This document shows positions 1 through 64,000 of a stretch of 64,000 nucleotides of DNA, piece by piece. The notes below the pieces were generated by a model. The model saw only the letters and a program-made list of their open reading frames with translations, ran no database searches and had not been told where the DNA came from. The position numbers and the translations under genes are program-made. The stretch covers positions 248,001 to 312,000 of the forward strand of contig NZ_LR732817.1 of NCBI RefSeq assembly GCF_902506195.1, given 5' to 3'. This DNA comes from Citricoccus sp. K5 (lineage in GTDB: Bacteria; Actinomycetota; Actinomycetes; Actinomycetales; Micrococcaceae). Positions within the stretch are counted from its first letter, which is position 1, and each line of letters opens with the position of its first letter.

Positions 1-772
1 TGCCGACGTCCCGCCAGTACCCGTCCAGCCGGTAGGCGTGGGTTCTCCGGTGGTCCACGAAGTGCGGCACGATCGACTCCCCGTAGTCGCCCAGGGAGGC
101 CCCGTCCGCGTCCCCCCGCTCCGCCGTGAGCCGGCGGGTCACCTGCCCGAGTGCGGCGACGTCGTAGATGAAGATCTCCGTGGCCACCAGGCTCCCGTCC
201 GGGTCGTCGGGCTTGTGGTCATAGCGGGTGACCGTGTGGTCCGCGTCCACCTGCACCACCCCGAAGCGGGAGGGGTCCTCGTCCGTCTGCGTGGTCACCA
301 CGGTCAGCTCTGAGCCGCGGGCGCGGTGCTGCTCCAGGGCGGGCCGCAGGTCGAGCTGGTACAGGTGGTCCGCGCTGAGCACCACCACGGTGTCCGCGCC
401 GAAGGCCTCCAGCAGGGGCATCTGCTGGTGCAGGGCGTGCCCGTTGCCGGCGGCGAAGCCCTCCTCGGTGCGCCCCTCGGCCGGGGGCAGCAGACGCAGC
501 CCGTGGCGGGTGCCGTCCAGGTCCCACGGCCGGCCACCGGCCAGGTGCTGGTTGAGGGTGAAGGGCCGGTACTGCTCCACGATCCACACGTCCCGCAGGC
601 CCGAATTGGCCAGGTTGGACAGGACCACGTCGATCAGTCGGTACTGGCCGGCCACCGGGACGGCCGGTTTGGACCGGGCATCGGTCAGCGGGGACAGCCG
701 GCTGCCCTGGCCTCCGGCCAGGACGAAGGCCACGGTGGAATGGGCACGGTCCTGCGGGAATGGATCGGCCAT
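1..772 (-). CDS. GlgC-like glucose-1-phosphate nucleotidyltransferase (3' end outside window)
   Basis: Sugar-phosphate nucleotidyltransferase of the ADP-glucose pyrophosphorylase family, which would make ADP-glucose from glucose-1-phosphate and ATP for glycogen synthesis. I translated the minus strand from the ATG at 772; the first 257 codons are in the window and no stop is reached. The nucleotide-binding loop VLAGGQGSRLSPLTD (about residues 17-31), the KPAVP and YRLIDVVLSN motifs, LSADHLYQLD and a GYWRDVG segment are all visible. Where canonical GlgC has a G-T-A-D-A-V substrate segment this protein reads AAGNGHALHQQ, so it may be a diverged paralogue with another sugar or nucleotide. A GAGGAG Shine-Dalgarno lies just upstream. 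It sits 42 bp downstream of nei on the same strand and could be cotranscribed. glgX and glgP lie at the far end of the window. Family call is firm; exact substrate is not. Confidence 0.8.
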   Translation of the reverse strand, partial: MADPFPQDRAHSTVAFVLAGGQGSRLSPLTDARSKPAVPVAGQYRLIDVVLSNLANSGLRDVWIVEQYRPFTLNQHLAGGRPWDLDGTRHGLRLLPPAEGRTEEGFAAGNGHALHQQMPLLEAFGADTVVVLSADHLYQLDLRPALEQHRARGSELTVVTTQTDEDPSRFGVVQVDADHTVTRYDHKPDDPDGSLVATEIFIYDVAALGQVTRRLTAERGDADGASLGDYGESIVPHFVDHRRTHAYRLDGYWRDVG

Positions 773-814
773 CTCAATCTCCTCGGGATCGGACGTGCCG
801 CGGCGCCGGGACGG

Positions 815-1729
815 TCACCGCTGACACTGCCTGCACCAGTACAGGGTACGTTCCACGGTCTCGTCTCCGAGAGCCCCGACCGTGACCGGCCCGCCGCAGC
901 GCAGACAGCCCTCGCGTTGGCGGCCGTAGACCCAGTACGGCGGCGTGTTCCGCCGTTCCGGACGGGCCGTGGGGAGTGTGACGCGCACGCCGTAGGGGGC
1001 ACCGTCGTCGGGCACCACGCCCGTGGTGGTGCGCCGGGGTGCCGGTCGGCCGGGCAGGGCCGGCACGGTGTTGGCACGCATCAGGTCCCGGGCCAGGTCC
1101 ACCAGGCCCGGCAGGTCGGGGACGGAGGAGACCGGACGGTGCGGGTCCAGCCGGGCCAGCAGGAGGGCCTCGCAGCGGTAGATGTTGCCGATGCCGGAGA
1201 GCAGCCGTTGGTCCAGCAGGGCCAGGCCAATGGGCCGCTCCGGGTCCGCGAGCAGCCGCCGGACCGCTTCCGCCCTCAGCTCGCCGGCGCGGTCCGGGAC
1301 TTCCCACTCCGGGTCCAGCAGGTCGGGACCGAGGAAGCCCAGCCGGTCCGGGACCTCAGCGGTGGGCAGGACCTCGAGCAGTCCCAGCTGGAATCCGACC
1401 ACCTGGTGACGGGCCGTCTCCAGCACGCACCGGGCCTGCCAGCCGGGATGGCGCCAGCGCGGCGTGACGGGGGATCCGGCGCCGTCCACCCGGGAGTACG
1501 TCTCCCAGCGTCCCTCCATCTTGAGGTGGGAGAGCACGGTCAGTCCCTCGGCGGCATCGACCTCGAGCAGGAGGTACTTGGCGCGGGGCCGCACCGAAAG
1601 CACCGTCGTCCCCGCAAGGTCCACGGTGGCCAGCCGGGGGACGCGGAAGTCGGTGCGGACCAGTTCCCGGCCTTCCAGCACCGGCCGCAGCCGGTCGGCC
1701 AGCCGGACGAGGGAGTCACCTTCGGGCAT
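815..1729 (-). CDS. nei: Fpg/Nei family DNA glycosylase (endonuclease VIII-like)
   Basis: Bifunctional base-excision repair glycosylase/AP lyase that removes oxidised bases. The 304-aa protein starts MPEGDS, giving the N-terminal proline nucleophile and the catalytic glutamate of the family. The helix-two-turn-helix segment GIGNIYRCEALL is present, and the C-terminus holds a four-cysteine zinc finger (CLRCGG ... WCRQCQ). The MPEGDS start and zinc finger fit the Nei branch of actinobacteria better than MutM. It begins only 3 bp after the lhr stop, so the two form an operon; the same lhr-nei order is known in Mycobacterium tuberculosis (Rv3296-Rv3297). Which oxidised base it prefers cannot be told from sequence. 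Confidence 0.92.
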   Translation of the reverse strand: MPEGDSLVRLADRLRPVLEGRELVRTDFRVPRLATVDLAGTTVLSVRPRAKYLLLEVDAAEGLTVLSHLKMEGRWETYSRVDGAGSPVTPRWRHPGWQARCVLETARHQVVGFQLGLLEVLPTAEVPDRLGFLGPDLLDPEWEVPDRAGELRAEAVRRLLADPERPIGLALLDQRLLSGIGNIYRCEALLLARLDPHRPVSSVPDLPGLVDLARDLMRANTVPALPGRPAPRRTTTGVVPDDGAPYGVRVTLPTARPERRNTPPYWVYGRQREGCLRCGGPVTVGALGDETVERTLYWCRQCQR

Positions 1730-1732
1730 GGC

Positions 1733-4700
1733 TCACGACCTGAACCTCAGCCCGGACGGGGACGAATAGAACCCCACCTCAGCCAGCGCCGTGGCCAACG
1801 GGGTGCCGTTGAGCGGCACGCCGTTGACCTTCTCCAGGGACATCTTCTCCACCCGCGCGGTCCGCAGGGCCCACGCCAACGCCGTGGCCGTCGCTCCGAG
1901 GGCCGCGGGGTCCTCCGAGAACAGCAGCAGGGTGCGCCCGCCCCGTTCGACATACAGGGCCAGTTCGCCGGCCACGAGGACGACGACGGCGCCCGCCTTC
2001 CGCCCGGGCCGTTGCCCGGTCGGCCGCACCCCGTCCGGACCGGCGGGGAGTTCGGGCCAGGGCAGGGCCGCGCCGTAGGGGTTGGCGGGGTCGGTGGCCG
2101 CCAGCGCGATGGCCTGCGGGGCGGGCGCGGCACGGTCATCCTGCCAGGGCGACGGGGCCCCGGCGTGCTGGGGCTGGAGCGCCGGCAGATCCTGCTGGGC
2201 GAATCCGCGCAGCCGGTCCACGGTGGCCCCCGTGGAGAACTGGGCGGCGCCGAGGTGCTCCACGTAGTAGCCGCGGCGGACCTGCCCGGCCTCCTCCATG
2301 CGGGTCAGCAGCCGGTACTGGGTTGCGAAGCCGCCGGGGACCTCCTCGGTCATCACGGAGCCGCGGGTGATGACGCCGTAGCGGTCCAGCAGATATTCGG
2401 CGGTGGCGTGGGCCCGGAGGGTCGGATCGGCCGAGGGCTCGGGCAGCAGGGACCAGCGGCCGGCAGCCCGGGCCACATCCATCGGCCCGAGGTCCGAGGG
2501 CAGGCCACCGGCCGGACGTGCCAGTGAGTCGGTCCGTCCCGCATCGGAGCCAAGACTGCCGGAGGCCTCCTCGAGCCGCTTCAACCGGGACAGTCTCGCG
2601 CCGCGGCCGGGACGCACCGGCCTCGCCCGCGGCGAACGCGACCTGGACTTGTGCGCGGTGCGGCCCTGGCCCAGCAGCCCGCGGACCGGGGCGAAGGTGT
2701 CGTTGCCCACGAGCCCGGCCCACACCAGGTCCCACAGAGCGCCGAGGAGGTCCCCGGAGGAGACCCGCGGTGCCGGCTCGTCGCGCGTGACCTCCGCGGC
2801 AGCGAGGACGGTGCGTGCCCGCTCGGCGAGCTGGCCGAAGAACCAGGCACCGCCGCCGTCGAGCACCTCCAGCAAAGCCCGGTGCGTGGGACCGAGCTCG
2901 ACGTTCTCGGTCCGGGCCAGGGACAGGTCCGCGGACTCGGCGCTGTGGAAGGCGATCCAGCCGTCGTTGCCGCTGGCGGCGGCCGTGCCGGACCAGAGGA
3001 ACTCGCCGCTGGCCAGCAGCTCGTCCAGGAGGGCCGGCGTGTAGTCGCGGACGCGGGAGGGCAGGACGTGGCTCTCCCACCCGCTGGCGGGCACCGGGAC
3101 GCCGGAGAGCTGGTCGAGCACGGTGGCCACCCCGTCGATCCCGGTCAGCGTGGCCGGTGATCCGCCGCCGGAAGCCGGGGACAGGTGCTGCCAATCGGCG
3201 AGGAACCGGGCATAGGCGGACTGTTCGACGGGCTCCACCTCCGCCCGCAGTACCGCCAGGGAACGCCGCCGGATGCGCCGCAGCACCTCGACCTCGCACC
3301 ACTCGGTCTCGTGCGGGCCGGAGGCCCGGGAACCATCCCCGTCAGCACCGTGGCCGGCCGTGGGGCGGAACTGCCCCTCGGTCACGCGGTGCTCGGCGGC
3401 GAGCCGCTGCAGGACCTGGAGCACGACGGCGGCGCCCAGTCCCAGCGCCACCCCGGCTTCGGCGGCGGTGAAGGGCCCGTGGGTGCGCGCGTAGCGGGAG
3501 ACGAGGTCTCCGAGCGGATCCTCGACGGGCTCGATGAAGGCCAGCGGGATGCCCATGGGCACGGCCACACCGAGGGCATCGCGCAACCGGGCCGCATCCT
3601 CCACGGCGGCATACCGGGTCTCGCCGTTGATCCGGACCCGCAGGGCCCGGTTCGCGGTGACGAGCTGGTCCAGCAGGCTGGTCTCGTCCTCGTCCGTCTC
3701 CTCCGCGGGACGTAATCGGGCCGCGGCGCCCTCGGCGGTCAGGGGGCCGAGCAGGCGGAGGAGGTCCGCGAGCCCCTCGGCGCCCTTGACCCGGCGGTCC
3801 GGGGAGAGCCGTTGCAGGTCGGCCTCCACCGTGGCCATGACGTCCGGATCCAGGAGATCGCGGAGTTCGGCCCGTCCCAGCAGTTCGTTGAGCAGGCCGG
3901 GGTCCAGGGACAGGGCGGCGGCCCGGCGCTCGGCCAGCGGGGAGTCGCCCTCGTAGATGAACTGGGCCACGTAGCCGAACAGCAGCGACTGGGCGAAGGG
4001 CGAGGGGGTCTGCGTGGTGGTCTCCACCAGCCGCAGGGACTTCGCCTCGATCCGGGTGGCGAGGTCCTTGAGGGCCGGAAGGTCGTAGACGTCCTGCAGG
4101 CATTCGCGGACGGTCTCGAGGATGATCGGGAATTGCGGGTACTTCCGCGCGACCTCCAGCAGCTGTGCCGAGCGCTGGCGCTGCTGCCACAGGGGGGTGC
4201 GCTTGCCGGGATCCCGGCGGGGGAGCAGCAGCGCCCGGGCGGCGTTCTCCCGGAACCGGGCGGCGAACAGCGCCGAACCGCCCACCTCGGCGGTGACCAG
4301 TTCCTCGAGTTCCTCCGCCGAGAAGAGGAACAGGTCCGCCCCGGGCGGCTCGTCCTCCATCATCGGCACGCGCAGCACGATGCCGTCGTCGGCGGCCATC
4401 GCCGAGCCGTCCATGCCGTACCGCGCCTGCAGCCGGGCCCCGACGGCCAGCGCCCACGGCGCGTGCACCGGCAGGCCGAAAGGAGAGTGCAGCACCACGC
4501 GCCAGTCCCCGAGCTCGTCATGGAACCGCTCCACCACGAGGGTCTTCTCCGTGGGCAGCTGCCCGGTGGCCTCGCGCTGCTCGGTCAGGTACGCGCTCAG
4601 GTTGTCCTGGGCCCACTCGTCCAGTCCGGCCGCCGCCAGGCGCTCGGCCATCGGGTTCTCGACGCCGGCCCCGTCACCGCCCAGCCCGGCCGACACCTCG

Positions 4701-6685
4701 CGGCGGAAGGCCCCGACCGCCTCGCCGAGTTCGACGGGGCGGCCCTCGGCATCGCCCCGCCAGAACGGGAGGCGCCCCGGCTGCCCGAAGGCGGGGATCA
4801 CGAGGACCCGGTCGTGGGTGATGTCCTGGATCTGCCAGCTCGTGGCGCCGAGGACGATCACGTCTCCCACGCGGGATTCGTAGACCATCTCCTCATCGAG
4901 TTCGCCCACGCGCCGCCCGCCCGTGCGCGCGGTGCCTGACGTGGCCTTCGCGTCGCCGGTCTTCTCGTCCTCGGTGCCGGCGAGGAAGACGCCGAAGAGG
5001 CCGCGGTCCGGGATGGTCCCGCCGGAGGTGACCGCCAGCCACTGCGAGCCGTTGCGTCCCGTCAGGGTGCCGGCCTCCCGGTCCCAGACCACGCGTGGTC
5101 GCAGCTCGGCGAATTCGTCCGAGGGGTAGCGGCCGGAGAGCAGGTCGAGTACCGACTCGTAGGCGGAATGCGGCAGGGTCGCGAAGGGCGCGGAACGCCG
5201 GAGTAGGTCGAACCAGGTCTCGACGTCGAGCTCGTCCAGGGCACAGGCGGCCACGGTCTGCTGAGCCAGGATGTCAAGCGGGTTGGCCGGGATGGACATC
5301 GACTCGATCCGGCCGGAGAGCATGCGCTCGACCACCACGGTGGTGTCCACCAGGTCCCCGCGGTGCTTGGGGAAGAACCAGCCGGTGGACGTCTCACCGA
5401 CCTGGTGGCCGGCCCGGCCCACGCGCTGCAGTCCGGAGGCCACCGAGGGCGGTGACTCGACCTGGATGACGAGGTCCACCGCGCCCATGTCGATGCCGAG
5501 CTCCAGCGAACTGGTGGCGACCACGCAGCGCAAATGGCCGGACTTGAGCGCGTCCTCGATGAGGGCGCGTTGTTCCTTGGAGACCGAACCGTGGTGCGCT
5601 CGGGCGAACTCGGTGCCGGTTCCCTGCGAGGCATGGCCGGCAGACTGGCCCGCGCCGCCCATCAGCTGGGCAGGAGGACCGGACCGGCCGGCGTCGGGCA
5701 CCTCCGGGGGCGGGTCCGCGCCCTGCCGTTCCTCCCAGATCTCGTTGAGTCGGCCGGTGAGCCGCTCGGCGAGACGGCGGGAGTTGGCGAAGACGATGGT
5801 GGAGCGGTTCGCCTCGACCAGGTCGACGATCCGCTCCTCCACGTGGGGCCAGATCGAGGCGTTCGTCTGCAGCCCGGAACCGGGTCCCAGATCGTGGGCG
5901 GAGGAGGCCGAGGGCAGCTCGGTCATGTCCGGTACCGGGACGGTGACGTGCACGTTCCAGGACTTGGTGGAGGCCGGGGCCACGATCCGGACCGGTTGAA
6001 TGCCGCCGAGGAAGCGGGCGACCTCCTCCTTCGGCTCCACCGTGGCCGAGAGCCCGATGCGTTGGGCCGGCTTCGCCAATAGCGAGTCGAGCCGTTCGAG
6101 GGAGACTGCGAGGTGGGCGCCGCGCTTGGTTCCGGCCACGGCATGGACCTCGTCCACGATCACCGTCTGAACCCCCGCCAGGGTGGACCGGGCCTGTGAG
6201 GTCAGCATGAGGTAGAGGGATTCCGGGGTGGTGATGAGGATGTCCGGAGGATGACTGGCCAGCTGCCGGCGCTCGCGGGCAGGGGTGTCCCCGGACCGCA
6301 CGCCCACGCGGACGTCCGGGGCGGCCTCCCCGAGGCGCTGGGCCGTCTGGGTGATGCCGATGAGCGGCGCCCGCAGGTTGCGCTCGACGTCCACGCCCAG
6401 GGCCTTGAGGGGGGAGATGTAGAGGACACGGGTCTGTTTCGTGGCCGAGGGCGCGCGCAGGAACCCGTCGAGGGCCCAGAGGAAGGCCGAGAGCGTCTTG
6501 CCCGAGCCGGTGGGCGCGACGACCAGCGCGTGCTGGCCGGAGGAGACGGCGTCCCAGGCGCCGAGCTGCGCGGTGGTCGGCGCGGCGAAGGCCCCCTCGA
6601 ACCACTCGCGGGTGGCAGGGGTGAAGCGGGCAAGCACCTCGTCCGCAGCAGGTTCTGCGGAGACGCGTCGGGAGTCTCGGGCCAT
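1733..6685 (-). CDS. lhr: Lhr-family superfamily 2 DNA helicase
   Basis: Very large ATP-dependent 3'-5' helicase of the Lhr type (about 1650 aa), linked to DNA repair. Visible motifs in order: Walker A APTGSGKTLSAFL near residue 60, TTPESLYLML, DEVHAV (motif II) near 175, GLSATV (motif III), SSLELGIDMGAVDLV (motif V) and QRVGRAGH (motif VI) near 425. A long C-terminal Lhr-core/CTD region follows. I chose the ATG at 6685 (MARDSRR) rather than the in-frame ATG at 6694: a -10 hexamer TAGCAT (6693-6698) lies 7 bases before the 6685 ATG and overlaps the 6694 one, which suggests a leaderless message. nei follows after 3 bp. Mycobacterial Lhr is induced by DNA damage, but I see no clear SOS box here. 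Confidence 0.95.
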   Translation of the reverse strand: MARDSRRVSAEPAADEVLARFTPATREWFEGAFAAPTTAQLGAWDAVSSGQHALVVAPTGSGKTLSAFLWALDGFLRAPSATKQTRVLYISPLKALGVDVERNLRAPLIGITQTAQRLGEAAPDVRVGVRSGDTPARERRQLASHPPDILITTPESLYLMLTSQARSTLAGVQTVIVDEVHAVAGTKRGAHLAVSLERLDSLLAKPAQRIGLSATVEPKEEVARFLGGIQPVRIVAPASTKSWNVHVTVPVPDMTELPSASSAHDLGPGSGLQTNASIWPHVEERIVDLVEANRSTIVFANSRRLAERLTGRLNEIWEERQGADPPPEVPDAGRSGPPAQLMGGAGQSAGHASQGTGTEFARAHHGSVSKEQRALIEDALKSGHLRCVVATSSLELGIDMGAVDLVIQVESPPSVASGLQRVGRAGHQVGETSTGWFFPKHRGDLVDTTVVVERMLSGRIESMSIPANPLDILAQQTVAACALDELDVETWFDLLRRSAPFATLPHSAYESVLDLLSGRYPSDEFAELRPRVVWDREAGTLTGRNGSQWLAVTSGGTIPDRGLFGVFLAGTEDEKTGDAKATSGTARTGGRRVGELDEEMVYESRVGDVIVLGATSWQIQDITHDRVLVIPAFGQPGRLPFWRGDAEGRPVELGEAVGAFRREVSAGLGGDGAGVENPMAERLAAAGLDEWAQDNLSAYLTEQREATGQLPTEKTLVVERFHDELGDWRVVLHSPFGLPVHAPWALAVGARLQARYGMDGSAMAADDGIVLRVPMMEDEPPGADLFLFSAEELEELVTAEVGGSALFAARFRENAARALLLPRRDPGKRTPLWQQRQRSAQLLEVARKYPQFPIILETVRECLQDVYDLPALKDLATRIEAKSLRLVETTTQTPSPFAQSLLFGYVAQFIYEGDSPLAERRAAALSLDPGLLNELLGRAELRDLLDPDVMATVEADLQRLSPDRRVKGAEGLADLLRLLGPLTAEGAAARLRPAEETDEDETSLLDQLVTANRALRVRINGETRYAAVEDAARLRDALGVAVPMGIPLAFIEPVEDPLGDLVSRYARTHGPFTAAEAGVALGLGAAVVLQVLQRLAAEHRVTEGQFRPTAGHGADGDGSRASGPHETEWCEVEVLRRIRRRSLAVLRAEVEPVEQSAYARFLADWQHLSPASGGGSPATLTGIDGVATVLDQLSGVPVPASGWESHVLPSRVRDYTPALLDELLASGEFLWSGTAAASGNDGWIAFHSAESADLSLARTENVELGPTHRALLEVLDGGGAWFFGQLAERARTVLAAAEVTRDEPAPRVSSGDLLGALWDLVWAGLVGNDTFAPVRGLLGQGRTAHKSRSRSPRARPVRPGRGARLSRLKRLEEASGSLGSDAGRTDSLARPAGGLPSDLGPMDVARAAGRWSLLPEPSADPTLRAHATAEYLLDRYGVITRGSVMTEEVPGGFATQYRLLTRMEEAGQVRRGYYVEHLGAAQFSTGATVDRLRGFAQQDLPALQPQHAGAPSPWQDDRAAPAPQAIALAATDPANPYGAALPWPELPAGPDGVRPTGQRPGRKAGAVVVLVAGELALYVERGGRTLLLFSEDPAALGATATALAWALRTARVEKMSLEKVNGVPLNGTPLATALAEVGFYSSPSGLRFRS

Positions 6686-6692
6686 CGCGGCC

Positions 6693-6698
6693 ATGCTA
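6693..6698 (-). promoter_or_regulatory. -10 box of lhr (leaderless)
   Basis: TAGCAT on the minus strand, 7 bases before the ATG at 6685. Transcription would start at or next to the start codon. Confidence 0.55.
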
Positions 6699-6736
6699 CG
6701 CCGGGACCCAGACGTCTTAGCCCATGTCCCACCGCC

Positions 6737-7195
6737 CTACACGTGGTGGTACGGCCGGCCGCCGGCGATCTCCTGAGCGCGGTAGAGCTGTTCGGCCACG
6801 ACCAGGCGGACGAGCTGGTGGGGGAAGACGAGCCGGGACAGTGACCAGACCGTGTTGGCGCGGGAATGCACGGAGCCGTCCACACCGTAGGCGCCGCCGA
6901 TGACGAGGGTGACGCTCTGTCCGGCGTCGAACCGGCCCTGGAGGTGGCGGGACAGGCCGGGGGAGTCGAAGTTGGTGCCGCGTTCGTCGAGCAGCATCAG
7001 GTGATCGCGCTCGCCGACCTTGGCCAGGATGCGGGTCGATTCCTCCTCGCGGGCCGCGTCACCCTCGCGGGAGGAGTGGGGAAGCAGCTGCCACGTGACG
7101 TCGAAGGGCTTCTTGAGTCGTTTGACGTAGCGGTCGATGCCCTCGGACACCCAGGATTCGTGCTTCTTGCCGATGGCCAGGACCTTCACGCTCAT
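6737..7195 (-). CDS. rlmH: 23S rRNA (pseudouridine-1915-N3)-methyltransferase RlmH
   Basis: SPOUT-class methyltransferase that methylates pseudouridine 1915 in helix 69 of 23S rRNA, using SAM. The 152-aa length is typical of the family. The knot motif VTLVIGGAYGVDGSV and the C-terminal HQLVRLVVAEQLYRAQEI segment ending YHHV match RlmH closely; the terminal YHH is characteristic. It lies 51 bp upstream of lhr on the same strand, although lhr appears to have its own promoter. A near-consensus -10 (CAGGAT, 7202-7207) ends 6 bases before the ATG, so this gene too may be leaderless. Confidence 0.95.
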   Translation of the reverse strand: MSVKVLAIGKKHESWVSEGIDRYVKRLKKPFDVTWQLLPHSSREGDAAREEESTRILAKVGERDHLMLLDERGTNFDSPGLSRHLQGRFDAGQSVTLVIGGAYGVDGSVHSRANTVWSLSRLVFPHQLVRLVVAEQLYRAQEIAGGRPYHHV

Positions 7196-7239
7196 GGGAC
7201 CATCCTGTCAGGACACCGAACCGAGAGTGAGCAGATGCT

Positions 7240-7701
7240 ATGACGGAACCCCGCCCGCCGTTCCCGCCCTTCACCGAGGAGACCGCCCGGCAGAAGGTCC
7301 AGGCCGCCGAGGACGCCTGGAACACCTGTGACCCGCACCGGGTCTCTCTGGCCTACACATCCGACTCCGCCTGGCGCAACCGGGACCGGTTCCTCACGGG
7401 CCGGCAGGAGATCGTCGAGTTCCTCACGGCGAAATGGGAGCGCGAACAGGAGTACGCGCTGCGCAAGAATCTGTGGAGTTACTCCGGGAACAGGATCGCG
7501 GTCCGGTTCCAGTACGAATCCCGTGACCGCGACGGCCAGTGGTGGCGCAGCTACGGCAACGAGCTGTGGGAGTTCGATGAGAACGGGCTGATGTGCCGGC
7601 GGGAGGCCAGCATCAACGACCTGGCCATCGACGCCCTCGAGCGCCGGATCCGGGGGCCTCGGACGGAATCGGAGCGGGGCTTGGAGCTCCCCCTCCAGTA
7701 G
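7240..7701 (+). CDS. DUF1348 / NTF2-like (SnoaL-fold) protein
   Basis: A 153-aa protein of the DUF1348 family, a nuclear-transport-factor-2-like fold. Recognisable features are the N-terminal [18 protein letters not shown] helix region and the run [17 protein letters not shown]. Also conserved is the W-rich strand region containing [16 protein letters not shown]. Members are usually annotated as hypothetical or SnoaL-like, and no reaction is established, so I assign none. It is divergent from rlmH and convergent with the LysR gene, with a hairpin between them. Confidence 0.85.
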
Positions 7702-7736
7702 CGTTCCCGGCTCTCGCTCGCACCCTGGGGGAACGC
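7701..7736. terminator. Hairpin between convergent DUF1348 and LysR genes
   Basis: GCGTTCCC (7701-7708) pairs with GGGAACGC (7729-7736). There is no long T run on either strand, so termination strength is uncertain. Confidence 0.45.
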
Positions 7737-7755
7737 CTCAACCCCCTCAACCTCC

Positions 7756-8703
7756 TCAGTGGGGCGCGCCGGGGTCCCGAGCGCCGATGGAGGAGAACTC
7801 ACCGGGGTCCCCTCGCAGGGCCTGCAGCACGGTGCTGTGGAACCAGTCGAGGGCCGCGGTGTGCTGGCTGGTGGTCCGCTTCAGCAGGGAGATCTCGACT
7901 CCCGGCAGGTCGAAGGGCAAGTCCCGCAACACCACGGGCCAGGTATCCGCCCACCCCCGCGCGATCGACTCGGGAACCGTGGCAATCAGGTTGTCGTGGG
8001 CGGACAGCAACGGCGGCAACGAGGCGAAGTGGTGCACCGAGGCCGCGGGATGGATCGGTACTCCCAGCCGCCGGAGCGCCGCGTCGAGGGCTGGCCGGCC
8101 GGAATCACTGGCCACCACGGCATGATCGGCCCCGAGGTAGTCGGCCATCGTCAGGGCCGGGGCCGCCCTGTCCGCTGCCAGCGGGTGCTCCTGGCCCGTG
8201 AGCACGGCGTAGCGCTCCGTCTTCAACATCTGGTGCTCGAAGGACCCGGAGATCGGCAGGGACGTCACGGCCAGGTCCACCGTTCCCCGGGCCAGCCAGT
8301 CGGGAAGCAGATCGAGGTCCAGTGAGACCACATCGATGCCGATGTCCGGAGCAGCGGAACGGACGGCGGCGAACAGCGCTGGGAAATAGCCGATCTCGCC
8401 CAACTCGGACATGGCCACGGTGAAGCGGCGGTCCGAGGTCGCCGGGTCGAAGGAGTGGACCGCGTCCAGGGCCCGGTCGATGGTGATCAGGGCGTCGCGG
8501 AACGAGGGGTAGATCGACTGGGCCGCCGCGGTGGGCTCCATGGTCCGCCCCACCCGGTGGAACAGCGGATCATCCCACTGGCGTCGCATGCGCGTCAGGG
8601 CCTGGCTCACGGCGGGCTGGGTGACGTAGAGCCGAGTTGCGGCCGAGGTGAGGCTCCGCGATTCGTACACGGCCACAAAGGTCCGCAGGAGGTTCAGGTC
8701 CAT
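7756..8703 (-). CDS. LysR-type transcriptional regulator
   Basis: A 315-aa LysR-family regulator. The N-terminal winged helix (MDLNLLRTFVAVYESRSLTS, then AATRLYVTQPAVSQALTRMR, residues 1-42) is textbook, followed by a two-lobed effector-binding domain starting RRFTVAMSELGEIGYFP. It is divergently transcribed from the LigM-like O-demethylase with 122 bp between the start codons. That is the usual arrangement for a LysR activator controlling the adjacent enzyme and itself. A T-N11-A palindrome sits in that gap. The ligand is probably the demethylase substrate or a related aromatic or methylated compound; this is inference from context only. Confidence 0.92.
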   Translation of the reverse strand: MDLNLLRTFVAVYESRSLTSAATRLYVTQPAVSQALTRMRRQWDDPLFHRVGRTMEPTAAAQSIYPSFRDALITIDRALDAVHSFDPATSDRRFTVAMSELGEIGYFPALFAAVRSAAPDIGIDVVSLDLDLLPDWLARGTVDLAVTSLPISGSFEHQMLKTERYAVLTGQEHPLAADRAAPALTMADYLGADHAVVASDSGRPALDAALRRLGVPIHPAASVHHFASLPPLLSAHDNLIATVPESIARGWADTWPVVLRDLPFDLPGVEISLLKRTTSQHTAALDWFHSTVLQALRGDPGEFSSIGARDPGAPH

Positions 8704-8734
8704 GGCTCAGCGACTCAATCTGCGAGATCTATGG

Positions 8735-8749
8735 ATAAGCAATTCTTAT
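8735..8749. promoter_or_regulatory. Candidate LysR operator
   Basis: ATAAGCAATTCTTAT is a 5-5-5 inverted repeat containing the T-N11-A pattern of LysR-type operators. It lies in the AT-richer gap between the divergent regulator and enzyme genes, 32-46 bp upstream of the LysR start. Confidence 0.5.
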
Positions 8750-8771
8750 GCTTACTTCGCAGAACTATACG

Positions 8772-8777
8772 TAGGCT
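8772..8777 (+). promoter_or_regulatory. Candidate -10 box of the LigM-like gene
   Basis: TAGGCT, immediately preceded by TATACG. It would give a leader of roughly 40 nt carrying the GAGGAG ribosome site found at 8814-8819. Confidence 0.4.
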
Positions 8778-8825
8778 GACGGTGACATCGCCACCCGAGT
8801 ACCGACGTCCACCGAGGAGTCCCTC

Positions 8826-10187
8826 ATGTCCCAGCATCCCGAATCCCTGGCCGCGGCCATCGCCCGCGCCGGCTCGCCCGTCGAGTACCTGCGCCATGCC
8901 CCGTCGAAGCCCACCGTCTTCCCCGTGCAACCGGAGTTCACGAACTGGCGCTCGGAGCAGCAGTCCTGGCGCAACTCCGTGGCGCTGCTGGACCAGTCAC
9001 ACCACATGACCGACCTGTTCATCACCGGCCCGGATGCGCTGAGGCTGCTCTCCGACGTGGGAGTCAACAGCTTCGCGAAGTTCGCTCCGGACAAGGCCAA
9101 GCAGTTCATCGCCGTCAACCATGAGGGCTACCTGATCGGCGACGCCATCCTGTTCTACCTCGAGGAGGACTCCTTCGACTTGGTCGGCTGGCACATGGTC
9201 TTGGACTGGGTTCAGTACCACGGGGAGACCGGTGACTATGACGTCACCTTCGAGCGTGATGCCAGCTCAGCCGTGCGCCAGGGCGAGCCGAAGCAGTACC
9301 GATTCGAGGTCCAGGGCCCCCGTGCCCTCGAACTCATGGAGAAGGCCACGGGTGCCGCCGTCCCGGAGACCCGGTTCTTCGGCATGGCCACCTTCGAGAT
9401 CGACGGCCTCCAGGTCCGCTCCCTGCGCCACGGCATGGCGGGACAGCCGGGCTTCGAGCTCTTCGGTCCGTGGGCCGACGGTGAGCGGGTCCGGGCCGCC
9501 TTGGTGGACGCCGGGGAAGGGCTGGACCTGGTGCAGGTCGGCTCGAAGGCCTACTCCTCCTCCAACCTGGAATCCGCCTGGGTCCCCTCTCCGTTTCCGG
9601 CGATCTTCAGCGGCGAGGGCACCGAGGCCTACCGCGAGTGGTTGCCGGCCAGCCGGGCCGGTTCCCTGGCGGGCAGCTTCGACTCCGCGGCGGTGGAGGA
9701 CTACTACCTGACGCCGTACGACCTGGGTTACGGACGGAGCGTGTCCTTCGACCACGAGTTCATCGGCAAGGCTGCCCTGGAGCGACACGCGGCCGAGCAG
9801 AAGCGCCAGAAGGTCACCCTGGTCTGGAAGCCGGAGGACGTCGCCGCCGCGATCAAGACGCAGTTCGAGCCGGGGGTCCCGGCGAAGTACATCGACGTGC
9901 CCAAGGCGCGTTACGGCCAGTACCAGGTGGACCGGGTCCTGGTGGACGGCCGGGACGTCGGGATCTCGCACGACGCCGGCTACCTCACCAATGAGCACGC
10001 GTTCGTCTCGCTGGCGAGCCTCGACCTTGACGTGGCCACTCCCGGCACCGAGGTCACCGTGGTGTGGGGCGAGACGACGCCCTCGGCCAAGCCCTCGGTG
10101 GAGGACCACCGCCAGGTGCGGATCCGGGCCATCGTGGAGCCGGCCCCGTACTCCGCCTTCGCCCGGGAGAACTACCGCAAGAACTAG
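8826..10187 (+). CDS. GcvT-family tetrahydrofolate-dependent O-demethylase (LigM-like)
   Basis: A 453-aa aminomethyltransferase-fold protein. Its segments THHMTDLFI, DALRLLSD, DKAKQFIAVN, RSLRHGMAGQPGFELFGPW, LESAWVPSPFPAIFSGE and YREWLP, together with DLGYGRSVSFDHEFIGK, follow the vanillate/3-O-methylgallate O-demethylase LigM of Sphingobium almost throughout. LigM moves the aryl methyl group to tetrahydrofolate. It is clearly not the glycine-cleavage T protein (about 370 aa, different motifs). No ring-cleavage or folate-recycling genes (ligH, metF) are nearby, so the natural substrate could be vanillate, another methoxyaromatic or a different methyl donor. Start chosen at the ATG with GAGGAG upstream. 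Its stop overlaps the convergent sufU stop in a CTAG palindrome. The divergent LysR gene is its likely regulator. Confidence 0.82.
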   Translation: MSQHPESLAAAIARAGSPVEYLRHAPSKPTVFPVQPEFTNWRSEQQSWRNSVALLDQSHHMTDLFITGPDALRLLSDVGVNSFAKFAPDKAKQFIAVNHEGYLIGDAILFYLEEDSFDLVGWHMVLDWVQYHGETGDYDVTFERDASSAVRQGEPKQYRFEVQGPRALELMEKATGAAVPETRFFGMATFEIDGLQVRSLRHGMAGQPGFELFGPWADGERVRAALVDAGEGLDLVQVGSKAYSSSNLESAWVPSPFPAIFSGEGTEAYREWLPASRAGSLAGSFDSAAVEDYYLTPYDLGYGRSVSFDHEFIGKAALERHAAEQKRQKVTLVWKPEDVAAAIKTQFEPGVPAKYIDVPKARYGQYQVDRVLVDGRDVGISHDAGYLTNEHAFVSLASLDLDVATPGTEVTVVWGETTPSAKPSVEDHRQVRIRAIVEPAPYSAFARENYRKN

Positions 10188-10642
10188 CGGACTTCGGCCT
10201 CCACGAGGGCGTGTTCGGCGGCGACCCAGCCGAGCATCGCGCACTTCACCCGGGCCACGTAGCGGGACACCCCGCCGAGGGCCACGGCGTCGCCGAGCAG
10301 TTCCTCGTCCGGGGCGATCTTGCCGCGGGACTGCATGGCAGTACGGAAGGCATCGATGCGGGTGCGCAGGTCCTCCACCGTCAGCCCCTCGGCGAGCTCG
10401 GTCAGCAGCGAGGCCGAGGCCTGCGAGATCGCGCAGCCGTGGCCCTCCCAGCGGACCCGCTCGACCAGCCGGTCGGCACCCTCGCCGCTCAGGTGCACCT
10501 CGAGGGTGATCTCATCGCCACAGGTCGGGTTGAGCTGGTGCGACTGCCCGGCCGCACCGCCCAGCAGGCCGACACCGTAGGGGTTCTTCGAGTAGTCGAG
10601 GATGACCTGCTGATACAGGTTCTGCAGTTCGGACGAGCTCAC
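10184..10642 (-). CDS. sufU: Fe-S cluster assembly sulfur-transfer protein SufU
   Basis: Zinc-dependent sulfurtransferase of the SUF system that accepts persulfide sulfur from SufS. The chosen start is the GTG at 10642 (SSSELQNLYQQVILDYSKNP). It overlaps the sufS stop by 4 bp (GTGA), which shows translational coupling. Conserved cysteines occur in NPTCGDEI, WEGHGCAIS and VKCAMLGW; the GDEI and GCAISQAS motifs are diagnostic. About 152 aa, normal for SufU. The two-gene sufS-sufU unit stands alone here, with tRNA-Ser(CGA) and its terminator upstream, so sufBCD must lie elsewhere. Confidence 0.93.
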   Translation of the reverse strand: MSSSELQNLYQQVILDYSKNPYGVGLLGGAAGQSHQLNPTCGDEITLEVHLSGEGADRLVERVRWEGHGCAISQASASLLTELAEGLTVEDLRTRIDAFRTAMQSRGKIAPDEELLGDAVALGGVSRYVARVKCAMLGWVAAEHALVEAEVR

Positions 10643-11940
10643 GCCTTCACTCCAAAGAAGTTCGCGGTGGCGGCCACTCCGTCCAGGAAGCGGTCCACCT
10701 CCTCGGTGGTGTTGTAGAGGTAGGTGCTGGCACGGGTGGAGGCCGTGATCCCGAGGCGCCGGTGCAGGGGCTGGGCGCAATGGTGGCCCACGCGGATGGC
10801 GATGCCCTGATCGTCCAGGAACTGGCCGACGTCGTGGGCATGCACCCCGGCGAGGTCGAAGCTGGCCGCGCCCACGCGCGGTCCGGGAGCGGACCCGCCC
10901 AGTACCGTCACGCCGGGGATCTCGGCGAGCCCGGCCAGCAGGCGCGCGCCGAGTTCGTCCTCGTGGGCGGCGATGCGGTCCATGCCGATGCCCTTCAGGT
11001 ACTCCACGGCGGCGGCCAGGGCGATGGCCTGCGAGACCTTCTGGGTGCCGGCCTCGAAGCGCTGCGGGGGCGGCAGGTACTCCGCGGCGTCCATGGTGAC
11101 CGTGGTGATCATGGAGCCGCCGGTGAGGAACGGGGGCATGGCGGCCAGCAGCTCGCGGCGGCCGTAGAGGGCGCCGATGCCCGTGGGGGCGAGCATCTTG
11201 TGGCCGGAGAACGCGGCGAAGTCCACATCGAGTGCCTTCAGGTCCACGGGCAGGTGCGGGACGGACTGGCAGGCGTCCAGCACCACGAACGCTCCGACGG
11301 CGCGCGCCCGGGCCACGAGTTCCTCGACCGGATTGATGAGCCCCAGGACGTTCGAGACGTGGGTGAAAGCCAGCAGGCGGGTGCGTGGGGTGATGACCTC
11401 GTCCACAGCCTCCATCCGCAGGGCGCCGTCGTCGCCCACCGGGATGTAGCGCAGCGAGGCGCCGGTGCGGAAGGCAAGCTCCTGCCAGGGGATGAGGTTG
11501 GCGTGGTGCTCCATCTCCGTCACCACGATCTCGTCCCCGGCGCCCAGCCGGAACCGCTCGGCCCCGGCGCCGCCGCGGCCCGCGCTGGCATTGGAGAACG
11601 CATAGGCCACCAGGTTCAGGGCCTCGGTGGCGTTGGAGGTCCAGACGATCTCGTCCTCCTCCGCGCCCACGAATCCGGCGACCGTGGCCCGGGCGTCCTC
11701 GAACAGGAGGGTGGCCTCCGCGGCCAGCGTGTGGGCGCCGCGGTGGACGGCGGCGTTGAGGTTCTCGTAGTAGTGCCGCTCGGCATCCAGCACGGCTCGC
11801 GGCTTCTGTGACGTGGCGCCGGAGTCCAGGTAGGCCAGCGGATGGCCGTTCACCTCGGTGGCCAGCAGCGGGAAGTCCTCACGCCAGAGATTGATCTCGG
11901 CCGCCGTGGGGGCGTGGGTCGTCTCGGAGGTTCCGGTCAT
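10639..11940 (-). CDS. sufS: Cysteine desulfurase SufS (group II)
   Basis: PLP-dependent enzyme that takes sulfur from L-cysteine for iron-sulfur cluster assembly. The 433-aa protein shows AYLDSGATSQKP near the N-terminus, the HHANLIPWQ cofactor segment, the VVLDACQSVPH aspartate region and the Schiff-base lysine in FSGHKMLAPTGIGALYG. The active-site cysteine is in IRVGHHCAQP, with the short loop of SufS-type enzymes. A run of A and G (AAAGG) precedes the ATG. It forms an overlapping operon with sufU. Confidence 0.95.
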   Translation of the reverse strand: MTGTSETTHAPTAAEINLWREDFPLLATEVNGHPLAYLDSGATSQKPRAVLDAERHYYENLNAAVHRGAHTLAAEATLLFEDARATVAGFVGAEEDEIVWTSNATEALNLVAYAFSNASAGRGGAGAERFRLGAGDEIVVTEMEHHANLIPWQELAFRTGASLRYIPVGDDGALRMEAVDEVITPRTRLLAFTHVSNVLGLINPVEELVARARAVGAFVVLDACQSVPHLPVDLKALDVDFAAFSGHKMLAPTGIGALYGRRELLAAMPPFLTGGSMITTVTMDAAEYLPPPQRFEAGTQKVSQAIALAAAVEYLKGIGMDRIAAHEDELGARLLAGLAEIPGVTVLGGSAPGPRVGAASFDLAGVHAHDVGQFLDDQGIAIRVGHHCAQPLHRRLGITASTRASTYLYNTTEEVDRFLDGVAATANFFGVKA

Positions 11941-12039
11941 CTGCGCTGCCTTTCGACGGGGTCGTCTGCCGTGTGCACCACTGGCATAGCACCGGGGGGC
12001 CTTGATTTGTTCCTCGTGTTCCGCCTCGGGCTGACATGC

Positions 12040-12086
12040 GAGAAGGCCTCCACCTCCCGGGGATCCCGGGCCGTGGAGGCCTTCTC
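12040..12086 (-). terminator. Terminator of tRNA-Ser(CGA)
   Basis: A perfect 14-bp stem (12040-12053 with 12073-12086, arms GAGAAGGCCTCCAC / GTGGAGGCCTTCTC) with a second GC-rich inverted repeat in its loop. It lies 3 bp past the tRNA 3' end. Confidence 0.75.
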
Positions 12087-12089
12087 AAC

Positions 12090-12179
12090 TGGCGGTGACG
12101 GTGGGATTTGAACCCACGGTAGGGGTGAACCTACACAACATTTCGAGTGTTGCACCTTCGGCCGCTCGGACACGTCACC
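12090..12179 (-). tRNA. tRNA-Ser(CGA)
   Basis: Class II tRNA of 90 nt including an encoded CCA. Acceptor stem GGTGACG/CGTCACC, discriminator G, anticodon loop CTCGAAA (anticodon CGA, reads UCG), a long variable arm and T arm GGGTTCAAATCCC. It lies between tadA and sufS on the same strand. Confidence 0.95.
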
Positions 12180-12189
12180 AGACCGCACC

Positions 12190-12195
12190 ACTGTA
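12190..12195 (-). promoter_or_regulatory. -10 box of tRNA-Ser(CGA)
   Basis: TACAGT on the minus strand, about 10 bases before the mature tRNA 5' end. No good -35 is apparent; a TTTGGG at 19-bp spacing is the closest. Confidence 0.45.
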
Positions 12196-12242
12196 CCGGA
12201 GGGGGCCAGCCCGGCCCAAACCACTCGGTTAGCGCGCACGGC

Positions 12243-12719
12243 TCAGGAGCGGTGCTCCCGGAAGAAGTCGGTCAGGAGCCCGGCGCACTCCTCCTCGCGG
12301 AGGCCGGCGTGGACTTCCACCCAGTGGTTCAGCCGGGGTTCGCGCACCACATCGAATACGGATCCACACGCTCCCGCCTTGGGGTCCCAGGCACCGAACA
12401 CCAGGCGCGGGACGCGCGCCAGCACCAGGGCCCCGGCGCACATGGCACACGGTTCCAACGTGACCACCAGCGTGCAGTCGGCCAATCGCCAGCCGTCGCC
12501 ATCGCCTGCTTCACGACGCGCGGACGCGGCCTCGCGCAGCGCGAGCACCTCGGCGTGGGCGGTGGGATCCCCGGTCGCCTCGCGCTCGTTGCGTCCGGTC
12601 CCCAGGATGCTCCCGTCCGGGCCCACGACGACGGCGCCGATCGGCACGTCGGAGGTCTCCAGTGCGGCACGGGCCTGGTCCAGGGCAGCACCCATCCACT
12701 CGTGGTGCGAGGTCTTCAT
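12243..12719 (-). CDS. tadA: tRNA(adenine-34) deaminase TadA
   Basis: Zinc deaminase that converts A34 to inosine in tRNA-Arg(ACG). The 158-aa protein carries the HAEV motif (zinc-ligand histidine and catalytic glutamate) and the paired cysteines of [17 protein letters not shown] and [14 protein letters not shown] are typical TadA context. The substrate tRNA-Arg(ACG) is encoded about 2.6 kb away in this window. A TAGGGT -10 box ends 6 bases before the ATG, so the message is probably leaderless, and it diverges from upp. A general cytidine/guanine deaminase is the alternative but fits less well. Confidence 0.93.
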
Positions 12720-12725
12720 GGGCCG

Positions 12726-12731
12726 ACCCTA
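12726..12731 (-). promoter_or_regulatory. -10 box of tadA (leaderless)
   Basis: TAGGGT on the minus strand, 6 bases before the ATG at 12719. Confidence 0.6.
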
Positions 12732-12798
12732 GCCTTCCCGTGGTCTTCCCGTGCTGGATCCGCTGCCTGACGGCCGATGACGGAACCCGTGCGCCCGG

Positions 12799-12804
12799 TA
12801 GGGT
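12799..12804 (+). promoter_or_regulatory. -10 box of upp (leaderless)
   Basis: TAGGGT, 7 bases before the ATG at 12812; back-to-back with the tadA promoter. Confidence 0.6.
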
Positions 12805-12811
12805 TGTGCCC

Positions 12812-13447
12812 ATGCGCGTACAGCTCGTGGAACATCCGCTCGTCAGCCACAAATTGACCGTTCTCCGCAAGAAGGAGACACCGTCGATGATCTTCCGGCA
12901 GCTCACTGAGGAGCTCGTCATGCTGCTGGCCTATGAGGCCACCCGGGACGTGAAGGTCCAGCCCGTGGAGATCGAGACGCCGGTGGCGAGGATGACCGGC
13001 GTCGCGCTGGCCAAGCCGACCCCGCTGGTGGTGCCCATCCTGAGGGCCGGGCTGGGCATGCTCGAGGGCATGGTGCGGATGGCGCCCTCGGCCGAGGTCG
13101 GGTTCCTGGGCATGGCCCGCAACGAGGAGACCCTGGACATCGTCACCTACGCGGAACGGCTGCCGGCGGACCTGACAAACCGCCACGTCTTCCTGTTGGA
13201 CCCCATGCTGGCCACCGGGGGCACCCTGGTGGAGGCGGTGAGGTTCATGTACGCCCGCAACGCGCAGCGCGTGACCTGTATCTGCCTGCTGGGCGCTCCG
13301 GAGGGGATCTCCCGATTGGAGCGCGAGCTGGCGGACGTGGAGGTGGACATCTACCTGGCCGCGATCGACGAGCGGCTGGACGAGCAGTCCTACATCGTCC
13401 CCGGACTGGGCGATGCCGGAGACCGCCTCTACGGCCTGGCGGAGTAG
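12812..13447 (+). CDS. upp: Uracil phosphoribosyltransferase
   Basis: Pyrimidine salvage enzyme that makes UMP from uracil and PRPP. The 211-aa protein starts [19 protein letters not shown], carries [14 protein letters not shown], and has the PRPP loop in [15 protein letters not shown]. It also has the uracil-binding C-terminus [15 protein letters not shown]. The open frame extends upstream, but only the ATG at 12812 gives the family N-terminus, and the TAGGGT -10 box 7 bases before it supports that start. Confidence 0.97.
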
Positions 13448-13820
13448 TTCGAGGCGGCCAACGGCGCAGTAACAAAAGTGCGGACCCGGGAGGTTCGCAG
13501 TAAGTTGCCCCAAAGTGCCGAAATGGGTCTTTCACAACCGGGAATCGGTGTGACCTTGCTCACGAACCGGCGCTTTCGTCTCACATAGTGAGACCCTCGT
13601 CCCATTGTTACTTGCAAGGAACGAATGTGACGACCGAGTGTTGTCACATGAACTTCCGCGACTCGGCGGTCCCCTCGGGGGCGACGATTGTTCGGCGATG
13701 GTGCCGGCGGTCTGGCCGGGCCGGCTCCTGTCCGGAGTGTCTGCAGCGGGGAACGGCCGTGATCCGGCCTGACTCGCAGCCCGCACGCCGAACAGGACAC
13801 TGACGCAAGGATTCATCGAC
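13448..13820 (+). promoter_or_regulatory. Palindrome-rich 373-bp leader of the winged-helix regulator
   Basis: This gap is less GC-rich than its surroundings and holds three inverted repeats. The first is TGTGA-N6-TCACG (13549-13564), one mismatch from the CRP/GlxR consensus. The second is the perfect palindrome GTCTCACATAGTGAGAC (13578-13594). The third is ATGTGAC-N11-GTCACAT (13625-13649). I see no convincing gene in it. A short open frame (13648-13803) ending 17 bp before the regulator lacks a ribosome site. Confidence 0.5.
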
Positions 13821-14657
13821 ATGACAACCAGCCCCCAGGGATACGTCCACATCTCGGTCCGCAACGCCCAGCGCCGTGCGGCACGGGTCCGCAGTTACCG
13901 TGAGCACGGCGGTACCTATGGGACGCCGGCCAGCCGGCAGCTCCACTCGGTCGAGAATGTCGTGGAGCCTGCCGGGGAAGCCGAGCAGCAGGCGCCCCAG
14001 ACGGCGCCGATGCCGGTCCTGGCCCCCAATGGGATCCCCGGCCCTCAGGCTGTGGCCACTGAGACCGAGGCCCGTGGCTTCGTGATCTACGTGGGCATGG
14101 ACGAATCGGCAGCCTCGGCCGCCGGGACCTCGCTGACCCGGCTGGCCAACGAGCTGCGCCACTATGTCGAATCCCTGGTGCCGGGCTCCCAGTCCGCCGC
14201 GGCCGTGGCGATCGCCCCGGCAGGCGCTCCCGGCTCCGACCTCGAGGTCGTCCGCCAGGTCCTCGGGGATCCGACCATTCAGCAGGGCATCCGCCCGGAC
14301 CTGCTCCAGGCCCCGGCCCCGGTCTCGACCCGCCAGCCGGGCGTCCTGATCGATCTCGCCCGCCGGGAGGTCCAGCTGGACGGTGAGGGCCTGAACCTCA
14401 CCTACAAGGAGTTCGAGCTGCTGAACTACCTCGTGGAGAACGGTGGCCGCACCGTGGGCCGGGACGAGTTGCTCGAGTCCCTGTGGAGGAACTCGGACGA
14501 GGTGCCGAACGAGCGCACCATCGATGTCCACATCCGCCGGCTGCGCTCCAAGCTGGGCCGGCTCTCCGGCACCGTCCGGACCGTGCGCGGGCAGGGCTAC
14601 CGCTTCTACGAGCACCCCGAAGTGGTCGTCTGGGCGGCACCCGAATACAGCATCTGA
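13821..14657 (+). CDS. OmpR/PhoB-type winged-helix regulator without receiver domain
   Basis: A 278-aa DNA-binding protein whose C-terminal ~100 residues form an OmpR/PhoB-type winged helix: LTYKEFELLNYLVENGG, TVGRDELLESLW, ERTIDVHIRRLRSKLG and VRTVRGQGYRF. No phospho-acceptor receiver domain is present. The N-terminal ~80 residues are basic then low in complexity. Residues ~85-160 (GFVIYVGMDESAASAAGTSL onward) look like a small folded domain I do not recognise. The protein is therefore not an ordinary response regulator and probably senses something through its own N-terminal half. A ribosome site AAGGA precedes the ATG. The long palindrome-rich leader suggests tight control, possibly autoregulation. 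Confidence 0.8.
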   Translation: MTTSPQGYVHISVRNAQRRAARVRSYREHGGTYGTPASRQLHSVENVVEPAGEAEQQAPQTAPMPVLAPNGIPGPQAVATETEARGFVIYVGMDESAASAAGTSLTRLANELRHYVESLVPGSQSAAAVAIAPAGAPGSDLEVVRQVLGDPTIQQGIRPDLLQAPAPVSTRQPGVLIDLARREVQLDGEGLNLTYKEFELLNYLVENGGRTVGRDELLESLWRNSDEVPNERTIDVHIRRLRSKLGRLSGTVRTVRGQGYRFYEHPEVVVWAAPEYSI

Positions 14658-14672
14658 GCCGTGGCGGGCACG

Positions 14673-14678
14673 TAGGCT
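14673..14678 (+). promoter_or_regulatory. -10 box of the SixA-like gene (leaderless)
   Basis: TAGGCT, 6 bases before the ATG at 14685, in the 27-bp gap after the upstream gene. Confidence 0.55.
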
Positions 14679-14684
14679 GGCCGT

Positions 14685-15239
14685 ATGCCAGCCGACGCCG
14701 CGACACCAGACCGTATCGACACCTCCGGTGACAAGACGCTGATCCTCCTGCGCCATGCCAAGTCGGACTGGCCGGACGGCGTGAACGATCACGACCGCCC
14801 CCTGGGCGGCCGCGGCAATCGCGAGGCGCCCGCCGCAGGGCAGTGGCTGGTGGAGCAGGGCCTGTACCCGGATATGATCCTGTGCTCTGATGCCGTGCGC
14901 ACCCGCCAGACCTGCACCTGGGTCTGCAGCGAGCTGGGGGAGAAGGCACCGACCCCTTACTTGGATTCCCGTCTCTATGAGGCGGATGCCACCCGTGCCC
15001 TGGCCGTGATCAATGAGACCGAGGAGCGGGTGCGGACCCTGATGGTCATCGGGCACATGCCGTGGGTGCAGGACCTGGGCATGCGGATCGCCTCCGTGGA
15101 CTCGGACGAGGAGGCCGTGGTCTCCATGGCGGAGCGCTATCCCACGTTGGGCCTGCAGGTCTTCAAGGTCCCGGGGGACTGGGCGTCACTGGACGGGCGC
15201 GACGCGCGGATGACCCACTTCGTGGTGCCCCGCCCCTGA
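14685..15239 (+). CDS. SixA-like histidine phosphatase
   Basis: A 184-aa member of the histidine phosphatase (phosphoglycerate mutase-like) superfamily, SixA branch. The catalytic motif LLRHAKSDWPDG (about residues 20-31), the DRPLGGRGNREA segment, CSDAVRTRQT, and the second histidine in VIGHMPWVQDL are visible. Related proteins dephosphorylate phosphohistidine or small phosphate esters; the real substrate is unknown. The gene appears to be transcribed from its own leaderless promoter. Confidence 0.85.
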   Translation: MPADAATPDRIDTSGDKTLILLRHAKSDWPDGVNDHDRPLGGRGNREAPAAGQWLVEQGLYPDMILCSDAVRTRQTCTWVCSELGEKAPTPYLDSRLYEADATRALAVINETEERVRTLMVIGHMPWVQDLGMRIASVDSDEEAVVSMAERYPTLGLQVFKVPGDWASLDGRDARMTHFVVPRP

Positions 15240-15261
15240 CCTGGAAGCCGGGGCGCGCAAC

Positions 15262-15292
15262 AAAAAACCCGGATCCGCAGTGGATCCGGGTT
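15262..15292 (-). terminator. Terminator of tRNA-Arg(ACG)
   Basis: An 11-bp stem (15266-15276 with 15282-15292, arms AACCCGGATCC / GGATCCGGGTT), followed on the minus strand by a run of six T (15262-15267). It may also stop readthrough from the SixA-like gene. Confidence 0.8.
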
Positions 15293-15319
15293 GAGCTGGT
15301 CTGACAGGTCCAGCGGATA

Positions 15320-15396
15320 TGGTGCGCCCTAAGGGATTCGAACCCCTGACCTTCTGTTCCGTAGACAGACGCTCTATCCAGCTGAGCTAAGGGCGC
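15320..15396 (-). tRNA. tRNA-Arg(ACG)
   Basis: 77 nt including an encoded CCA. Acceptor GCGCCCT/AGGGCGC, discriminator A, anticodon loop CTACGGA (anticodon ACG), T arm GGGGTTCGAATCCC. A34 is the substrate of TadA, whose gene is in this window. Confidence 0.95.
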
Positions 15397-15420
15397 ATCG
15401 ACCGCGATCGGCCTTGAAAG

Positions 15421-15449
15421 ACTATACCGGCCCCGTGGCCGTTCACCAA
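15421..15449 (-). promoter_or_regulatory. Promoter of tRNA-Arg(ACG)
   Basis: On the minus strand TTGGTG (15444-15449) and TATAGT (15421-15426) are separated by exactly 17 bp. This is the most sigma70-like promoter I found in the window. Confidence 0.7.
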
Positions 15450-15565
15450 ATCTTGGTTTCCGGTCGGTGCCGAGTGTGCGCACCGGGCGCGCCGCCGTCG
15501 TCCGCCGGGCCGGAGTGCGTGGATGTCAGGTGGCGTCACCGAAACGTCTGCGAAATCTCCGTGGG

Positions 15566-15571
15566 TAGAAT
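15566..15571 (+). promoter_or_regulatory. Candidate -10 box of pckG
   Basis: TAGAAT about 100 bp upstream of the pckG ATG. No clear -35 element is visible. Confidence 0.35.
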
Positions 15572-15672
15572 GAGTCGTGGAGACGGTGTACGCACAATGG
15601 AGTGCCGGCCGCTGACGGCCGCATTCCCCTGTGCCCAACCGGAATGCACCCGCAACCCAATGGAGGACCCCC

Positions 15673-17514
15673 ATGGCCAAAAACTCCTCACTCGCGTTCG
15701 CAGATCGCGCTGTGGCGGAAGCGCCGACCAGTTACGGCAAGCTTCTCGACTGGGTGAAGGAGGTTGCCGAGCTCACGGAGCCCGACTCCGTGTATTGGGT
15801 GGACGGCTCCCAGGAGGAGTACGACCGCCTGGCCGGCGAACTGGTCGAGGCGGGCACCTTCGTCAAGCTCTCCGAGGACAAGTTCCCGAACTCCTACGCC
15901 GCCTTCTCCGACCCTGCCGATGTGGCACGCGTCGAGGACCGGACGTTCATCTGCTCCGAGAAGGAGGAGGACGCCGGCTTCACCAACAACTGGATGGACC
16001 CCTCCGAGATGAAGGGCATCCTCAAGGACACCTTCGCCGGGTCCATGCACGGCCGCACGATGTACGTGATCCCCTTCGTGATGGGCCACCTCGAGGCCGA
16101 TGACCCGAAGTTCGGCGTCGAGATCACGGACTCCGCCTACGTCGTGAACTCCATGCGCATCATGGCCCGCATCGGGACGGACGTGCTGCAGAAGATGGAG
16201 GAGACCGAGGCGTTCTTCGTCCCGGCCCTGCACTCAGTCGGCGCCCCGCTCGAAGAGGGCGATGCCGATGTGGCGTGGCCCTGCAACGAGACCAAGTGGA
16301 TCGTGCACTTCCCCGAGGAGCGCTCCATCTGGTCCTACGGCTCCGGCTACGGCGGCAATGCCCTGCTGGGCAAGAAGTGCTACGCGCTGCGCATCGCCTC
16401 GGTCATGGCCCGGGACGAGGGCTGGCTGGCCGAGCACATGCTGATCCTCAAGCTGACCAACCCGGAGGGCAAGTCCTACACGATCTCCGGCGCGTTCCCC
16501 TCCGCCTGCGGCAAGACCAACCTCGCGCTGATCGAGCCGACCATCCACGGCTGGAAGGCGGAGACCCTGGGTGATGACATCACCTGGATCCGCCCCGGCA
16601 AGGATGGCGAGTTCCGGGTGGTCAACCCGGAGGCCGGCTACTTCGGTGTGGCACCCGGCACCGGCTGGTCCACCAACCCGAACGCCATGAAGGCCATCGC
16701 CCAGGGCAACTCGATCTTCACCAACGTGGCCCTCACCGATGACGGCGGCGTGTGGTGGGAGGGTATGACGGACGAGGTCCCGGCCCACCTGACCGACTGG
16801 CAAGGCAATGACTGGACTCCCGAGTCCGGTACTCCCGCCGCCCATCCGAACTCACGGTTCTGCACCCCGATCGACCAGACGGAGATGCTGGCCGACGAGT
16901 ACCACGAGCCCAACGGGGTCAAGCTGGACGCCATCCTCTTCGGTGGCCGCCGAAAGACCACCATCCCGCTGGTGACCGAGTCCTTCGACTGGGAGGACGG
17001 CATCTTCAAGGGCGCCACCCTCTCCTCCGAGACCACGGCCGCCGCCGTCGGCGCCGTGGGCGTGGTCCGTCGCGACCCGATGGCCATGCTTCCGTTCATC
17101 GGCTACGACGCGGGCGACTACCTGGAGCACTGGGTCAAGGTCTCCGGCGAGGTGGACCAGGCCAAGCTGCCGAAGATCTACCTGGTCAACTGGTTCCGCC
17201 GCAACCGGGACGGCGGCTTCGCCTGGCCCGGCTTCGGGGAGAACTCCCGCGTGCTGAAGTGGGTCGTGGGACGCCTCGAGGGCACGGCTGACGCCGCCGA
17301 GACCCCGGTCGGCTATGTGCCCACCGCGGACGCTCTGGACCTCTCCGGCCTGGACCTGTCCGCCGCCGACCTCGAGGACGCCCTCCGGGTGGACACCGAG
17401 GAATGGAAGGACGAGGTCGCCTCCATCGAGGAATGGTTCGCCCGCTTCGGTGCCTCCCTGCCGGCCTCGATCGCCGGCCAGCTGGACGGGTTGCGCCAGC
17501 GCGTCAACGGCTGA
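15673..17514 (+). CDS. pckG: Phosphoenolpyruvate carboxykinase (GTP)
   Basis: Gluconeogenic enzyme that interconverts oxaloacetate + GTP and PEP + GDP + CO2. The 613-aa length is typical of the GTP class. The kinase-1a P-loop FPSACGKTN lies near residue 285, with the [20 protein letters not shown] and [12 protein letters not shown] motifs and the C-terminal [20 protein letters not shown] segment. The ATG at 15673 is chosen over an in-frame start at 15631 because a GGAGGA ribosome site lies 6 bases before it. A strong hairpin follows the stop. With gpmA and phosphohexomutase in the window, it fits a carbon-storage and gluconeogenesis neighbourhood, but it is monocistronic. Confidence 0.97.
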
Positions 17515-17535
17515 CCACGCTGATTCCGCTGGCCA

Positions 17536-17574
17536 CGCCGCCGCCCGGTACCGATTCGGTGCCGGGCGGCGGCG
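17536..17574 (+). terminator. Terminator of pckG
   Basis: A GC-rich stem (outer arms CGCCGCCGCCCGG / CCGGGCGGCGGCG, continuing inward with one G-U pair, loop GATTC), followed by TTTAA. Confidence 0.75.
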
Positions 17575-17691
17575 TTTAACCGAGCCGGACCACGCCGGTC
17601 GCCTCCTCCACAGGGCACGACGACGGCGCCCTCCTCCACCGTTCGGCGCACCGGGCGCTGGGGTGTCCGTCCCGGCTGGAATACTGGCCGC

Positions 17692-19899
17692 ATGGCGCAC
17701 AATGACAACGACGGTGACTTCCCTGGCGAGACCTCGACGGCGCGGGAGGCTCTGCGGGCTGAGGCCCGTGAGGTCCTGTGCCGGCTGGTGGGCCGCGAGG
17801 ACGCCGACTTCCACCCCGGCCAGTTCGAGGCGATCGAGGCCCTGGTGGCGGATCGGCGCCGGGCCCTGGTGGTCCAGCGCACCGGCTGGGGCAAGTCCGC
17901 GGTGTACTTTGTGGCCTCCCTGCTGCTGCGTGCACGGGGTGCGGGTCCCACGCTGATCGTCTCCCCACTGCTGGCGCTGATGCGGGACCAGGTCTCGGCT
18001 GCGGCCCGCGCCGGGGTGCGCGCCGAGGCCATCAACTCCGCGAACGCCACCGAATGGGACCAGATCCGGGAGCGGCTCGCGGCAGACGCGGTGGACGTGC
18101 TGCTGGTGTCCCCCGAGCGGCTCAACAACCCGCAGTTCCGGGACGTGCAATTGCCGGACCTCATCCGCCGGACCGGGATGCTGGTGGTGGACGAGGCACA
18201 CTGCATCTCGGACTGGGGCCATGATTTCCGTCCCGACTACCGGCGGATCCGTGACCTCATCGCCCAACTGCCCGGTGCTGGGGACCGCCGTGTGCCGGTG
18301 CTGGCCACCACGGCCACGGCCAATGAGCGGGTGGTCCAGGACGTCGCCGAACAATTGGGCGTGGCCGGCGCAGACGGTTCCGGGGAGGTCTTCGTCCTGC
18401 GCGGCCCGCTGGCCCGTTCCTCCCTACGGCTCGGGGTGCTGCGCATGCCGAGCCCGGCCAGCCGGCTCGCCTGGCTGCTGACCCACCTGGACTCGCTGCC
18501 CGGCTCGGGGATCGTCTACTCGCTCACCGTCTCGGCCGCCGAGGACACCGCGCGCGCCCTGCGGGACGCCGGCCATGAGGTGGTGTCCTACACCGGGCGA
18601 ACCGATCCGGAACAGCGGGCTGAACTGGAGCAGGCCCTGAAGGACAACCGGGTCAAGGCCCTGGTCGCCACCTCGGCCCTGGGCATGGGCTTCGACAAGC
18701 CTGACCTGGGCTTCGTGGTCCACCTCGGCGCACCCAGCTCCCCGGTGGCCTACTACCAGCAGGTTGGCCGCGCCGGCCGTGCCACGGAACACGCCGATGT
18801 GCTGCTGCTGCCCGGCACCGAGGACCGCGAGATCTGGCGCTACTTCGCCACCACGTCCATGCCGGACGAGCACCGGGCCCGGGCCGTACTGGGAGAGCTG
18901 GAGGCCGCCGGGAAACCGCTGTCCGTCCCCGCCCTGGAGACCCGGGTGGACCTGAAGCGCACCCCCCTGGAACTGCTGCTCAAGGTTCTGGCCGTGGACG
19001 GGGCCGTGGAACGCACCCAGGGCGGCTGGCAGCGGACCGCGCAGCCGTGGACGTATGACGGCGAACGCTACGGCCGGGTGGCCCAGGCCCGGCTGGCCGA
19101 GGAGAAGCTCATGCTGGACTACGAGAACACGTCCGGATGCCGCATGGAGTTCCTCTCGCACGTCCTGGATGACCCGGATGCGGCACCCTGCGGCCGGTGT
19201 GACAACTGCGCCGGCCCGTGGTTCCCCACGGGCATCGACGAGACGGCCAAGGGCAGTGCCTCGAAGGCGTTGGGCCGGGTGGGGGTGCCCATCGAACCGC
19301 GCCGGAGCTGGCCCAGCGGTATGGACCGGCTGGGGGTGCCGCTGAAGGGCCGCATCCCGGAGGAGTCCCAGGTGGCCGAGGGGCGCGCCGTGGCCCGGCT
19401 GACGGACCTGGGCTGGGGAGGACGGCTGCGCACCCTGTTCACGGTCACGGAGGGGGGTGTCCAGGATGCCCCCGTGGAGCAGGACCTGTTGCAGGGTGCC
19501 GTCCAGGTCCTGGCGTCCTGGGAATGGGCAGAACGGCCCATCGCGGTGGTCTCGGTGCCGTCCCGCTCGCGCCCCCAGCTGGTGGGTTCCTTCGCGGAGG
19601 GCATCGCCCGGATCGGCCGCCTGCCGTACCTGGGCTCCCTCGAGCTCGTGGACGGAGGGCCCCGGGGGGAGTCAGGGGGCAACAGTGCCTTCCGGCTGGC
19701 CTCGGTCTGGCGGATGTTCTCCGTCCCGGAGGAACTGGCCTCCCAGTTGGCCTCGGCCAGGGAGGCCGGGCAGCACGGCCCGGTGCTCCTCATCGACGAT
19801 CGCACGGACAGCCGCTGGACGTTGACCGAGGCCGGCCGCGTGCTGCGCGAGGCTGGGGCCAGTGGGGTGCTGCCCTTTGTCTTGGCCCTGAATGGGTAG
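17692..19899 (+). CDS. RecQ-like (RqlH-type) helicase with C-terminal phosphoribosyltransferase-like domain
   Basis: A 735-aa DNA helicase. The RecQ core shows FHPGQFEAIEAL, Walker A RTGWGKSAVYF near residue 62, DEAHCISDWGHDFRPDY near 165, ATTATAN, and motif VI QQVGRAGR. A four-cysteine RecQ zinc-binding segment follows near 482-505 (SGCRMEFLSHVL ... CGRCDNC). There is no HRDC domain. The last ~200 residues end with LLIDDRTDSRWTLTEAGRVL, which resembles a PRPP-binding phosphoribosyltransferase motif. That architecture matches the RqlH clade described in Mycobacterium smegmatis. The motif reads DDRTDSRWT rather than D-D-x-x-D-T-G-x-T, so catalytic activity is doubtful. AATACT ends 6 bases before the ATG, a near-consensus leaderless -10. 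Confidence 0.88.
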   Translation: MAHNDNDGDFPGETSTAREALRAEAREVLCRLVGREDADFHPGQFEAIEALVADRRRALVVQRTGWGKSAVYFVASLLLRARGAGPTLIVSPLLALMRDQVSAAARAGVRAEAINSANATEWDQIRERLAADAVDVLLVSPERLNNPQFRDVQLPDLIRRTGMLVVDEAHCISDWGHDFRPDYRRIRDLIAQLPGAGDRRVPVLATTATANERVVQDVAEQLGVAGADGSGEVFVLRGPLARSSLRLGVLRMPSPASRLAWLLTHLDSLPGSGIVYSLTVSAAEDTARALRDAGHEVVSYTGRTDPEQRAELEQALKDNRVKALVATSALGMGFDKPDLGFVVHLGAPSSPVAYYQQVGRAGRATEHADVLLLPGTEDREIWRYFATTSMPDEHRARAVLGELEAAGKPLSVPALETRVDLKRTPLELLLKVLAVDGAVERTQGGWQRTAQPWTYDGERYGRVAQARLAEEKLMLDYENTSGCRMEFLSHVLDDPDAAPCGRCDNCAGPWFPTGIDETAKGSASKALGRVGVPIEPRRSWPSGMDRLGVPLKGRIPEESQVAEGRAVARLTDLGWGGRLRTLFTVTEGGVQDAPVEQDLLQGAVQVLASWEWAERPIAVVSVPSRSRPQLVGSFAEGIARIGRLPYLGSLELVDGGPRGESGGNSAFRLASVWRMFSVPEELASQLASAREAGQHGPVLLIDDRTDSRWTLTEAGRVLREAGASGVLPFVLALNG

Positions 19900-19917
19900 A
19901 CAATCCAGCGGGGGAGA

Positions 19918-19923
19918 TAACGT
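19918..19923 (+). promoter_or_regulatory. -10 box of the CNNM-type gene (leaderless)
   Basis: TAACGT, 6 bases before the ATG at 19930. Confidence 0.5.
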
Positions 19924-19929
19924 GGTCCC

Positions 19930-21240
19930 ATGGACCTCAACACCTTGTTGAATGTGGCCCTCGTGGTGCTCTTCGTACTCATCGGCGGTGTGTTCGCCGG
20001 CACGGAGATGGCCATCGTCAACCTGCGGCAATCCCAGATCCAGTCGATCGAGGACAGGGGACCGCGGGGCGCCAAGACAGCGGCCCTGGTCCGTGACCCC
20101 AACCTGTTCCTCTCTGCCGTGCAGATCGGCGTCACCGTCGCCGGCTTCTTCTCCTCGGCCTACGGGGCCTCGACGATCGCACCCGACCTCGCGCCAGTCC
20201 TGGCCGGTTGGGGGCTGGGGGAGCAGACCGCCAGCACGGCGGCACTCATTGGCATGACGCTGGTCATCGCCTACCTCTCCCTCGTCTTCGGCGAGCTGGT
20301 CCCGAAACGTCTGGCCATGCAGAACGCCGTCAGGTTCACGAAGGTCCTCGCCCCGCCGTTGGGCGCCTTCGCCATCTTGATGCGCCCGTTCATCTGGTTG
20401 CTCTCGGTCTCCACCAACCTGGTGGTCCGCCTGCTCGGCGGCGATCCGAAGGCCCACCAGGAGGCGGTCTCCGCCGAGGAGATCCGATCGATGGTGTCCA
20501 CGTCGGAAGCCCTCGAGGACACGGACCGGCACGTGCTGCAGTCCGTGTTCGACGCCGCTGACCGCACGGTGGTGGAGGTGATGCGGCCTCGGCCCGAGGT
20601 GAACTTCCTGGCCGGGGACACCAGCGTGGCCGAGGCCATGCGGCAGCTGACGGACCTGCCCAACTCGCGCTATCCCATCACCGGGGAGGACTCGGATGAC
20701 ATCCTCGGCTTCATCCACATCCGCGACCTGTTGCGGGTGCCGGACCCGTCAACGACGTTGGCCGGGATCGCCCGGGAGATCACCGTGCTGCCCGGCACGG
20801 TGGACGTGTTGCACGCCCTGAGCCGCATGAGGTCCAGCGGCAACCAGATCGCCTTGGTCATCGACGAATACGGTGGCACCGACGGGATCGTCACGCTGGA
20901 GGACCTGCTGGAGGAACTCGTCGGGGACATCTACGACGAGTTCGATGACAGCCTGGCCGCGGAGGACACCGCCCTGGAGCGGGGAGAGGATGCCGAGGTG
21001 GACGGCGGGCTCATCCTGCAGGAACTGGCCCAGCAGACCGGCGTCGAACTGCCGGACGACGGCTCCTACGAGACCGTCGGCGGCTTCGTCATGGCCCGGC
21101 TGGGGCGCGTCCCCGAGGCGGGGGACCGGGTGGAGGCCGAAGGAGCCGGCCTGGAGGTCCTGGACATGGACGGCCACCGGGTCGGACGCGTCCAGATCAC
21201 CCGCACCTCGGACCCCGAACGCGTGGAGGGCAGAGAGTAG
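19930..21240 (+). CDS. CNNM/CorC-type membrane protein (DUF21-CBS-CorC_HlyC, 'hemolysin family')
   Basis: A 436-aa integral membrane protein. The N-terminal DUF21 domain (residues ~1-170) has about four hydrophobic segments, beginning LLNVALVVLFVLIGGVFAG and including VFGELVPKRLAMQ. Two CBS domains follow: VMRPRPEVNFLAGDTSVAE, then LGFIHIRDLLRV; and IDEYGGTDGIVTLEDLLEELVGDI. A C-terminal CorC_HlyC domain comes last. Family members are implicated in Mg2+ or Co2+ export; the hemolysin label is historical. Which ion this one handles is not visible. Confidence 0.92.
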   Translation: MDLNTLLNVALVVLFVLIGGVFAGTEMAIVNLRQSQIQSIEDRGPRGAKTAALVRDPNLFLSAVQIGVTVAGFFSSAYGASTIAPDLAPVLAGWGLGEQTASTAALIGMTLVIAYLSLVFGELVPKRLAMQNAVRFTKVLAPPLGAFAILMRPFIWLLSVSTNLVVRLLGGDPKAHQEAVSAEEIRSMVSTSEALEDTDRHVLQSVFDAADRTVVEVMRPRPEVNFLAGDTSVAEAMRQLTDLPNSRYPITGEDSDDILGFIHIRDLLRVPDPSTTLAGIAREITVLPGTVDVLHALSRMRSSGNQIALVIDEYGGTDGIVTLEDLLEELVGDIYDEFDDSLAAEDTALERGEDAEVDGGLILQELAQQTGVELPDDGSYETVGGFVMARLGRVPEAGDRVEAEGAGLEVLDMDGHRVGRVQITRTSDPERVEGRE

Positions 21241-21241
21241 T

Positions 21242-21270
21242 CCTGATCTCCGCCCGCACAGCGGATCAGG
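21242..21270. terminator. Terminator between convergent CNNM and phosphohexomutase genes
   Basis: CCTGATC (21242-21248) pairs with GATCAGG (21264-21270); the stem extends inward (CGC/GCG) past a two-base bulge. Confidence 0.5.
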
Positions 21271-21273
21271 CGT

Positions 21274-22788
21274 TCAGGCGTTCTGGCGGACGAGGGTGAG
21301 GACGGTGTCGCGGATGCTGGCCATGGTGCCGGCCTCGTGGGCCTCGCCGTTGTAGCGCAGGAACGGCTCGGTGTTGGACGGGCGCAGGTTGAACCACCAG
21401 GTGCCGTCCACCGCGGTCACGGTGGTGCCGTCCATGCGGTCCACGAGCACCCCGGTCCCGGCCAGGTCCTCGGCGTCGACGGCCGCGGACACCGAGTCCT
21501 CGCCGGCTGCGGTGGCGTCGGCGGCCAGTGACGGGGCGAAGGCCTGGAGCACGCGCGCCACAGCGCCGGCCTTGTCCTCGACCTCGGAGTTGATCTCCCC
21601 GGAGGCGGTGTACGGATCGTACTCGGCGGCCAGCTCGGACAGCGGCAACTCCTGGGTGCCCAGGGCAGCCAGCACGTGCATGGCTGCGAGCATGCCGGTG
21701 TCCGCGTTGTAGAAGTCGCGGAAGTAGTAGTGCGCGGAGTGCTCCCCGCCGAACACGGCCCCCTCAGCGGCCATGACGGCCTTGATGAAGGAATGGCCCA
21801 CCCGGGTCTTCACGGGGCGGCCCCCCTGGGCTGCGACGAGTTCGGGCACGGCATGGGAGGTGATGAGGTTGTGGATGATCACCGGCTCGGGCTCGGGGGC
21901 CTGCACGGCCCCGTTGACGGTGTCCCCGGCCTGGGCCCGGGCGATCTCGCGGCGGGCCACCAATCCGGTCACGGCGGAGGGCGAGACCGCGGCCCCCTTC
22001 TCGTCGATCACGAAGCAGCGGTCGGCGTCGCCGTCGAAGGCCAGGCCGATGTCCGCTCCGTGGGCCAGGACGGCCCGCTGCAGATCACGCAGGTTCTCCG
22101 GTTCCAGCGGGTTCGCCGGATGATTGGGGAAGGTGCCGTCCAGCTCGAAGTACAGCGGCTCGATCCGCAGCGGCAGTCCCTCCAGCACGGTGTCGCCGAG
22201 GACGGCCGGAGTGGTCTTGCCGGCCATCCCGTTGCCGGCGTCCACCACAACCTTCAACGGGCGGATCCCGGACAGGTCCACCAGGGAGCGCAGGTAGGAG
22301 GCATACGCGGTGAGCATGTCCTGCTCCGTCACGGCACCGGCGGCCTCCACCGCCGGGATCTCACCGGCATCGAGGTAGCGCTGGGCCACATCACGGATCT
22401 CGTACAGCCCGGTGTCCGAGGACACCGGGACCGCGCCGGCCTTCGCCATCTTCATGCCGTTGTAGGCGGCAGGATTGTGCGAGGCGGTGAAGACCACCCC
22501 GGCGGCCTGCTCCACGCCACAGGCGTAGTACAGCATGTCCGTGGAGATCAGCCCGAGCATCACCACGTCCGCCCCGCGGGAGGTGGCCCCCTCGGCGAAG
22601 GCCCGGGCGAACTCGGGCGAGGACGGGCGCATGTCCCCGCCGATCAGCACCCGGGAGCCAGCCAGGCCCAGCACGTCCACGAAGGCCGCGCCCACGGCCC
22701 TGACGGATCCCTCAGTGATCGATTCCCCGACGATGCCGCGCACATCGTAGGCCTTGAAGGACTGGCTCAGATCCACAGAAGTCGTCAT
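21274..22788 (-). CDS. manB: Phosphomannomutase/phosphoglucomutase
   Basis: Alpha-D-phosphohexomutase that interconverts hexose-6- and hexose-1-phosphates, probably mannose and/or glucose. Visible motifs are FKAYDVRGIVG, the phosphoserine loop FTASHNPAAYNGMK, the metal loop LAFDGDADRC, GGEHSAHYYFRDF for sugar recognition, and RPSNTEPFLR for phosphate binding. All four domains are present over 504 aa. The ATG at 22788 (MTTSVDLSQ) is preferred over the in-frame TTG at 22797 because a TAGGAT -10 box (22797-22802) covers the TTG and lies 8 bases before the ATG. It may feed GDP-mannose or glucose-1-phosphate for wall polymers. Confidence 0.92.
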   Translation of the reverse strand: MTTSVDLSQSFKAYDVRGIVGESITEGSVRAVGAAFVDVLGLAGSRVLIGGDMRPSSPEFARAFAEGATSRGADVVMLGLISTDMLYYACGVEQAAGVVFTASHNPAAYNGMKMAKAGAVPVSSDTGLYEIRDVAQRYLDAGEIPAVEAAGAVTEQDMLTAYASYLRSLVDLSGIRPLKVVVDAGNGMAGKTTPAVLGDTVLEGLPLRIEPLYFELDGTFPNHPANPLEPENLRDLQRAVLAHGADIGLAFDGDADRCFVIDEKGAAVSPSAVTGLVARREIARAQAGDTVNGAVQAPEPEPVIIHNLITSHAVPELVAAQGGRPVKTRVGHSFIKAVMAAEGAVFGGEHSAHYYFRDFYNADTGMLAAMHVLAALGTQELPLSELAAEYDPYTASGEINSEVEDKAGAVARVLQAFAPSLAADATAAGEDSVSAAVDAEDLAGTGVLVDRMDGTTVTAVDGTWWFNLRPSNTEPFLRYNGEAHEAGTMASIRDTVLTLVRQNA

Positions 22789-22796
22789 GGGAGACA

Positions 22797-22802
22797 ATCC
22801 TA
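22797..22802 (-). promoter_or_regulatory. -10 box of manB (leaderless)
   Basis: TAGGAT on the minus strand, 8 bases before the ATG at 22788; divergent from the MFS promoter about 40 bp away. Confidence 0.55.
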
Positions 22803-22840
22803 GGCCAGCTCGCGCGGCCCCGCCGCCCTGGTCACGGCGC

Positions 22841-22846
22841 TAGAGT
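22841..22846 (+). promoter_or_regulatory. -10 box of the MFS gene (leaderless)
   Basis: TAGAGT, 7 bases before the GTG at 22854. Confidence 0.55.
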
Positions 22847-22853
22847 CGGGCCC

Positions 22854-24053
22854 GTGGAGACAGGCACGCCAGGACCGTGGTCCGGACATATCCCCGGGAC
22901 CCCCGGTTACCGCCGCCTGCTGCTGGGACTGTTCCTGGCCGGCGTCGCGACCTTCGCCCAGCTGTACTCCCCGCAGGGCCTGCTCCCGCTGATCAGCGGG
23001 GACCTCGGCATCACCGCCTCCGATGCCGCTCTCATGGTCTCCTTGGCCACCCTGGGACTGGCCATCGGCGTGATCCCGTGGTCCTACGCCGGTGACCGTT
23101 TCGGCCGGAAGTGGGTCATGGGGTGGGCCATCATGGCGGCCTGTGCCTTCTCGCTGGTGGCCGTCGCGGTGCCGGACCTCGAGGCCATCCTGGTCTTCCG
23201 CCTCCTCGAGGGTTTCGCCTTGGGCGGCGTCCCGGCACTGGCCCTGGCCTACCTGAACGAGGAGGTCAGCGCCGCCTCCTCGGCGCTGGCGGCCGGGACG
23301 TACATCTCCGGGACGACCCTCGGCGGGCTGGCCGGGCGCCTCCTGGCCGCGCCCATCGGGGAGCTGACGGACTGGCGGCTCGGCATGCTTGCCGTCACCG
23401 TGCTGTCCGTGGCCTGCGCCATCGCCTTCCTGCTCCTGGCCCCAGCCGCCCGGGGCTTCACTCCGCACCGCACCACCTTCCGGCAGGCGGTCCGGGCGCT
23501 GGCGGGCAACCTGCGGTCCCCGGCCCTGCTGATCATCTACGCCCAGGGGTTCCTGCTGATGGGCGGATTCGTGGCGATGTACAACTACCTCGGATTCCAC
23601 CTGGCCGGTGACCCGTTCAACCTGCCCATCGGGGTGGTGTCCCTGGTCTTCGTGGCCTACCTGGCCGGGACGTGGACCTCGCCCCTGGCGGGCCGACTGG
23701 CCGGGCGTCACGGGCGCCGGCCCGTGCTGCTGGTGTCCACGGCGGCCATGATCGCCGGGGTGCTGCTCACCCTGGTCCCCTCCCTGTGGGTGGTGCTGCC
23801 GGCCACGATCATCTTCACCGGCGGTTTCTTCGCCGCTCATGCGGTGGCATCCGGCTGGGCGGGGGCGGCCGCGGTGGCCGGCCGGGCGCAGTCGGTCTCG
23901 CTCTACAACTTCGGCTACTACGCGGGATCCAGCCTGTTCGGCTGGCTCGGCGGGGTGTTCCTGGCGGGTGCCGGCTGGCTCGGGACCGTGCTCATGACGG
24001 CAGCCCTCGCGGCGGTGGCGGCCATCCTGGGCTGGTTCATGCGCAGTAGATGA
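22854..24053 (+). CDS. Major facilitator superfamily transporter (YnfM/arabinose-efflux-like)
   Basis: A 399-aa protein with about twelve hydrophobic segments. The MFS signature between TM2 and TM3 is clear (YAGDRFGRKWVMGW, about residues 78-91), with its second-half counterpart LAGRLAGRHGRRPVLLV near 280. The RLLEGFALGGVPALALAYL segment is typical of the YnfM-type efflux subgroup. It starts at GTG 22854, supported by a leaderless promoter. Substrate unknown; proton-coupled efflux of a small molecule is the family expectation. Confidence 0.88.
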   Translation: METGTPGPWSGHIPGTPGYRRLLLGLFLAGVATFAQLYSPQGLLPLISGDLGITASDAALMVSLATLGLAIGVIPWSYAGDRFGRKWVMGWAIMAACAFSLVAVAVPDLEAILVFRLLEGFALGGVPALALAYLNEEVSAASSALAAGTYISGTTLGGLAGRLLAAPIGELTDWRLGMLAVTVLSVACAIAFLLLAPAARGFTPHRTTFRQAVRALAGNLRSPALLIIYAQGFLLMGGFVAMYNYLGFHLAGDPFNLPIGVVSLVFVAYLAGTWTSPLAGRLAGRHGRRPVLLVSTAAMIAGVLLTLVPSLWVVLPATIIFTGGFFAAHAVASGWAGAAAVAGRAQSVSLYNFGYYAGSSLFGWLGGVFLAGAGWLGTVLMTAALAAVAAILGWFMRSR

Positions 24054-24077
24054 GAAGGCTCTCATTCCGGACTCATG

Positions 24078-24093
24078 CACCCCTCATGGGGTG
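24078..24093 (+). terminator. Small hairpin after the MFS gene
   Basis: CACCCCTCATGGGGTG forms a 6-bp stem with a 4-nt loop, 24 bp past the MFS stop. No T tract follows, so it may instead belong to the leader of the next gene. Confidence 0.35.
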
Positions 24094-24163
24094 TTGGTTC
24101 CATGGTTTCTGAGGCCGGCGGAACACCCCGAACGGTCACTGAAACACAGCGAGAGGCCACGCC

Positions 24164-25330
24164 ATGACCATCGAAATGACTCAACCAGGCAGCGCACTGA
24201 CCATCGTTGACACCGCCGGCGCCACCTACCAGCGCGCCGAGTTGCCCACCCGCATCCAGGACGCCTACACCACCCGGTTCGTGGGCGCGGCCCTGGAGGC
24301 AGACCGCTCCGCCTTCCACCTGGCCACCGGCCCCACCGTCACCCCTCAGGCCGGCGACGTCGTCGTGGCCCGTGTGAGCGAGATCCTCAGCCACAAGCGC
24401 GTCGAGACCCCGGAGTCCCGCAAAGCCATCCTGTTCCCCGGCGCGATCGTCCTGCTGGCTTACGGCCACCGCTACGCCGCGGACCAGTTCCTGGCTCACG
24501 TGCCGGACTCCCTGGAACCCTGCCACCTGGTCGCTGCCGGCGGCGTGGCCGGCACGGTCACCGAGCAGCACGCCGACATGGACGATCCGACGAGGATCGA
24601 GCCGTTGGGCCTGCTCGCAGACGCGTCCGGTGTCGTCAACCTCTCCCGCTTCGCCCCGTACTCGTTGAACCCGGTCCCGGCCCTCGGGGCTCCAACGGAG
24701 GAGCTGGACGCCGCCCTGCCGGGCCGCCCGACCGTGATCGCGGTGCTCGGCACCTCGATGAACTCCGGCAAGTCCACCGCCATGGCCACCCTCGTCAACG
24801 GGCTGACCAACGCCGGCCTGAAGGTCTCCGCCGGCAAGTCCACCGGCACCGGTGCCGGCAACGACCCGATGATCTACGTGGACGGAGGCGCCGCCAAGGT
24901 CCTGGACTTCACCGACTTCGGGTATCCCACGACCTTCAAGCTCGACTTCGAGCAGGTCCGCTCGCTGACGGTGAATCTGGTGGATGCCCTGGCGGAGCCC
25001 GATACGGACGTGGTGATCGTCGAGATCGCCGACGGCGTGTACCAGGGCGAGACCGCCCGGTTGCTGCGCGATCCCCTCTTCCAGTCCGTGGTGGACCGCG
25101 TGGTCTTCGCCGCCGGTGACGCCCTCGGCGCCGTGGGCGGCGTCCGCGAACTGCAGGACGCGGGCCTGGACGTGGCCGCGGTCTCGGGGGTGCTGACCTC
25201 CTCCCCGCTGGCCACCGTCGAGGCCAACGAGGTCCTGGCCTGCCTGGGGGTTCCCGTCATCGACACCTACGAACTCACGAACGCAGCCGTCTCGACCGCA
25301 CTGCTGCCCCAGGCCGGGAGGACCTCCTGA
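24164..25330 (+). CDS. P-loop NTPase, DUF1611-like
   Basis: A 388-aa soluble protein. An N-terminal ~170-residue domain contains TPQAGDVVVARVSEILSHKR and FPGAIVLLAYGHRYAADQF. A P-loop domain follows with VIAVLGTSMNSGKSTAMATL near residues 190-208 and VVIVEIADGVYQGET near 285. The second half resembles DUF1611/CobB-type P-loop proteins; the N-terminal domain I do not recognise. The long spacing and absence of G-domain motifs argue against a GTPase of the Ras/Era class. The ATG has GAGAGG upstream. It is followed by the ABC-exporter-like gene, whose own ATPase motifs are missing, so a functional pairing is attractive but unproven. Confidence 0.7.
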   Translation: MTIEMTQPGSALTIVDTAGATYQRAELPTRIQDAYTTRFVGAALEADRSAFHLATGPTVTPQAGDVVVARVSEILSHKRVETPESRKAILFPGAIVLLAYGHRYAADQFLAHVPDSLEPCHLVAAGGVAGTVTEQHADMDDPTRIEPLGLLADASGVVNLSRFAPYSLNPVPALGAPTEELDAALPGRPTVIAVLGTSMNSGKSTAMATLVNGLTNAGLKVSAGKSTGTGAGNDPMIYVDGGAAKVLDFTDFGYPTTFKLDFEQVRSLTVNLVDALAEPDTDVVIVEIADGVYQGETARLLRDPLFQSVVDRVVFAAGDALGAVGGVRELQDAGLDVAAVSGVLTSSPLATVEANEVLACLGVPVIDTYELTNAAVSTALLPQAGRTS

Positions 25331-25497
25331 ACCCGGATCGCTCCCAGCGCCGGTTCCGGCTGTCGGCTGACGCCACCGCCGAGACCCTGGCCGACGGCCC
25401 CCTGGAGAACCCCGCTGAGGAGCCCACCGTCAGCGCTGTCGGTGCCACGGACCAGGAGGACGAGGGCACGGCAGAGGCCACCGGCCGGGGGGAGCGG

Positions 25498-27192
25498 ATG
25501 CCGACCGTCTGGGCGGGACGACGGCGCTATCTCCTGGTGATCCTGTTCCTGCTCGGCATCTTCCAGGCGATCATGGCCCTGGTCATGTCCTTCACGGTGG
25601 ACTCCCTGCTGGGGATGCCCGCCCAGGTCAATGCCGCACTCAATGCCGGGACGGCCCCGGACGGATCCGCCCTGGACCCGGCTGCCGTGGCGGAGGCGGG
25701 AACCTACGTGCCGTGGCTGCAGCTGTCCGTCCTGGCTCTCACGGTGGTGTCCATCTTCGGCGCACGCTGGGGAGAGAGGGTGGTGGGGGAGGACCTCGGC
25801 CAGGACTACGTCTACGAACTGCGCCGCAAGCTGATCGGCACCACGCTGGCCGGTTCCGGCAACCCGTCCCTGGGTGTGACCATCACCCGTGCCTCCAATG
25901 ATCTGACCTCCGTGCGCAACTGGGTCTCCCAGGGCATGGTGCCCCTGTTGACCTCGCTGCCGCTGATCGTGGTGGTGCTCGGCGTGCTGGCCATCTCCAA
26001 CTGGCAGGTCGGCCTGGCCGTCGGCATTCCGATTGTGCTGCTCGGGCTGGCCGTTCCGCCCCTGGCCAAGGCGACCTTCACCCGAGCGAGGTACCTGCGC
26101 CGGCGTCGTGGCCGGATGTCCGCCCGCATCGCGGACACCGTCCGCGCCGGGGAATCCATCCAGGCCGCGGGCGGCATCAACCGCGAGCTCAACGCCCTGG
26201 ACCGAGACTCGGGCAAGGTGGTCAACGCCGCCGTGTCCCGGGCCCGGATCACGGGACTGGTCCGTGCCTCCGCCATCACGGCGGCCTCCCTGGCCACCGC
26301 CGCCGTGGTGGTGCTCGGCACCCTCGGCATGATCGACACCGCCGGGGTGGCCTCCGCCATGACCCTGGTGGGTGTGATGTCCACCCCGCTGGGGGACCTG
26401 GGCCGCGTGGTCGAGTACCGGCAGAACTACAAGGCCGCCCGCCGCATCCAGGCACCGTTGCTCGCCCAGGCCGAGGTGCTCCGGAAGGCCGAGAAAAACC
26501 GTGAGGAGAATTGGAAGGAGGTGGCGGGGGAGCGTTCGGACACCGGCCGCAACGGGCTGCGGATCCGCCGCCTGGTGGTCCAGGGCCAACGCGTCCCCCT
26601 GCTCCAGGCCGGTGCCGGTGAGGTCATCCAGATCACCTCCCGTGACCCGGGGCGGATCCAGCCGTTCCTGGTGAACCTCCTGGCCGGCCAGAACACGGCC
26701 GCGGAGCCGGGCGGTGAGGTGCCCGGTCTCGAGATGGTCGTGGACGGCTACGACTACACCCGGGCGCCTGGCCGCCAGCGGCGCAAGCTGCTCGGCCACG
26801 CCTCCGTTCGCGTGCCGCTCGAGCGGGGCACCGTGTCCCGTGCCATCACCTACCGGAATCCCCAGGCCACGGACGAGCAGACTCGGGAGGCCATCGCCCG
26901 GGTGGGCCTGGACCGCGTCCTGGAGGCGTTCCCCCGTGGTGAGGACACGCGGCTCAAGAACGGGGGCCAGCCGCTGACGGGCTCGCAGGTGGCCCGGCTC
27001 AAGCTGGGGCGCGCCCTGCTGGACAACCCGCCGCTACTGGTGCTGGACGGCATCGACGCAGACCTGGACGGGGACGGCCTGCGCCTGTTGCGGGCCGAGC
27101 TGGAGGCCTATCCGGGCGTGGTCCTGTTCACCTCGCAGAACCCCGGAAGGATGGCCCCGGGACACCGGGTCTGGACCGTCGACGCACCCTGA
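25498..27192 (+). CDS. ABC-exporter-like membrane protein with degenerate ATPase domain
   Basis: A 564-aa protein with the layout of a type-1 ABC exporter half: a six-helix membrane domain (residues ~10-310) then a nucleotide-binding-like domain (~350-560). The key ATPase residues are missing. The Walker A position reads ITSRDPGRIQ (near 378) with no lysine. The signature is LTGSQ (near 492). Walker B is LLVLDGID with glycine where the catalytic glutamate should be (near 514). The H-loop region reads LFTSQN without histidine. It is probably catalytically dead, unlike ordinary exporters. The ATG at 25498 has GGGGAG close upstream. The same frame is open back to a CTG overlapping the previous stop, so an earlier non-standard start is possible. 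Confidence 0.75.
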   Translation: MPTVWAGRRRYLLVILFLLGIFQAIMALVMSFTVDSLLGMPAQVNAALNAGTAPDGSALDPAAVAEAGTYVPWLQLSVLALTVVSIFGARWGERVVGEDLGQDYVYELRRKLIGTTLAGSGNPSLGVTITRASNDLTSVRNWVSQGMVPLLTSLPLIVVVLGVLAISNWQVGLAVGIPIVLLGLAVPPLAKATFTRARYLRRRRGRMSARIADTVRAGESIQAAGGINRELNALDRDSGKVVNAAVSRARITGLVRASAITAASLATAAVVVLGTLGMIDTAGVASAMTLVGVMSTPLGDLGRVVEYRQNYKAARRIQAPLLAQAEVLRKAEKNREENWKEVAGERSDTGRNGLRIRRLVVQGQRVPLLQAGAGEVIQITSRDPGRIQPFLVNLLAGQNTAAEPGGEVPGLEMVVDGYDYTRAPGRQRRKLLGHASVRVPLERGTVSRAITYRNPQATDEQTREAIARVGLDRVLEAFPRGEDTRLKNGGQPLTGSQVARLKLGRALLDNPPLLVLDGIDADLDGDGLRLLRAELEAYPGVVLFTSQNPGRMAPGHRVWTVDAP

Positions 27193-27203
27193 GGGTCTCG
27201 CCC

Positions 27204-27209
27204 TAGACT
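27204..27209 (+). promoter_or_regulatory. -10 box of the L7/L12-like membrane protein gene (leaderless)
   Basis: TAGACT, 6 bases before the ATG at 27216, so this gene need not depend on the upstream ABC-like gene. Confidence 0.55.
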
Positions 27210-27215
27210 GGGACC

Positions 27216-27950
27216 ATGGAGTACCTCGTTCCGGTGTTGATCCTGGTGGTCGTGGCCGTCCTCGTCGGTGGCGGCGCCTGGGTGCTGTCGCGCCGTTCCG
27301 CCTCCGGTTCCACCCCTGCCGGTACCTCCTCCGGGAAGTCAGGCCACCGCCCGCGGCGGGGATCACTGGCCGGCCGCATCAGCTCAGAGAACGCCAAGGT
27401 CGCCTCGAACCGGATGGACCAGGCCGCGCACCGCGAGGTCTATCGGCTGATCGCCGCCGGCCGCACCGCCGAGGCCGTCACCGCCTACCGCCGCTCCACC
27501 GGCCTCGGCACCTTCGAGGCCATGATGGACATCCAAGCCCTCGCCACTTACCCGCAGATGTGGACCAAGCCGACGGCCGAGGGCACGGGGGCCGAGAGCA
27601 CGACGCCGGCCGCGCCGCCCGCCGCTGTCGATCCCGCTGAGGACTCTGGCACCCGGGTGCCCCCGGCGGACATCGCTGACGCCACCGACCTCGTGGTCCC
27701 GGAGGACTGGCTGGAGGAGAGCCTGCCGGCCGACCGGCCCTTCGAACTCCAGGTGGTGCGGGACGAGACCACCGTCCGCGTGTCCTCGGACGACTTGCCG
27801 CCGCACCTGCGGGATCAGCTGACGGCCCTGGTCCGTGACGGCCGGGTGGAGGACGCCGCCCTGGAACTCTCCGCACACACGGTGCTCACCGCCGAGGAGG
27901 CCCTGCAGTTCCTGCACATCCTCCAGCGCGAGCAGGGCCAGGACGACTGA
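27216..27950 (+). CDS. Membrane-anchored protein with two ribosomal-L7/L12-CTD-like repeats
   Basis: A 244-aa protein. One N-terminal transmembrane helix (residues 3-26) is followed by a basic linker. Next come two copies of a short helical motif separated by a proline- and acid-rich spacer. Copy one contains EVYRLIAAGRTAEAVTAYRR (near residues 70-90); copy two contains LTALVRDGRVEDAALELSAH (near 200-220). Both echo the L7/L12 C-terminal helix pattern in which a short helix, a glycine and an A-I/V-x-x-Y/L segment precede T-G-L-x-E-A. No function is known to me. A strong terminator follows the stop. Confidence 0.65.
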   Translation: MEYLVPVLILVVVAVLVGGGAWVLSRRSASGSTPAGTSSGKSGHRPRRGSLAGRISSENAKVASNRMDQAAHREVYRLIAAGRTAEAVTAYRRSTGLGTFEAMMDIQALATYPQMWTKPTAEGTGAESTTPAAPPAAVDPAEDSGTRVPPADIADATDLVVPEDWLEESLPADRPFELQVVRDETTVRVSSDDLPPHLRDQLTALVRDGRVEDAALELSAHTVLTAEEALQFLHILQREQGQDD

Positions 27951-27984
27951 CGACTCCACCCGCCATGGCGTTAATCACTTGACA

Positions 27985-28029
27985 ACGCCAGCGGCGCCTG
28001 ACCCGTGATGGGTCAGGCGCCGCTGGCGT
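27985..28029. terminator. Bidirectional terminator, 20-bp perfect stem
   Basis: 27985-28004 pairs perfectly with 28010-28029 around the loop GTGAT. It lies between the convergent genes ending at 27950 and 28054. Confidence 0.8.
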
Positions 28030-28053
28030 GTGAGGGTGGCGTATGGGGGTGGG

Positions 28054-28935
28054 TCAGCCGCGGCGGGCATCCCGGCCGGTGGTGGTGTCGTCACCGTCGA
28101 CCTCGACGCCTTCGCGCTGCACGGTCCCGCTGACCCGTTCGGTGTCCCGGACGGTGTTCTTGTCCACGGTCACCTTCTCAGCGGTCGCGGTCTTGTCCAC
28201 CACGGGGACCTCCTCGTGGGTGGTCACCACCACGTCCTCGTCCCCGGCATCGCGCAGGGCCTCGGGAGAGGCGGGATCGATCGGCTCACGCTCGACGACG
28301 ACTTCTTCCCGGCTCACCGGCACCTCCACGGTCTCCGTGTCCGTGTAGGTGTGCTTGCGCAACCGGACGTGGCCGGATTCGCGGCGCTCCGTGCCCACGT
28401 TGAGGTGCTCGTCGCGGGCAACCACGGTTTCGCGGTCATGTCCGGCAGCACCCGGTACGTGGCCGTCAGTATTGACGTCGCGGTCCAAGCCGGCGGCCGT
28501 GCGGTCCGCCCCGCCACGCTGGGTGCCGAGGCCCCCCACGCCGGCGGCAGCGGTGCCGCTGGCGGCGGCGAGTCCGGCGTCGTGCTCTGCATTGCGGTCG
28601 GTACCGGCACCGCCGGTGCCCTGGTAATCCATGGAGTAGTACTCGTAGAGGCGGCGCTCCTCCTCGGGAGTGAGCGAGCCGTCAGCGTCGATGTTCGGTG
28701 CGTTCTTGACGAACGTCTTGTCGAAGGGGACCTGGAGCCCGTCCTGCGTCCGGGTGGCCTCGGAGACGGGGATGAACGTCTCCTTCATCCCGAACAACCC
28801 GGTCTTCACCGTCACGAACGTGGGCTGGTTGTTCTGATCGTCGAGGTAGACCTGGCCGATCGTTCCGATCTTGTCACCGTCATTGCCGAAGACGGTCGCG
28901 TCCTGAAGTTGGTCGACTGATGTGAAGTCCTGCAT
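28054..28935 (-). CDS. PRC-barrel and DUF2382 stress-type protein
   Basis: A 293-aa protein. The N-terminal PRC barrel (residues ~1-85) includes ATVFGNDGDKIGTIGQVYLD and FIPVSEATRTQDGLQVPF. A glycine- and alanine-rich linker follows, then a DUF2382 domain with RLRKHTYTDTETVEVPVSRE and EEVPVVDKTATAEKVTVDK. Such proteins are widespread in Micrococcaceae and often called stress-response proteins; no biochemical role is proven. I start it at the ATG at 28935 (MQDFTSVDQLQ), which has an AAGGAG ribosome site, and not at the longer frame to 29067. Confidence 0.88.
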   Translation of the reverse strand: MQDFTSVDQLQDATVFGNDGDKIGTIGQVYLDDQNNQPTFVTVKTGLFGMKETFIPVSEATRTQDGLQVPFDKTFVKNAPNIDADGSLTPEEERRLYEYYSMDYQGTGGAGTDRNAEHDAGLAAASGTAAAGVGGLGTQRGGADRTAAGLDRDVNTDGHVPGAAGHDRETVVARDEHLNVGTERRESGHVRLRKHTYTDTETVEVPVSREEVVVEREPIDPASPEALRDAGDEDVVVTTHEEVPVVDKTATAEKVTVDKNTVRDTERVSGTVQREGVEVDGDDTTTGRDARRG

Positions 28936-29081
28936 GTTGTGCGCTCCTTCGTCATGGGGTGACCGGCGAGCGGTTGGCCCAGCCGGCATCACGTTTTCGA
29001 CCCTAGACCCTGAGGTATCTGAACGACAGCCGAGACGTCCGTCTTCAGCGCATTCAGAGCGGACCATCAGGCGGCGCCCAC

Positions 29082-29134
29082 AAAAAAAGTCCTGAGTCGC
29101 GACACCGTCAGCAAACGGTGTCGCGACTCAGGAC
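29082..29134 (-). terminator. Terminator of tRNA-Ser(GCT)
   Basis: A perfect 20-bp stem (29089-29108 with 29115-29134, loop CAGCAA), followed on the minus strand by seven T residues (29082-29088). Confidence 0.9.
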
Positions 29135-29139
29135 AACTG

Positions 29140-29228
29140 CGGAGACGGGGGGATTTGAACCCCCGGTCCGACTTTCGCCGGACCCTTCATTAGCAGTGAA
29201 GTCCATTCGGCCGCTCTGGCACGTCTCC
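29140..29228 (-). tRNA. tRNA-Ser(GCT)
   Basis: Class II tRNA of 89 nt without encoded CCA. Acceptor GGAGACG/CGTCTCC, discriminator G, anticodon loop CTGCTAA (anticodon GCT, reads AGC/AGU), long variable arm, T arm GGGGGTTCAAATCCCCC. Confidence 0.95.
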
Positions 29229-29286
29229 ACTGTCGCCATCCTTCAGATGGTAACCCTGACATGGTAGCCGCCGAGGGGCCCGGAGT

Positions 29287-31593
29287 TCAAAGCGAGTCGT
29301 CCGCGACGCTCCTCCACAGGAACTCCAGGGACCGCGCGTGCAGAGCCGCGGCCTGACGGTTGTCCGAGGCGCCGGCGTGGCCGCCCTCGAGATCCTCGTG
29401 GAACCAGACGTTCGGCACGCCCAGCCGCATCATCCGGGCCGCCATCTTGCGGGCCTGGACCGGGCCGACCCTGTCGTCTGAGGTGGCCGTCCACACCAGG
29501 AGGTCCGGGTAGCCCGTGCCTGGGCCCTCGGCGTCACGTCCGGCCTCGGCGCCGGGAACAGGCCGCTCGAGCAGCAAGTGGTAGGGCGAGAAGGTGCGGA
29601 GATACTCCCACTGCTCGGGATCCTCCGGGTCACCGTACTCGGCGATCCAGCTGTGGCCGGCGGAGAGCACCGTGTACCGGCGCATGTCCAGCAGGGGTAC
29701 GCCGCAGCTCAGAGCCCCGAACAGTTCGGGGTAGGTGGTGGCCATGTTGCCCATGAGCAGGCCGCCGTTGGAGCGGCCGGTGGCAGCCAGGTGGGACCGG
29801 TCCGTCACACCGCGCCGGATGAGGTCGCGCGCCACGGCGGCGAAATCCTCGTAGGCGCGGTGCCGGTTCTCCTGCAGAGCCGCCCGGTGCCAGTCGGGCC
29901 CGTACTCGCCGCCACCGCGGATATTGGCGATCACGTGGATGCCCCGCCGGCCGGCGGAGTTCCGGCGGCTCAGCCAGCCGCGGCCGTACACGCCGGAGTA
30001 GCCGGGCAGCTTGGAGGCGAGGAACCCGCCGTAGCCGTCCATCACCACGGGGTTGGCCCCGTCGTTCTCGAGGTCCTCGGGACCGATCTGGAAGTACGGG
30101 ACCCGGGTGCCGTCGTCGGACACGGCGAAGTGCTGGCGCACGGCCAGCCCGCTGGCGTCAAACTGCTCCGGCCCGGTGCGCACGGTCACCAGATCGGGAA
30201 CGACGCCGTCCAACCGGCTGCTCTCCTCCAGTTCCGCCGGGAGCGTGGCCCGCAACAGGGTGGGCGGGGTGAGAGCGCCGGTGGCGGTGATCCACAGGTC
30301 GTTGCCGCAGTCCGGATCCTCGTCATCCACGGCGCTGACCCCCAGGGTCAGGAAGGGGTCTGCGGGATTCGGGTGCGCCAGCCGGATCCGGCGGGTGGCC
30401 CCCAGCGCCGGTGGTCGTCCGGCCGTGGACTGCGGGGTCCCGCGGGGATCGTGGGCCGCCAGCGCGGTCTGGGGCAGGGCATACAGGGTGGAGGCCACGT
30501 CCTGCAGCACGGTCAGCACCAGGTGGGCGGCGGTCCACGTCCACGCGGAGAGAGTCCGGTCCGGGGCGGGCAGGAACGCCGCCCGTGGCTCTTCGGAGCC
30601 GTCCAGGAAGCCGTCCACCGTGCAGACGAGCAGGGAGCCGGCCGGGTGTACGGCGGTCGGCAGCTCCCACTCGGACTTCAGGAAGACTGTCAACCACTGC
30701 CGGTGCACGTCCACCTCGGCATCCAGGGGCACCTCCAGCAACCGCCAGCCGGGGCGCTCGCCGGGACTGTCTATCGACTCGGGCTCCCGCAACCACGTGG
30801 TGGAGCGGTAGAAGTCCACGGCATCGATCGCGACCGTCCGCTCCCAGCCCGGTGTGGAGTCGTGCCCTCCGAACGCGGCCACGTGCGCGGCATCCACCTC
30901 GAACACGGTGGGTGCCTCGGTCAGCGTCTGCCCGCGCTGCAGGACCCGCAGGGTCCGGGCGTAGGAGGACCGGGTGGCGTCGCCGTCGGCCGGATCCGGG
31001 TCCGTCACCGTGCCGACCAGCAGCCGGTCACGGTCGATCCACGAGGCCTGGGTCTTGGCCACCGGCAGGTCGAAGCCCTCGGGTGCCGGCACGAAGGCCC
31101 GGGTGGCGAGGTCGAACTCACGCACGGCCACGGCGTCACCGCCATCAGGGGAGAGCCGCAACAGGGCGCGGTCCCAGTCGGGGCGCAGCAGCCGGGCTCC
31201 GGCGAACACCCAATCGGTGCCCTCCTGGGCGGCCAGGGCGTCCACGTCCAGGAGGACCTCCCACTGGGGGTCTCCGGCCAGGTACGGCTCCCAGCGGGTC
31301 CGGCGCCACAGCCCGCGCGGGTGCTCGCCGTCCCGCCAGAAGTTGTAGTACCAGTCGCCGCGCTTGGTGACGTGGGGGATCCGGTCCGGGGAATCGAGGA
31401 TGGCGGTGAGGTCCCGCTGCAGCGCATCGAAACCATCGGAGGCCAGCAGTGCCTCCGTGCGGGCATCCTGCTCCCGGACCCAGTCCAGGGGGCGCTCGCC
31501 GTGGATGTCCTCGAGCCAGAGGAACTCGTCCTCGGCCTCCGTGGCGAGGCCGGTGGATGTGACGGTGGGAACGGAGTGTGGGTTCTGCTGCAT
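29287..31593 (-). CDS. Prolyl-oligopeptidase-family (S9) serine peptidase
   Basis: A roughly 768-aa cytoplasmic peptidase of family S9 with an N-terminal beta-propeller and a C-terminal alpha/beta-hydrolase domain. The N-terminal segment DEFLWLEDIHGERPLDWVRE is typical. The catalytic serine is in GRSNGGLLMG, the aspartate in TSDDRVGP and the histidine in EGGHAGAS; IANIRGGGEYGPDWH forms the oxyanion region. No signal peptide is seen. I prefer the ATG at 31593 (MQQNPHS) over the upstream in-frame GTG at 31611. It diverges from the FAD/NAD(P) gene. Confidence 0.9.
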   Translation of the reverse strand: MQQNPHSVPTVTSTGLATEAEDEFLWLEDIHGERPLDWVREQDARTEALLASDGFDALQRDLTAILDSPDRIPHVTKRGDWYYNFWRDGEHPRGLWRRTRWEPYLAGDPQWEVLLDVDALAAQEGTDWVFAGARLLRPDWDRALLRLSPDGGDAVAVREFDLATRAFVPAPEGFDLPVAKTQASWIDRDRLLVGTVTDPDPADGDATRSSYARTLRVLQRGQTLTEAPTVFEVDAAHVAAFGGHDSTPGWERTVAIDAVDFYRSTTWLREPESIDSPGERPGWRLLEVPLDAEVDVHRQWLTVFLKSEWELPTAVHPAGSLLVCTVDGFLDGSEEPRAAFLPAPDRTLSAWTWTAAHLVLTVLQDVASTLYALPQTALAAHDPRGTPQSTAGRPPALGATRRIRLAHPNPADPFLTLGVSAVDDEDPDCGNDLWITATGALTPPTLLRATLPAELEESSRLDGVVPDLVTVRTGPEQFDASGLAVRQHFAVSDDGTRVPYFQIGPEDLENDGANPVVMDGYGGFLASKLPGYSGVYGRGWLSRRNSAGRRGIHVIANIRGGGEYGPDWHRAALQENRHRAYEDFAAVARDLIRRGVTDRSHLAATGRSNGGLLMGNMATTYPELFGALSCGVPLLDMRRYTVLSAGHSWIAEYGDPEDPEQWEYLRTFSPYHLLLERPVPGAEAGRDAEGPGTGYPDLLVWTATSDDRVGPVQARKMAARMMRLGVPNVWFHEDLEGGHAGASDNRQAAALHARSLEFLWRSVADDSL

Positions 31594-31673
31594 GCCACCA
31601 TCGAAGCACACGTCCCCGCACCGGCCGTAGGCTGATGACCACGAACACGCCGCACCGCGAGAGGACCCCCGCC

Positions 31674-33674
31674 ATGACCCCAGCCGTCCCCGGAGACCGG
31701 TTCACGATCGCCGTGGTGGGAGCCGGGCCGCGGGGGACCTCGTTCCTGGAGCGGTTGCTGGCGGTGGTGGAGGAGGCTGGAGAGTCGGCGCCGGTGCAAC
31801 CGGTGGACATCGTGGTGCTGGACCCGGAGGAACCGGGACCGGGCCACGTGTGGCAGACCGGCCAGTCAGAGCTGTTCCTGATGAACACCCCGTCCTTCTT
31901 CCCGACCGTGGCGGCCGCCGGCACCCCCGGCCTGCGGCCCTCGTCGGCGGCCTTGACCTTCGACCAGTGGCGGATGGCCCACCCGGACCGGGCCCAGGTC
32001 CTTGACCGCACCGACTACCCGCCGCGGGCGGTCTACGGCCGCTATCTCGCCGAGATGTACCGCGAGGTGACGGACGCACTGGCCGCGTCGGCCGCCGTCG
32101 GGACCCTGGAATGGCGCCAGGCCGAGGTGGTGCACCTGGAGCCGGCGCGGACGGTGACCCCGGTGCACGGGGCCCACGGCGCCGCGCCCCGGAAGGCGAT
32201 CCTCACCCTGGGTGACGGGGGCACGCTGGCCGCGGACGCCGTCGTGCTGGCCGTGGGGCACGTCCCCGCCCGCCTGACGAGCGAGCAGCACCGCCTGGCC
32301 GCCGCGGCGGCCGAGCTGGGACTGGAATACCGCGGGCCGTCCATCCCCTGTGACCTCGATTGGGACGCGGTGCCCGCCGGAGCCGACGTGCTGGTGCGCG
32401 GGATGGGGTTGAACTTCTTCGACGCGCTCGCCCAGCTGACCCTGGGCCGGGGCGGCTGCTTCGTGGACACCGGCCAGGGCCCGGGCCGGGCGCTGCGCTA
32501 CGAACCCTCCGGCGCCGAGCCCGTGCTGCACCCGGCCTCGCGGCGGGGCGTCTGCTATCTGCCGAAGGCCGAGCTGGATTCGTTCGTCCCCCATGCGGTG
32601 GCCCTGAAGTACCTGGTGCCGGAGGTGGTGGAGGCGCTGCAGGCCGAGCACGGTCCGCTCGACTTCATGATGCACCTGTGGCCGCTGATCCACCGTGACG
32701 TGGTGCGCGCGTACTACAACGCCCTGGTGCACAACCGGCCGGAGATCCTCGGCGGCTCGGGTCCGGCCACCGAGTTCCTGGCCGCCCTGGTCGGGCTCCT
32801 GGAGTCTGCCGGGCGCGGCGAACCGGTCACGGCGCACCAGGCACAGGAGCTGCTCCACGCATATGCCCCGGGCATGCCGTTCCTGGACATCCGGACCCTG
32901 GCCCGCCCCTTCGAGGGCCGGGTGTACGACTCGGGCGAGGACTACCAGCGGGAGGTCGCCGGTTTCCTGGAGGGGATCAGCGCCGAGGCCGCTGCCGGCG
33001 AGGACTCCCCGCTCATGGTGGCCATCGGGACCCTGCATGCCGCGCGGCTGCTGGTGAAACAGCTGGTGGCGGAGCAGCGGCTCACCGATGCCTCCCGGCG
33101 GCGGGACGTCTCCGGCTGGTTCGAGACGCTCGTGGAGGGCCTGGCGTCCGGTCCGCCGCTGACGCGCGTGGAACAACTGCTCGCCGTGGCCCGAGCGGGC
33201 CTGGTCCGGTTCGTGGGCCCGGATCCGCAGTTCGAGCCCGACGCCGGCCGGTCCCGGTTCACGGTGTCCTCCCCGCAGGTGGGTGGTGCGGACGAGGCCC
33301 AGGACGTGCACCGGGGGACCTGGATGATGGAGGCGATGATGCCACCGAACCGCGTGCTGCTCTCCACCTCAAACCTGGTGTCCTCGCTCCTCGCCGACGG
33401 CACCGCGGTGCCGTACACCGTGGAGGACGAGGAGGGTGACCCGGTGCCGGGCCGCGGCTTCGACGTGACCGGGCGTCCCCACCGGTTGAAGGGGGCCGGG
33501 GGAACGGTCCAGGAGGGGGTGTTCGTCCTGGGGCTCCAGCTGGCCTCCGTCCAGTGGGGCACGGCGATCGCCGCGGAGGCTGGCCGCGATCCGGACGGTC
33601 GGGCCCGCACCTTGGGCGATGCCGACGCTGCGGCTCGGGCGGTCTGGAAACGAAGTCTGGAAATCGATGAGTGA
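31674..33674 (+). CDS. FAD/NAD(P)-binding protein (FAD_NAD_binding_9 type)
   Basis: A 666-aa flavoprotein-like protein. The N-terminal dinucleotide-binding loop TIAVVGAGPRGTSFLERLL (residues ~9-27), VLDPEEPGPGHVWQTGQ and MNTPSFFP motifs, and the second nucleotide-binding part VVLAVGHVPARLT, fit the large FAD_NAD_binding_9 family of actinobacteria. Their substrates are mostly unknown; some relatives act as N-hydroxylating or amine-oxidising enzymes. The ATG at 31674 is chosen because GAGAGGA lies 7 bases before it; an in-frame ATG at 31635 exists but lacks a ribosome site. Confidence 0.8.
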   Translation: MTPAVPGDRFTIAVVGAGPRGTSFLERLLAVVEEAGESAPVQPVDIVVLDPEEPGPGHVWQTGQSELFLMNTPSFFPTVAAAGTPGLRPSSAALTFDQWRMAHPDRAQVLDRTDYPPRAVYGRYLAEMYREVTDALAASAAVGTLEWRQAEVVHLEPARTVTPVHGAHGAAPRKAILTLGDGGTLAADAVVLAVGHVPARLTSEQHRLAAAAAELGLEYRGPSIPCDLDWDAVPAGADVLVRGMGLNFFDALAQLTLGRGGCFVDTGQGPGRALRYEPSGAEPVLHPASRRGVCYLPKAELDSFVPHAVALKYLVPEVVEALQAEHGPLDFMMHLWPLIHRDVVRAYYNALVHNRPEILGGSGPATEFLAALVGLLESAGRGEPVTAHQAQELLHAYAPGMPFLDIRTLARPFEGRVYDSGEDYQREVAGFLEGISAEAAAGEDSPLMVAIGTLHAARLLVKQLVAEQRLTDASRRRDVSGWFETLVEGLASGPPLTRVEQLLAVARAGLVRFVGPDPQFEPDAGRSRFTVSSPQVGGADEAQDVHRGTWMMEAMMPPNRVLLSTSNLVSSLLADGTAVPYTVEDEEGDPVPGRGFDVTGRPHRLKGAGGTVQEGVFVLGLQLASVQWGTAIAAEAGRDPDGRARTLGDADAAARAVWKRSLEIDE

Positions 33675-33702
33675 ACTCAGATCAGGATTCCGCCCGAACG
33701 AG

Positions 33703-33743
33703 ACCGGGGCCGGTCCCGCCGCGTTGGTGGGACCGGCCCCGGT
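33703..33743. terminator. Bidirectional terminator between the FAD gene and exeM-like gene
   Basis: A perfect 15-bp stem: ACCGGGGCCGGTCCC (33703-33717) with GGGACCGGCCCCGGT (33729-33743). Confidence 0.75.
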
Positions 33744-33756
33744 GCTTGGAGGCTGA

Positions 33757-34305
33757 CGGTGTCAGTCTTGGGTGGCGATCATGGTCTCGTAGCGGTAGAG
33801 GAGGGTGGCGACCTCGGCCCGGGTGATGCTTCGGTCGGGCTGGTAGGTGCCGTCGTGGTAGCCCACGGACAGTCCCTCGCTGGCGAGCCAGGTGATGGCC
33901 TGGTAGGCGGCGTCACTGGTAGGGACGTCGGTGAACTCGGTGTCCTCAGGGCCTATATGTTCTGGGTCGATCGCCCGGTATAGGAAGGAGGCGAACTCAC
34001 TACGGGAGATGTGACGGGTCGGCTTGAACTCTCCGTCCTGGTAGCCGTGGGTGATCTCGTGGTCCCTCGCCCAGGAGATCGGCTCGTAGTGAGTGTGTTC
34101 AGCGGCGACGTCGGGGAACGGCTTGCTCTCGGGCGTGTATTCCGGGTCCAGGTAGCGGTAGAGGAAGGCCAGGGACTCGCCGCGGGAGATCTCCCGGTCC
34201 TTGCCGAAGGACCCGTCACTGTAGCCGTGGGTCAGGCCGGTCTCCTGCATCCACCGTACGGGGGCGAAGTGCCTCGAACCGGGCTGATTGTCCGAGAAGT
34301 CCTCC
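33757..34305. repeat. 549-bp direct repeat, copy A (triple-SLH cassette)
   Basis: Base-for-base identical to 37058-37606 (offset 3301); I compared all lines. It begins 5 bp beyond the stop codon and ends at the EDFSD junction, so it covers exactly the SLH region of the nuclease gene. Confidence 0.97.
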
Positions 34306-36878
34306 ACCGGCTCCTCCGGGCTGCCGGGCTCGTCCCCACCGTCCACCTGCACGCCGACCAGGATCGGGTTGTGGTCGGAGGAACGCCACTGATCGGGGGT
34401 GTAGAGCTGCTCCGGGGTGTAGTTGTAGCGGGAGTACTCCATGGCCACGGACTCATTGGCGTTGATCATCCAGATGTCACTGCCCGTGACCGTCTCATCG
34501 GCGGCAGCGGAGGCGAAGATCCCGTCCAGCGAGCCGACGCCGGCATCGTAGGCGTAGGAGTACTCGCCCTCGGCCTTGGCCCCCTGGCTGACGTAGCCGG
34601 CGGCTTCGAGGACCTTGATCGGGTCCTCCTTCTCGTAGGCGTTGAAGTCGCCCATGAGGAACACCTGGTTGGTATCCTCGGAGGCCTTCAGATTCTCGGC
34701 GAAGTCGACCAGGGACTCGGCCTGGGCCACGCGGTCCGCATTGGACGCACCCTGGCCGTCATCCGAGTCCTCATTGCCGGGACCGGAACCGGAGCCCTTG
34801 GACTTGAAGTGATTGGTGATGGCCACGAACTCGGTGCCCTCGATGCTGCCGTCCTCGCCGAGGGCGCGGAAGGTCTGGGCCAGCGGCTCGCGGGCATTGC
34901 CGAAGGCGGGATCACCGGTCAGGATGGTGGATTCGCCGACGGTCTCCACCGTGGCCGGCTGGTAGATGAAGGCGTTGCGGATGTAGTCCTCGTCCGCGGC
35001 GGCGGGACGCTCGGCCGGTGAGGCGGCGTAGGCCCACTTCTCCGAGCCGGCCTCGGCATTGAGAGCCTGCACGAGTGCGGCCAGGGACTCGTCACGGTCC
35101 TTGCCGAACTTCACGGGGTTCTCGATCTCCTCGAGGGCCACCACGGAGGCGTCAAGCCCATTGATGGCGGCGACGATCTTCTCCTGCTGGCGCAGGAAGT
35201 TCTCCTCGTTGTAAGCACCGCGCGGATCGCAGTAGTCGGTGGCGATCGGGTTGCCCTCATGGTCCAGGTACGCGTCGCAGTCCTCGAACTCGTCTCCCAG
35301 GGTGGTGAAGTAGTTCAGCACGTTGAAGGAGGCCAGCTGCACGTTGCCGCCCACGTCCTCCGGGCTGGCCTCCGACTCACGGGTGTTCTCGAAGGTGGCG
35401 GGCTGGACCTCCTCGGCGTTCTCGTGGGTGAGGTGCTGGGTCGGCTGGAAGTTCCAGGCATCGTAGCGGTAGTCGAGGATGACCGGGTCGGTGAAGGCCA
35501 CGGCGGAGCCCACCCGAACCGGGTCGTCGATGTCCAGGTACGGCAGCTTGTTCTGATTGCCGGGGGAGCGCATGAAGTTCGTCGAGGCACCGTCGTCCAG
35601 AACGATGAGCTTCTCGGCGTTCTCTGCCATCACAGCCTGCGCTTCGGCACCCGGGTTGGCGACCGACGTCGGGTTCGGCAGCGGGTCGGAGCCTGGGGCA
35701 AGGCCCAGGGAGCCGTACGCGTTGACGTCGTAGTTGTCCGTGATCGTCCACTCCAAGCCGGAGGGGTCGATCAGCATGCCCTCGTGGGCTTCCTTGGTCG
35801 CCTCGTCGGCGGGGAACTCCACGGCGGTGGGCTTGACGGCCTCTGCGGCTTCCTCAACCTGCTCCACACCGCCGGCGCGGACCGTCAGCTGGGTTCCTGT
35901 GTAGTACTCGCTGACCTCACCGGTGACCTGCACGTGGTCGCCCAGGGCCACGTCGCCCACGGTGTCGGCTGAGTAGATGAAGATGGCGTCCGAGGCACCC
36001 GGGGTGGCGTCCTCGCCGCCACCGGAGCCGGCGGTCTGGAGGTAGTAGCCGTTGAAGCCGCCGGTCGAGTAGACAGCGGTCACCACACCGTGGGTCATGA
36101 CGTTCTTGCCGACCATCTCTGAGGCGGATCCGGTGCCCTGGATCTCGGCGATCGGCGTCACCTCGGTGGGGACCTCGGGCTCGGGCTCCGGCTCACCGGT
36201 GCCGCCCCCCGCGGTCTCGCCCGCGGCGTTGGTGGGGGTCACCGCGCCGGTAGCCGTGAAGTCGGCGGAGTTGTCATCCGTGTCCACACCGTCCGCGCGG
36301 GTCATGGACTTCGGGTCGTTGTTCGCCGAGGGGCCGGTGGCGGCGGCGGTCTCGAAGGTGTTCGAGGTGCCGTAACCCAACAGGTCGACGACGCCGGCCG
36401 CCTCGGTCTCAGCGGTCACGGAACCGACTGGCAGGGAGACCCGTTCGGTCTGGTTGGCCAGGACGATGGTCCCGTTGGTGCCAGCGAAGGCCACGCTGGT
36501 GCCGATACCGGCATCGGCGGCTGGCAGGGCCTCACCGTTCGGCTCGTTGCCATTGGCGTTGCCCTGGACCAGGTAGTAGCCGCCGGCCTTGATGGTGCCC
36601 GAGAGCTCGATGACCCCGGTCGGTTCGCCGGTGCCGCCCGAGGAGCGGTACTGGATGGACCAGCCGTCCAGGGAGACGTCGGCATCGCTCGGGTTGTAGA
36701 GCTCCACGAACTTGTGGGTGAAGACGGCGTTGGCCGAACCGCCGTTGGTGTAGGCCTCGTTGATGATGACCGGGTCGTCGGAGGGAGCCGCCGTGGCGGC
36801 CTGCGCCGGGACCACGAGGGTGGCGGACAGCAGCGCCATCGAGGCGCCGACTGCTGTCAGGCGTGAAGAGAACGTCAA
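33762..36878 (-). CDS. Secreted ExeM/NucH-type nuclease with C-terminal SLH domains
   Basis: A 1038-aa exported enzyme that probably degrades extracellular DNA or nucleotides at the cell surface. Order: signal peptide (residues 1-28, ending PAQAATA); lamin-tail domain (~35-140); a proline/glutamate linker; OB-fold region (~235-350). An exonuclease/endonuclease/phosphatase domain follows (~510-835), with VQLASFNVLNYF, VVALEEIEN, NHFKSKGSG, FLMGDFNAYEKEDP and SSDHNPILVGV. Three SLH repeats (~860-1035) finish the protein. The start is a TTG at 36878; it is the only start that yields a complete signal peptide. The SLH block is base-identical to that of the neighbouring 5'-nucleotidase gene, so both proteins should bind the same wall polymer. 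Confidence 0.9.
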   Translation of the reverse strand: MTFSSRLTAVGASMALLSATLVVPAQAATAAPSDDPVIINEAYTNGGSANAVFTHKFVELYNPSDADVSLDGWSIQYRSSGGTGEPTGVIELSGTIKAGGYYLVQGNANGNEPNGEALPAADAGIGTSVAFAGTNGTIVLANQTERVSLPVGSVTAETEAAGVVDLLGYGTSNTFETAAATGPSANNDPKSMTRADGVDTDDNSADFTATGAVTPTNAAGETAGGGTGEPEPEPEVPTEVTPIAEIQGTGSASEMVGKNVMTHGVVTAVYSTGGFNGYYLQTAGSGGGEDATPGASDAIFIYSADTVGDVALGDHVQVTGEVSEYYTGTQLTVRAGGVEQVEEAAEAVKPTAVEFPADEATKEAHEGMLIDPSGLEWTITDNYDVNAYGSLGLAPGSDPLPNPTSVANPGAEAQAVMAENAEKLIVLDDGASTNFMRSPGNQNKLPYLDIDDPVRVGSAVAFTDPVILDYRYDAWNFQPTQHLTHENAEEVQPATFENTRESEASPEDVGGNVQLASFNVLNYFTTLGDEFEDCDAYLDHEGNPIATDYCDPRGAYNEENFLRQQEKIVAAINGLDASVVALEEIENPVKFGKDRDESLAALVQALNAEAGSEKWAYAASPAERPAAADEDYIRNAFIYQPATVETVGESTILTGDPAFGNAREPLAQTFRALGEDGSIEGTEFVAITNHFKSKGSGSGPGNEDSDDGQGASNADRVAQAESLVDFAENLKASEDTNQVFLMGDFNAYEKEDPIKVLEAAGYVSQGAKAEGEYSYAYDAGVGSLDGIFASAAADETVTGSDIWMINANESVAMEYSRYNYTPEQLYTPDQWRSSDHNPILVGVQVDGGDEPGSPEEPVEDFSDNQPGSRHFAPVRWMQETGLTHGYSDGSFGKDREISRGESLAFLYRYLDPEYTPESKPFPDVAAEHTHYEPISWARDHEITHGYQDGEFKPTRHISRSEFASFLYRAIDPEHIGPEDTEFTDVPTSDAAYQAITWLASEGLSVGYHDGTYQPDRSITRAEVATLLYRYETMIATQD

Positions 36879-36921
36879 GGTGACTACTTTCAGTGAGGGG
36901 TGGGCGCGGTGACGACATCAG

Positions 36922-36973
36922 GAACTGGCACTCAAGAACTGTCATCCGGGGATTGCAGTCCGGGGAACTGCCA
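36922..36973 (-). promoter_or_regulatory. Three direct repeats upstream of the nuclease gene
   Basis: GAACTGNCA (plus strand) occurs at 36922, 36936 and 36965, at spacings of 14 and 29 bp, 44-95 bp before the start codon. It may be a regulator-binding array. Confidence 0.35.
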
Positions 36974-36976
36974 TCC

Positions 36977-37025
36977 GAAAGCGTCCCGGTTCACTGTCGT
37001 TGTCGGGTGGGAACGGGACGCTTTC
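36977..37025 (-). terminator. Hairpin downstream of the 5'-nucleotidase gene
   Basis: GAAAGCGTCCCG (36977-36988) pairs with CGGGACGCTTTC (37014-37025) around a 25-nt loop. It separates the two SLH-protein genes. Confidence 0.6.
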
Positions 37026-37057
37026 GACCGCGAGTGGTCCGGGGTGGGCTGGTCGGG

Positions 37058-37606
37058 CGGTGTCAGTCTTGGGTGGCGATCATGGTCTCGTAGCGGTAGA
37101 GGAGGGTGGCGACCTCGGCCCGGGTGATGCTTCGGTCGGGCTGGTAGGTGCCGTCGTGGTAGCCCACGGACAGTCCCTCGCTGGCGAGCCAGGTGATGGC
37201 CTGGTAGGCGGCGTCACTGGTAGGGACGTCGGTGAACTCGGTGTCCTCAGGGCCTATATGTTCTGGGTCGATCGCCCGGTATAGGAAGGAGGCGAACTCA
37301 CTACGGGAGATGTGACGGGTCGGCTTGAACTCTCCGTCCTGGTAGCCGTGGGTGATCTCGTGGTCCCTCGCCCAGGAGATCGGCTCGTAGTGAGTGTGTT
37401 CAGCGGCGACGTCGGGGAACGGCTTGCTCTCGGGCGTGTATTCCGGGTCCAGGTAGCGGTAGAGGAAGGCCAGGGACTCGCCGCGGGAGATCTCCCGGTC
37501 CTTGCCGAAGGACCCGTCACTGTAGCCGTGGGTCAGGCCGGTCTCCTGCATCCACCGTACGGGGGCGAAGTGCCTCGAACCGGGCTGATTGTCCGAGAAG
37601 TCCTCC
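37058..37606. repeat. 549-bp direct repeat, copy B (triple-SLH cassette)
   Basis: Identical partner of 33757-34305. The boundaries match the SLH-encoding 3' end of the 5'-nucleotidase gene. Confidence 0.97.
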
Positions 37607-39747
37607 GGGACATCGGTGCCGATTGTGAGGGCCGAGCGGACCTCGGTGGTGGACTCGTAGGCGTCGTCGTAGGCAACGGTCATGACCAGTTCGCCCCCGC
37701 CGGTGACCTCGGGTGCCTGCAGGGTGGACAGGTCTGCGGATTCGCCGTCTGCTGCCACCTCCACGGTGCCGACCTCCACGGCCTCGCCCTCGGCCGGCTG
37801 GAAGACCACGGAGACCGAGGTGGCATCACCTGCGCCGTCGGAGTCCATCTCGAGGTTCTCCAACGCCAGGGAGAGCTGCGCGCCGGGGGCGGCGGTGCCA
37901 GTTGCGTCCTTGACCTCCACCGCCTTCTTGGCGAAGTCCGGGCGGATATCGCCGGACGCAGCGGTCTCGGCCTGCACATACTCCTGGAAGGCCTGGTTGT
38001 CCATGATGCCCAGGTCGACCTTGTTTTCCTGACCGGTGGCGAAGCCCTCGTAGCCGTCGGGGGCGGAGTTCTCCGTGCCCACCCAGGAGTCATCGGCGAG
38101 GAAGGACAGGGTGCCGATGGTGTACATCTCGTCCAGGGCCACGGGCTCGCCGGAGATCCAGATGCCGGTCACCTTGTCGTCCTGTGGCCGCGACTCGTCA
38201 TAGGTCCAGGTCAGTTCCTCGGACCAGCCCAGGTGCAGGGTCTTGTTGCCGTTCTTCCAGTTCTCCTCGAGGACCTGCTTGAGGGAGGAGCCCGGGATGT
38301 CGAAGTAGGTCAGCGTGTTGCCGAAGGGAGCGAAACTCAGGATTTCTCCGAGGGTGACTTTGCCGTGGAGCTCGTCCGGCTTATCAGCGAAGGAAGGGGT
38401 GGCAACGAACTGGTCGTACAGCAGTTCGGAGCGCAAACCACCGGAATTGGTGACGCCGAGGTCCACGTCAGGGTTGTTCAGGGAAATTCGGTCTTTGAGG
38501 GCATTGGCGGCCCAATTGCCCAGGGTGCTCTCCTGGCGGCGTGTTCCGCCGGCACCCCAGGACCCGCTTTCTTCGATGCGGGTCTGATAGTCGGTGGTGA
38601 TGGAGGCGTCCATCTCGCCGATAACGGTTCCCTGCAATTCCGCGAACTCCGCGACGGCGGCCTGCTCGAGCGAGTAGACCTCGGCCGTGACCTCGGACTC
38701 GGCGGCGGCCTCGTCCGGGTCCTGCTCGGAGCGGTCGATCAGGTCACCGGTGTAACCGAGAACATCCTTGGAATCGGTGTCGATCTCGAGTTCCACGGCA
38801 GCAAGCAGGCTGCCGGATTGACCGGCCTGCATGACCGGACGCTCCTTACCGCCTGCGGTGGTGGTGTCGTAGTCGTATGTCTGGTGGGTGTGACCGTTGA
38901 AGATCACATCCACAGATTCGTCAGTGCCGTTGACTATGGAGTCGAACACGGAGGAGTTTTCCACCTCGGCGGCCAGCTCGCCGTTGCCGGGGGCACCATC
39001 GTGGTACGAGGCCACAATGACGTCGGCAGTGCCGGCGGCCTCGATCTCCTGGACCACGCCGTTGACGCCCTCGACCAGGTCGATGACCTCGTTGCCCTGC
39101 AGGCCGGAGCCGGTGGTGGTGGCGTAGAGGTTGTTCGGAACGGCGCCGATCACGGCGACTCGCACCCCGTCCACCTCGAAGATCTCGTGATCGGTGAGTA
39201 CCGGCTCCTTGGTTTCCGGGTCCACGAAGTTCGCGGCCAGGAAGTCGAAGTCGGCGATGTCCATGACACGGCCGGTGAGGTCGTCCATGCCTTTGTCGAA
39301 CTCGTGGTTGCCAGCGGCCGAGACATCCAAGCCGAGGGCGTTCATGATCTCGAGCGTCGGCTCATCGGCCTGCGCGTTGGAGACCGACTGGGAAGCACCG
39401 ATCAGGTCGCCGGCGGTGGTGAGCAGAGTGGAGCCCTCGCCGTTGGCGCCTTCGAACGCGGCCCGATAGTCCTCAACCGTGTCCGCAAACTGGGTCCCGG
39501 TGTACTTGTCCGAAAGTGCCCCGTGGAAGTCGTTGAAGCTGAGGATGGAGATCTTCTCGGTGCCCTCGGCCGCCGGCTCGGCGGCGGCCTTCACGGCCTC
39601 ATCGGTGGACACAGAAGCGCCGGCCCCTGTGGAGGCCGGCGTGGGTGGTTCGGTGGTGGCAGACGCAGGCAGTGCGACGGCGGGAGCGGCAACGAGCCCC
39701 GCGGTCAGAACACCTGCCAGCAAGGACTTCCGTGACTGCAGCGACAT
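37063..39747 (-). CDS. Secreted 5'-nucleotidase/metallophosphatase with C-terminal SLH domains
   Basis: An 894-aa exported UshA/YfkN-type enzyme that hydrolyses nucleotides to nucleosides and phosphate. A signal peptide (residues 1-30) precedes the metallophosphoesterase domain (~45-290), with metal ligands in SILSFNDFHGAL, AGDLIGAS, GNHEFDKG and FNGHTHQTY. The 5'-nucleotidase C-terminal domain (~370-590) contains LGNWAANAL, TNSGGLRSELLY and the substrate segment FAPFGNTLTYFD. A short Ig-like stretch leads to three SLH repeats (~716-890). AGAGGG precedes the ATG. With the neighbouring nuclease it would form a surface pathway from DNA to free phosphate and nucleosides. A degenerate PHO-box-like pattern lies upstream (39857-39887). 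Confidence 0.92.
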   Translation of the reverse strand: MSLQSRKSLLAGVLTAGLVAAPAVALPASATTEPPTPASTGAGASVSTDEAVKAAAEPAAEGTEKISILSFNDFHGALSDKYTGTQFADTVEDYRAAFEGANGEGSTLLTTAGDLIGASQSVSNAQADEPTLEIMNALGLDVSAAGNHEFDKGMDDLTGRVMDIADFDFLAANFVDPETKEPVLTDHEIFEVDGVRVAVIGAVPNNLYATTTGSGLQGNEVIDLVEGVNGVVQEIEAAGTADVIVASYHDGAPGNGELAAEVENSSVFDSIVNGTDESVDVIFNGHTHQTYDYDTTTAGGKERPVMQAGQSGSLLAAVELEIDTDSKDVLGYTGDLIDRSEQDPDEAAAESEVTAEVYSLEQAAVAEFAELQGTVIGEMDASITTDYQTRIEESGSWGAGGTRRQESTLGNWAANALKDRISLNNPDVDLGVTNSGGLRSELLYDQFVATPSFADKPDELHGKVTLGEILSFAPFGNTLTYFDIPGSSLKQVLEENWKNGNKTLHLGWSEELTWTYDESRPQDDKVTGIWISGEPVALDEMYTIGTLSFLADDSWVGTENSAPDGYEGFATGQENKVDLGIMDNQAFQEYVQAETAASGDIRPDFAKKAVEVKDATGTAAPGAQLSLALENLEMDSDGAGDATSVSVVFQPAEGEAVEVGTVEVAADGESADLSTLQAPEVTGGGELVMTVAYDDAYESTTEVRSALTIGTDVPEDFSDNQPGSRHFAPVRWMQETGLTHGYSDGSFGKDREISRGESLAFLYRYLDPEYTPESKPFPDVAAEHTHYEPISWARDHEITHGYQDGEFKPTRHISRSEFASFLYRAIDPEHIGPEDTEFTDVPTSDAAYQAITWLASEGLSVGYHDGTYQPDRSITRAEVATLLYRYETMIATQD

Positions 39748-39925
39748 GTGATTCCCTCTTTGGTTCCCCTGGAAGGTGCGGACCCGCCGGTGATGGGGAT
39801 GTACCGGCGCTGGTCGACTTCCACTGAAGTGGCAGCCCCGTCATCTGATCACCGCCGGGTGAAATTCCGGTAACGGTGGGGGGAACGGTACAGGGGAGGA
39901 CTGGTGAAGACCAGACCCAAAAGAC

Positions 39926-39966
39926 AGCTATGCCGTGGCAACCGGTTAGGCTGCCACGGCATAGCT
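39926..39966 (-). terminator. Terminator of tRNA-Ser(TGA)
   Basis: A 15-bp stem, AGCTATGCCGTGGCA / TGCCACGGCATAGCT, with an 11-nt loop; a TCTTTT stretch follows on the minus strand. Confidence 0.8.
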
Positions 39967-39979
39967 GGTGGTGCAGGCG

Positions 39980-40067
39980 CGGATGGTAAGAGATTCGAAC
40001 TCTTGGTACGGGGTTACCGCACACTGGTTTTCAAGACCAGCTCCTTCGGCCGCTCGGACAACCATCC
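39980..40067 (-). tRNA. tRNA-Ser(TGA)
   Basis: Class II tRNA of 88 nt without encoded CCA. Acceptor GGATGGT/ACCATCC, discriminator G, anticodon loop CTTGAAA (anticodon TGA, reads UCA), long variable arm, T arm AAGAGTTCGAATCTCTT. Confidence 0.95.
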
Positions 40068-40077
40068 CAGAAGGACC

Positions 40078-40083
40078 ATTCTA
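40078..40083 (-). promoter_or_regulatory. -10 box of tRNA-Ser(TGA)
   Basis: TAGAAT on the minus strand, 10 bases before the mature 5' end. Confidence 0.5.
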
Positions 40084-40237
40084 AAGGCCTCGATCAGCCT
40101 ACCGGTCTCACGGCAGTTCATGGCTGGGACTGTTCCGCTCCGGCAACTGTCATGCCTCAGTCCTGCACAGGTGGGCCTTCTCCAGACTTTCATCCACAAC
40201 TCGGGGCGCCGCTGCTTATCGTGTCCGGCCACCTTCG

Positions 40238-40243
40238 TAGAGT
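40238..40243 (+). promoter_or_regulatory. -10 box of the DUF222/HNH gene (leaderless)
   Basis: TAGAGT, 7 bases before the ATG at 40251. Confidence 0.55.
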
Positions 40244-40258
40244 AGTACACATGTTCGA
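40243..40258. promoter_or_regulatory. Half-conserved SOS (LexA)-like box over the DUF222/HNH start
   Basis: TAGTACACATGTTCGA matches 10 of the 12 fixed positions of TCGAAC-N4-GTTCGA. It overlaps the predicted transcription start and start codon. Confidence 0.35.
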
Positions 40259-42035
40259 AGCCCAGCCGAGTCAGCGAAGCGACGGTGATGTGCGCCAGCC
40301 CGACGGCGGCGCCACCGGTAGTGCCACAGCCGCCGGTGCGCGGGTTCCGGTGGTTGCGGTCCCGGTCAACGCGCTTCACCTCATCGGCCTGCGCCAGGCC
40401 CTGGCGCTGATGGTCCCCGCCGCGGCCCTCAATCCCGGTGAGTTGGACGCGCGGCGGTCCATTGCATCTCCGGACGGGGCCGAAGCAGAGGCCATTGACC
40501 GGATTCAGGCCCTGGAAGCACTGAAATCAGCTTGTGCAGCCGCCCAAGCCCGCGAGACCGCCGCCCTGCACACCCACCGGACCAACGCCGAGGCTGCCCA
40601 GGGCATTCCCGAAGCTCGTCGGGGTCGAGGGCTGCCCGGCGAAGTCGGCCTGGCCCGCCGCACCGGATCCCGGGGCTCCAAACAGCTCCGCCTTGCCCTG
40701 AACTTGACGGCGGATTTGCCCCACACCCTGGAGGCGCTGACCACTGGCCGCATCAGCGAAGAACAAGCAGCCGCGATCGACCGCCAAACCCACTGGCTCA
40801 CCTCATCCCAACGCCAGGCCGCCGATTCTGTCTTGGCCGAGCGGATCGAATGCCTCGGCCACCGCGAACTCGTCCAGGAAGCTCAAGCCGCTGCCCAAGG
40901 ACAAGACCCCGCCGCCGCGCTCCAACGCCAGGAACAAGCCTGCCGCGACCGGCACCTGAGCCTGAAGCCCGCCCAGACCAACCCCGGCATGGCCTACCTC
41001 ACCGCCTTGCTGCCGATCGCCCAGGGCGCGGCCTGCTACCAGAACCTAACCTCGGCCGCTGCCAGCACCATCGCCGAAGGCGACGCCGCCGAGAGGACGC
41101 CACAGCAGGTCCTCACCGACCTCTTCGTCCAGCGCCTCACGGGCCAGACAACCGCCGACGCCGTCCCCGTCGAGATCCAACTGATCATGACCGACACCAC
41201 CCTCCTCGACACCGCTAACGACTCATCCAGCCCTGCCGGACCAGCCGGGTCTACTGCCGGAACTGCTGGTCAGGCCGCTTCTGGATCCGGGCGGGAGGCG
41301 AACCTCCCGGCGTGGTTGCCCGGTCACGGTCCGATCCCGGCACCGGTGGCACGCCGGATGATCGCGGACACCGAGGCCGAGGTCTTCATCCGCCGGCTCT
41401 ACACCGCACCTGGCACCGGTCAACTCGTCGCGATGGACTCCCACCGCCGCGCCTTCTCCGGCCTGCTGCGGCACATGGTGCTCCTGCGAGACGGGATCTG
41501 CCGAACCCCGTACTGCGATGCCCCGATCCGGCACGTCGACCACGTCACACCCCACCGCGAAGGCGGGCCCACCTCCTGGGACAACGCCTCCGGACTCTGC
41601 GTGCGCTGCAACCACACCAAAGAAAATCCCGGCTGGGCCCACCACGCCACCGCCGGCGAACTCCGTGTCACCACCCCCACCGGCCACGAGTACACCAATC
41701 ACCCCCGGCCCCTCACCCCACCAGCAGAGCCAGAATGCCCGTCGACAGCACCACCGCTGAAAGAAGCGCAGTCGGAGGAACCTGGACGGCCACGAGTGAT
41801 CGCCTGCTCCACGAACACCACCGTGACCGCCACCCTGCCGGACAACCTCTCCAAGGACATGCCAGACGGCTCGTCACTGCGCGCAATAGTCAGACCACGG
41901 AGGGGGAGATCGGCGCTGAGGTCACCGTTGCGCTTTGAGATGGCTCACGCGACCCTGCAACTAGGCCACACCCTGCAACCAGACCACCCGAGTAGCCTAG
42001 AAGCAACGCTGAGAAAGTCGTTGGCCAGCCACTAG
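40251..42035 (+). CDS. DUF222 and HNH-endonuclease domain protein (13E12-repeat type)
   Basis: A 594-aa protein. The N-terminal DUF222 domain (residues ~20-300) includes RRTGSRGSKQLRLALNLTAD and TGRISEEQAAAIDRQT. The C-terminal HNH domain (~400-470) contains RDGICRTPYCDAPIRHVDHV, the histidine-rich THREGGPT-like turn (TPHREGGPTS) and LCVRCNHTKENPGW, with zinc-type cysteines C-x4-C and C-x2-C. Such genes are highly multiplied in actinobacteria, and the 13E12 family in mycobacteria includes SOS-inducible members. The target is unknown. The ATG at 40251 is supported by a leaderless -10 box. Its GC looks slightly lower than its neighbours. Confidence 0.85.
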   Translation: MFEAQPSQRSDGDVRQPDGGATGSATAAGARVPVVAVPVNALHLIGLRQALALMVPAAALNPGELDARRSIASPDGAEAEAIDRIQALEALKSACAAAQARETAALHTHRTNAEAAQGIPEARRGRGLPGEVGLARRTGSRGSKQLRLALNLTADLPHTLEALTTGRISEEQAAAIDRQTHWLTSSQRQAADSVLAERIECLGHRELVQEAQAAAQGQDPAAALQRQEQACRDRHLSLKPAQTNPGMAYLTALLPIAQGAACYQNLTSAAASTIAEGDAAERTPQQVLTDLFVQRLTGQTTADAVPVEIQLIMTDTTLLDTANDSSSPAGPAGSTAGTAGQAASGSGREANLPAWLPGHGPIPAPVARRMIADTEAEVFIRRLYTAPGTGQLVAMDSHRRAFSGLLRHMVLLRDGICRTPYCDAPIRHVDHVTPHREGGPTSWDNASGLCVRCNHTKENPGWAHHATAGELRVTTPTGHEYTNHPRPLTPPAEPECPSTAPPLKEAQSEEPGRPRVIACSTNTTVTATLPDNLSKDMPDGSSLRAIVRPRRGRSALRSPLRFEMAHATLQLGHTLQPDHPSSLEATLRKSLASH

Positions 42036-42049
42036 AGAAGGGGAGGACC

Positions 42050-43066
42050 ATGTCCCAGGAGCTCCATCACCACACCATGCGGGCCGTGACGTACACCGGC
42101 GCCGGCGGTCGCGAGGTCCTCTCAGTGGAGGACCTTGCCCTCCCTGTGCCCGGGACCGGTGAGGTCCTCATCAAGGTCACCGCTGCCGGCATCAACCGCG
42201 CGGACCTGCTGCAGCGGGCAGGCAACTATCCGGTCCCAGAGGGTGCCTCGGAGGTGCCCGGGCTGGAGGTCGCCGGAACGATCGAGGAGACCGGGGCCGG
42301 CGTCGGGAACTGGGATTTCGGCACGCCTGTCTGTGCCCTGCTGGCCGGTGGCGGCTATGCGGAGTACGTGTCGGTCCCCGCCGGACAGGTGGTTCCCGTA
42401 CCAGACGGCGTCTCCCTCACCGATGCGGCCGGCCTCCCGGAGGTCGCGGCCACCTGTTGGTCCAACCTGGTCCAGCAAGCGGGCGTGGGCCGGGGCGACT
42501 GGGTGCTCGTGCACGGTGGCACCGGCGGGATCGGCTCGTTCGCTCTGCAACTGTTGAAGGCACTGGGCGCGCGTCCCGTGGCGACCGCCGGTAGCGCGGA
42601 AAAGGTGCAACGGAGTCTCGAGCTGGGTGCTGAGGCAGCCATCAACCACCGCGAGGAGGACTTCGTGGCCCGGATGAAGGAGATCACCGGCGGTCATGGC
42701 GCGGATGTGATCCTGGACGTGATGGGTGCGAAGTATCTGGAGAAGAATGTTGCTGCCTTGGCGCAAGGCGGGCGACTGGTGGTGATCGGCCTGCAGGGCG
42801 GTGCCTCCGGAACCCTGCCGATCGGCAAGGTCATGGGCAAGAACGCCGTGGTGACCGGGACGATGCTGCGTCCACGGCCCGCGGAGGAGAAGGCCGGGAT
42901 CATGCGGGACGTGGCCGAACACGTCTGGCCGCTGGTGACCTCCGGAGCCATTCGCACCACCACGGACGCGGTGTTCGCTCTGGAAGACGTGGCGGCGGCC
43001 CAGGACCGCTTTGAAGAGGCGGACCGGACGGGCAAGATCCTGCTCGTGACCGGGGAGACGCCTTGA
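42050..43066 (+). CDS. NAD(P)H:quinone oxidoreductase, zinc-independent MDR family (QOR/PIG3-like)
   Basis: A 338-aa medium-chain dehydrogenase/reductase. The AAGINRADLLQRAGNYP motif, GLEVAGTI, and the NADPH-binding loop VLVHGGTGGIGSFALQLLKA (near residues 150-170) are typical of the TP53I3/PIG3 quinone reductase group. The structural-zinc cysteine cluster is absent, as expected. GGGGAGGA precedes the ATG. The stop overlaps the next start (TGATG), so the two are cotranslated. One-electron reduction of ortho-quinones is the family activity. Confidence 0.9.
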   Translation: MSQELHHHTMRAVTYTGAGGREVLSVEDLALPVPGTGEVLIKVTAAGINRADLLQRAGNYPVPEGASEVPGLEVAGTIEETGAGVGNWDFGTPVCALLAGGGYAEYVSVPAGQVVPVPDGVSLTDAAGLPEVAATCWSNLVQQAGVGRGDWVLVHGGTGGIGSFALQLLKALGARPVATAGSAEKVQRSLELGAEAAINHREEDFVARMKEITGGHGADVILDVMGAKYLEKNVAALAQGGRLVVIGLQGGASGTLPIGKVMGKNAVVTGTMLRPRPAEEKAGIMRDVAEHVWPLVTSGAIRTTTDAVFALEDVAAAQDRFEEADRTGKILLVTGETP

Positions 43067-43524
43067 TGGCCGGACCGTTTGCGCGGCGTCGGCAGGCCAA
43101 GAAGGATGAGACAGAGCTCGGCACCGAACTCTGGCGCCGGAGTCATGACTGGTTCATCCGCTCGCTGGACCGGTACTGGCAGGTCGTCCAGGAGGTCCGC
43201 GCCGAGGGCAGGATCCCCGAGGATGAGTTGAACGGGCTGGTCAATGCCGGCAACGTGCTGGCCGAGTTGGCGCCCCGGGTGCGCCACCTGTGCGTGGAGG
43301 CCCACCGCCAGCACCCCGGGACCGGTCTGCAGGTCCCCGCCTCAGGCAGCGACGTGCACCGCATCCTCTCCCGGGCAGCGAACGACCTGGCCACCACCGC
43401 CCAGGCCGCGGCGTTGTTCCGGCTGGGGCAGGCCTCCCTGCACTCGGTGGGACGCCGGGCCGAGAAGGTCGTGGCCGCCGTGCAGGAGGCGGAAGAGGCT
43501 GCCGAAATCCGCCCCGGAGCCTAA
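43066..43524 (+). CDS. Conserved hypothetical protein, quinone-reductase operon
   Basis: A 152-aa, mostly helical soluble protein (MAGPFARRRQAKKDETELGT...) rich in Arg, Glu and Ala, with a helix bundle look (DWFIRSLDRYWQVVQEVRAE; AANDLATTAQAAALFRLGQA). I recognise no domain and no signal peptide. The chosen start is the ATG at 43066, which overlaps the upstream stop; a TTG at 43063 is in frame. Similar small proteins next to zinc-independent alcohol dehydrogenase genes occur in related bacteria, to my recollection. Function unknown. Confidence 0.75.
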   Translation: MAGPFARRRQAKKDETELGTELWRRSHDWFIRSLDRYWQVVQEVRAEGRIPEDELNGLVNAGNVLAELAPRVRHLCVEAHRQHPGTGLQVPASGSDVHRILSRAANDLATTAQAAALFRLGQASLHSVGRRAEKVVAAVQEAEEAAEIRPGA

Positions 43525-43559
43525 GACCCGCTCGAGGGCCCGTTGGGGCTGGAAACGAC

Positions 43560-43599
43560 AACGCGCCGCTGTGGGCTTAGATCCCATCAACGGCGCGTT
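43560..43599. terminator. Hairpin between the hypothetical gene and tRNA-Thr
   Basis: AACGCGCCG (43560-43568) pairs with CGGCGCGTT (43591-43599), with an inner GGG/CCC extension. It can serve both converging transcripts. Confidence 0.65.
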
Positions 43600-43608
43600 T
43601 CCTGTCTG

Positions 43609-43682
43609 AGCCCCCTGCCGGATTCGAACCGGCGACCTGCTCTTTACGAGGGAGCTGCTCTGGCCAGCTGAGCTAAGGAGGC
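43609..43682 (-). tRNA. tRNA-Thr(CGT)
   Basis: 74 nt without encoded CCA. Acceptor GCCTCCT/AGGGGGC with one T-G pair, discriminator T, anticodon loop CTCGTAA (anticodon CGT, reads ACG), T arm GCCGGTTCGAATCCGGC. The last base pair of the anticodon stem (31-39) is a C-A mismatch. Confidence 0.93.
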
Positions 43683-43892
43683 GAACGCTGGCACCCGGGG
43701 GTGCCACGGCTATCGATGATAGCGGGCCGGTACCCCGCCCGGCAAAAGCAGAGTGAGCACACGGCGTTCACAACCCACAGATGACGTTCACTTCACGTCC
43801 AACCACAGGACAGGTCGCTGCGGTGGAGTGGTCCGAACATGATGACAGGCCCGGCACCCGCCGGGCCGTCTGTCTACGGGAGGACAGTTGTG

Positions 43893-44621
43893 ATGATGCC
43901 TGCCACCGCCCAACCCCACCGGGACGTCCGTACGCGGCGTCCGCTGAAGCTGGCCGTGCTGGACATGGCCGGCACCACCGTGGACGAGGGAGGCCTCCAG
44001 GACGAGGCCTTCAACACCGCGATCCTGCAGGAGGGCATCGAACCCGGTGGCTCCCGATCGGACGCGATGGTGGGGTATTTCCGCGAGGCCCGCGGCACGT
44101 CGCGGCATGAGATTTTCCGCTCGATCTTCGCCGAGGACCTGGTGGCGGCCCGCCGTGCCAATGCGTGCTTCGAGGCCACCTATGACCGGTTGCTCGCCGA
44201 ACGTGGCGTCCGCCCGGTGGACGGTGCCGCGGAGGCCGTGGCCGCGCTCCGCGAGGCAGGGATGAAGATCGTGCTGACCACCGGTTTCGCCCGGCACACC
44301 CAGAACATGATCCTGGAGTCACTGGACTGGATGGGCGTCTCCGATCTCAGCCTGTGCCCCTCGGACGCCGGCCGCGGCGTGCCCTACCCGGACATGATCC
44401 TCACGGCCCTGCTGGCCCTGGACCTCGAGGACGTCCGCTCCGTCATGACGGTCGGGGACACGGCCGGGGACATCCGGGCCGGCCAGCGGGCCGGTGCCGG
44501 GCTGACCGTCGGAGTGCTCACCGGCTATCACGACGAGGCCGTGCTCAGCGGTGCCGGTGCGGCCGCCGTCGTGCCCTCCATCCGGGACGTCCCGGCCCTG
44601 GTGAGCGGCGCGGGCTGCTGA
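43893..44621 (+). CDS. HAD-family phosphonatase-like hydrolase
   Basis: A 242-aa haloacid-dehalogenase-fold phosphohydrolase of the phosphonatase-like group. Motif I is LAVLDMAGTTVDEGG (nucleophile DxAGT), motif II is IVLTTGFARHT, and the motif IV region contains VMTVGDTAGDIRAGQRAG. The cap segment SRSDAMVGYFREARGTSRHE lacks an obvious phosphonoacetaldehyde-type Schiff-base lysine, so C-P cleavage is not assured. No phosphonate transport genes are nearby. I choose the ATG at 43893, preceded by GGGAGGA; a frame extends to ATG 43839 without a ribosome site. Confidence 0.82.
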   Translation: MMPATAQPHRDVRTRRPLKLAVLDMAGTTVDEGGLQDEAFNTAILQEGIEPGGSRSDAMVGYFREARGTSRHEIFRSIFAEDLVAARRANACFEATYDRLLAERGVRPVDGAAEAVAALREAGMKIVLTTGFARHTQNMILESLDWMGVSDLSLCPSDAGRGVPYPDMILTALLALDLEDVRSVMTVGDTAGDIRAGQRAGAGLTVGVLTGYHDEAVLSGAGAAAVVPSIRDVPALVSGAGC

Positions 44622-44637
44622 CCCGCGGGCAGACTTC

Positions 44638-46212
44638 TCAGTCGCAGGTCAGCCCGTCCTCGGGCACCTCACCGTCGATCAGGTACCCGTCCACGGCGGT
44701 CCCGATGCACTCCCCGGCCCGGCCGTAGGCGGTGTGGCCCTGGCCGTTCCAGGAGACGAGCACCCCGGACTCGAGCTGGTCGGCCAGCGCCGGGGCCCAC
44801 TCGTACGGGGTGGCGGGGTCGCCCTGGGTGCCGATGACCACGATCGGCGCTGCCCCGGGGGCACTGGCGGGGGCGGGCTCGTCCACCGGCTTCTCGGGCC
44901 ACTCGGCACAGTTCGCCCCGCCGTAGGCCAGGAAACGGCCGATGGTCGGGGAGGCCTCGTCCAGCTGCTCGGCCTGGCTCCGGAGCGTCTCGGTGTCGGA
45001 CGGCGCGGAGGAGTCGAGGCAGTTGATGGCGGTGAAGGCGTCGTTGATGTTGGAGCCGTACTCGCCGTCCTCGTCCCGTCCGGCGTTCAGGTCCGCGAGG
45101 TAGAGCATCAGGTCCGGGTTGCCGTCCATGGCATCGGCGACGGCCTGGGTGAGCATCGGCCAGTTCTCGTCGGCGTACAGCGGGGTGATCAGCCCCGCGA
45201 CGAAGGTGGCGGCCGGCACCTGCCGCCCGTCGGAGGACGTCAGCGGGGACTGCTCCACCTGTGCCAGCAGCTCGCGGAGCTGCTGCACGCCGTCCTCCGC
45301 AGTGCCGGACAGCGGGCACTCCGGGCCGGCCAGGCAGGACTCGGCCCACGCCGTGATGGCCTTCTCGAACGCCTCGGCCTGGCCCAGGCTGACCTCGAAC
45401 TCGTCGAGGGAGGGATCCATGGCCCCGTCCAGCACCATCCGGCCCACGTTGGCCGGGAACTGCTCGGCGTAGGAGGCCCCCAGGGCGGTGCCGTAGGAGA
45501 AGCCGAGGTAATTCAGCTGCTGATCGCCCAGCACGGCCCGCATCAGGTCCATGTCCCGGGCCGCGGAGTCGGTGTCCACGTGGCCGAGGACCTCACCGGT
45601 GTTCTCATCGCAGGCCTGCGCATACTCTCGGGCGGAATCCCTGACCTGGTCCAGACCCTCGTCTGTGGAGGGATCGAGGTGCTCCTCGCGGGCCGCGTCC
45701 ATCTCCTCGTCGGACAGGCACTCCACCGGCGCCGAGCGGGACACACCCCGAGGGTCGAATCCGACCACGGCGTAGTGGTCCTGGACGGCTCCGGAGACCA
45801 CGTAGTCCAGGGAGTCCACCACCATGTCCACCCCGGACGCCCCCGGGCCACCGGGGTTCAACAGCAGGTGCGGCGCGCCATCCTCGGCGCCGCCGGTCCG
45901 GACCAGGGACAGCTCGATCCGTTCACCCTCCGGATCCGCATAGTCCAGCGGGGCCTCCACGGTGGCGCACTCGAAGTCGCCGGCATCCTGCTCGCAGGAC
46001 TGCCACGCGGGCTCCTGGGCGTAGAGGTCCTCCAGCCCCTCCGGAACGGCGGCGGTGCCCGACGTCGGCTCCGCGGCTCCGGAGGTCGGCCCACCTGGCT
46101 CACCCGGTCCTCCGTCCGGCCCGCCATCCGAGGTGCAACCGGTGAGCACCAGGGCGGTTGCGAAGACGGCGGCGATGGCACCGGAGGTGGACGGGAAGGG
46201 GTGCAGGCGCAC
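44638..46212 (-). CDS. Secreted alpha/beta-hydrolase lipoprotein, tripeptidyl-aminopeptidase type
   Basis: A 524-aa exported hydrolase of the Streptomyces SlpD/tripeptidyl aminopeptidase (TAP) type. A lipobox LVLTGC puts the modified cysteine at residue 26, followed by a Gly/Pro/Ser-rich linker. The alpha/beta-hydrolase domain has HLLLNPGGPGASGVD (oxyanion), YAVVGFDPRGVSRS, and the nucleophile elbow LGFSYGTALGASYAEQ. The C-terminal TAP-like domain has GTQGDPATPYEWA (aspartate) and WNGQGHTAYG (histidine). It starts at GTG with AAAGGA upstream. It likely releases peptides outside the membrane for uptake. Confidence 0.9.
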   Translation of the reverse strand: MRLHPFPSTSGAIAAVFATALVLTGCTSDGGPDGGPGEPGGPTSGAAEPTSGTAAVPEGLEDLYAQEPAWQSCEQDAGDFECATVEAPLDYADPEGERIELSLVRTGGAEDGAPHLLLNPGGPGASGVDMVVDSLDYVVSGAVQDHYAVVGFDPRGVSRSAPVECLSDEEMDAAREEHLDPSTDEGLDQVRDSAREYAQACDENTGEVLGHVDTDSAARDMDLMRAVLGDQQLNYLGFSYGTALGASYAEQFPANVGRMVLDGAMDPSLDEFEVSLGQAEAFEKAITAWAESCLAGPECPLSGTAEDGVQQLRELLAQVEQSPLTSSDGRQVPAATFVAGLITPLYADENWPMLTQAVADAMDGNPDLMLYLADLNAGRDEDGEYGSNINDAFTAINCLDSSAPSDTETLRSQAEQLDEASPTIGRFLAYGGANCAEWPEKPVDEPAPASAPGAAPIVVIGTQGDPATPYEWAPALADQLESGVLVSWNGQGHTAYGRAGECIGTAVDGYLIDGEVPEDGLTCD

Positions 46213-46254
46213 GCGGGGTCCTTTCGGGACGGTGGTCAGGCGGTGGTCGGTGGG

Positions 46255-47478
46255 TCAGACCTGCTCGCCCGGACGTCGGTCCAGGATGCGGTCTGGCAGG
46301 AAACTCATCGTCATGGCTTCGAGCGCCAACAGTGGGGGCACGTTGCCGGCCAGGCGCCGGCGGGCGGTGGCCACGGCGTCGATCCGGGCCACGGTCCGCT
46401 CGGCGGTGGCGCCGTGGGCGTAGGAACCGAGTTCGTCCCGGAGGTGCTCGTTGACCAGCTCGGCCCCGGTGCCCAGCTGCAGGGCCAGCACGTCCCGGAA
46501 CAGGCCCGTCAGGTCGATCATCGCGCGGTCGAGGGTGTCATGCACGGAGCGCTTGTTGCGTGCCGTCTGGCTGTCCTCGAGGCGCTTGACATGGTGGCGC
46601 AGCTTGGGCGGGACCTTCTCGTCCTCACCCAGGCCCAGCGCGCGCAGCAGACCGGCCCTCTCCTCGGCGTTGCGGACCTCGGCCGAGGACTTCGCCTCCT
46701 CCTGGGTGACCTCCACCAGCTCCTTGGCCAGGGCCACCGCATCAGAGGTCGCCTGGATCCGCAGCGGCAGGTGGACCACGGCTTCACGGCGCTTCCGGGC
46801 CCCCTCGTCCCGGGCCAGCCGCCGGGCCATGCCCACGTGGGACTGGGAGGCACGGGCCGCGAACAGCGCCAGTGCCGGGTCCAGGCCGTCGCGGTCCACC
46901 AGCAGGTCCGCGACCGACTGCACCGACGGGATGCGCAACCCCACGGGACGGCAACGGGAGCGAATGGTCACGAGCACGTCCGCAGGGGAGGGCGCGCACA
47001 GCATCCAGATGGTCCGGGCCGGCGGCTCCTCGATCGCCTTGAGCAGCACGTTCGTGGCGCGCTCCGTCATGCGGTCCGCGTCCTCGATGATGAAGATCCG
47101 CCACCGCCCGGAGGAGGGGCGGTCCTGGGCGAGGGCGATCAGCTCGCGGATCTCGTCGATCTTGTAGGTGACGTTCTCGGTGGCCATGACCTTGACGTCC
47201 GCGTGCGTCCCCGCGTGCACGGTCAGGCACGCGTGGCAGTGTCCGCAGCCGCGCTGAGCCGGGTCCTCTCTCTCGCACTGCAGTGCCTGGGCGAATGCCC
47301 GCGCGGCATTGGACCGTCCGGAGCCGGGCGGCCCGGTGAACAGCCAGGCATGGGTGGGGGAGTCCATGGTCGCGGCCCGGGACAATTGCCGGACGGCGGC
47401 CTCCTGACCCGCGAGTTCGGCCCACGCGGGTGCCACGCTGGGCGGGAAATCGGGTGGGGAGTCGGTTGCGGAGCTCAT
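46255..47478 (-). CDS. holB: DNA polymerase III subunit delta'
   Basis: Clamp-loader subunit of the replicase. A 407-aa AAA+-type protein starting MSSATDSPPDFPP, with WAELAGQEAAVRQL, a P-loop-like WLFTGPPGSGRSNAAR that lacks the Walker lysine (as usual for delta'), and a zinc module CGHCHAC. The DEIRELI and IFIIEDADRMTERATNVLLK motifs follow, and the RSRCRPV sensor region. The ATG at 47478 overlaps the tmk stop by 4 bp (ATGA). The longer frame to 47766 lies inside tmk and is rejected. tmk-holB pairing is common in actinobacteria. Confidence 0.93.
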   Translation of the reverse strand: MSSATDSPPDFPPSVAPAWAELAGQEAAVRQLSRAATMDSPTHAWLFTGPPGSGRSNAARAFAQALQCEREDPAQRGCGHCHACLTVHAGTHADVKVMATENVTYKIDEIRELIALAQDRPSSGRWRIFIIEDADRMTERATNVLLKAIEEPPARTIWMLCAPSPADVLVTIRSRCRPVGLRIPSVQSVADLLVDRDGLDPALALFAARASQSHVGMARRLARDEGARKRREAVVHLPLRIQATSDAVALAKELVEVTQEEAKSSAEVRNAEERAGLLRALGLGEDEKVPPKLRHHVKRLEDSQTARNKRSVHDTLDRAMIDLTGLFRDVLALQLGTGAELVNEHLRDELGSYAHGATAERTVARIDAVATARRRLAGNVPPLLALEAMTMSFLPDRILDRRPGEQV

Positions 47479-48179
47479 CGGCCAGCCTCGCGGCCGAGCG
47501 TCCCGGCGACCCGGCCCCAGACCTCGGCGGCGATCTCGAGGGCGGGCCGGCCGGCGTCGAGCACCAGGTAGCGGTCCGGGGCCAGAGCGGCACGGTCCGT
47601 GAAGGCGGTGCGGATGCGCTGGTGGAAGGGTTCGGGCTCGGACTCCAGGCGGTCCGGTCCGGTGCCGCCGGCAGCCTTTGCACGGTCGGCGCGGCGGGTG
47701 GCGGCGGTGCCGGTGTCCACGTCCAGCAGGACGGTCAGGTCCGGGTGCAGCCCGCCGGTGGCCCACTCGTTGATCCCGGCCACGGTTTCTGTGCCGAGGC
47801 CCCGGCCGGCACCCTGGTAGGCCACGGAGGAGTCCACGTAGCGGTCGGTCACCACGGTGCGGCCGGCGGCCAGGGCCGGGCCGATCAGCTGGCGGACGTG
47901 GGCCGATCGGGCGGAGGCGAAGATCAGGGCCTCGGTCACCGGGTCGATGGGGGCGTGGGCCGGGTCCAGCACGAGGGAGCGCAGCTGTTCGCCGACGTCG
48001 GTCCCGCCCGGCTCGCGCGTCAGCAGCACCTCGTGGCCCTCGGCCGTCAGTCGTTCGGCGAGCAACCGCGCCTGGGTGGACTTGCCGGAGCCGTCCCCGC
48101 CCTCGAAGGCGATGAAGAGACCCTGCGGACCGGTCGGCAAAGGGACGGGTCCGGAGGAGGTGGAAGGCTGCTCGATCAC
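47475..48179 (-). CDS. tmk: Thymidylate kinase
   Basis: Phosphorylates dTMP to dTDP. A 234-aa protein with P-loop IAFEGGDGSGKSTQARLL (residues ~23-40), the LTREPGGTDVGEQLR dTMP-binding segment and VTDRYVDSSVAYQGAGRGLG. The start is a GTG at 48179, supported by a TAGGCT -10 box 6 bases upstream. It overlaps holB by 4 bp. Confidence 0.95.
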   Translation of the reverse strand: MIEQPSTSSGPVPLPTGPQGLFIAFEGGDGSGKSTQARLLAERLTAEGHEVLLTREPGGTDVGEQLRSLVLDPAHAPIDPVTEALIFASARSAHVRQLIGPALAAGRTVVTDRYVDSSVAYQGAGRGLGTETVAGINEWATGGLHPDLTVLLDVDTGTAATRRADRAKAAGGTGPDRLESEPEPFHQRIRTAFTDRAALAPDRYLVLDAGRPALEIAAEVWGRVAGTLGREAGR

Positions 48180-48185
48180 CGGTCC

Positions 48186-48191
48186 AGCCTA
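48186..48191 (-). promoter_or_regulatory. -10 box of tmk-holB (leaderless)
   Basis: TAGGCT on the minus strand, 6 bases before the GTG at 48179. Confidence 0.6.
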
Positions 48192-48247
48192 ACGGCCCCT
48201 ACCGTCACAACGGGCAACGATCCACAGCCCCGGGCCCCCACCGGACG

Positions 48248-48253
48248 TACGAT
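48248..48253 (+). promoter_or_regulatory. -10 box of the trans-sulfuration gene (leaderless)
   Basis: TACGAT, 6 bases before the ATG at 48260; divergent from the tmk promoter. Confidence 0.5.
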
Positions 48254-48259
48254 TTCAGG

Positions 48260-49417
48260 ATGCATCCCGAAACCCTGTTGGTCAGTGCCTCCCGTCCCGC
48301 CCGGGAGGTGGATGCCCCGGTCAACGATCCGGTGCATTTCACCTCCACGTTCGTCGGCTGGGAGCCGGACGCGGCGGGGCCCCGCCGGCTCTACGGGCGC
48401 ATGTCCAATCCCACCTGGGACGGCCCGGAGCAGCTGCTGGCAGCCCTGGAAGGTGTGGAGGACCCGGCCGGTCGGCCCGCCCTGCTGTTCTCCTCCGGCA
48501 TGGCCGCCATCTCGGCCGCCCTGCACCTGGCCCCGAACGGTGGCCGCATCGTGGCCCCGCAGCACGCCTACCAGGGCGGGCTGTCCCTGCTGGACTCGCT
48601 GCAGCAGACCGGACGGCTGGCCGTGGAGCGGGTGGATGTCACGGACACCGAGGCGGTGACCGCGGCCGTGGCCGGCGCCAGCATCCTCTGGCTCGAATCG
48701 CCCACCAACCCCATGCTGGAGGTGGCGGATCTCGCCGCCCTCACCGAGGCCGCGCATGCGGCCGGCGCCCTCGTGGTGGTGGACAACACCTTCGCCACGC
48801 CGTTGGTGCAGCGGCCGCTCGAGCTGGGCGCCGACGTCGTGGTCCATTCGGTGACCAAGTACCTGGCCGGGCACTCGGACGTGGTGCTGGGTGCCGCCGT
48901 GACGGACGACGCCGGCCTGCACCGCCAGCTGCACGCCCACCGCACGCTGCACGGGGCGATCGCCGGTCCCATGGAGGCGTTCCTGGCGCTGCGCGGCATG
49001 CGCACCCTGGCCCTGCGCCTCGAGCGCTCGCAGGCCAATGCGGCCGAGCTGGCCCGCCGCCTTGATGCGGCCCGGCGCGAGGGCACCCTGCCGGTGGCCG
49101 CCGTGACGTACCCGGGCCTGCCGGACCACCCGCAGCACGCCCTGGCCGCCGCCCAGATGCAGGGTGGTTTCGGCTCCGTGCTGACGGTCGTGATGGAGGG
49201 TGCGGCGGCAGCCGATGCCGTGGTCCAGAACCTGCGCCACTGGGTCCCCGCCACCTCCCTGGGCGGCGTGGAGTCGCTGGTCGAGCGCCGCCGGCGTTTC
49301 GACGGTGAACCGGCCACCGTCCCGGCCGGCCTGCTGCGGCTGAGCGTGGGCATCGAACACGTGGACGACTTGTGGGAGGACCTGCAGGCCGGGATGGGGG
49401 CCACGGCGGTAGGCTGA
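48260..49417 (+). CDS. Cys/Met-metabolism PLP enzyme (cystathionine gamma-lyase/synthase type)
   Basis: A 385-aa fold-type I PLP enzyme of the trans-sulfuration family. The Schiff-base lysine is in VHSVTKYLAGHSDVVLG; other family motifs are LFSSGMAAISAAL, LESPTNPMLEV, VVDNTFATPLVQRPL and the C-terminal RLSVGIEHVDDLWEDL. The expected Y-S/T-R-x-x-N-P-T motif appears as LYGRMSNPTWDGPE, slightly altered. The protein could be cystathionine gamma-lyase, gamma-synthase or methionine gamma-lyase; sequence alone does not separate them. No other sulfur-amino-acid gene is adjacent. Confidence 0.85.
   Translation: MHPETLLVSASRPAREVDAPVNDPVHFTSTFVGWEPDAAGPRRLYGRMSNPTWDGPEQLLAALEGVEDPAGRPALLFSSGMAAISAALHLAPNGGRIVAPQHAYQGGLSLLDSLQQTGRLAVERVDVTDTEAVTAAVAGASILWLESPTNPMLEVADLAALTEAAHAAGALVVVDNTFATPLVQRPLELGADVVVHSVTKYLAGHSDVVLGAAVTDDAGLHRQLHAHRTLHGAIAGPMEAFLALRGMRTLALRLERSQANAAELARRLDAARREGTLPVAAVTYPGLPDHPQHALAAAQMQGGFGSVLTVVMEGAAAADAVVQNLRHWVPATSLGGVESLVERRRRFDGEPATVPAGLLRLSVGIEHVDDLWEDLQAGMGATAVG
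49410..49415 (+). promoter_or_regulatory. -10 box of the DUF2516 gene (leaderless)
   Basis: TAGGCT, 6 bases before the ATG at 49422. It overlaps the last codons of the upstream gene. Confidence 0.55.
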
Positions 49418-49421
49418 GCGC

Positions 49422-49763
49422 ATGTATCCGTGGATTCTGGTCACGACCGTTGAGAACTGGCTCTACATCGCCTTGTCCCTGGTGGCCGTCGTGCTGGCCG
49501 TCTGGGCCTTCGGCGACTGCCTGACCCGGGGCAAGGACCAGTTCGAACGGGCCGGGCAGAAGACCAAGACGTTCTGGCTGCTCCTCACCGGGGTGGCGGC
49601 GTTCGTGGGCCTGGTGTCCATGGCCGGGGCCATCGGCAGTCTGGGCGCCGGGTTCAGCCTGTTCCAGATCGCTGCCCTGTGCGTGGCCGCCGTGTACCTG
49701 GCCGGGCCGCGCGGTGAGCTGAAGCTCTTCGGCAGCGGCGGCTCGCGCCCCTACGGGTATTGA
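49422..49763 (+). CDS. DUF2516 family small membrane protein
   Basis: A 113-aa protein with about three hydrophobic helices (residues ~10-30, 48-68 and 73-95) separated by a charged loop TRGKDQFERAGQKTKTFW. That loop and the conserved W-x-F-G-D-C segment match DUF2516, an actinobacterial membrane family of unknown function. Its promoter appears leaderless. It lies 4 bp after the trans-sulfuration gene and 53 bp before gpmA. Confidence 0.85.
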   Translation: MYPWILVTTVENWLYIALSLVAVVLAVWAFGDCLTRGKDQFERAGQKTKTFWLLLTGVAAFVGLVSMAGAIGSLGAGFSLFQIAALCVAAVYLAGPRGELKLFGSGGSRPYGY

Positions 49764-49804
49764 TCGGGTCTCGTCGCACGGCGAACCGGGTGGCTGTGTC
49801 CCAT

Positions 49805-49810
49805 TAGGAT
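49805..49810 (+). promoter_or_regulatory. -10 box of gpmA (leaderless)
   Basis: TAGGAT, 6 bases before the ATG at 49817. Confidence 0.6.
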
Positions 49811-49816
49811 GTGGCC

Positions 49817-50575
49817 ATGGCTGAGACACCCTACAAGCTCGTCCTGCTGCGGCACGGCCAGAGCGACTGGAATGAGAAGAACCTGTTCACCGGTTGGGTG
49901 GATGTGCCGCTGACCGCCAAGGGCCGCGAGGAGGCCGCCCGGGGCGGTGAACTTCTCGCCGCCGAGGGGCTGTTGCCGGACGTCCTGCACACCTCCGTGC
50001 TGAAGCGGGCCATCACCACCGCCAACCTGGCCCTCGAAGCGGCCGACCGGCAGTGGATCCCGGTCAAGCGCGACTGGCGCCTGAACGAGCGCCACTACGG
50101 CGCCCTGCAGGGCAAGGACAAGGCCCAGATCCGGGAAGAGTTCGGCGAGGAACAGTTCATGGTCTGGCGCCGCTCCTATGACACCCCGCCGCCCGCGCTG
50201 GACGACTCCTCCGAGTTCTCGCAGGTCGATGATCCCCGCTATGCCAGCCTCGGAGAGGGCATGCCGCGCACCGAATGCCTTCAGGACGTGGTCACGCGAC
50301 TGCTGCCGTACTGGGAGACCGAGATCGTGCCGGATCTGAAGGCTGGCAAGACCGTCCTGGTGGCCGCCCACGGCAATTCCCTGCGCGCCCTGGTCAAGCA
50401 CCTGGACGGCATCTCGGATGAGGACATCGCCGGGGTGAACATCCCCACCGGCATCCCGCTGTACTACGAGCTGGATGAGCGCCTCAAGCCGGTGACCGCG
50501 AACGGCCGCTACCTGGATCCGGAGGCCGCGGCCGCTGGCGCCGCCGCAGTGGCGGCGCAGGGCACTGCCAAGTAA
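49817..50575 (+). CDS. gpmA: 2,3-bisphosphoglycerate-dependent phosphoglycerate mutase
   Basis: Glycolytic/gluconeogenic enzyme that interconverts 3- and 2-phosphoglycerate. A 252-aa protein with the phospho-histidine motif [20 protein letters not shown] (H13), [14 protein letters not shown] and the second histidine in [15 protein letters not shown]. The ATG at 49817 fits both the family N-terminus and the -10 box; an in-frame GTG at 49811 is less likely. gpm1 also neighbours senX3-regX3 in mycobacteria. It is convergent with phoU, with 9 bp between the stops. Confidence 0.96.
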
Positions 50576-50584
50576 CCCCCGCGG

Positions 50585-51244
50585 TCAGTCGATCGCGATG
50601 ATCGGCTCCCACTCGCCGGTGGCGAGGTAGGTGACCTTGCGGGCCACGGAGACGCCGTGGTCGGCGAAGCGCTCGAGGAAGCGGGAGGCCAGGGTGACGT
50701 CCGCGGTGGTGGCGGCGGAGGCATCCCACGACGGGTTGGCGACCGAGGTGAAGTTCTTGGCGTGCAGCTCGTTGATGGTGGCGTTGAGCTTCACGATCGT
50801 GGAGGCGTGCGTGAGGTCGTGGGTGGCCAGCAGCTGCTCCACCTCGGCGGCGACCTCCACGGCGTACTCGGCCATCTGACGGAAGTCCTCGCGGGCGGAG
50901 GCGGGGACCACCAGGTCCGGGAACCGGCGGCGGGCCAGCTGGGCGATGTGGCGGGCCAGATCGCCCATGCGCTCCAGCGAGGAGCTCATGCGCAGGGCGG
51001 CGACGACGGTGCGCAGGTCAGCGGCCACGGGTCCCTGCAGGGCGAGGAGCTCAATGGCCTTCTCGTCGAGGGCGGTCTGCAGGTAGTCGATGCGCGCGTC
51101 ATTGGTGATGACCGTCTCGGCCAGCTCCACGTCGGCCTCTTCGAAGGAGACGCGGGCCTTGTCCATGGCCTCACGCACCAGACCGGCGATCTCGGTGAGC
51201 TGGTCGCCCAACGACTTCAGATCGGCGTGGAACAGTTCTCGCAT
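50585..51244 (-). CDS. phoU: Phosphate-signalling regulator PhoU
   Basis: Negative regulator that links the Pst transporter to the phosphate two-component system. The 219-aa protein begins MRELFHADLKSLGDQLTEIA and has two three-helix PhoU repeats, with the metal-binding signatures ERMGDLARHIAQLA and LERFADHGVSVARKV (E-x-x-x-D type). It is divergent from senX3-regX3 with 284 bp between. A PHO-box-like repeat lies in that gap, oriented toward phoU. Confidence 0.95.
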   Translation of the reverse strand: MRELFHADLKSLGDQLTEIAGLVREAMDKARVSFEEADVELAETVITNDARIDYLQTALDEKAIELLALQGPVAADLRTVVAALRMSSSLERMGDLARHIAQLARRRFPDLVVPASAREDFRQMAEYAVEVAAEVEQLLATHDLTHASTIVKLNATINELHAKNFTSVANPSWDASAATTADVTLASRFLERFADHGVSVARKVTYLATGEWEPIIAID

Positions 51245-51352
51245 GGATGAGTCCTCAATCCGGCTGGTCGGTGATGGGGCCGCTGTGTGCAGGCGGCCAC
51301 GGGCCGTTCCTGCTCTTCAGGCACGGATCCGCGATCATCTTGGCGGACCAAG

Positions 51353-51384
51353 GTGAACACGATCTGAACCGCGGGAACGTTCCC
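51353..51384 (-). promoter_or_regulatory. PHO-box-like direct repeats and palindrome upstream of phoU
   Basis: On the minus strand GTTCAG (51364-51369) and GTTCAC (51353-51358) are spaced exactly 11 bp. The 11-bp GTTCA-type repeat is the known PhoP/RegX3 box layout. Next to it is the perfect palindrome GGGAACGTTCCC (51373-51384). Confidence 0.55.
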
Positions 51385-51515
51385 ATGCACATTATGCCCT
51401 GAGGAGCGCCCACCGGGCCGGAGCCCCGCTCCACGCCGGGGATGCGGAGGGGGACGTGGCGGTGGTCTCACTGTGCGGGCCCTCGACACCTGACGACGCC
51501 GCGCGTCGCGATGGG

Positions 51516-51521
51516 TAGTCT
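51516..51521 (+). promoter_or_regulatory. -10 box of senX3-regX3 (leaderless)
   Basis: TAGTCT, 7 bases before the GTG at 51529. Confidence 0.55.
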
Positions 51522-51528
51522 GGTCTGC

Positions 51529-52731
51529 GTGACGGATCCCGTAGTCGTAGGCGTGGTGTGCGGCCTCATCGGCTTGATCCTCGGGGTGCTCGCCATGCTG
51601 GCGTTCCGGGCCTCCGAGCGCAGCCGTGCGGTCCACCTCACCGTGGGCGAGCCGTCCATTCCGGACGGTGCCGCCGAAGTGCTCTCCGTGATCGGCCGCG
51701 CCTATGTGCTGGTGGACGCTGTCAACGGCGTGGTCCGGGCCAACCCCTCCGCCTATGCCTTCGGCCTGGTCCGCGGTCACCACCTCGTCCATGAGGACCT
51801 GCTGAACCTGACGGACCGCGTGCGCTCCGACGGGATCATCGTGGACCGCAAGTACGAGCTGCCGCGCGGCCCCCTGGGCCAGAGCACACTGGTGGTCCAG
51901 TTGAGGGTGGCCCCGCTGGCTGATGAGTACATCCTGCTGCTGGCGGACGACCGCACGGAGATCACCCGGACAGAGGCCATGCGGCATGACTTCGTGGCGA
52001 ACGTCTCCCACGAGCTGAAGACCCCGGTCGGCGCGATCTCGCTGCTGGCCGAGGCGCTGGACGACGCCGCAGACGACGAGGACGCCGTCCGCCGTTTCGC
52101 GGGCCGCATGAGCATCGAGTCCGCCCGGCTGGCCGCGCTGGTGCAGGACATCATCGAGCTCTCCAGGCTCCAGGGCAAGGACACGGTCCGGGCCGGGCAG
52201 CCCGTGGACCTGAACAAGATCGTCAACGAGGCAGTGGACCGTTCCCGCATGCAGGCCGAGGCCCGGGACATCGACATCCGAGTGGCGGGTGAGGTCTCCG
52301 CGACCGTGTTCGGCGACCACGACCAGCTGATGACGGCGCTGCGCAACCTGATCGACAACGCGGTGCGCTATTCGCCGGACGGCACCACCGTGGGTGTGGG
52401 CCTGCGATCGGTGCGCGGCCTGGCTCAGGTGTCCGTCACGGACCAGGGGGTGGGCATCCCCGAGGAGGAGCAGGACCGGATCTTCGAGCGGTTCTACCGG
52501 ATCGACGCCGCCCGCTCCCGCCAGACCGGCGGCACCGGTCTGGGCCTCTCGATCGTCAAACACGTCATCTCGAACCACGGCGGGGAAGTGACGGTCTGGT
52601 CCCAGCTGGGACGAGGCTCGACCTTCACGGTCCGGTTGCCGGAGATGGAGCCCGATGCCGGGCAGCACGCACAACCAGTGAACCAACGGGGCCTTGCCGC
52701 CCCGGCAGGCGGGGAAGGAGCCCAATCATGA
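51529..52731 (+). CDS. senX3: Phosphate-responsive sensor histidine kinase SenX3
   Basis: Membrane kinase of the phosphate-starvation system, about 400 aa. An N-terminal hydrophobic helix (VVVGVVCGLIGLILGVLAML) is followed by a PAS-like region with YVLVDAVNGVVRANPSAYAF. The H-box is RHDFVANVSHELKTPVGAI, the N-box NLIDNAVRYSPDG, and the G-boxes include DQGVGIPEEEQDRIFERFYR and GGTGLGLSIVKH. The GTG at 51529 is chosen because of the -10 box 7 bases upstream; an in-frame ATG at 51511 lies before that box. It overlaps regX3 (ATGA). Confidence 0.94.
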   Translation: MTDPVVVGVVCGLIGLILGVLAMLAFRASERSRAVHLTVGEPSIPDGAAEVLSVIGRAYVLVDAVNGVVRANPSAYAFGLVRGHHLVHEDLLNLTDRVRSDGIIVDRKYELPRGPLGQSTLVVQLRVAPLADEYILLLADDRTEITRTEAMRHDFVANVSHELKTPVGAISLLAEALDDAADDEDAVRRFAGRMSIESARLAALVQDIIELSRLQGKDTVRAGQPVDLNKIVNEAVDRSRMQAEARDIDIRVAGEVSATVFGDHDQLMTALRNLIDNAVRYSPDGTTVGVGLRSVRGLAQVSVTDQGVGIPEEEQDRIFERFYRIDAARSRQTGGTGLGLSIVKHVISNHGGEVTVWSQLGRGSTFTVRLPEMEPDAGQHAQPVNQRGLAAPAGGEGAQS

Positions 52732-53408
52732 GCCGCATTCTGATCGTGGAGGACGAGGAGTCGTTCAGCGACCCGCTGTCCTATCTGCTGGGCAAGGAGG
52801 GGTTCGAGGTCGAGGTCGTGGCCGACGGCAACGATGCCGTGGTGGAGTTCGACCGGGCGGGTGCCGACCTGGTGCTGCTCGACCTGCAGCTGCCGGGCCA
52901 GTCCGGCACCGAGGTCTGCCGGCAGCTCCGGCAGCGCTCCAGCGTGCCCGTCATCATGCTCACGGCCAAGGACTCGGAGATCGACAAGGTGGTGGGCCTG
53001 GAGCTCGGGGCGGACGACTACGTCACCAAGCCCTACTCCTCTCGGGAACTCGTGGCCCGCATCCGCGCCGTGCTGCGGCGTCAGGGGGAGCCGGAGGAGC
53101 TGATCAGCTCCACGGTCCAGGCCGGTCCGGTGCGGATGGACATCGAACGCCATGTGGTCTCGGTGGGCGGCGAGCAGGTGTCCCTGCCGCTCAAGGAGTT
53201 CGAGCTGCTGGAGATGCTGTTGCGCAACTCCGGCCGGGTGCTGACCCGGGGCCAGCTCATCGACCGCGTGTGGGGCTCGGACTATGTGGGGGACACCAAG
53301 ACCCTGGACGTCCACGTCAAGCGCCTGCGCGGCAAGATCGAACCGGACCCGTCCAACCCGCGCTACCTCGTGACCGTCCGCGGCCTCGGTTACAAGTTCG
53401 AGCCGTAG
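52728..53408 (+). CDS. regX3: Phosphate-responsive response regulator RegX3
   Basis: A 226-aa OmpR/PhoB-class response regulator. The receiver domain begins RILIVEDEESFSDPLSYLLG (acidic pocket), with the phospho-acceptor aspartate in LVLLDLQLPGQSG, T in VIMLTAKDSE and K in DDYVTKPYSSREL. The winged helix has LPLKEFELLEMLLRNSGRVL and KTLDVHVKRLRGKIE, ending VRGLGYKFEP. Translation is coupled to senX3 by a 4-bp overlap. It is expected to bind GTTCAC-type boxes such as the one upstream of phoU. Confidence 0.95.
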   Translation: MSRILIVEDEESFSDPLSYLLGKEGFEVEVVADGNDAVVEFDRAGADLVLLDLQLPGQSGTEVCRQLRQRSSVPVIMLTAKDSEIDKVVGLELGADDYVTKPYSSRELVARIRAVLRRQGEPEELISSTVQAGPVRMDIERHVVSVGGEQVSLPLKEFELLEMLLRNSGRVLTRGQLIDRVWGSDYVGDTKTLDVHVKRLRGKIEPDPSNPRYLVTVRGLGYKFEP

Positions 53409-53436
53409 GCCGTTAGCGAGTCAACGAGCGGACGCA

Positions 53437-53472
53437 CGAAGGGCCGGCACCGAAGTGGGTGCCGGCCCTTCG
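53437..53472. terminator. Bidirectional terminator between regX3 and lpqE
   Basis: A perfect 15-bp stem, CGAAGGGCCGGCACC / GGTGCCGGCCCTTCG, loop GAAGTG. Confidence 0.8.
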
Positions 53473-53498
53473 CCGTGATGCTGTGGTGAGGCTGGGCC

Positions 53499-54041
53499 TC
53501 AGTGGTGGCCGCCCTCGTCGGCGGCCGGGGTCTCGTACAGGTGAGCGTCCACGGACGGATCGGCTCCGCCCGGGACGAAGGGCCGGTACTCCTCCAGGGT
53601 GCCGTTGAGGATGGTGATGCCCACGGTCTCGGAGACCCCGTCGACCTCGACGGTGGCGTCCACCATGGTGCCGGGGCGGCCGCCCGAGCTCGGGATGATC
53701 TGTTCGTTGGCCGGATCCTCGAGTTTCAGGGTGTCGTCGCCCGGCACCGAGAAACGCGTCTGGGTGCCGGCCACGGTGATGGTGACCTCGAGCGGCTCGC
53801 CGGAGGCCGAGCCTAGGGTGCCGATGTAGCGCGCCTCAGAGTCCGGCTCGCTGGTGATCAGGGCGATGTTGCGCAGCTCGGCGTCGCCCACGTTGGCCAC
53901 AATCCCGTCGGATGGCGCGTACCGCAGTGTGGTGGCCTGCATGTTGACGGCACTGCAGCCGGTGGCGCCCAGCAGGGCGACGGCGGCCAGGCCGGCCACG
54001 GAGGCGTTGCGGGTGGTGGCCTTGGAAGCGGCGAACTTCAC
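53499..54041 (-). CDS. LpqE-like conserved lipoprotein
   Basis: A 180-aa lipoprotein: signal peptide with lipobox LLGATGC (C29), then a beta-rich domain (MQATTLRYAPSDGIVANVGD, ALITSEPDSEARYIGTLGSA, LEVTITVAGTQTRFSVPGDD). A histidine-rich tail ends GGHH. The divergent position next to carD is the same as lpqE (Rv3584) next to carD (Rv3583c) in M. tuberculosis, and this shared order is my main reason for the name. The function is unknown; the terminal histidines might bind metal. Confidence 0.75.
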   Translation of the reverse strand: MKFAASKATTRNASVAGLAAVALLGATGCSAVNMQATTLRYAPSDGIVANVGDAELRNIALITSEPDSEARYIGTLGSASGEPLEVTITVAGTQTRFSVPGDDTLKLEDPANEQIIPSSGGRPGTMVDATVEVDGVSETVGITILNGTLEEYRPFVPGGADPSVDAHLYETPAADEGGHH

Positions 54042-54259
54042 GGTGGGTTCTCCTCGGTGCGAACGTCAGGCGCTGTGCATCACCGGGTCTGCGGACACGG
54101 GTGAACACACGGCGCGGTGCTGACTCGAGACTACCGTATGCACCCGTTCCAAGGCCGTCTGCGACGCCGTGCGGGGGAGCAGGGTGAGGGGGAAGGCGCA
54201 TTATGTCGTTTTCGGCCCTGGGTTCAAGTAACGACACAGGTGACGAAAATGTGACGTGG

Positions 54260-54265
54260 TAAACT
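54260..54265 (+). promoter_or_regulatory. -10 box of carD
   Basis: TAAACT, 27 bases before the ATG, leaving a short leader with a GGAGGG ribosome site (54271-54276). Confidence 0.55.
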
Positions 54266-54292
54266 CTTGCGGAGGGAAAGGGGACCATTCAT

Positions 54293-54775
54293 ATGGTTTT
54301 TGAGGTCGGAGAAACAGTCGTCTACCCCCACCACGGTGCGGCGAAGATCGAAGAGATCAAGATGCGCACGGTCAAGGGTGAAGAGAAGATGTACCTCAAG
54401 CTCAAAGTGGCCCAGGGCGACTTGACGATCGAAGTGCCGGCGGAGAACGTCGATCTGGTCGGCGTACGGGACGTCGTGGACCAGGAGGGCCTGGAACGCG
54501 TTTTCGGTGTCCTGCAGGCGGAGTTCACGGAGGAGCCCACCAACTGGTCACGTCGTTACAAGGCGAACCTGGAGAAGCTCGCCTCGGGTGACGTCATCAA
54601 GGTGGCCGAGGTGGTCCGTGACCTGTGGCGTCGGGACCAGGACCGGGGCCTGTCCGCCGGGGAGAAGCGCATGCTCGCCAAGGCCCGCCAGGTGCTCGTG
54701 TCCGAGCTGGCGCTGGCCAAGAAGACCTCGGAGGATGACGCCGCCCTGCTGCTGGACGAGACCCTCGCCGCCTGA
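54293..54775 (+). CDS. carD: CarD-family RNA polymerase-binding regulator
   Basis: Global transcription factor that binds RNA polymerase beta and stabilises the open complex, notably at rRNA promoters. The 160-aa protein begins [20 protein letters not shown] (RNAP-interaction, TRCF-like domain). It continues into the helical DNA-binding domain with [17 protein letters not shown] and [20 protein letters not shown], including the conserved minor-groove tryptophan in VVRDLWRRD. Its stop overlaps the ispD start (TGATG). The carD-ispD-ispF-cysS-rlmB order matches mycobacteria (Rv3583c-Rv3579c). Confidence 0.96.
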
Positions 54776-55584
54776 TGCGAACCACGGTCCTCATCGTGGC
54801 CGCAGGCTCGGGATCACGGCTCCAGGCCGGCGTCCCCAAGGCCATGGTCACGCTCGGTGACGGGCACACCATGCTCGAGCACTGCCTCGACTCCGTGGTG
54901 GCCGCCCGGGATGCGGGCGCCATCGAACTCAACGCCATCGCCGTCGTCGTCCCCGGAGACCCGGATCACGCGGCATCCCTGGAAGCGGTCTGCCATGACT
55001 TTGCGGCCCGGACCGCCGTCACGGTGCAGACGGTCCCGGGCGGCGCGGAACGGGCGGACTCGGTGCGAGCAGGGCTGGCCGCCGTCCGGACGTTGGCCGG
55101 GTCTGCTGGGTCAACTGGTGGTCCCTTCGGGCGGCACGCGCTCCTCGTCCACGATGCGGCCCGGCCCTTCGTGCCGCCGGCGGTCTTCGAGGCGGTGGTG
55201 ACGGCCCTCGAATCCGGGACGGCCGCCGTCGTTCCCGCCGTCGAGGTGGTGGACACGATCAAGACCGTGGCCGGCGCAGCGCCGGAGGAGGTGACCGGCA
55301 CCCTCCAGCGGACGCAGTTGAGGGCTGTCCAGACACCCCAGGGCTTCGACCTGACATCCCTCGAGGCCGCCCACCGCCTGGCGGAGGAGGGTGCCGGCGG
55401 CGCTGCGGCCCTGACGGACGACGCGATGGCGATGGAGGCGGCAGGCCACCGCGTCGGCGTGGTGGCCGGTGATGCGCTGGGCTTCAAGATCACCACCCAG
55501 CTGGACCTGATGCTGGCCAACGCCCTGCTGGCCTCGGGCAGGGCCACCCCACCGGCCCACTCGACGAACCTGGAGCACCACTGA
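54775..55584 (+). CDS. ispD: 2-C-methyl-D-erythritol 4-phosphate cytidylyltransferase
   Basis: Third step of the non-mevalonate isoprenoid pathway (MEP + CTP to CDP-ME). The 269-aa protein has the nucleotide loop [45 protein letters not shown] and a late [11 protein letters not shown] motif. It is translationally coupled at both ends: TGATG overlaps with carD upstream and ispF downstream. Confidence 0.95.
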
Positions 55585-56087
55585 TGACAGCACCCGCCGC
55601 ACCGAAGTTGCCGCGCACCGGCATCGGCACGGACGTCCATGCCTTTGCTGCCGACGGCGAGGACCGGGCCTGTTGGGTGGCCGGCCTGGAGTGGCCGGGC
55701 GAGACCGGACTGTCCGGCCACTCGGACGGGGACGTGGTGGCTCATGCCGCGTGCGATGCACTGTTCTCCGCCGCCGGGATCGGTGACCTGGGGCAGCACT
55801 TCGGCACCTCCCGCCCCGAATGGTCCGGGGCTGCCGGCACCACCCTGCTGGCCGAGGCTGCCCGCCTGGTCCAAGAGGCCGGCTTCGGCATCGGTAACGT
55901 CGCCGTGCAGCTGATCGGCAACCGCCCCAAGGTCGGCCGGCGGCGGGCCGAGGCCGAGCGAGTGCTGTCCGCGGCGGCCGGCGCCCCCGTCTCGGTGTCC
56001 GGGACCACCACCGATGCGTTGGGGTTCACCGGGCGTGGCGAGGGGCTGGCCGCCGTCGCCACCGCCCTCGTCTACCCGCTGGACTAG
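55584..56087 (+). CDS. ispF: 2-C-methyl-D-erythritol 2,4-cyclodiphosphate synthase
   Basis: Fifth MEP-pathway step; forms the cyclic diphosphate. A 167-aa protein with metal ligands in GIGTDVHAF and [27 protein letters not shown], and the C-terminal [20 protein letters not shown] segment. It follows ispD with a 1-bp TGATG overlap. Its TAG stop is also the first half of the cysS -10 box. Confidence 0.96.
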
Positions 56088-56090
56088 TAT
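56085..56090 (+). promoter_or_regulatory. -10 box of cysS (leaderless)
   Basis: TAGTAT, 8 bases before the GTG at 56099. Its TAG is the ispF stop codon. Confidence 0.55.
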
Positions 56091-56098
56091 TCACTTCC

Positions 56099-57613
56099 GT
56101 GGCACAGCGCTTTTATGACACCAAGACCGCAACGGTGCGGGACTTCGTCCCCCTGACCGAGGGCGAGGTCTCGCTCTACTACTGCGGCGCCACGGTGCAG
56201 GGCATGCCGCACGTGGGGCATGTGCGCTCGGCCATCGTGTTCGACATCCTGGTCCGCTGGCTCGAGTACACCGGCCTGCAGGTGACCAGCGTCCGCAACG
56301 TCACAGACATCGATGACAAGATCCTGGAGAAGTCCGCCGCGTCCTACGGCGCGGACTTCGAGGAGGACGAGAACTACCCGGCCGATGAGCCGTGGTTCGC
56401 CCTCGCCTACCGGTTCGAGCACGAGTTCGCCCGCGCCTACGCCGCCCTCGGGGTTCGCCGGCCCACCTACGAGCCCCGTGCCACCGGTCACATCCCGGAG
56501 ATGGTGGCGCTCATCCAGCGCCTCATCGACGCCGGCCACGCGTACCCCGCCACGGACGGTTCCGGGGACGTCTACTTCGAGGTGAACTCCTGGCCCTCGT
56601 ACGGCGAGCTCACCCGCCAGCGGGTCGAGGACCTGCAGGACGCGCCCGACGCCGACCCGCGCGGCAAGCGCGATCCCCGCGACTTCGCGCTGTGGAAGGG
56701 CGCCAAGGAGACCGATCCGGCCACCGCCGCCTGGGAGTCGCCCTGGGGCAGTGGCCGGCCCGGCTGGCACCTCGAATGCTCCGCGATGTCCACCAAGTAC
56801 CTCGGCAGCCACTTCGACATCCATGGCGGCGGACTCGACCTGCGCTTCCCGCACCACGAGAACGAACTGGCACAGTCCGCCGCGGCCGGGGACGGCTTCG
56901 CGAACTTCTGGCTGCACAACGGGATGGTGACCTACGCGGGCGAGAAGATGTCCAAGTCGGTGGGCAACACCATCTCGCCCGAACAGATGCTGGAGCAGGC
57001 CCGTCCGAAGGCCGTGCGGTACTTCCTCGGTCAGGCGCACTATCGCTCCCAGCTGGACTACCGCCCCACCTCGCTGCAGGAGGCCGAGGCCGCGATCGAA
57101 CGGATCGAGGCGTTCCTGGATCGGGGGGCGGATGTGGTGGCCGACCTGCAGCTGAAGCGCGAGGAGGCCGCCGCCGTCGCCGGCACCCTCACCGGGGAGG
57201 AGGCACCCGAGGCCGTCTATGTGGCCCAGTTCAGCAGTGTCCCCATGGCCTTCCGCGCCGCGATGGAGGATGACCTCAACGTCCCGCAGGCCCTGGCGGT
57301 GCTGCACGACGCGGTCCGGGCCGGCAACAGCGCCCTGGCCGCCGGGGATGAGGACGCCGTGGAGCAGCACTACTCCGACGTGCAGTCGATGGTGGAGGTG
57401 CTCGGCCTGGACGACGTCCCCGAACCCGAGTCCGCGCAGGACCCGGCGGCCCACCATGCCCTCGACACCCTGATCCGGGCCCAGCTGGACGCACGGGCCG
57501 CCGCGCGCGCGGCGAAGGACTGGACCACGGCGGACGGGATCCGGGACACCCTGGCCGCGGCCGGCGTCGTGGTGGAGGATTCCGCCGACGGCGCCCGCTG
57601 GTCCTTGCAGTAG
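56099..57613 (+). CDS. cysS: Cysteinyl-tRNA synthetase
   Basis: Charges tRNA-Cys. A 504-aa class I synthetase with [20 protein letters not shown] (HIGH-type motif as HVGH, with the first zinc cysteine), [15 protein letters not shown] and HHENELAQS (remaining zinc ligands), and the KMSKS loop in [10 protein letters not shown]. The start is a GTG at 56099 ([16 protein letters not shown]), fixed by both homology and the -10 box. Confidence 0.96.
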
Positions 57614-57685
57614 CCGGCCGGCGGCCACGGGCCGGGGCCGTAGACTGGGGTCAGTCTCGACCGTCGCCAGAAAGGCACCATCCAC

Positions 57686-58714
57686 ATGGCCGCAGCACCA
57701 CGCTCCGGATCGTCCCGCGGGAACAGCGGCAAGAAGGGACCCCTCAAGGGCACCGGTGGGCTCGGCCGGAAGGCACTGGAGGGCAAGGGTCCCACGCCCA
57801 AGGCCGAGGACCGCGTCTACCACAAGGCCCACCGCACCAAGCAGCTATCCGAGCGCTCCAGCGCCAAGAACGCGGGCCGGTCGGGAGGCCGCAACACCCG
57901 CTCGCGGCATGCCGACGAGACCGTGGCCGGCCGCAACTCGGTGGTCGAGGCCCTGCGCGCCGTCATCCCCGCGAAGGCCCTGCATGTGGCCACGAGGATC
58001 GAGATGGACGAGCGGGTCCGTGAGGCCCTGAAGCTGGCCGCCGAACGCGGCGTGCCGGTGATGGAGAACTCCAAGCCCGAACTGGACCGCATGACGGATG
58101 ACGCCGTCCACCAGGGCTTGGTGCTGCAGGTCCCGCCCTATGAGTACGCCGATGCCCTGACGCTGGCCCGCCAGACCATGGAGAAGTGGGAGAAGGGCTA
58201 CCTCACGGCCCCGCCGCTGTTCATCGCGCTGGACAGCATCACCGACCCCCGCAACCTCGGGGCCATCATCCGCTCCGCCTCTGCCTTCTCGGCGCACGGC
58301 GTGGTGGTGCCCTCGCGCCGCTCCGCCGGGGTGACCGCGACCGCCTGGAAGACCTCGGCCGGTGCTGCCGTGCGGGTCCCCGTGGCCCAGGCCGGCAACC
58401 TGAACACCATCCTGCAGGACTTCAAGAAGCTCGGGATCTTCGTCCTCGGGCTCGACGGCGGCGGGGACCAGTCCCTGCCCGGGTTGCCGTTGGCCACGGA
58501 TCCGGTGTGCCTGGTGGTCGGTTCGGAGGGCAAGGGACTGTCCCGGCTGGTCCGCGAGAACTGCGACCAGATCATCTCCATCCCGATCGCCTCGGACATG
58601 GAATCGCTGAACGCCTCGATGGCGGTGGGCATCTCGCTGTACGAGATCGCCGTCCAGCGCGCCGGCGGCCGGCCGGGGCAGACCGCGGAAGGCGGGCCGG
58701 GAGGCCAGTCCTGA
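57686..58714 (+). CDS. rlmB: 23S rRNA (guanosine-2'-O)-methyltransferase RlmB/TrmH family
   Basis: A 342-aa SPOUT methyltransferase. A long basic, Gly/Lys/Arg-rich N-terminal tail (residues 1-65) precedes the substrate-binding domain (VAGRNSVVEALRAVIPAKAL). The SpoU catalytic domain has FIALDSITDPRNLGAIIRSA, VVGSEGKGLSRLVRENCDQI and IPIASDMESLNASMAVGISL. A GAAAGG ribosome site precedes the ATG, with a TAGACT -10 box at 57641-57646. glgX overlaps its stop (TGATG). G2251 is the standard RlmB target; the target here is inferred from the family. Confidence 0.93.
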   Translation: MAAAPRSGSSRGNSGKKGPLKGTGGLGRKALEGKGPTPKAEDRVYHKAHRTKQLSERSSAKNAGRSGGRNTRSRHADETVAGRNSVVEALRAVIPAKALHVATRIEMDERVREALKLAAERGVPVMENSKPELDRMTDDAVHQGLVLQVPPYEYADALTLARQTMEKWEKGYLTAPPLFIALDSITDPRNLGAIIRSASAFSAHGVVVPSRRSAGVTATAWKTSAGAAVRVPVAQAGNLNTILQDFKKLGIFVLGLDGGGDQSLPGLPLATDPVCLVVGSEGKGLSRLVRENCDQIISIPIASDMESLNASMAVGISLYEIAVQRAGGRPGQTAEGGPGGQS

Positions 58715-60855
58715 TGACAGTGGTGTCTCAGACGGTGCCCGGTCACCGTTCGCGGCCCTTCCCCCTGGGTCTCGCGGACCGGGTCCCCGGCGTCGCGGAG
58801 GTGAACGGCGCGGTGAACCTGGCGGTCTATGCCCCCGGGATCACCGCCCTGGACGTGGTGTACACGGACCCCGCGTTCCCGGTGGACGCCGTGCCGACGG
58901 CCGTGGACCTGCACCGGGTGGCACTGGAGGACGTCACGGACCACGTGCATCACGGCACTGTCCCGGGATTGGGCCATGGCAGTCTCTACGCGCTGGTGGC
59001 CCATGACCGGCGGATCGCCGGGGTGTCCCGGAGCGGCCGCCGGACCTCCGGCACACCAAAGCCCCTGCCCCAGTTGCTGGTCGATCCCTATGGCGATGCC
59101 GTGGTGGAGCGCAACGGGCTGTACTGGTCCACCCGGGTGCGCCGGGACTTCGACTGGAACGGGTCCGGCCGGCCCCACACCCCGCTGCGGGACACCATCG
59201 TCTACGAGGCCCACGTCATCGGCCAGACCAAGCTGCACCCGGGCATCCCGGCCGAGCTGCGCGGGACTTACGCCGGACTGGCACACCCCGTGATGGTCGA
59301 GTACCTGCGTCACCTGGGCATCACGGCCGTCGAGCTGCTGCCGGTGCACCACCACCGGGACGAGGACCACCTGCAGCTGGCCGGACTGGAGAACTACTGG
59401 GGGTACAACACCGTCAGTTTCTTCGCGCCCCATCCCGGTTACGCCACCGCCGCCGCACGGGCCGGCGGGCCCCAGGCCGTCCAGGACGAGTTCAAGGGCA
59501 TGGTCAAACTACTGCACGAGGCCGGGATCGAGGTCCTGCTGGACGTGGTCTATAACCACACCGCGGAGGAGGGCCCGGGTGGACCGACCTTCTGCTGGCG
59601 CGGCCTGGGGGAGGAGCACTACTACCGGCATGACGCCGCCGGCAGGTACCTGGACACCACGGGCTGCGGCAACACGCTGAACTTCAACGATCCGCAGGTG
59701 GTGCGGATGACACTGGACTCGTTGCGCCGCTGGGTGACGGACTTCCAGATCGACGGCTTCCGCTTCGACCTGACCGTCACCCTGTGCCGGGACGGCGGCC
59801 ACCACTTCACCCACCGCCACCCCTTCCTCGTGGCCGCCCAGGCGGATCCCATCCTGGCGGGGACCAAGCTCATCTCCGAGCCGTGGGACGTGGGCAGCGG
59901 CGGTTGGCAGACCGGTCACTTCCCCCTGGGCTGGTCGGACTGGAACGACCGCTTCCGGGACGTGGTCCGGGACTTCTGGGTGGCGGACCGCGGTGCCCTG
60001 GAGCGCGGCGACCGCGGCGGGTCCACCGCGCGGCTGGCCGACTGCCTGTCCGGGTCCGCCGGGCTGTTCGAGTCCTCCGGGCGCTCCGCCCTGGCCTCCG
60101 TCAACCTCGTGACCGCCCATGATGGCTTCACCCTGCAGGACCTCGTGTCCTACAACCAGAAGCACAATGAGGCGAACGGAGAGGACAACCGGGACGGCAC
60201 CTCCCACAACCGGTCCTACAACCACGGGGCCGAGGGACCCACGGAGGAGGGAGACATCCTCGATGCCCGTGCCACCACGGCCCGCAACCTGATGGCCACC
60301 CTGCTGCTGTCCCTGGGCGTACCCATGATCACCGCCGGTGACGAGATCGGGCGCAGCCAGGGCGGCAACAACAACGCCTACTGCCAGAACAACGGCATCT
60401 CGTGGACGGACTGGAAGCTCGATGAGCGGCAGGAGCGCATGCTCGCCACCACGCGCCGCCTGATAGCGATCCGCAAGGAGTTCCTGGCCGGTCAGCCATA
60501 CTCCTACCCGGCCCGGGAACTCGGCTACCTCAAGTGGTTCGACCATGAGGGGCAGCCGATGACCGAGGCGGCCTGGACGGACTCCGGGCAGCGGCTGCTC
60601 CAGTTGCTGATCGGCGTCCCCGGCGGCCGCAGCACCGGTCTGATCGTGTTCAACGGCGGGCTGGAGACGGTGCCCTTCCGGCTGCCGGTGCCGGAGGAAC
60701 TGCGAGGCATCACCGGCGAGCACGGGGCGGACCTGCAGGCCTTCACCCTCCAGCTCTCAACAGCCCTCCACGGCGAGCTCCGCCGTGGCGCCCTCTTCGC
60801 CCCGGGAGACCGGGACCTGATCGAGGCCACCTCGATCACCCTCTACTCCGTCTGA
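58714..60855 (+). CDS. glgX: Glycogen debranching enzyme GlgX/TreX (isoamylase type)
   Basis: GH13 isoamylase-type enzyme that removes alpha-1,6 branches from glycogen or limit dextrin. The 713-aa protein has an N-terminal CBM48-like region (NGAVNLAVYAPGITALDVVY) and an (alpha/beta)8 barrel. Its motifs are DVVYNHTAE, nucleophile DGFRFDLTVTL (near residue 346), acid/base LISEPWD (near 387) and transition-state TAHDGFTLQDLV (near 467). The ATG at 58714 overlaps the rlmB stop; the longer frame inside rlmB is rejected. It is slightly shorter and more diverged at the N-terminus than textbook GlgX. It pairs functionally with glgP about 1.3 kb away. Confidence 0.92.
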   Translation: MTVVSQTVPGHRSRPFPLGLADRVPGVAEVNGAVNLAVYAPGITALDVVYTDPAFPVDAVPTAVDLHRVALEDVTDHVHHGTVPGLGHGSLYALVAHDRRIAGVSRSGRRTSGTPKPLPQLLVDPYGDAVVERNGLYWSTRVRRDFDWNGSGRPHTPLRDTIVYEAHVIGQTKLHPGIPAELRGTYAGLAHPVMVEYLRHLGITAVELLPVHHHRDEDHLQLAGLENYWGYNTVSFFAPHPGYATAAARAGGPQAVQDEFKGMVKLLHEAGIEVLLDVVYNHTAEEGPGGPTFCWRGLGEEHYYRHDAAGRYLDTTGCGNTLNFNDPQVVRMTLDSLRRWVTDFQIDGFRFDLTVTLCRDGGHHFTHRHPFLVAAQADPILAGTKLISEPWDVGSGGWQTGHFPLGWSDWNDRFRDVVRDFWVADRGALERGDRGGSTARLADCLSGSAGLFESSGRSALASVNLVTAHDGFTLQDLVSYNQKHNEANGEDNRDGTSHNRSYNHGAEGPTEEGDILDARATTARNLMATLLLSLGVPMITAGDEIGRSQGGNNNAYCQNNGISWTDWKLDERQERMLATTRRLIAIRKEFLAGQPYSYPARELGYLKWFDHEGQPMTEAAWTDSGQRLLQLLIGVPGGRSTGLIVFNGGLETVPFRLPVPEELRGITGEHGADLQAFTLQLSTALHGELRRGALFAPGDRDLIEATSITLYSV

Positions 60856-60870
60856 CCCGCCTTCCCCTTT

Positions 60871-60936
60871 GCAACTGGAGGTCGAATTCGCACCATTTCC
60901 AGGGCCGAACGTCCGGAAGGGGGTGCGACTTCGACC
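60871..60936. repeat. Palindromic repeat, left copy (imperfect)
   Basis: The 5' arm (60873-60894, containing GGAGGTCGAATTCGCACC) has a partial 3' arm (60922-60936, GGTGCGACTTCGACC) with one mismatch and the outer part lost. It lies 15 bp after glgX, where it could act as a terminator. The first 24 bases (60871-60894) are the exact reverse complement of 62069-62092. Confidence 0.85.
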
Positions 60937-61067
60937 GCGGGATTTTCTGTTGGAGTGAGAGCAGCGACGCACCGGATTCCTCCACAGCGGATCGGTCACG
61001 GTCTGCCATCCCCAGCGGCGACGTCGGCACGCACCATGGGCGGCCCCGTCCCGTCAGTCTGGGGGCC

Positions 61068-61982
61068 ATGGACACCCCTGACATCATCACCCTCGCTGAG
61101 GCCCGCACGCTGGGAACGAGCCGGAGAGCATTGCAGAACTCCCGAGCCGAGCATCACCTCCATGGTCTTTACAGTCCGTTGCGTCGGGAACGAGATGGCG
61201 AGACGCTTCATCGATCATTGCTCAGGGCGGCCTCATCGGCGGCCACGGATGTGGCCTCCCATGAATCCGCCGCCCGACTGTGGGGGTTCCCGGGCTCGGT
61301 GGTTCCGAGCGAGATACAGCTGCTGTCCATCTCCGGAGATCGACGGCGGCGGGTCCAGGGGATGGCCGGGCGACGCGGACTGGTGCTCCCGGGCGAAACG
61401 ACAGTTCTCGGTGGGATCCCCGTCACCACCCCCGCTCGAACCTGGCTGGACCTGGCCCGCACCTCTGGTGTCCTGCGGCTAGTCCTCTGGGCCGACTGGC
61501 TGTTCAACCCAGTCTGGGGTGGAGACTGGGAGCGAGAGCCCCTGGCCACGCCGACTGAACTTCGAGCCCTCCTCGACCGCCACCCGGGCAAGCCCGGAAT
61601 TCGCAAGGCGCGCGCAGCCGCGGACCGAGCCAGAGTCGGATCGGATTCGCCGAAGGAAACTGAGCTACGTCTGGCCCTGGTTGATGCAGGACTGCCGGAA
61701 CCTGCGGTGAACCAGTGGATCATCGACCCCAGGACGGGAAGCCGAGTCCACCGAGGCGATCTGACCTACGACGAGTTCCGGATCGATCTGGAGTATGAAG
61801 GCGAACACCACTCCGGACCTGGCCAGGTACAACGGGACATCGCTCGCGCTGAACGACTCCGGGCGGCGGATTGGCTGGAACTGCGTTTTAGCTCGATGCA
61901 TTCTCGGCACGGTTGGCTCCCCGCCGTTCACAAGACCCGAGAGGCCCTCTTGTCCCGTGGGTGGGTGCCCAGGGGAGACTAA
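61068..61982 (+). CDS. DUF559-type nuclease-fold protein with AbiEi-like N-terminus
   Basis: A 304-aa protein. The N-terminal ~60 residues (ITLAEARTLGTSRRALQNSR, HHLHGLYSPL) resemble the winged-helix start of AbiEi/DUF559 proteins. A middle domain carries SHESAARLWGFPG and TTPARTWLDLAR. The C-terminal ~100 residues look like a DUF559/Vsr-related PD-(D/E)xK fold: KETELRLALVDAGLPEPAVN, then GDLTYDEFRIDLEYEGEHH and RDIARAERLRAADWLELRF. The plausible active-site residues are the aspartate of IDLEYEG, the following glutamates and the preceding GD. The role is unknown; such genes are common orphans in actinobacteria. CAGTCT ends 7 bases before the ATG, a near-consensus leaderless -10. The gene is bracketed by matching palindromic repeats. 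Confidence 0.8.
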   Translation: MDTPDIITLAEARTLGTSRRALQNSRAEHHLHGLYSPLRRERDGETLHRSLLRAASSAATDVASHESAARLWGFPGSVVPSEIQLLSISGDRRRRVQGMAGRRGLVLPGETTVLGGIPVTTPARTWLDLARTSGVLRLVLWADWLFNPVWGGDWEREPLATPTELRALLDRHPGKPGIRKARAAADRARVGSDSPKETELRLALVDAGLPEPAVNQWIIDPRTGSRVHRGDLTYDEFRIDLEYEGEHHSGPGQVQRDIARAERLRAADWLELRFSSMHSRHGWLPAVHKTREALLSRGWVPRGD

Positions 61983-62019
61983 GTCGCCCGTGAGGCTTCC
62001 ACATCCCCTTCCGATCCAG

Positions 62020-62092
62020 AACTGGAGGTCGAATTCGCACGGCGTCCAGAGGGCCTGGCCCCGAATACGGTGCGAATTCGACCTCCAGTTGC
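62020..62092. repeat. Palindromic repeat, right copy (perfect 21-bp arms)
   Basis: Arms 62020-62040 and 62070-62090 are exact reverse complements around a 29-nt centre. The sequence is the same as the left copy near 60873. It lies between the DUF559 gene and glgP and could terminate both. Confidence 0.92.
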
Positions 62093-62115
62093 TTGGGGAC
62101 GGTTGATAGGAGAGG

Positions 62116-64000
62116 TCAGCCGGCGTTGACCACGAGCGCCATCTCGGCCGTCGAGGCCAGCAGTTCGTGCTGCGGCAGGACCCGGACCGAGTAGCCGAAG
62201 GCGCCGGAACGGTCGATCACCAGTGAGCCGGTGAACTGCCAGCGGCCGTCACCCAGGTCCTGGGCCGGGGTCAGCTCCAGAGCGCCGGTGTCGGCCAGGG
62301 TGTCCTCCTCGAGCACGCTGGACGGTTTGGTGCTGACCCGGCCGTACACGGCTTCCACCCGCACGTCCTTGGGGGACAGCTGCCCCAGGCTGATGTAGGC
62401 GGAGACCTGCATCTCGTCGCCGACCTGGGGATTCTCGGAGACGCCGAGCGAATCCACGTGTTCCACGGCCACAGAGCCGAAGCCGCCCCGGACCCTGGTC
62501 TTCCAGGCGGCCAGTTCGCGGGCCCTGGCGTAGTCGTCGGCGTCCATGACCCGCCCCGCCCGCCCGGCTGGCAGGTAGAGCTCGTTGACGTAGTCCTGCA
62601 CCATCCGGTCTGCCGAGGTCGCCGGGCCGAGGGTGGCCATGGTGTGCTTGATCATGGCCAGCCACTGGTGCGGGAGGCCGTCCGTGGAAGCGTCCGACGG
62701 GCCGGCGGCCCCGGCCTGGTCCGAGGGCTCGGCTCCATAGAAGCGCGGCACCAGCTCGTTCTCCAGCAGGCCGTAGAGTGCGGCCGCCTCCACGTCGTCC
62801 CGCTCCTCGGTGGAGGCCGCGGACGAGGCGCTCGGGATGGCCCAGCCGTTCTCGCCGTCGTACATCTCGTCCCACCAGCCGTCCAGTACGGACAGGTTCA
62901 GCCCCCCGTTCATGGCGACCTTCATGCCGGAGGTGCCGCAGGCCTCCAACGGGCGCAGGGGATTGTTCAGCCACACGTCGCAACCGGGCATGAGGGTGGA
63001 GGCCATCTGGATGTCGTAGTTGGGCAGGAACACGATCCGGTGGCGCACCTCGGGGTCGTCCGTGAACCGCACCATCTGCTGGATCATCAGCTTGCCCTGT
63101 TCATCGGCGGGGTGGGACTTGCCGGCCACCACCAGCTGGATGGGGTGCTCCGGATCCGTCAGGAGCCGCTTCAGCCGCTCCGGATCGCGCAGCATCAACG
63201 TCAACCGCTTGTAGGTGGGCACCCGCCGGGCGAATCCGATGGTCATGACGTTCTCGTCCAGCACGGAATCGGTCCAGGCGAGCTCGGCCTCGGAGGCCCC
63301 GCGCTTGCGCCAGGAGGACCGCAGCCGTGACCGCACGTCCGCGATGAGGGCCCGCCGCAGGGTCCGGCGCAGCTCCCACAGTTCCGCGTCGGGGACGTCG
63401 AAGACGCGCTGCCAGTCGTGACCGGCCACGGCGGACGTCCCGAACAGCTCGATCGCCCGGGCTGACACCGTGTCGGAGACCCAGGTGGGGGCGTGCACGC
63501 CGTTCGTGATGGAGCCGATCGGCACCTCATCGGCGTCGAAGCCCGGCCACAGGCCCTTGAACATCTCCCGGGACACCTCCCCGTGCAGCCGGGCCACGCC
63601 GTTGGCGCGCTGGCCGAGGCGCAGGCCCATCACGGCCATGTTGTGCACGCCCGGGGTGCCTCCCTCGTGGTCCTCGGCACCCAAGGCCAGGACATGATCG
63701 AGGGGCACGCTCGGGGCCAGCCCGGCCCGGAAGAACTGCTCCACCAGGGCGCGGTCGAATCGGTCGATCCCGGCCGGCACCGGTGTGTGCGTGGTGAACA
63801 CGGTGGAGGCCCGCACCGAGGTCAGCGCGGTCTCCCAGTCCAGCCCGGCGGACATGAGCTCCTCGATCCGCTCGATGCCCTGGAAGCCGGCATGTCCCTC
63901 GTTCGTGTGGTAGACGGACGGCACATCCGTACCGGTGAGGCGTGCGTACAGGCGCAGCGCCTTGACCCCGCCCATGCCGAGCAGCAGCTCCTGCTGCAGT
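62116..64000 (-). CDS. glgP: Alpha-glucan/glycogen phosphorylase (5' end outside window)
   Basis: PLP-dependent enzyme that releases glucose-1-phosphate from glycogen chains. The visible ~628 C-terminal residues include NEGHAGFQGIERIEEL, TVFTTHTPVPAG, SITNGVHAPTWV and FARRVPTYKRLTLML. They also include CDVWLNNPLRPLEACGTSGM and the PLP-lysine segment GMKVAMNGGLNLSVLDGWWD. The frame is open to the window edge (LQQELLLGMGG...), so the ATG at 63975 is internal and the true start lies beyond 64000. The motif spelling fits the long-type (TIGR02094-like) alpha-glucan phosphorylases of actinobacteria. It is convergent with the DUF559 gene. Confidence 0.93.
   Translation of the reverse strand, partial: LQQELLLGMGGVKALRLYARLTGTDVPSVYHTNEGHAGFQGIERIEELMSAGLDWETALTSVRASTVFTTHTPVPAGIDRFDRALVEQFFRAGLAPSVPLDHVLALGAEDHEGGTPGVHNMAVMGLRLGQRANGVARLHGEVSREMFKGLWPGFDADEVPIGSITNGVHAPTWVSDTVSARAIELFGTSAVAGHDWQRVFDVPDAELWELRRTLRRALIADVRSRLRSSWRKRGASEAELAWTDSVLDENVMTIGFARRVPTYKRLTLMLRDPERLKRLLTDPEHPIQLVVAGKSHPADEQGKLMIQQMVRFTDDPEVRHRIVFLPNYDIQMASTLMPGCDVWLNNPLRPLEACGTSGMKVAMNGGLNLSVLDGWWDEMYDGENGWAIPSASSAASTEERDDVEAAALYGLLENELVPRFYGAEPSDQAGAAGPSDASTDGLPHQWLAMIKHTMATLGPATSADRMVQDYVNELYLPAGRAGRVMDADDYARARELAAWKTRVRGGFGSVAVEHVDSLGVSENPQVGDEMQVSAYISLGQLSPKDVRVEAVYGRVSTKPSSVLEEDTLADTGALELTPAQDLGDGRWQFTGSLVIDRSGAFGYSVRVLPQHELLASTAEMALVVNAG

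Follow-up and report, generated by a model that had tools for sequence, protein, structure and literature searches.

Among known bacterial systems, an enzyme is tied to dispersed palindromes in those of the REP type. REPINs are inverted doublets of fixed length with compensatory change, and the GI doublets measure 71 bp between the first residues of their 16-mers (PMC3116915, accessible part). The genes for the associated enzymes, the RAYTs, are flanked by their own repeats, and the REP tags are GTAG/CGTC (PMC3733652, accessible part). In the literature found, as far as its text was available, wherever REP-type dispersed bacterial palindromes have an enzyme assigned to them at all, it is a RAYT-like tyrosine transposase. 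The locus described here resembles these systems in its layout and differs from them in its enzyme.

One nuclease gene between two hairpins

The locus lies near the end of a stretch of 64,000 nucleotides from Citricoccus sp. K5, the whole of which is called the window below (Table 1). The original prediction for this DNA was a DUF559 nuclease-like gene bracketed by matching palindromes, and most of its description holds. The outer ends, 60871-60894 (GCAACTGGAGGTCGAATTCGCACC) and 62069-62092, are indeed perfect reverse complements over 24 bases, and the gene listed in Table 1 is the only one seen between them. Each end is also a hairpin, as had been claimed: the right one has 71 bases, with perfect 21-bp arms and a 29-base loop, and the left one, said to have a decayed 3' arm, has 15-bp arms with one mismatch and a 27-base loop.

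Table 1. Features of the bracketed segment and its neighbours (window positions)
Feature	Position	Strand	Remarks
Left palindrome	60871..60936	.	outer arm 60871-60894; hairpin 60880-60936
Right palindrome	62020..62092	.	hairpin 62020-62090
AbiEi-DUF559 fusion gene	61068..61982	+	304 aa
glgX neighbour, outside the element	58186..60855	+	open frame ending as glgX; 58186 is a mechanical ORF start
glgP-like neighbour, outside the element	62116..63975	-	convergent frame

Folded as single-stranded DNA, the right hairpin reaches -29.6 kcal/mol (z -8.5), a value that none of 200 shuffles equals; for the left hairpin z is -3.84, and again 0 of 200 shuffles are as good. The 18-base arm has three exact copies in the window, against 0.04 expected from 100 shuffles with up to three mismatches allowed. 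The left palindrome starts 15 bases past the glgX stop codon (at 60855), and the right one starts 37 bases past the stop of the nuclease gene, between this gene and the convergent glgP; both neighbours owe their names to the original prediction and to a reading of their translations. In the window sequence, no T run is present 3' of the right hairpin.

The other hairpins of the window are of the terminator kind, with the exception of a second long-loop one at 36976-37026. It has 13-bp arms and a 25-base loop (CGAAAGCGTCCCG...), stands 36 bases off the end of a gene called at 37063-39747, and is built as the bracketing elements are.

What kind of protein is encoded between the hairpins? Structure comparison with VIA-align, together with profiles, gives residues 1-189 an AbiEi-like two-domain fold and residues 192-300 a Vsr/EDxHD-like nuclease fold, and the best fold matches of the family enzyme are likewise Vsr/EDxHD and AbiEi. 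The DUF559 label suits the protein at the level of its family, in which 32 of 88 aligned members match it at E 0.01; for the window protein itself, Pfam returns AbiEi_1 below the cut-off (E 0.0058), MTES_1575 at 0.15, and nothing else. MTES_1575 is matched by 51 of the 88 at E 0.01; AbiEi_1, AbiEi_4, DUF2726 and PvuRts1I-like_N complete the Pfam families found at this threshold, and no member has a Y1 transposase match. In PADLOC, AbiEi models match the N-terminal half (E 4.6e-12) and are the only ones to match the window protein; the nuclease half of a relative, L228, gives weak matches to PDC-S37, mREase_II and ZorE (E 2e-4 to 1e-3).

In the alignment of the 88 members, E197 and D231 are invariant, and H248 and D257 nearly so. 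Compared with two congeners, the window gene has dN/dS values of 0.23 and 0.18, and the range is 0.11-0.34 across eight orthologue pairs; a 98% identical copy is present in Citricoccus zhacaiensis (G001). As read from these alignments, a conserved putative active site is under purifying selection.

Bracketing and private palindromes across the family

Bracketing is a general pattern of this gene family. The family was found in 42 of 59 related genomes searched, with 119 genes, and flanks were taken for 101 of these, the window's own included (18 were left out). The flank test asked for a repeat scoring at least 18 shared between the 400-base upstream and downstream flanks. Such a repeat is present at 67 of 97 usable family genes versus 4 of 137 other genes (Fisher p 1e-29), the latter taken from the window (39), other Citricoccus loci (30) and G188 loci (68) rather than from every tested genome, and many of them at loci selected for holding a solo palindrome. 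The enrichment that the original prediction looked for at genes of this kind is therefore found, and it extends beyond the genus: 21 of 29 genes are bracketed within it, 39 of 59 in other genera of the family and 7 of 9 in other families. An earlier version of the test placed 67 of 99 genes above the 99th percentile of 495 mismatched flank pairs, one of which reached 109.5.

A stricter rule, which demands hairpins of matching sequence on either side of the gene, is passed by 39 of 101 genes. Their hairpins have a median of 61.5 bases; the upstream hairpin ends a median of 122 bases before the start codon, and the downstream one begins 18 bases after the stop codon. At the threshold of the flank test, 30 of the 97 genes have no matching repeat, and at least two loci below it, L167 and L095, proved to be bracketed on closer inspection. 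At L095 (2430-3740) one palindrome lies to the left of the nuclease gene and two lie to the right, all of one type.

At the scale of the class, the family is present in 212 of 296 sampled genomes at E 1e-20. Of 30 loci returned, from the best-scoring genomes, 24 came from genomes not used before, and 17 of these score at least 18. Searches of phage and plasmid collections at E 1e-10 gave one phage record and three Arthrobacter plasmid records. The term terminal inverted repeats, as originally applied to the segment, is partly right: of 66 bracketed genes, 24 have left and right copies that agree better as direct repeats and 18 have copies that agree better when inverted, with about equal agreement in the other 24.

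By comparison of the same 66 genes, the palindrome is private to each protein lineage, usually as a hairpin of about 60 bases. None of the 2106 pairs below 50% protein identity reaches a palindrome similarity score of 15 (eight reach 13). Palindromes are shared by 1 of 18 pairs at 50-60% identity, by 11 of 16 at 60-80%, and by 5 of 5 above 80%, and the protein and palindrome distances are correlated (Mantel r 0.56, 0/999). The two copies of a gene may remain alike even as orthologues diverge: at one conserved site, the left and right copies of L111 are nearly identical to each other and differ from those of its orthologues L119 and L120. At another site, the adjoining flanks of G000 are 90 and 96% identical to those of G001, and 86 and 93% to those of G002, and G000 holds one gene and palindrome type where G001 and G002 hold the other gene with the other type. 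The G001 and G000 genes share 66% DNA identity over 682 bases, and the right-flank identity between G000 and G001/G002 returns at most 5 bases from the palindrome end. Within the genus the cassettes seem mostly inherited, and they occupy few shared sites, which indicates that movement is slow.

Solo copies and sites with or without them

Further copies of the palindrome do exist in the window genome, as the original reading supposed. Those of the GGTCGAATTCGCACC type are a variant hairpin at 503826-503891 and two half palindromes. The type of another resident gene, L097, is CAACTGAGTCGCAGAAATT; it recurs at four more places, three of them clear hairpins, and none of the four has a family gene closer than about 14 kb.

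A separate observation concerns a solo palindrome of which C. zhacaiensis (G001) has an intact copy (L135:2020-2082). In the window genome its halves are at L149:5147-5187 and L150:2988-3028 (C1, 2.695 and 3.545 Mb), about 850 kb apart, in opposite orientation and broken in mid-loop. After each half comes IS-like sequence with a CTGTCAACCT end, of which 131 bp are 99% identical between the two sites. In G002, about 2 kb of sequence break up this same palindrome close to its middle, and the other half has been lost. The split palindrome looks like the outcome of an IS entering the loop, followed by an inversion.

In G020, the first 800 kb contain 60 strong hairpins. One cluster of ordinary terminators, with loops mostly of 3-6, accounts for 26 of these; another 14, with loops of 3-9, stand alone, and two with loops of 3 and 4 make up a terminator-like pair. 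Each of the remaining five clusters (8, 3, 3, 2 and 2 members; 52-91 bp) matches one resident family gene. Eight such genes are known in G020, and two of the five clusters have their gene beyond this stretch. L167, overlooked by the flank test, is bracketed by members of one cluster. The palindromes of L169, L176 and L180 have no further copies within these 800 kb. The solo copies of G020 lie in gaps of every orientation, four of them read as convergent.

The high-copy case is genus g91 of family f38. Here the arm GTTGATCWTGGAG has up to 148 + 131 matches per genome (279, in G198), and the reversed arm, used as control, has none in all 22 genomes (one in one genome under a looser search). In the 22 elements read in G188, all 11 of the T-type are 72 bp long, and 10 of 11 of the A-type are 61 bp, the other being 60. 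Among distinct f38 elements, 20 of 28 A-type are exactly 61 bp (range 59-62), and 24 of 27 T-type exactly 72, the others being 71. The outer 13 bp of these distinct elements hardly change, 11 of them being fixed by the search pattern, and inner pairs change on both sides and stay paired. Two-sided changes keep pairing above expectation at pairs 14-20 in the A-type, and at pairs 15, 18-20 and 22 in the T-type.

The nuclease genes of this genus fall into two clades, the T clade being 44-47% identical to the A-clade query. A-type palindromes stand at 13 of 13 A-clade loci, 10 of which have them on both sides and the others on one, and T-type palindromes at 9 of 9 T-clade loci, again on both sides in 7 and on one in the others. 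These counts cover 22 of 25 places, three gene fragments having been dropped, and only hairpins with a TGATC-type motif, which leaves the A/T base free. Across the 22 genomes, 11 have both the cognate gene and at least eight arm matches, a cut-off picked after the counts were known; nine have neither, one has the gene only and one the palindromes only. Among those counted as having both is G208, with its cognate gene in two pieces, and in the gene-only genome, G156, the palindrome is a variant, GTTGATCATGGGC. The palindromes-only genome is G188, with 220 arm matches and no gene of either clade at E 1e-20; the enzyme is thus not needed to keep the palindromes.

At three places, L282:2495-2590, L260:1352-1434 and L269:1362-1444, palindromes beside the nuclease gene sit within longer complementary flanks (12 bp at one L282 copy), as if the element had entered the loop of an older hairpin. 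Entry of solo copies into the loops of host terminators finds no support as a rule: the mean extension score over 22 solo elements of G188 is 2.0 versus 1.35 for shuffled pairing, with 2 of the 22 reaching 6.

Are there sites from which the element is missing? An empty glgX-glgP junction, as envisaged from the start, was found in the congener G002 (glgX DNA 94% identical), where the two genes are adjacent and palindrome-free; no clear target duplication is seen there, though the junction may have diverged. In G004 and G006, glgX and glgP are separated by a short spacer with what appears, at a low hairpin threshold, to be a single decayed palindrome. For one solo element of G188, the orthologous site was read in 13 of 21 matching genomes. 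It is present in G130 and G245 and missing in G114, G286 and G097, with 11, 0 and 41 bases between the anchors; G227, G208 and G236 carry other palindromes instead, and five genomes are unclear.

In G227 and G208 the palindrome at this site is one of 37 bp, GGTGACNTGAGCGCCAAC-T-GTTGGCGCTCANGTCACC. The same palindrome is present at L308, L309 and further f38 places; in several genomes of f38 it is often clustered at intervals of 100-200 bases, and it is perhaps of another kind. Our own expectation that it would have a bracketed cognate gene was given up, none being seen at the places listed.

As for placement, with genes called by third-position GC, 10 of the 22 solo elements of G188 are in convergent gaps, one is in a divergent gap and five are inside a rough gene call; for the 15 of Citricoccus the numbers are 8, 0 and 3. 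The base rate at the same G188 loci is 17 of 46 gaps convergent (element sites included) and 10 divergent, and in the window 6 of 28 and 7 of 28, respectively. Measured against these rates, solo copies favour convergent gaps only modestly, and their avoidance of promoter-type gaps is the clearer of the two tendencies.

Possible explanations and relation to known systems

Bracketing, private palindromes, dispersed solo copies, near-fixed length, compensatory changes and presence or absence at a site are established at the level of sequence, and from them we infer binding, cleavage, spread caused by the enzyme, and mobility. The explanation that we favour, and hold to be probable, is a palindrome-gene-palindrome cassette, whose product is the cognate enzyme of its own palindrome and spreads it by cutting and repair. 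The original idea, in which palindromes of the REP kind belong with a nuclease-fold protein resident in the genome, gains support from the copies, the enrichment and the empty site. Weighing against the favoured explanation are the 30 of 97 genes below the flank threshold, the palindromes kept in G188 with no gene of either clade, the slow movement within the genus, the expectation given up for G227 and G208, the modest excess of solo copies in convergent gaps, and the absence of a clear target duplication.

How might such a cassette work? The AbiEi-like half would recognise the conserved outer arm, probably as a dimer or on the extruded hairpin; the recognised arm would be about 13 bp in the best-studied family, within an inverted pair that is 60-72 bp long in all. 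The Vsr/EDxHD-like half would nick or cut at the palindrome, and as the break is repaired, the palindrome, or in rare cases the entire cassette, would be copied or moved to new places between genes. Solo palindromes would then be non-autonomous members that the enzyme disperses in trans, in the way proposed for REPINs and RAYTs, and would be tolerated where a hairpin harms least, often by the 3' ends of genes. AbiEi binds two 23-bp inverted repeats (PMC7319586, accessible part), and by analogy the AbiEi half may be a natural palindrome reader. In the available text of PMC3943268, an enzyme akin to the nuclease half is said to dimerise on a target of nearly 60 bp, close to the 61-72 bp of the elements here.

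Homing is an unlikely variant of this scheme. Solo palindromes would be targets spread by other means; the nuclease would cut one of them, and break repair would copy the gene in and leave a palindrome on each side of it, in the manner of free-standing homing endonucleases. Insertion by homing normally destroys the target of the enzyme, but the gene here has a palindrome to its left and to its right. A simple target duplication would not give the better inverted match of 18 of 66 genes, and the high-copy solo elements of near-fixed length are left unexplained.

Do the palindromes serve the host instead? In that case the AbiEi-like half would use the upstream copy as an operator to repress its own gene, the downstream copy would be a terminator or second operator, and the solo copies would be sites of a regulon or of chromosome structure. 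AbiEi antitoxins autoregulate through inverted repeats (PMC7319586, accessible part), and the upstream copy lies a median of 122 bases before the start codon in the 39 genes measured; solo copies near 3' ends and the dN/dS of 0.11-0.34 in eight orthologue pairs are also in line with a host function. We nevertheless think it improbable, given how rarely solo copies lie in divergent, promoter-type gaps (1 of 22 in G188, 0 of 15 in Citricoccus), how their presence varies between relatives at one site, and how strictly the putative nuclease residues are kept; up to 279 arm matches per genome is the behaviour of a mobile repeat.

The PADLOC match of the N-terminal half to AbiEi, the weak defence-nuclease matches of L228 and the occurrence of Vsr-like nucleases in conflict-type fusions (PMC3710099, accessible part) bring to mind a defence or addiction module, in which the nuclease would attack incoming palindrome DNA or the palindromes would mark self DNA. 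It is a very improbable one, as the cassette has no second gene, the window protein matches AbiEi models alone, and the palindrome copies reside in the host's own genome. Hardly credible at all are ordinary intrinsic terminators on both sides, matched by chance or by a genome-wide consensus. In their favour are the position of the palindromes close to 3' ends, the hairpins that these would form as RNA, and the terminator-kind hairpins elsewhere in the window. Against them, other genes seldom have a matched pair (4 of 137). The alternative raised originally, a repeated terminator that came to lie on both sides of the gene, is insufficient as a full explanation, since the palindromes differ by protein lineage and the ordinary terminators of G020 cluster apart (26, loops mostly 3-6). 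The elements may also terminate transcription.

A broader proposal is that AbiEi-Vsr nucleases are a second, independently evolved class of enzymes driving dispersed palindromes, that each enzyme and its private palindrome of 60-72 bp are retargeted together, and that much of the orphan repeat content in genomes of actinobacteria is theirs; here our opinion is evenly divided. If true, these enzymes would amount to a collection, supplied by nature, of nucleases specific for hairpins and long sites. Were a second class of unrelated enzymes to leave the genome signature of REP, this lifestyle would seem to have evolved twice, and a family present in 212 of 296 genomes sampled from the class would gain a role. 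Dozens of natural, co-diverging enzyme-palindrome pairs would help to work out how specificity switches, and nucleases with very long, hairpin-forming targets would be on offer.

Where do the cassettes stand among known systems? An intrinsic terminator has a short stem, a small loop and a T run, unlike the right hairpin of the window, with its 29-base loop and no T run. With IS elements, their MITEs and the TIRtrons of PMC3733652 (accessible part), the cassettes share the flanking of a gene by terminal repeats and the presence of related repeats at other places. They differ in that each terminus is a hairpin and that there is no known transposase; no clear target duplication is seen, though the junction compared may have diverged. 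The AbiEi antitoxins of type IV toxin-antitoxin systems have the same two-domain fold, but here it is fused to a nuclease, and no AbiEii-like gene is adjacent (the window neighbours are glgX and glgP). The EDxHD homing endonucleases, such as I-Bth0305I, and Vsr share the Vsr-like nuclease fold and its E..D..H..D residues. They differ in that the enzyme here has the AbiEi two-domain half and no intron or intein is seen around its gene; moreover, unlike that of the EDxHD homing endonucleases, its own site is uninterrupted, if the palindrome is that site, and palindromes remain on both sides.

The likeness to REP/REPIN-RAYT systems covers the dispersed extragenic palindromes of near-fixed length, with conserved ends and a compensating stem, the cognate enzyme gene flanked by its own palindromes, the several independent pairs per genome, and the dispersal of solo copies between genes (8 of 37 being inside a rough gene call). 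However, the enzyme is an AbiEi fold fused to a Vsr/EDxHD-like nuclease instead of the HUH/Y1 tyrosine transposase of RAYTs; the arms start with GCAACTGGAGG in the window and GTTGATC in f38, and not with the REP tags, as given in the accessible part of their source; and the palindromes of lineages less than 50% identical are unrelated. Since both the enzyme and the palindrome tag fail, the system is not a member of REPIN-RAYT. In the open-licence literature, as far as its text was available, no report was found of a palindrome association of DUF559, MTES_1575 or AbiEi nucleases, and neither the enzyme nor the palindromes belong to any described repeat system found; a stricter classing could place them as a further form within the REP-enzyme kind. 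By analogy, we read them as an enzyme-palindrome mobile system that would work as REPIN-RAYT does, with an unrelated enzyme.
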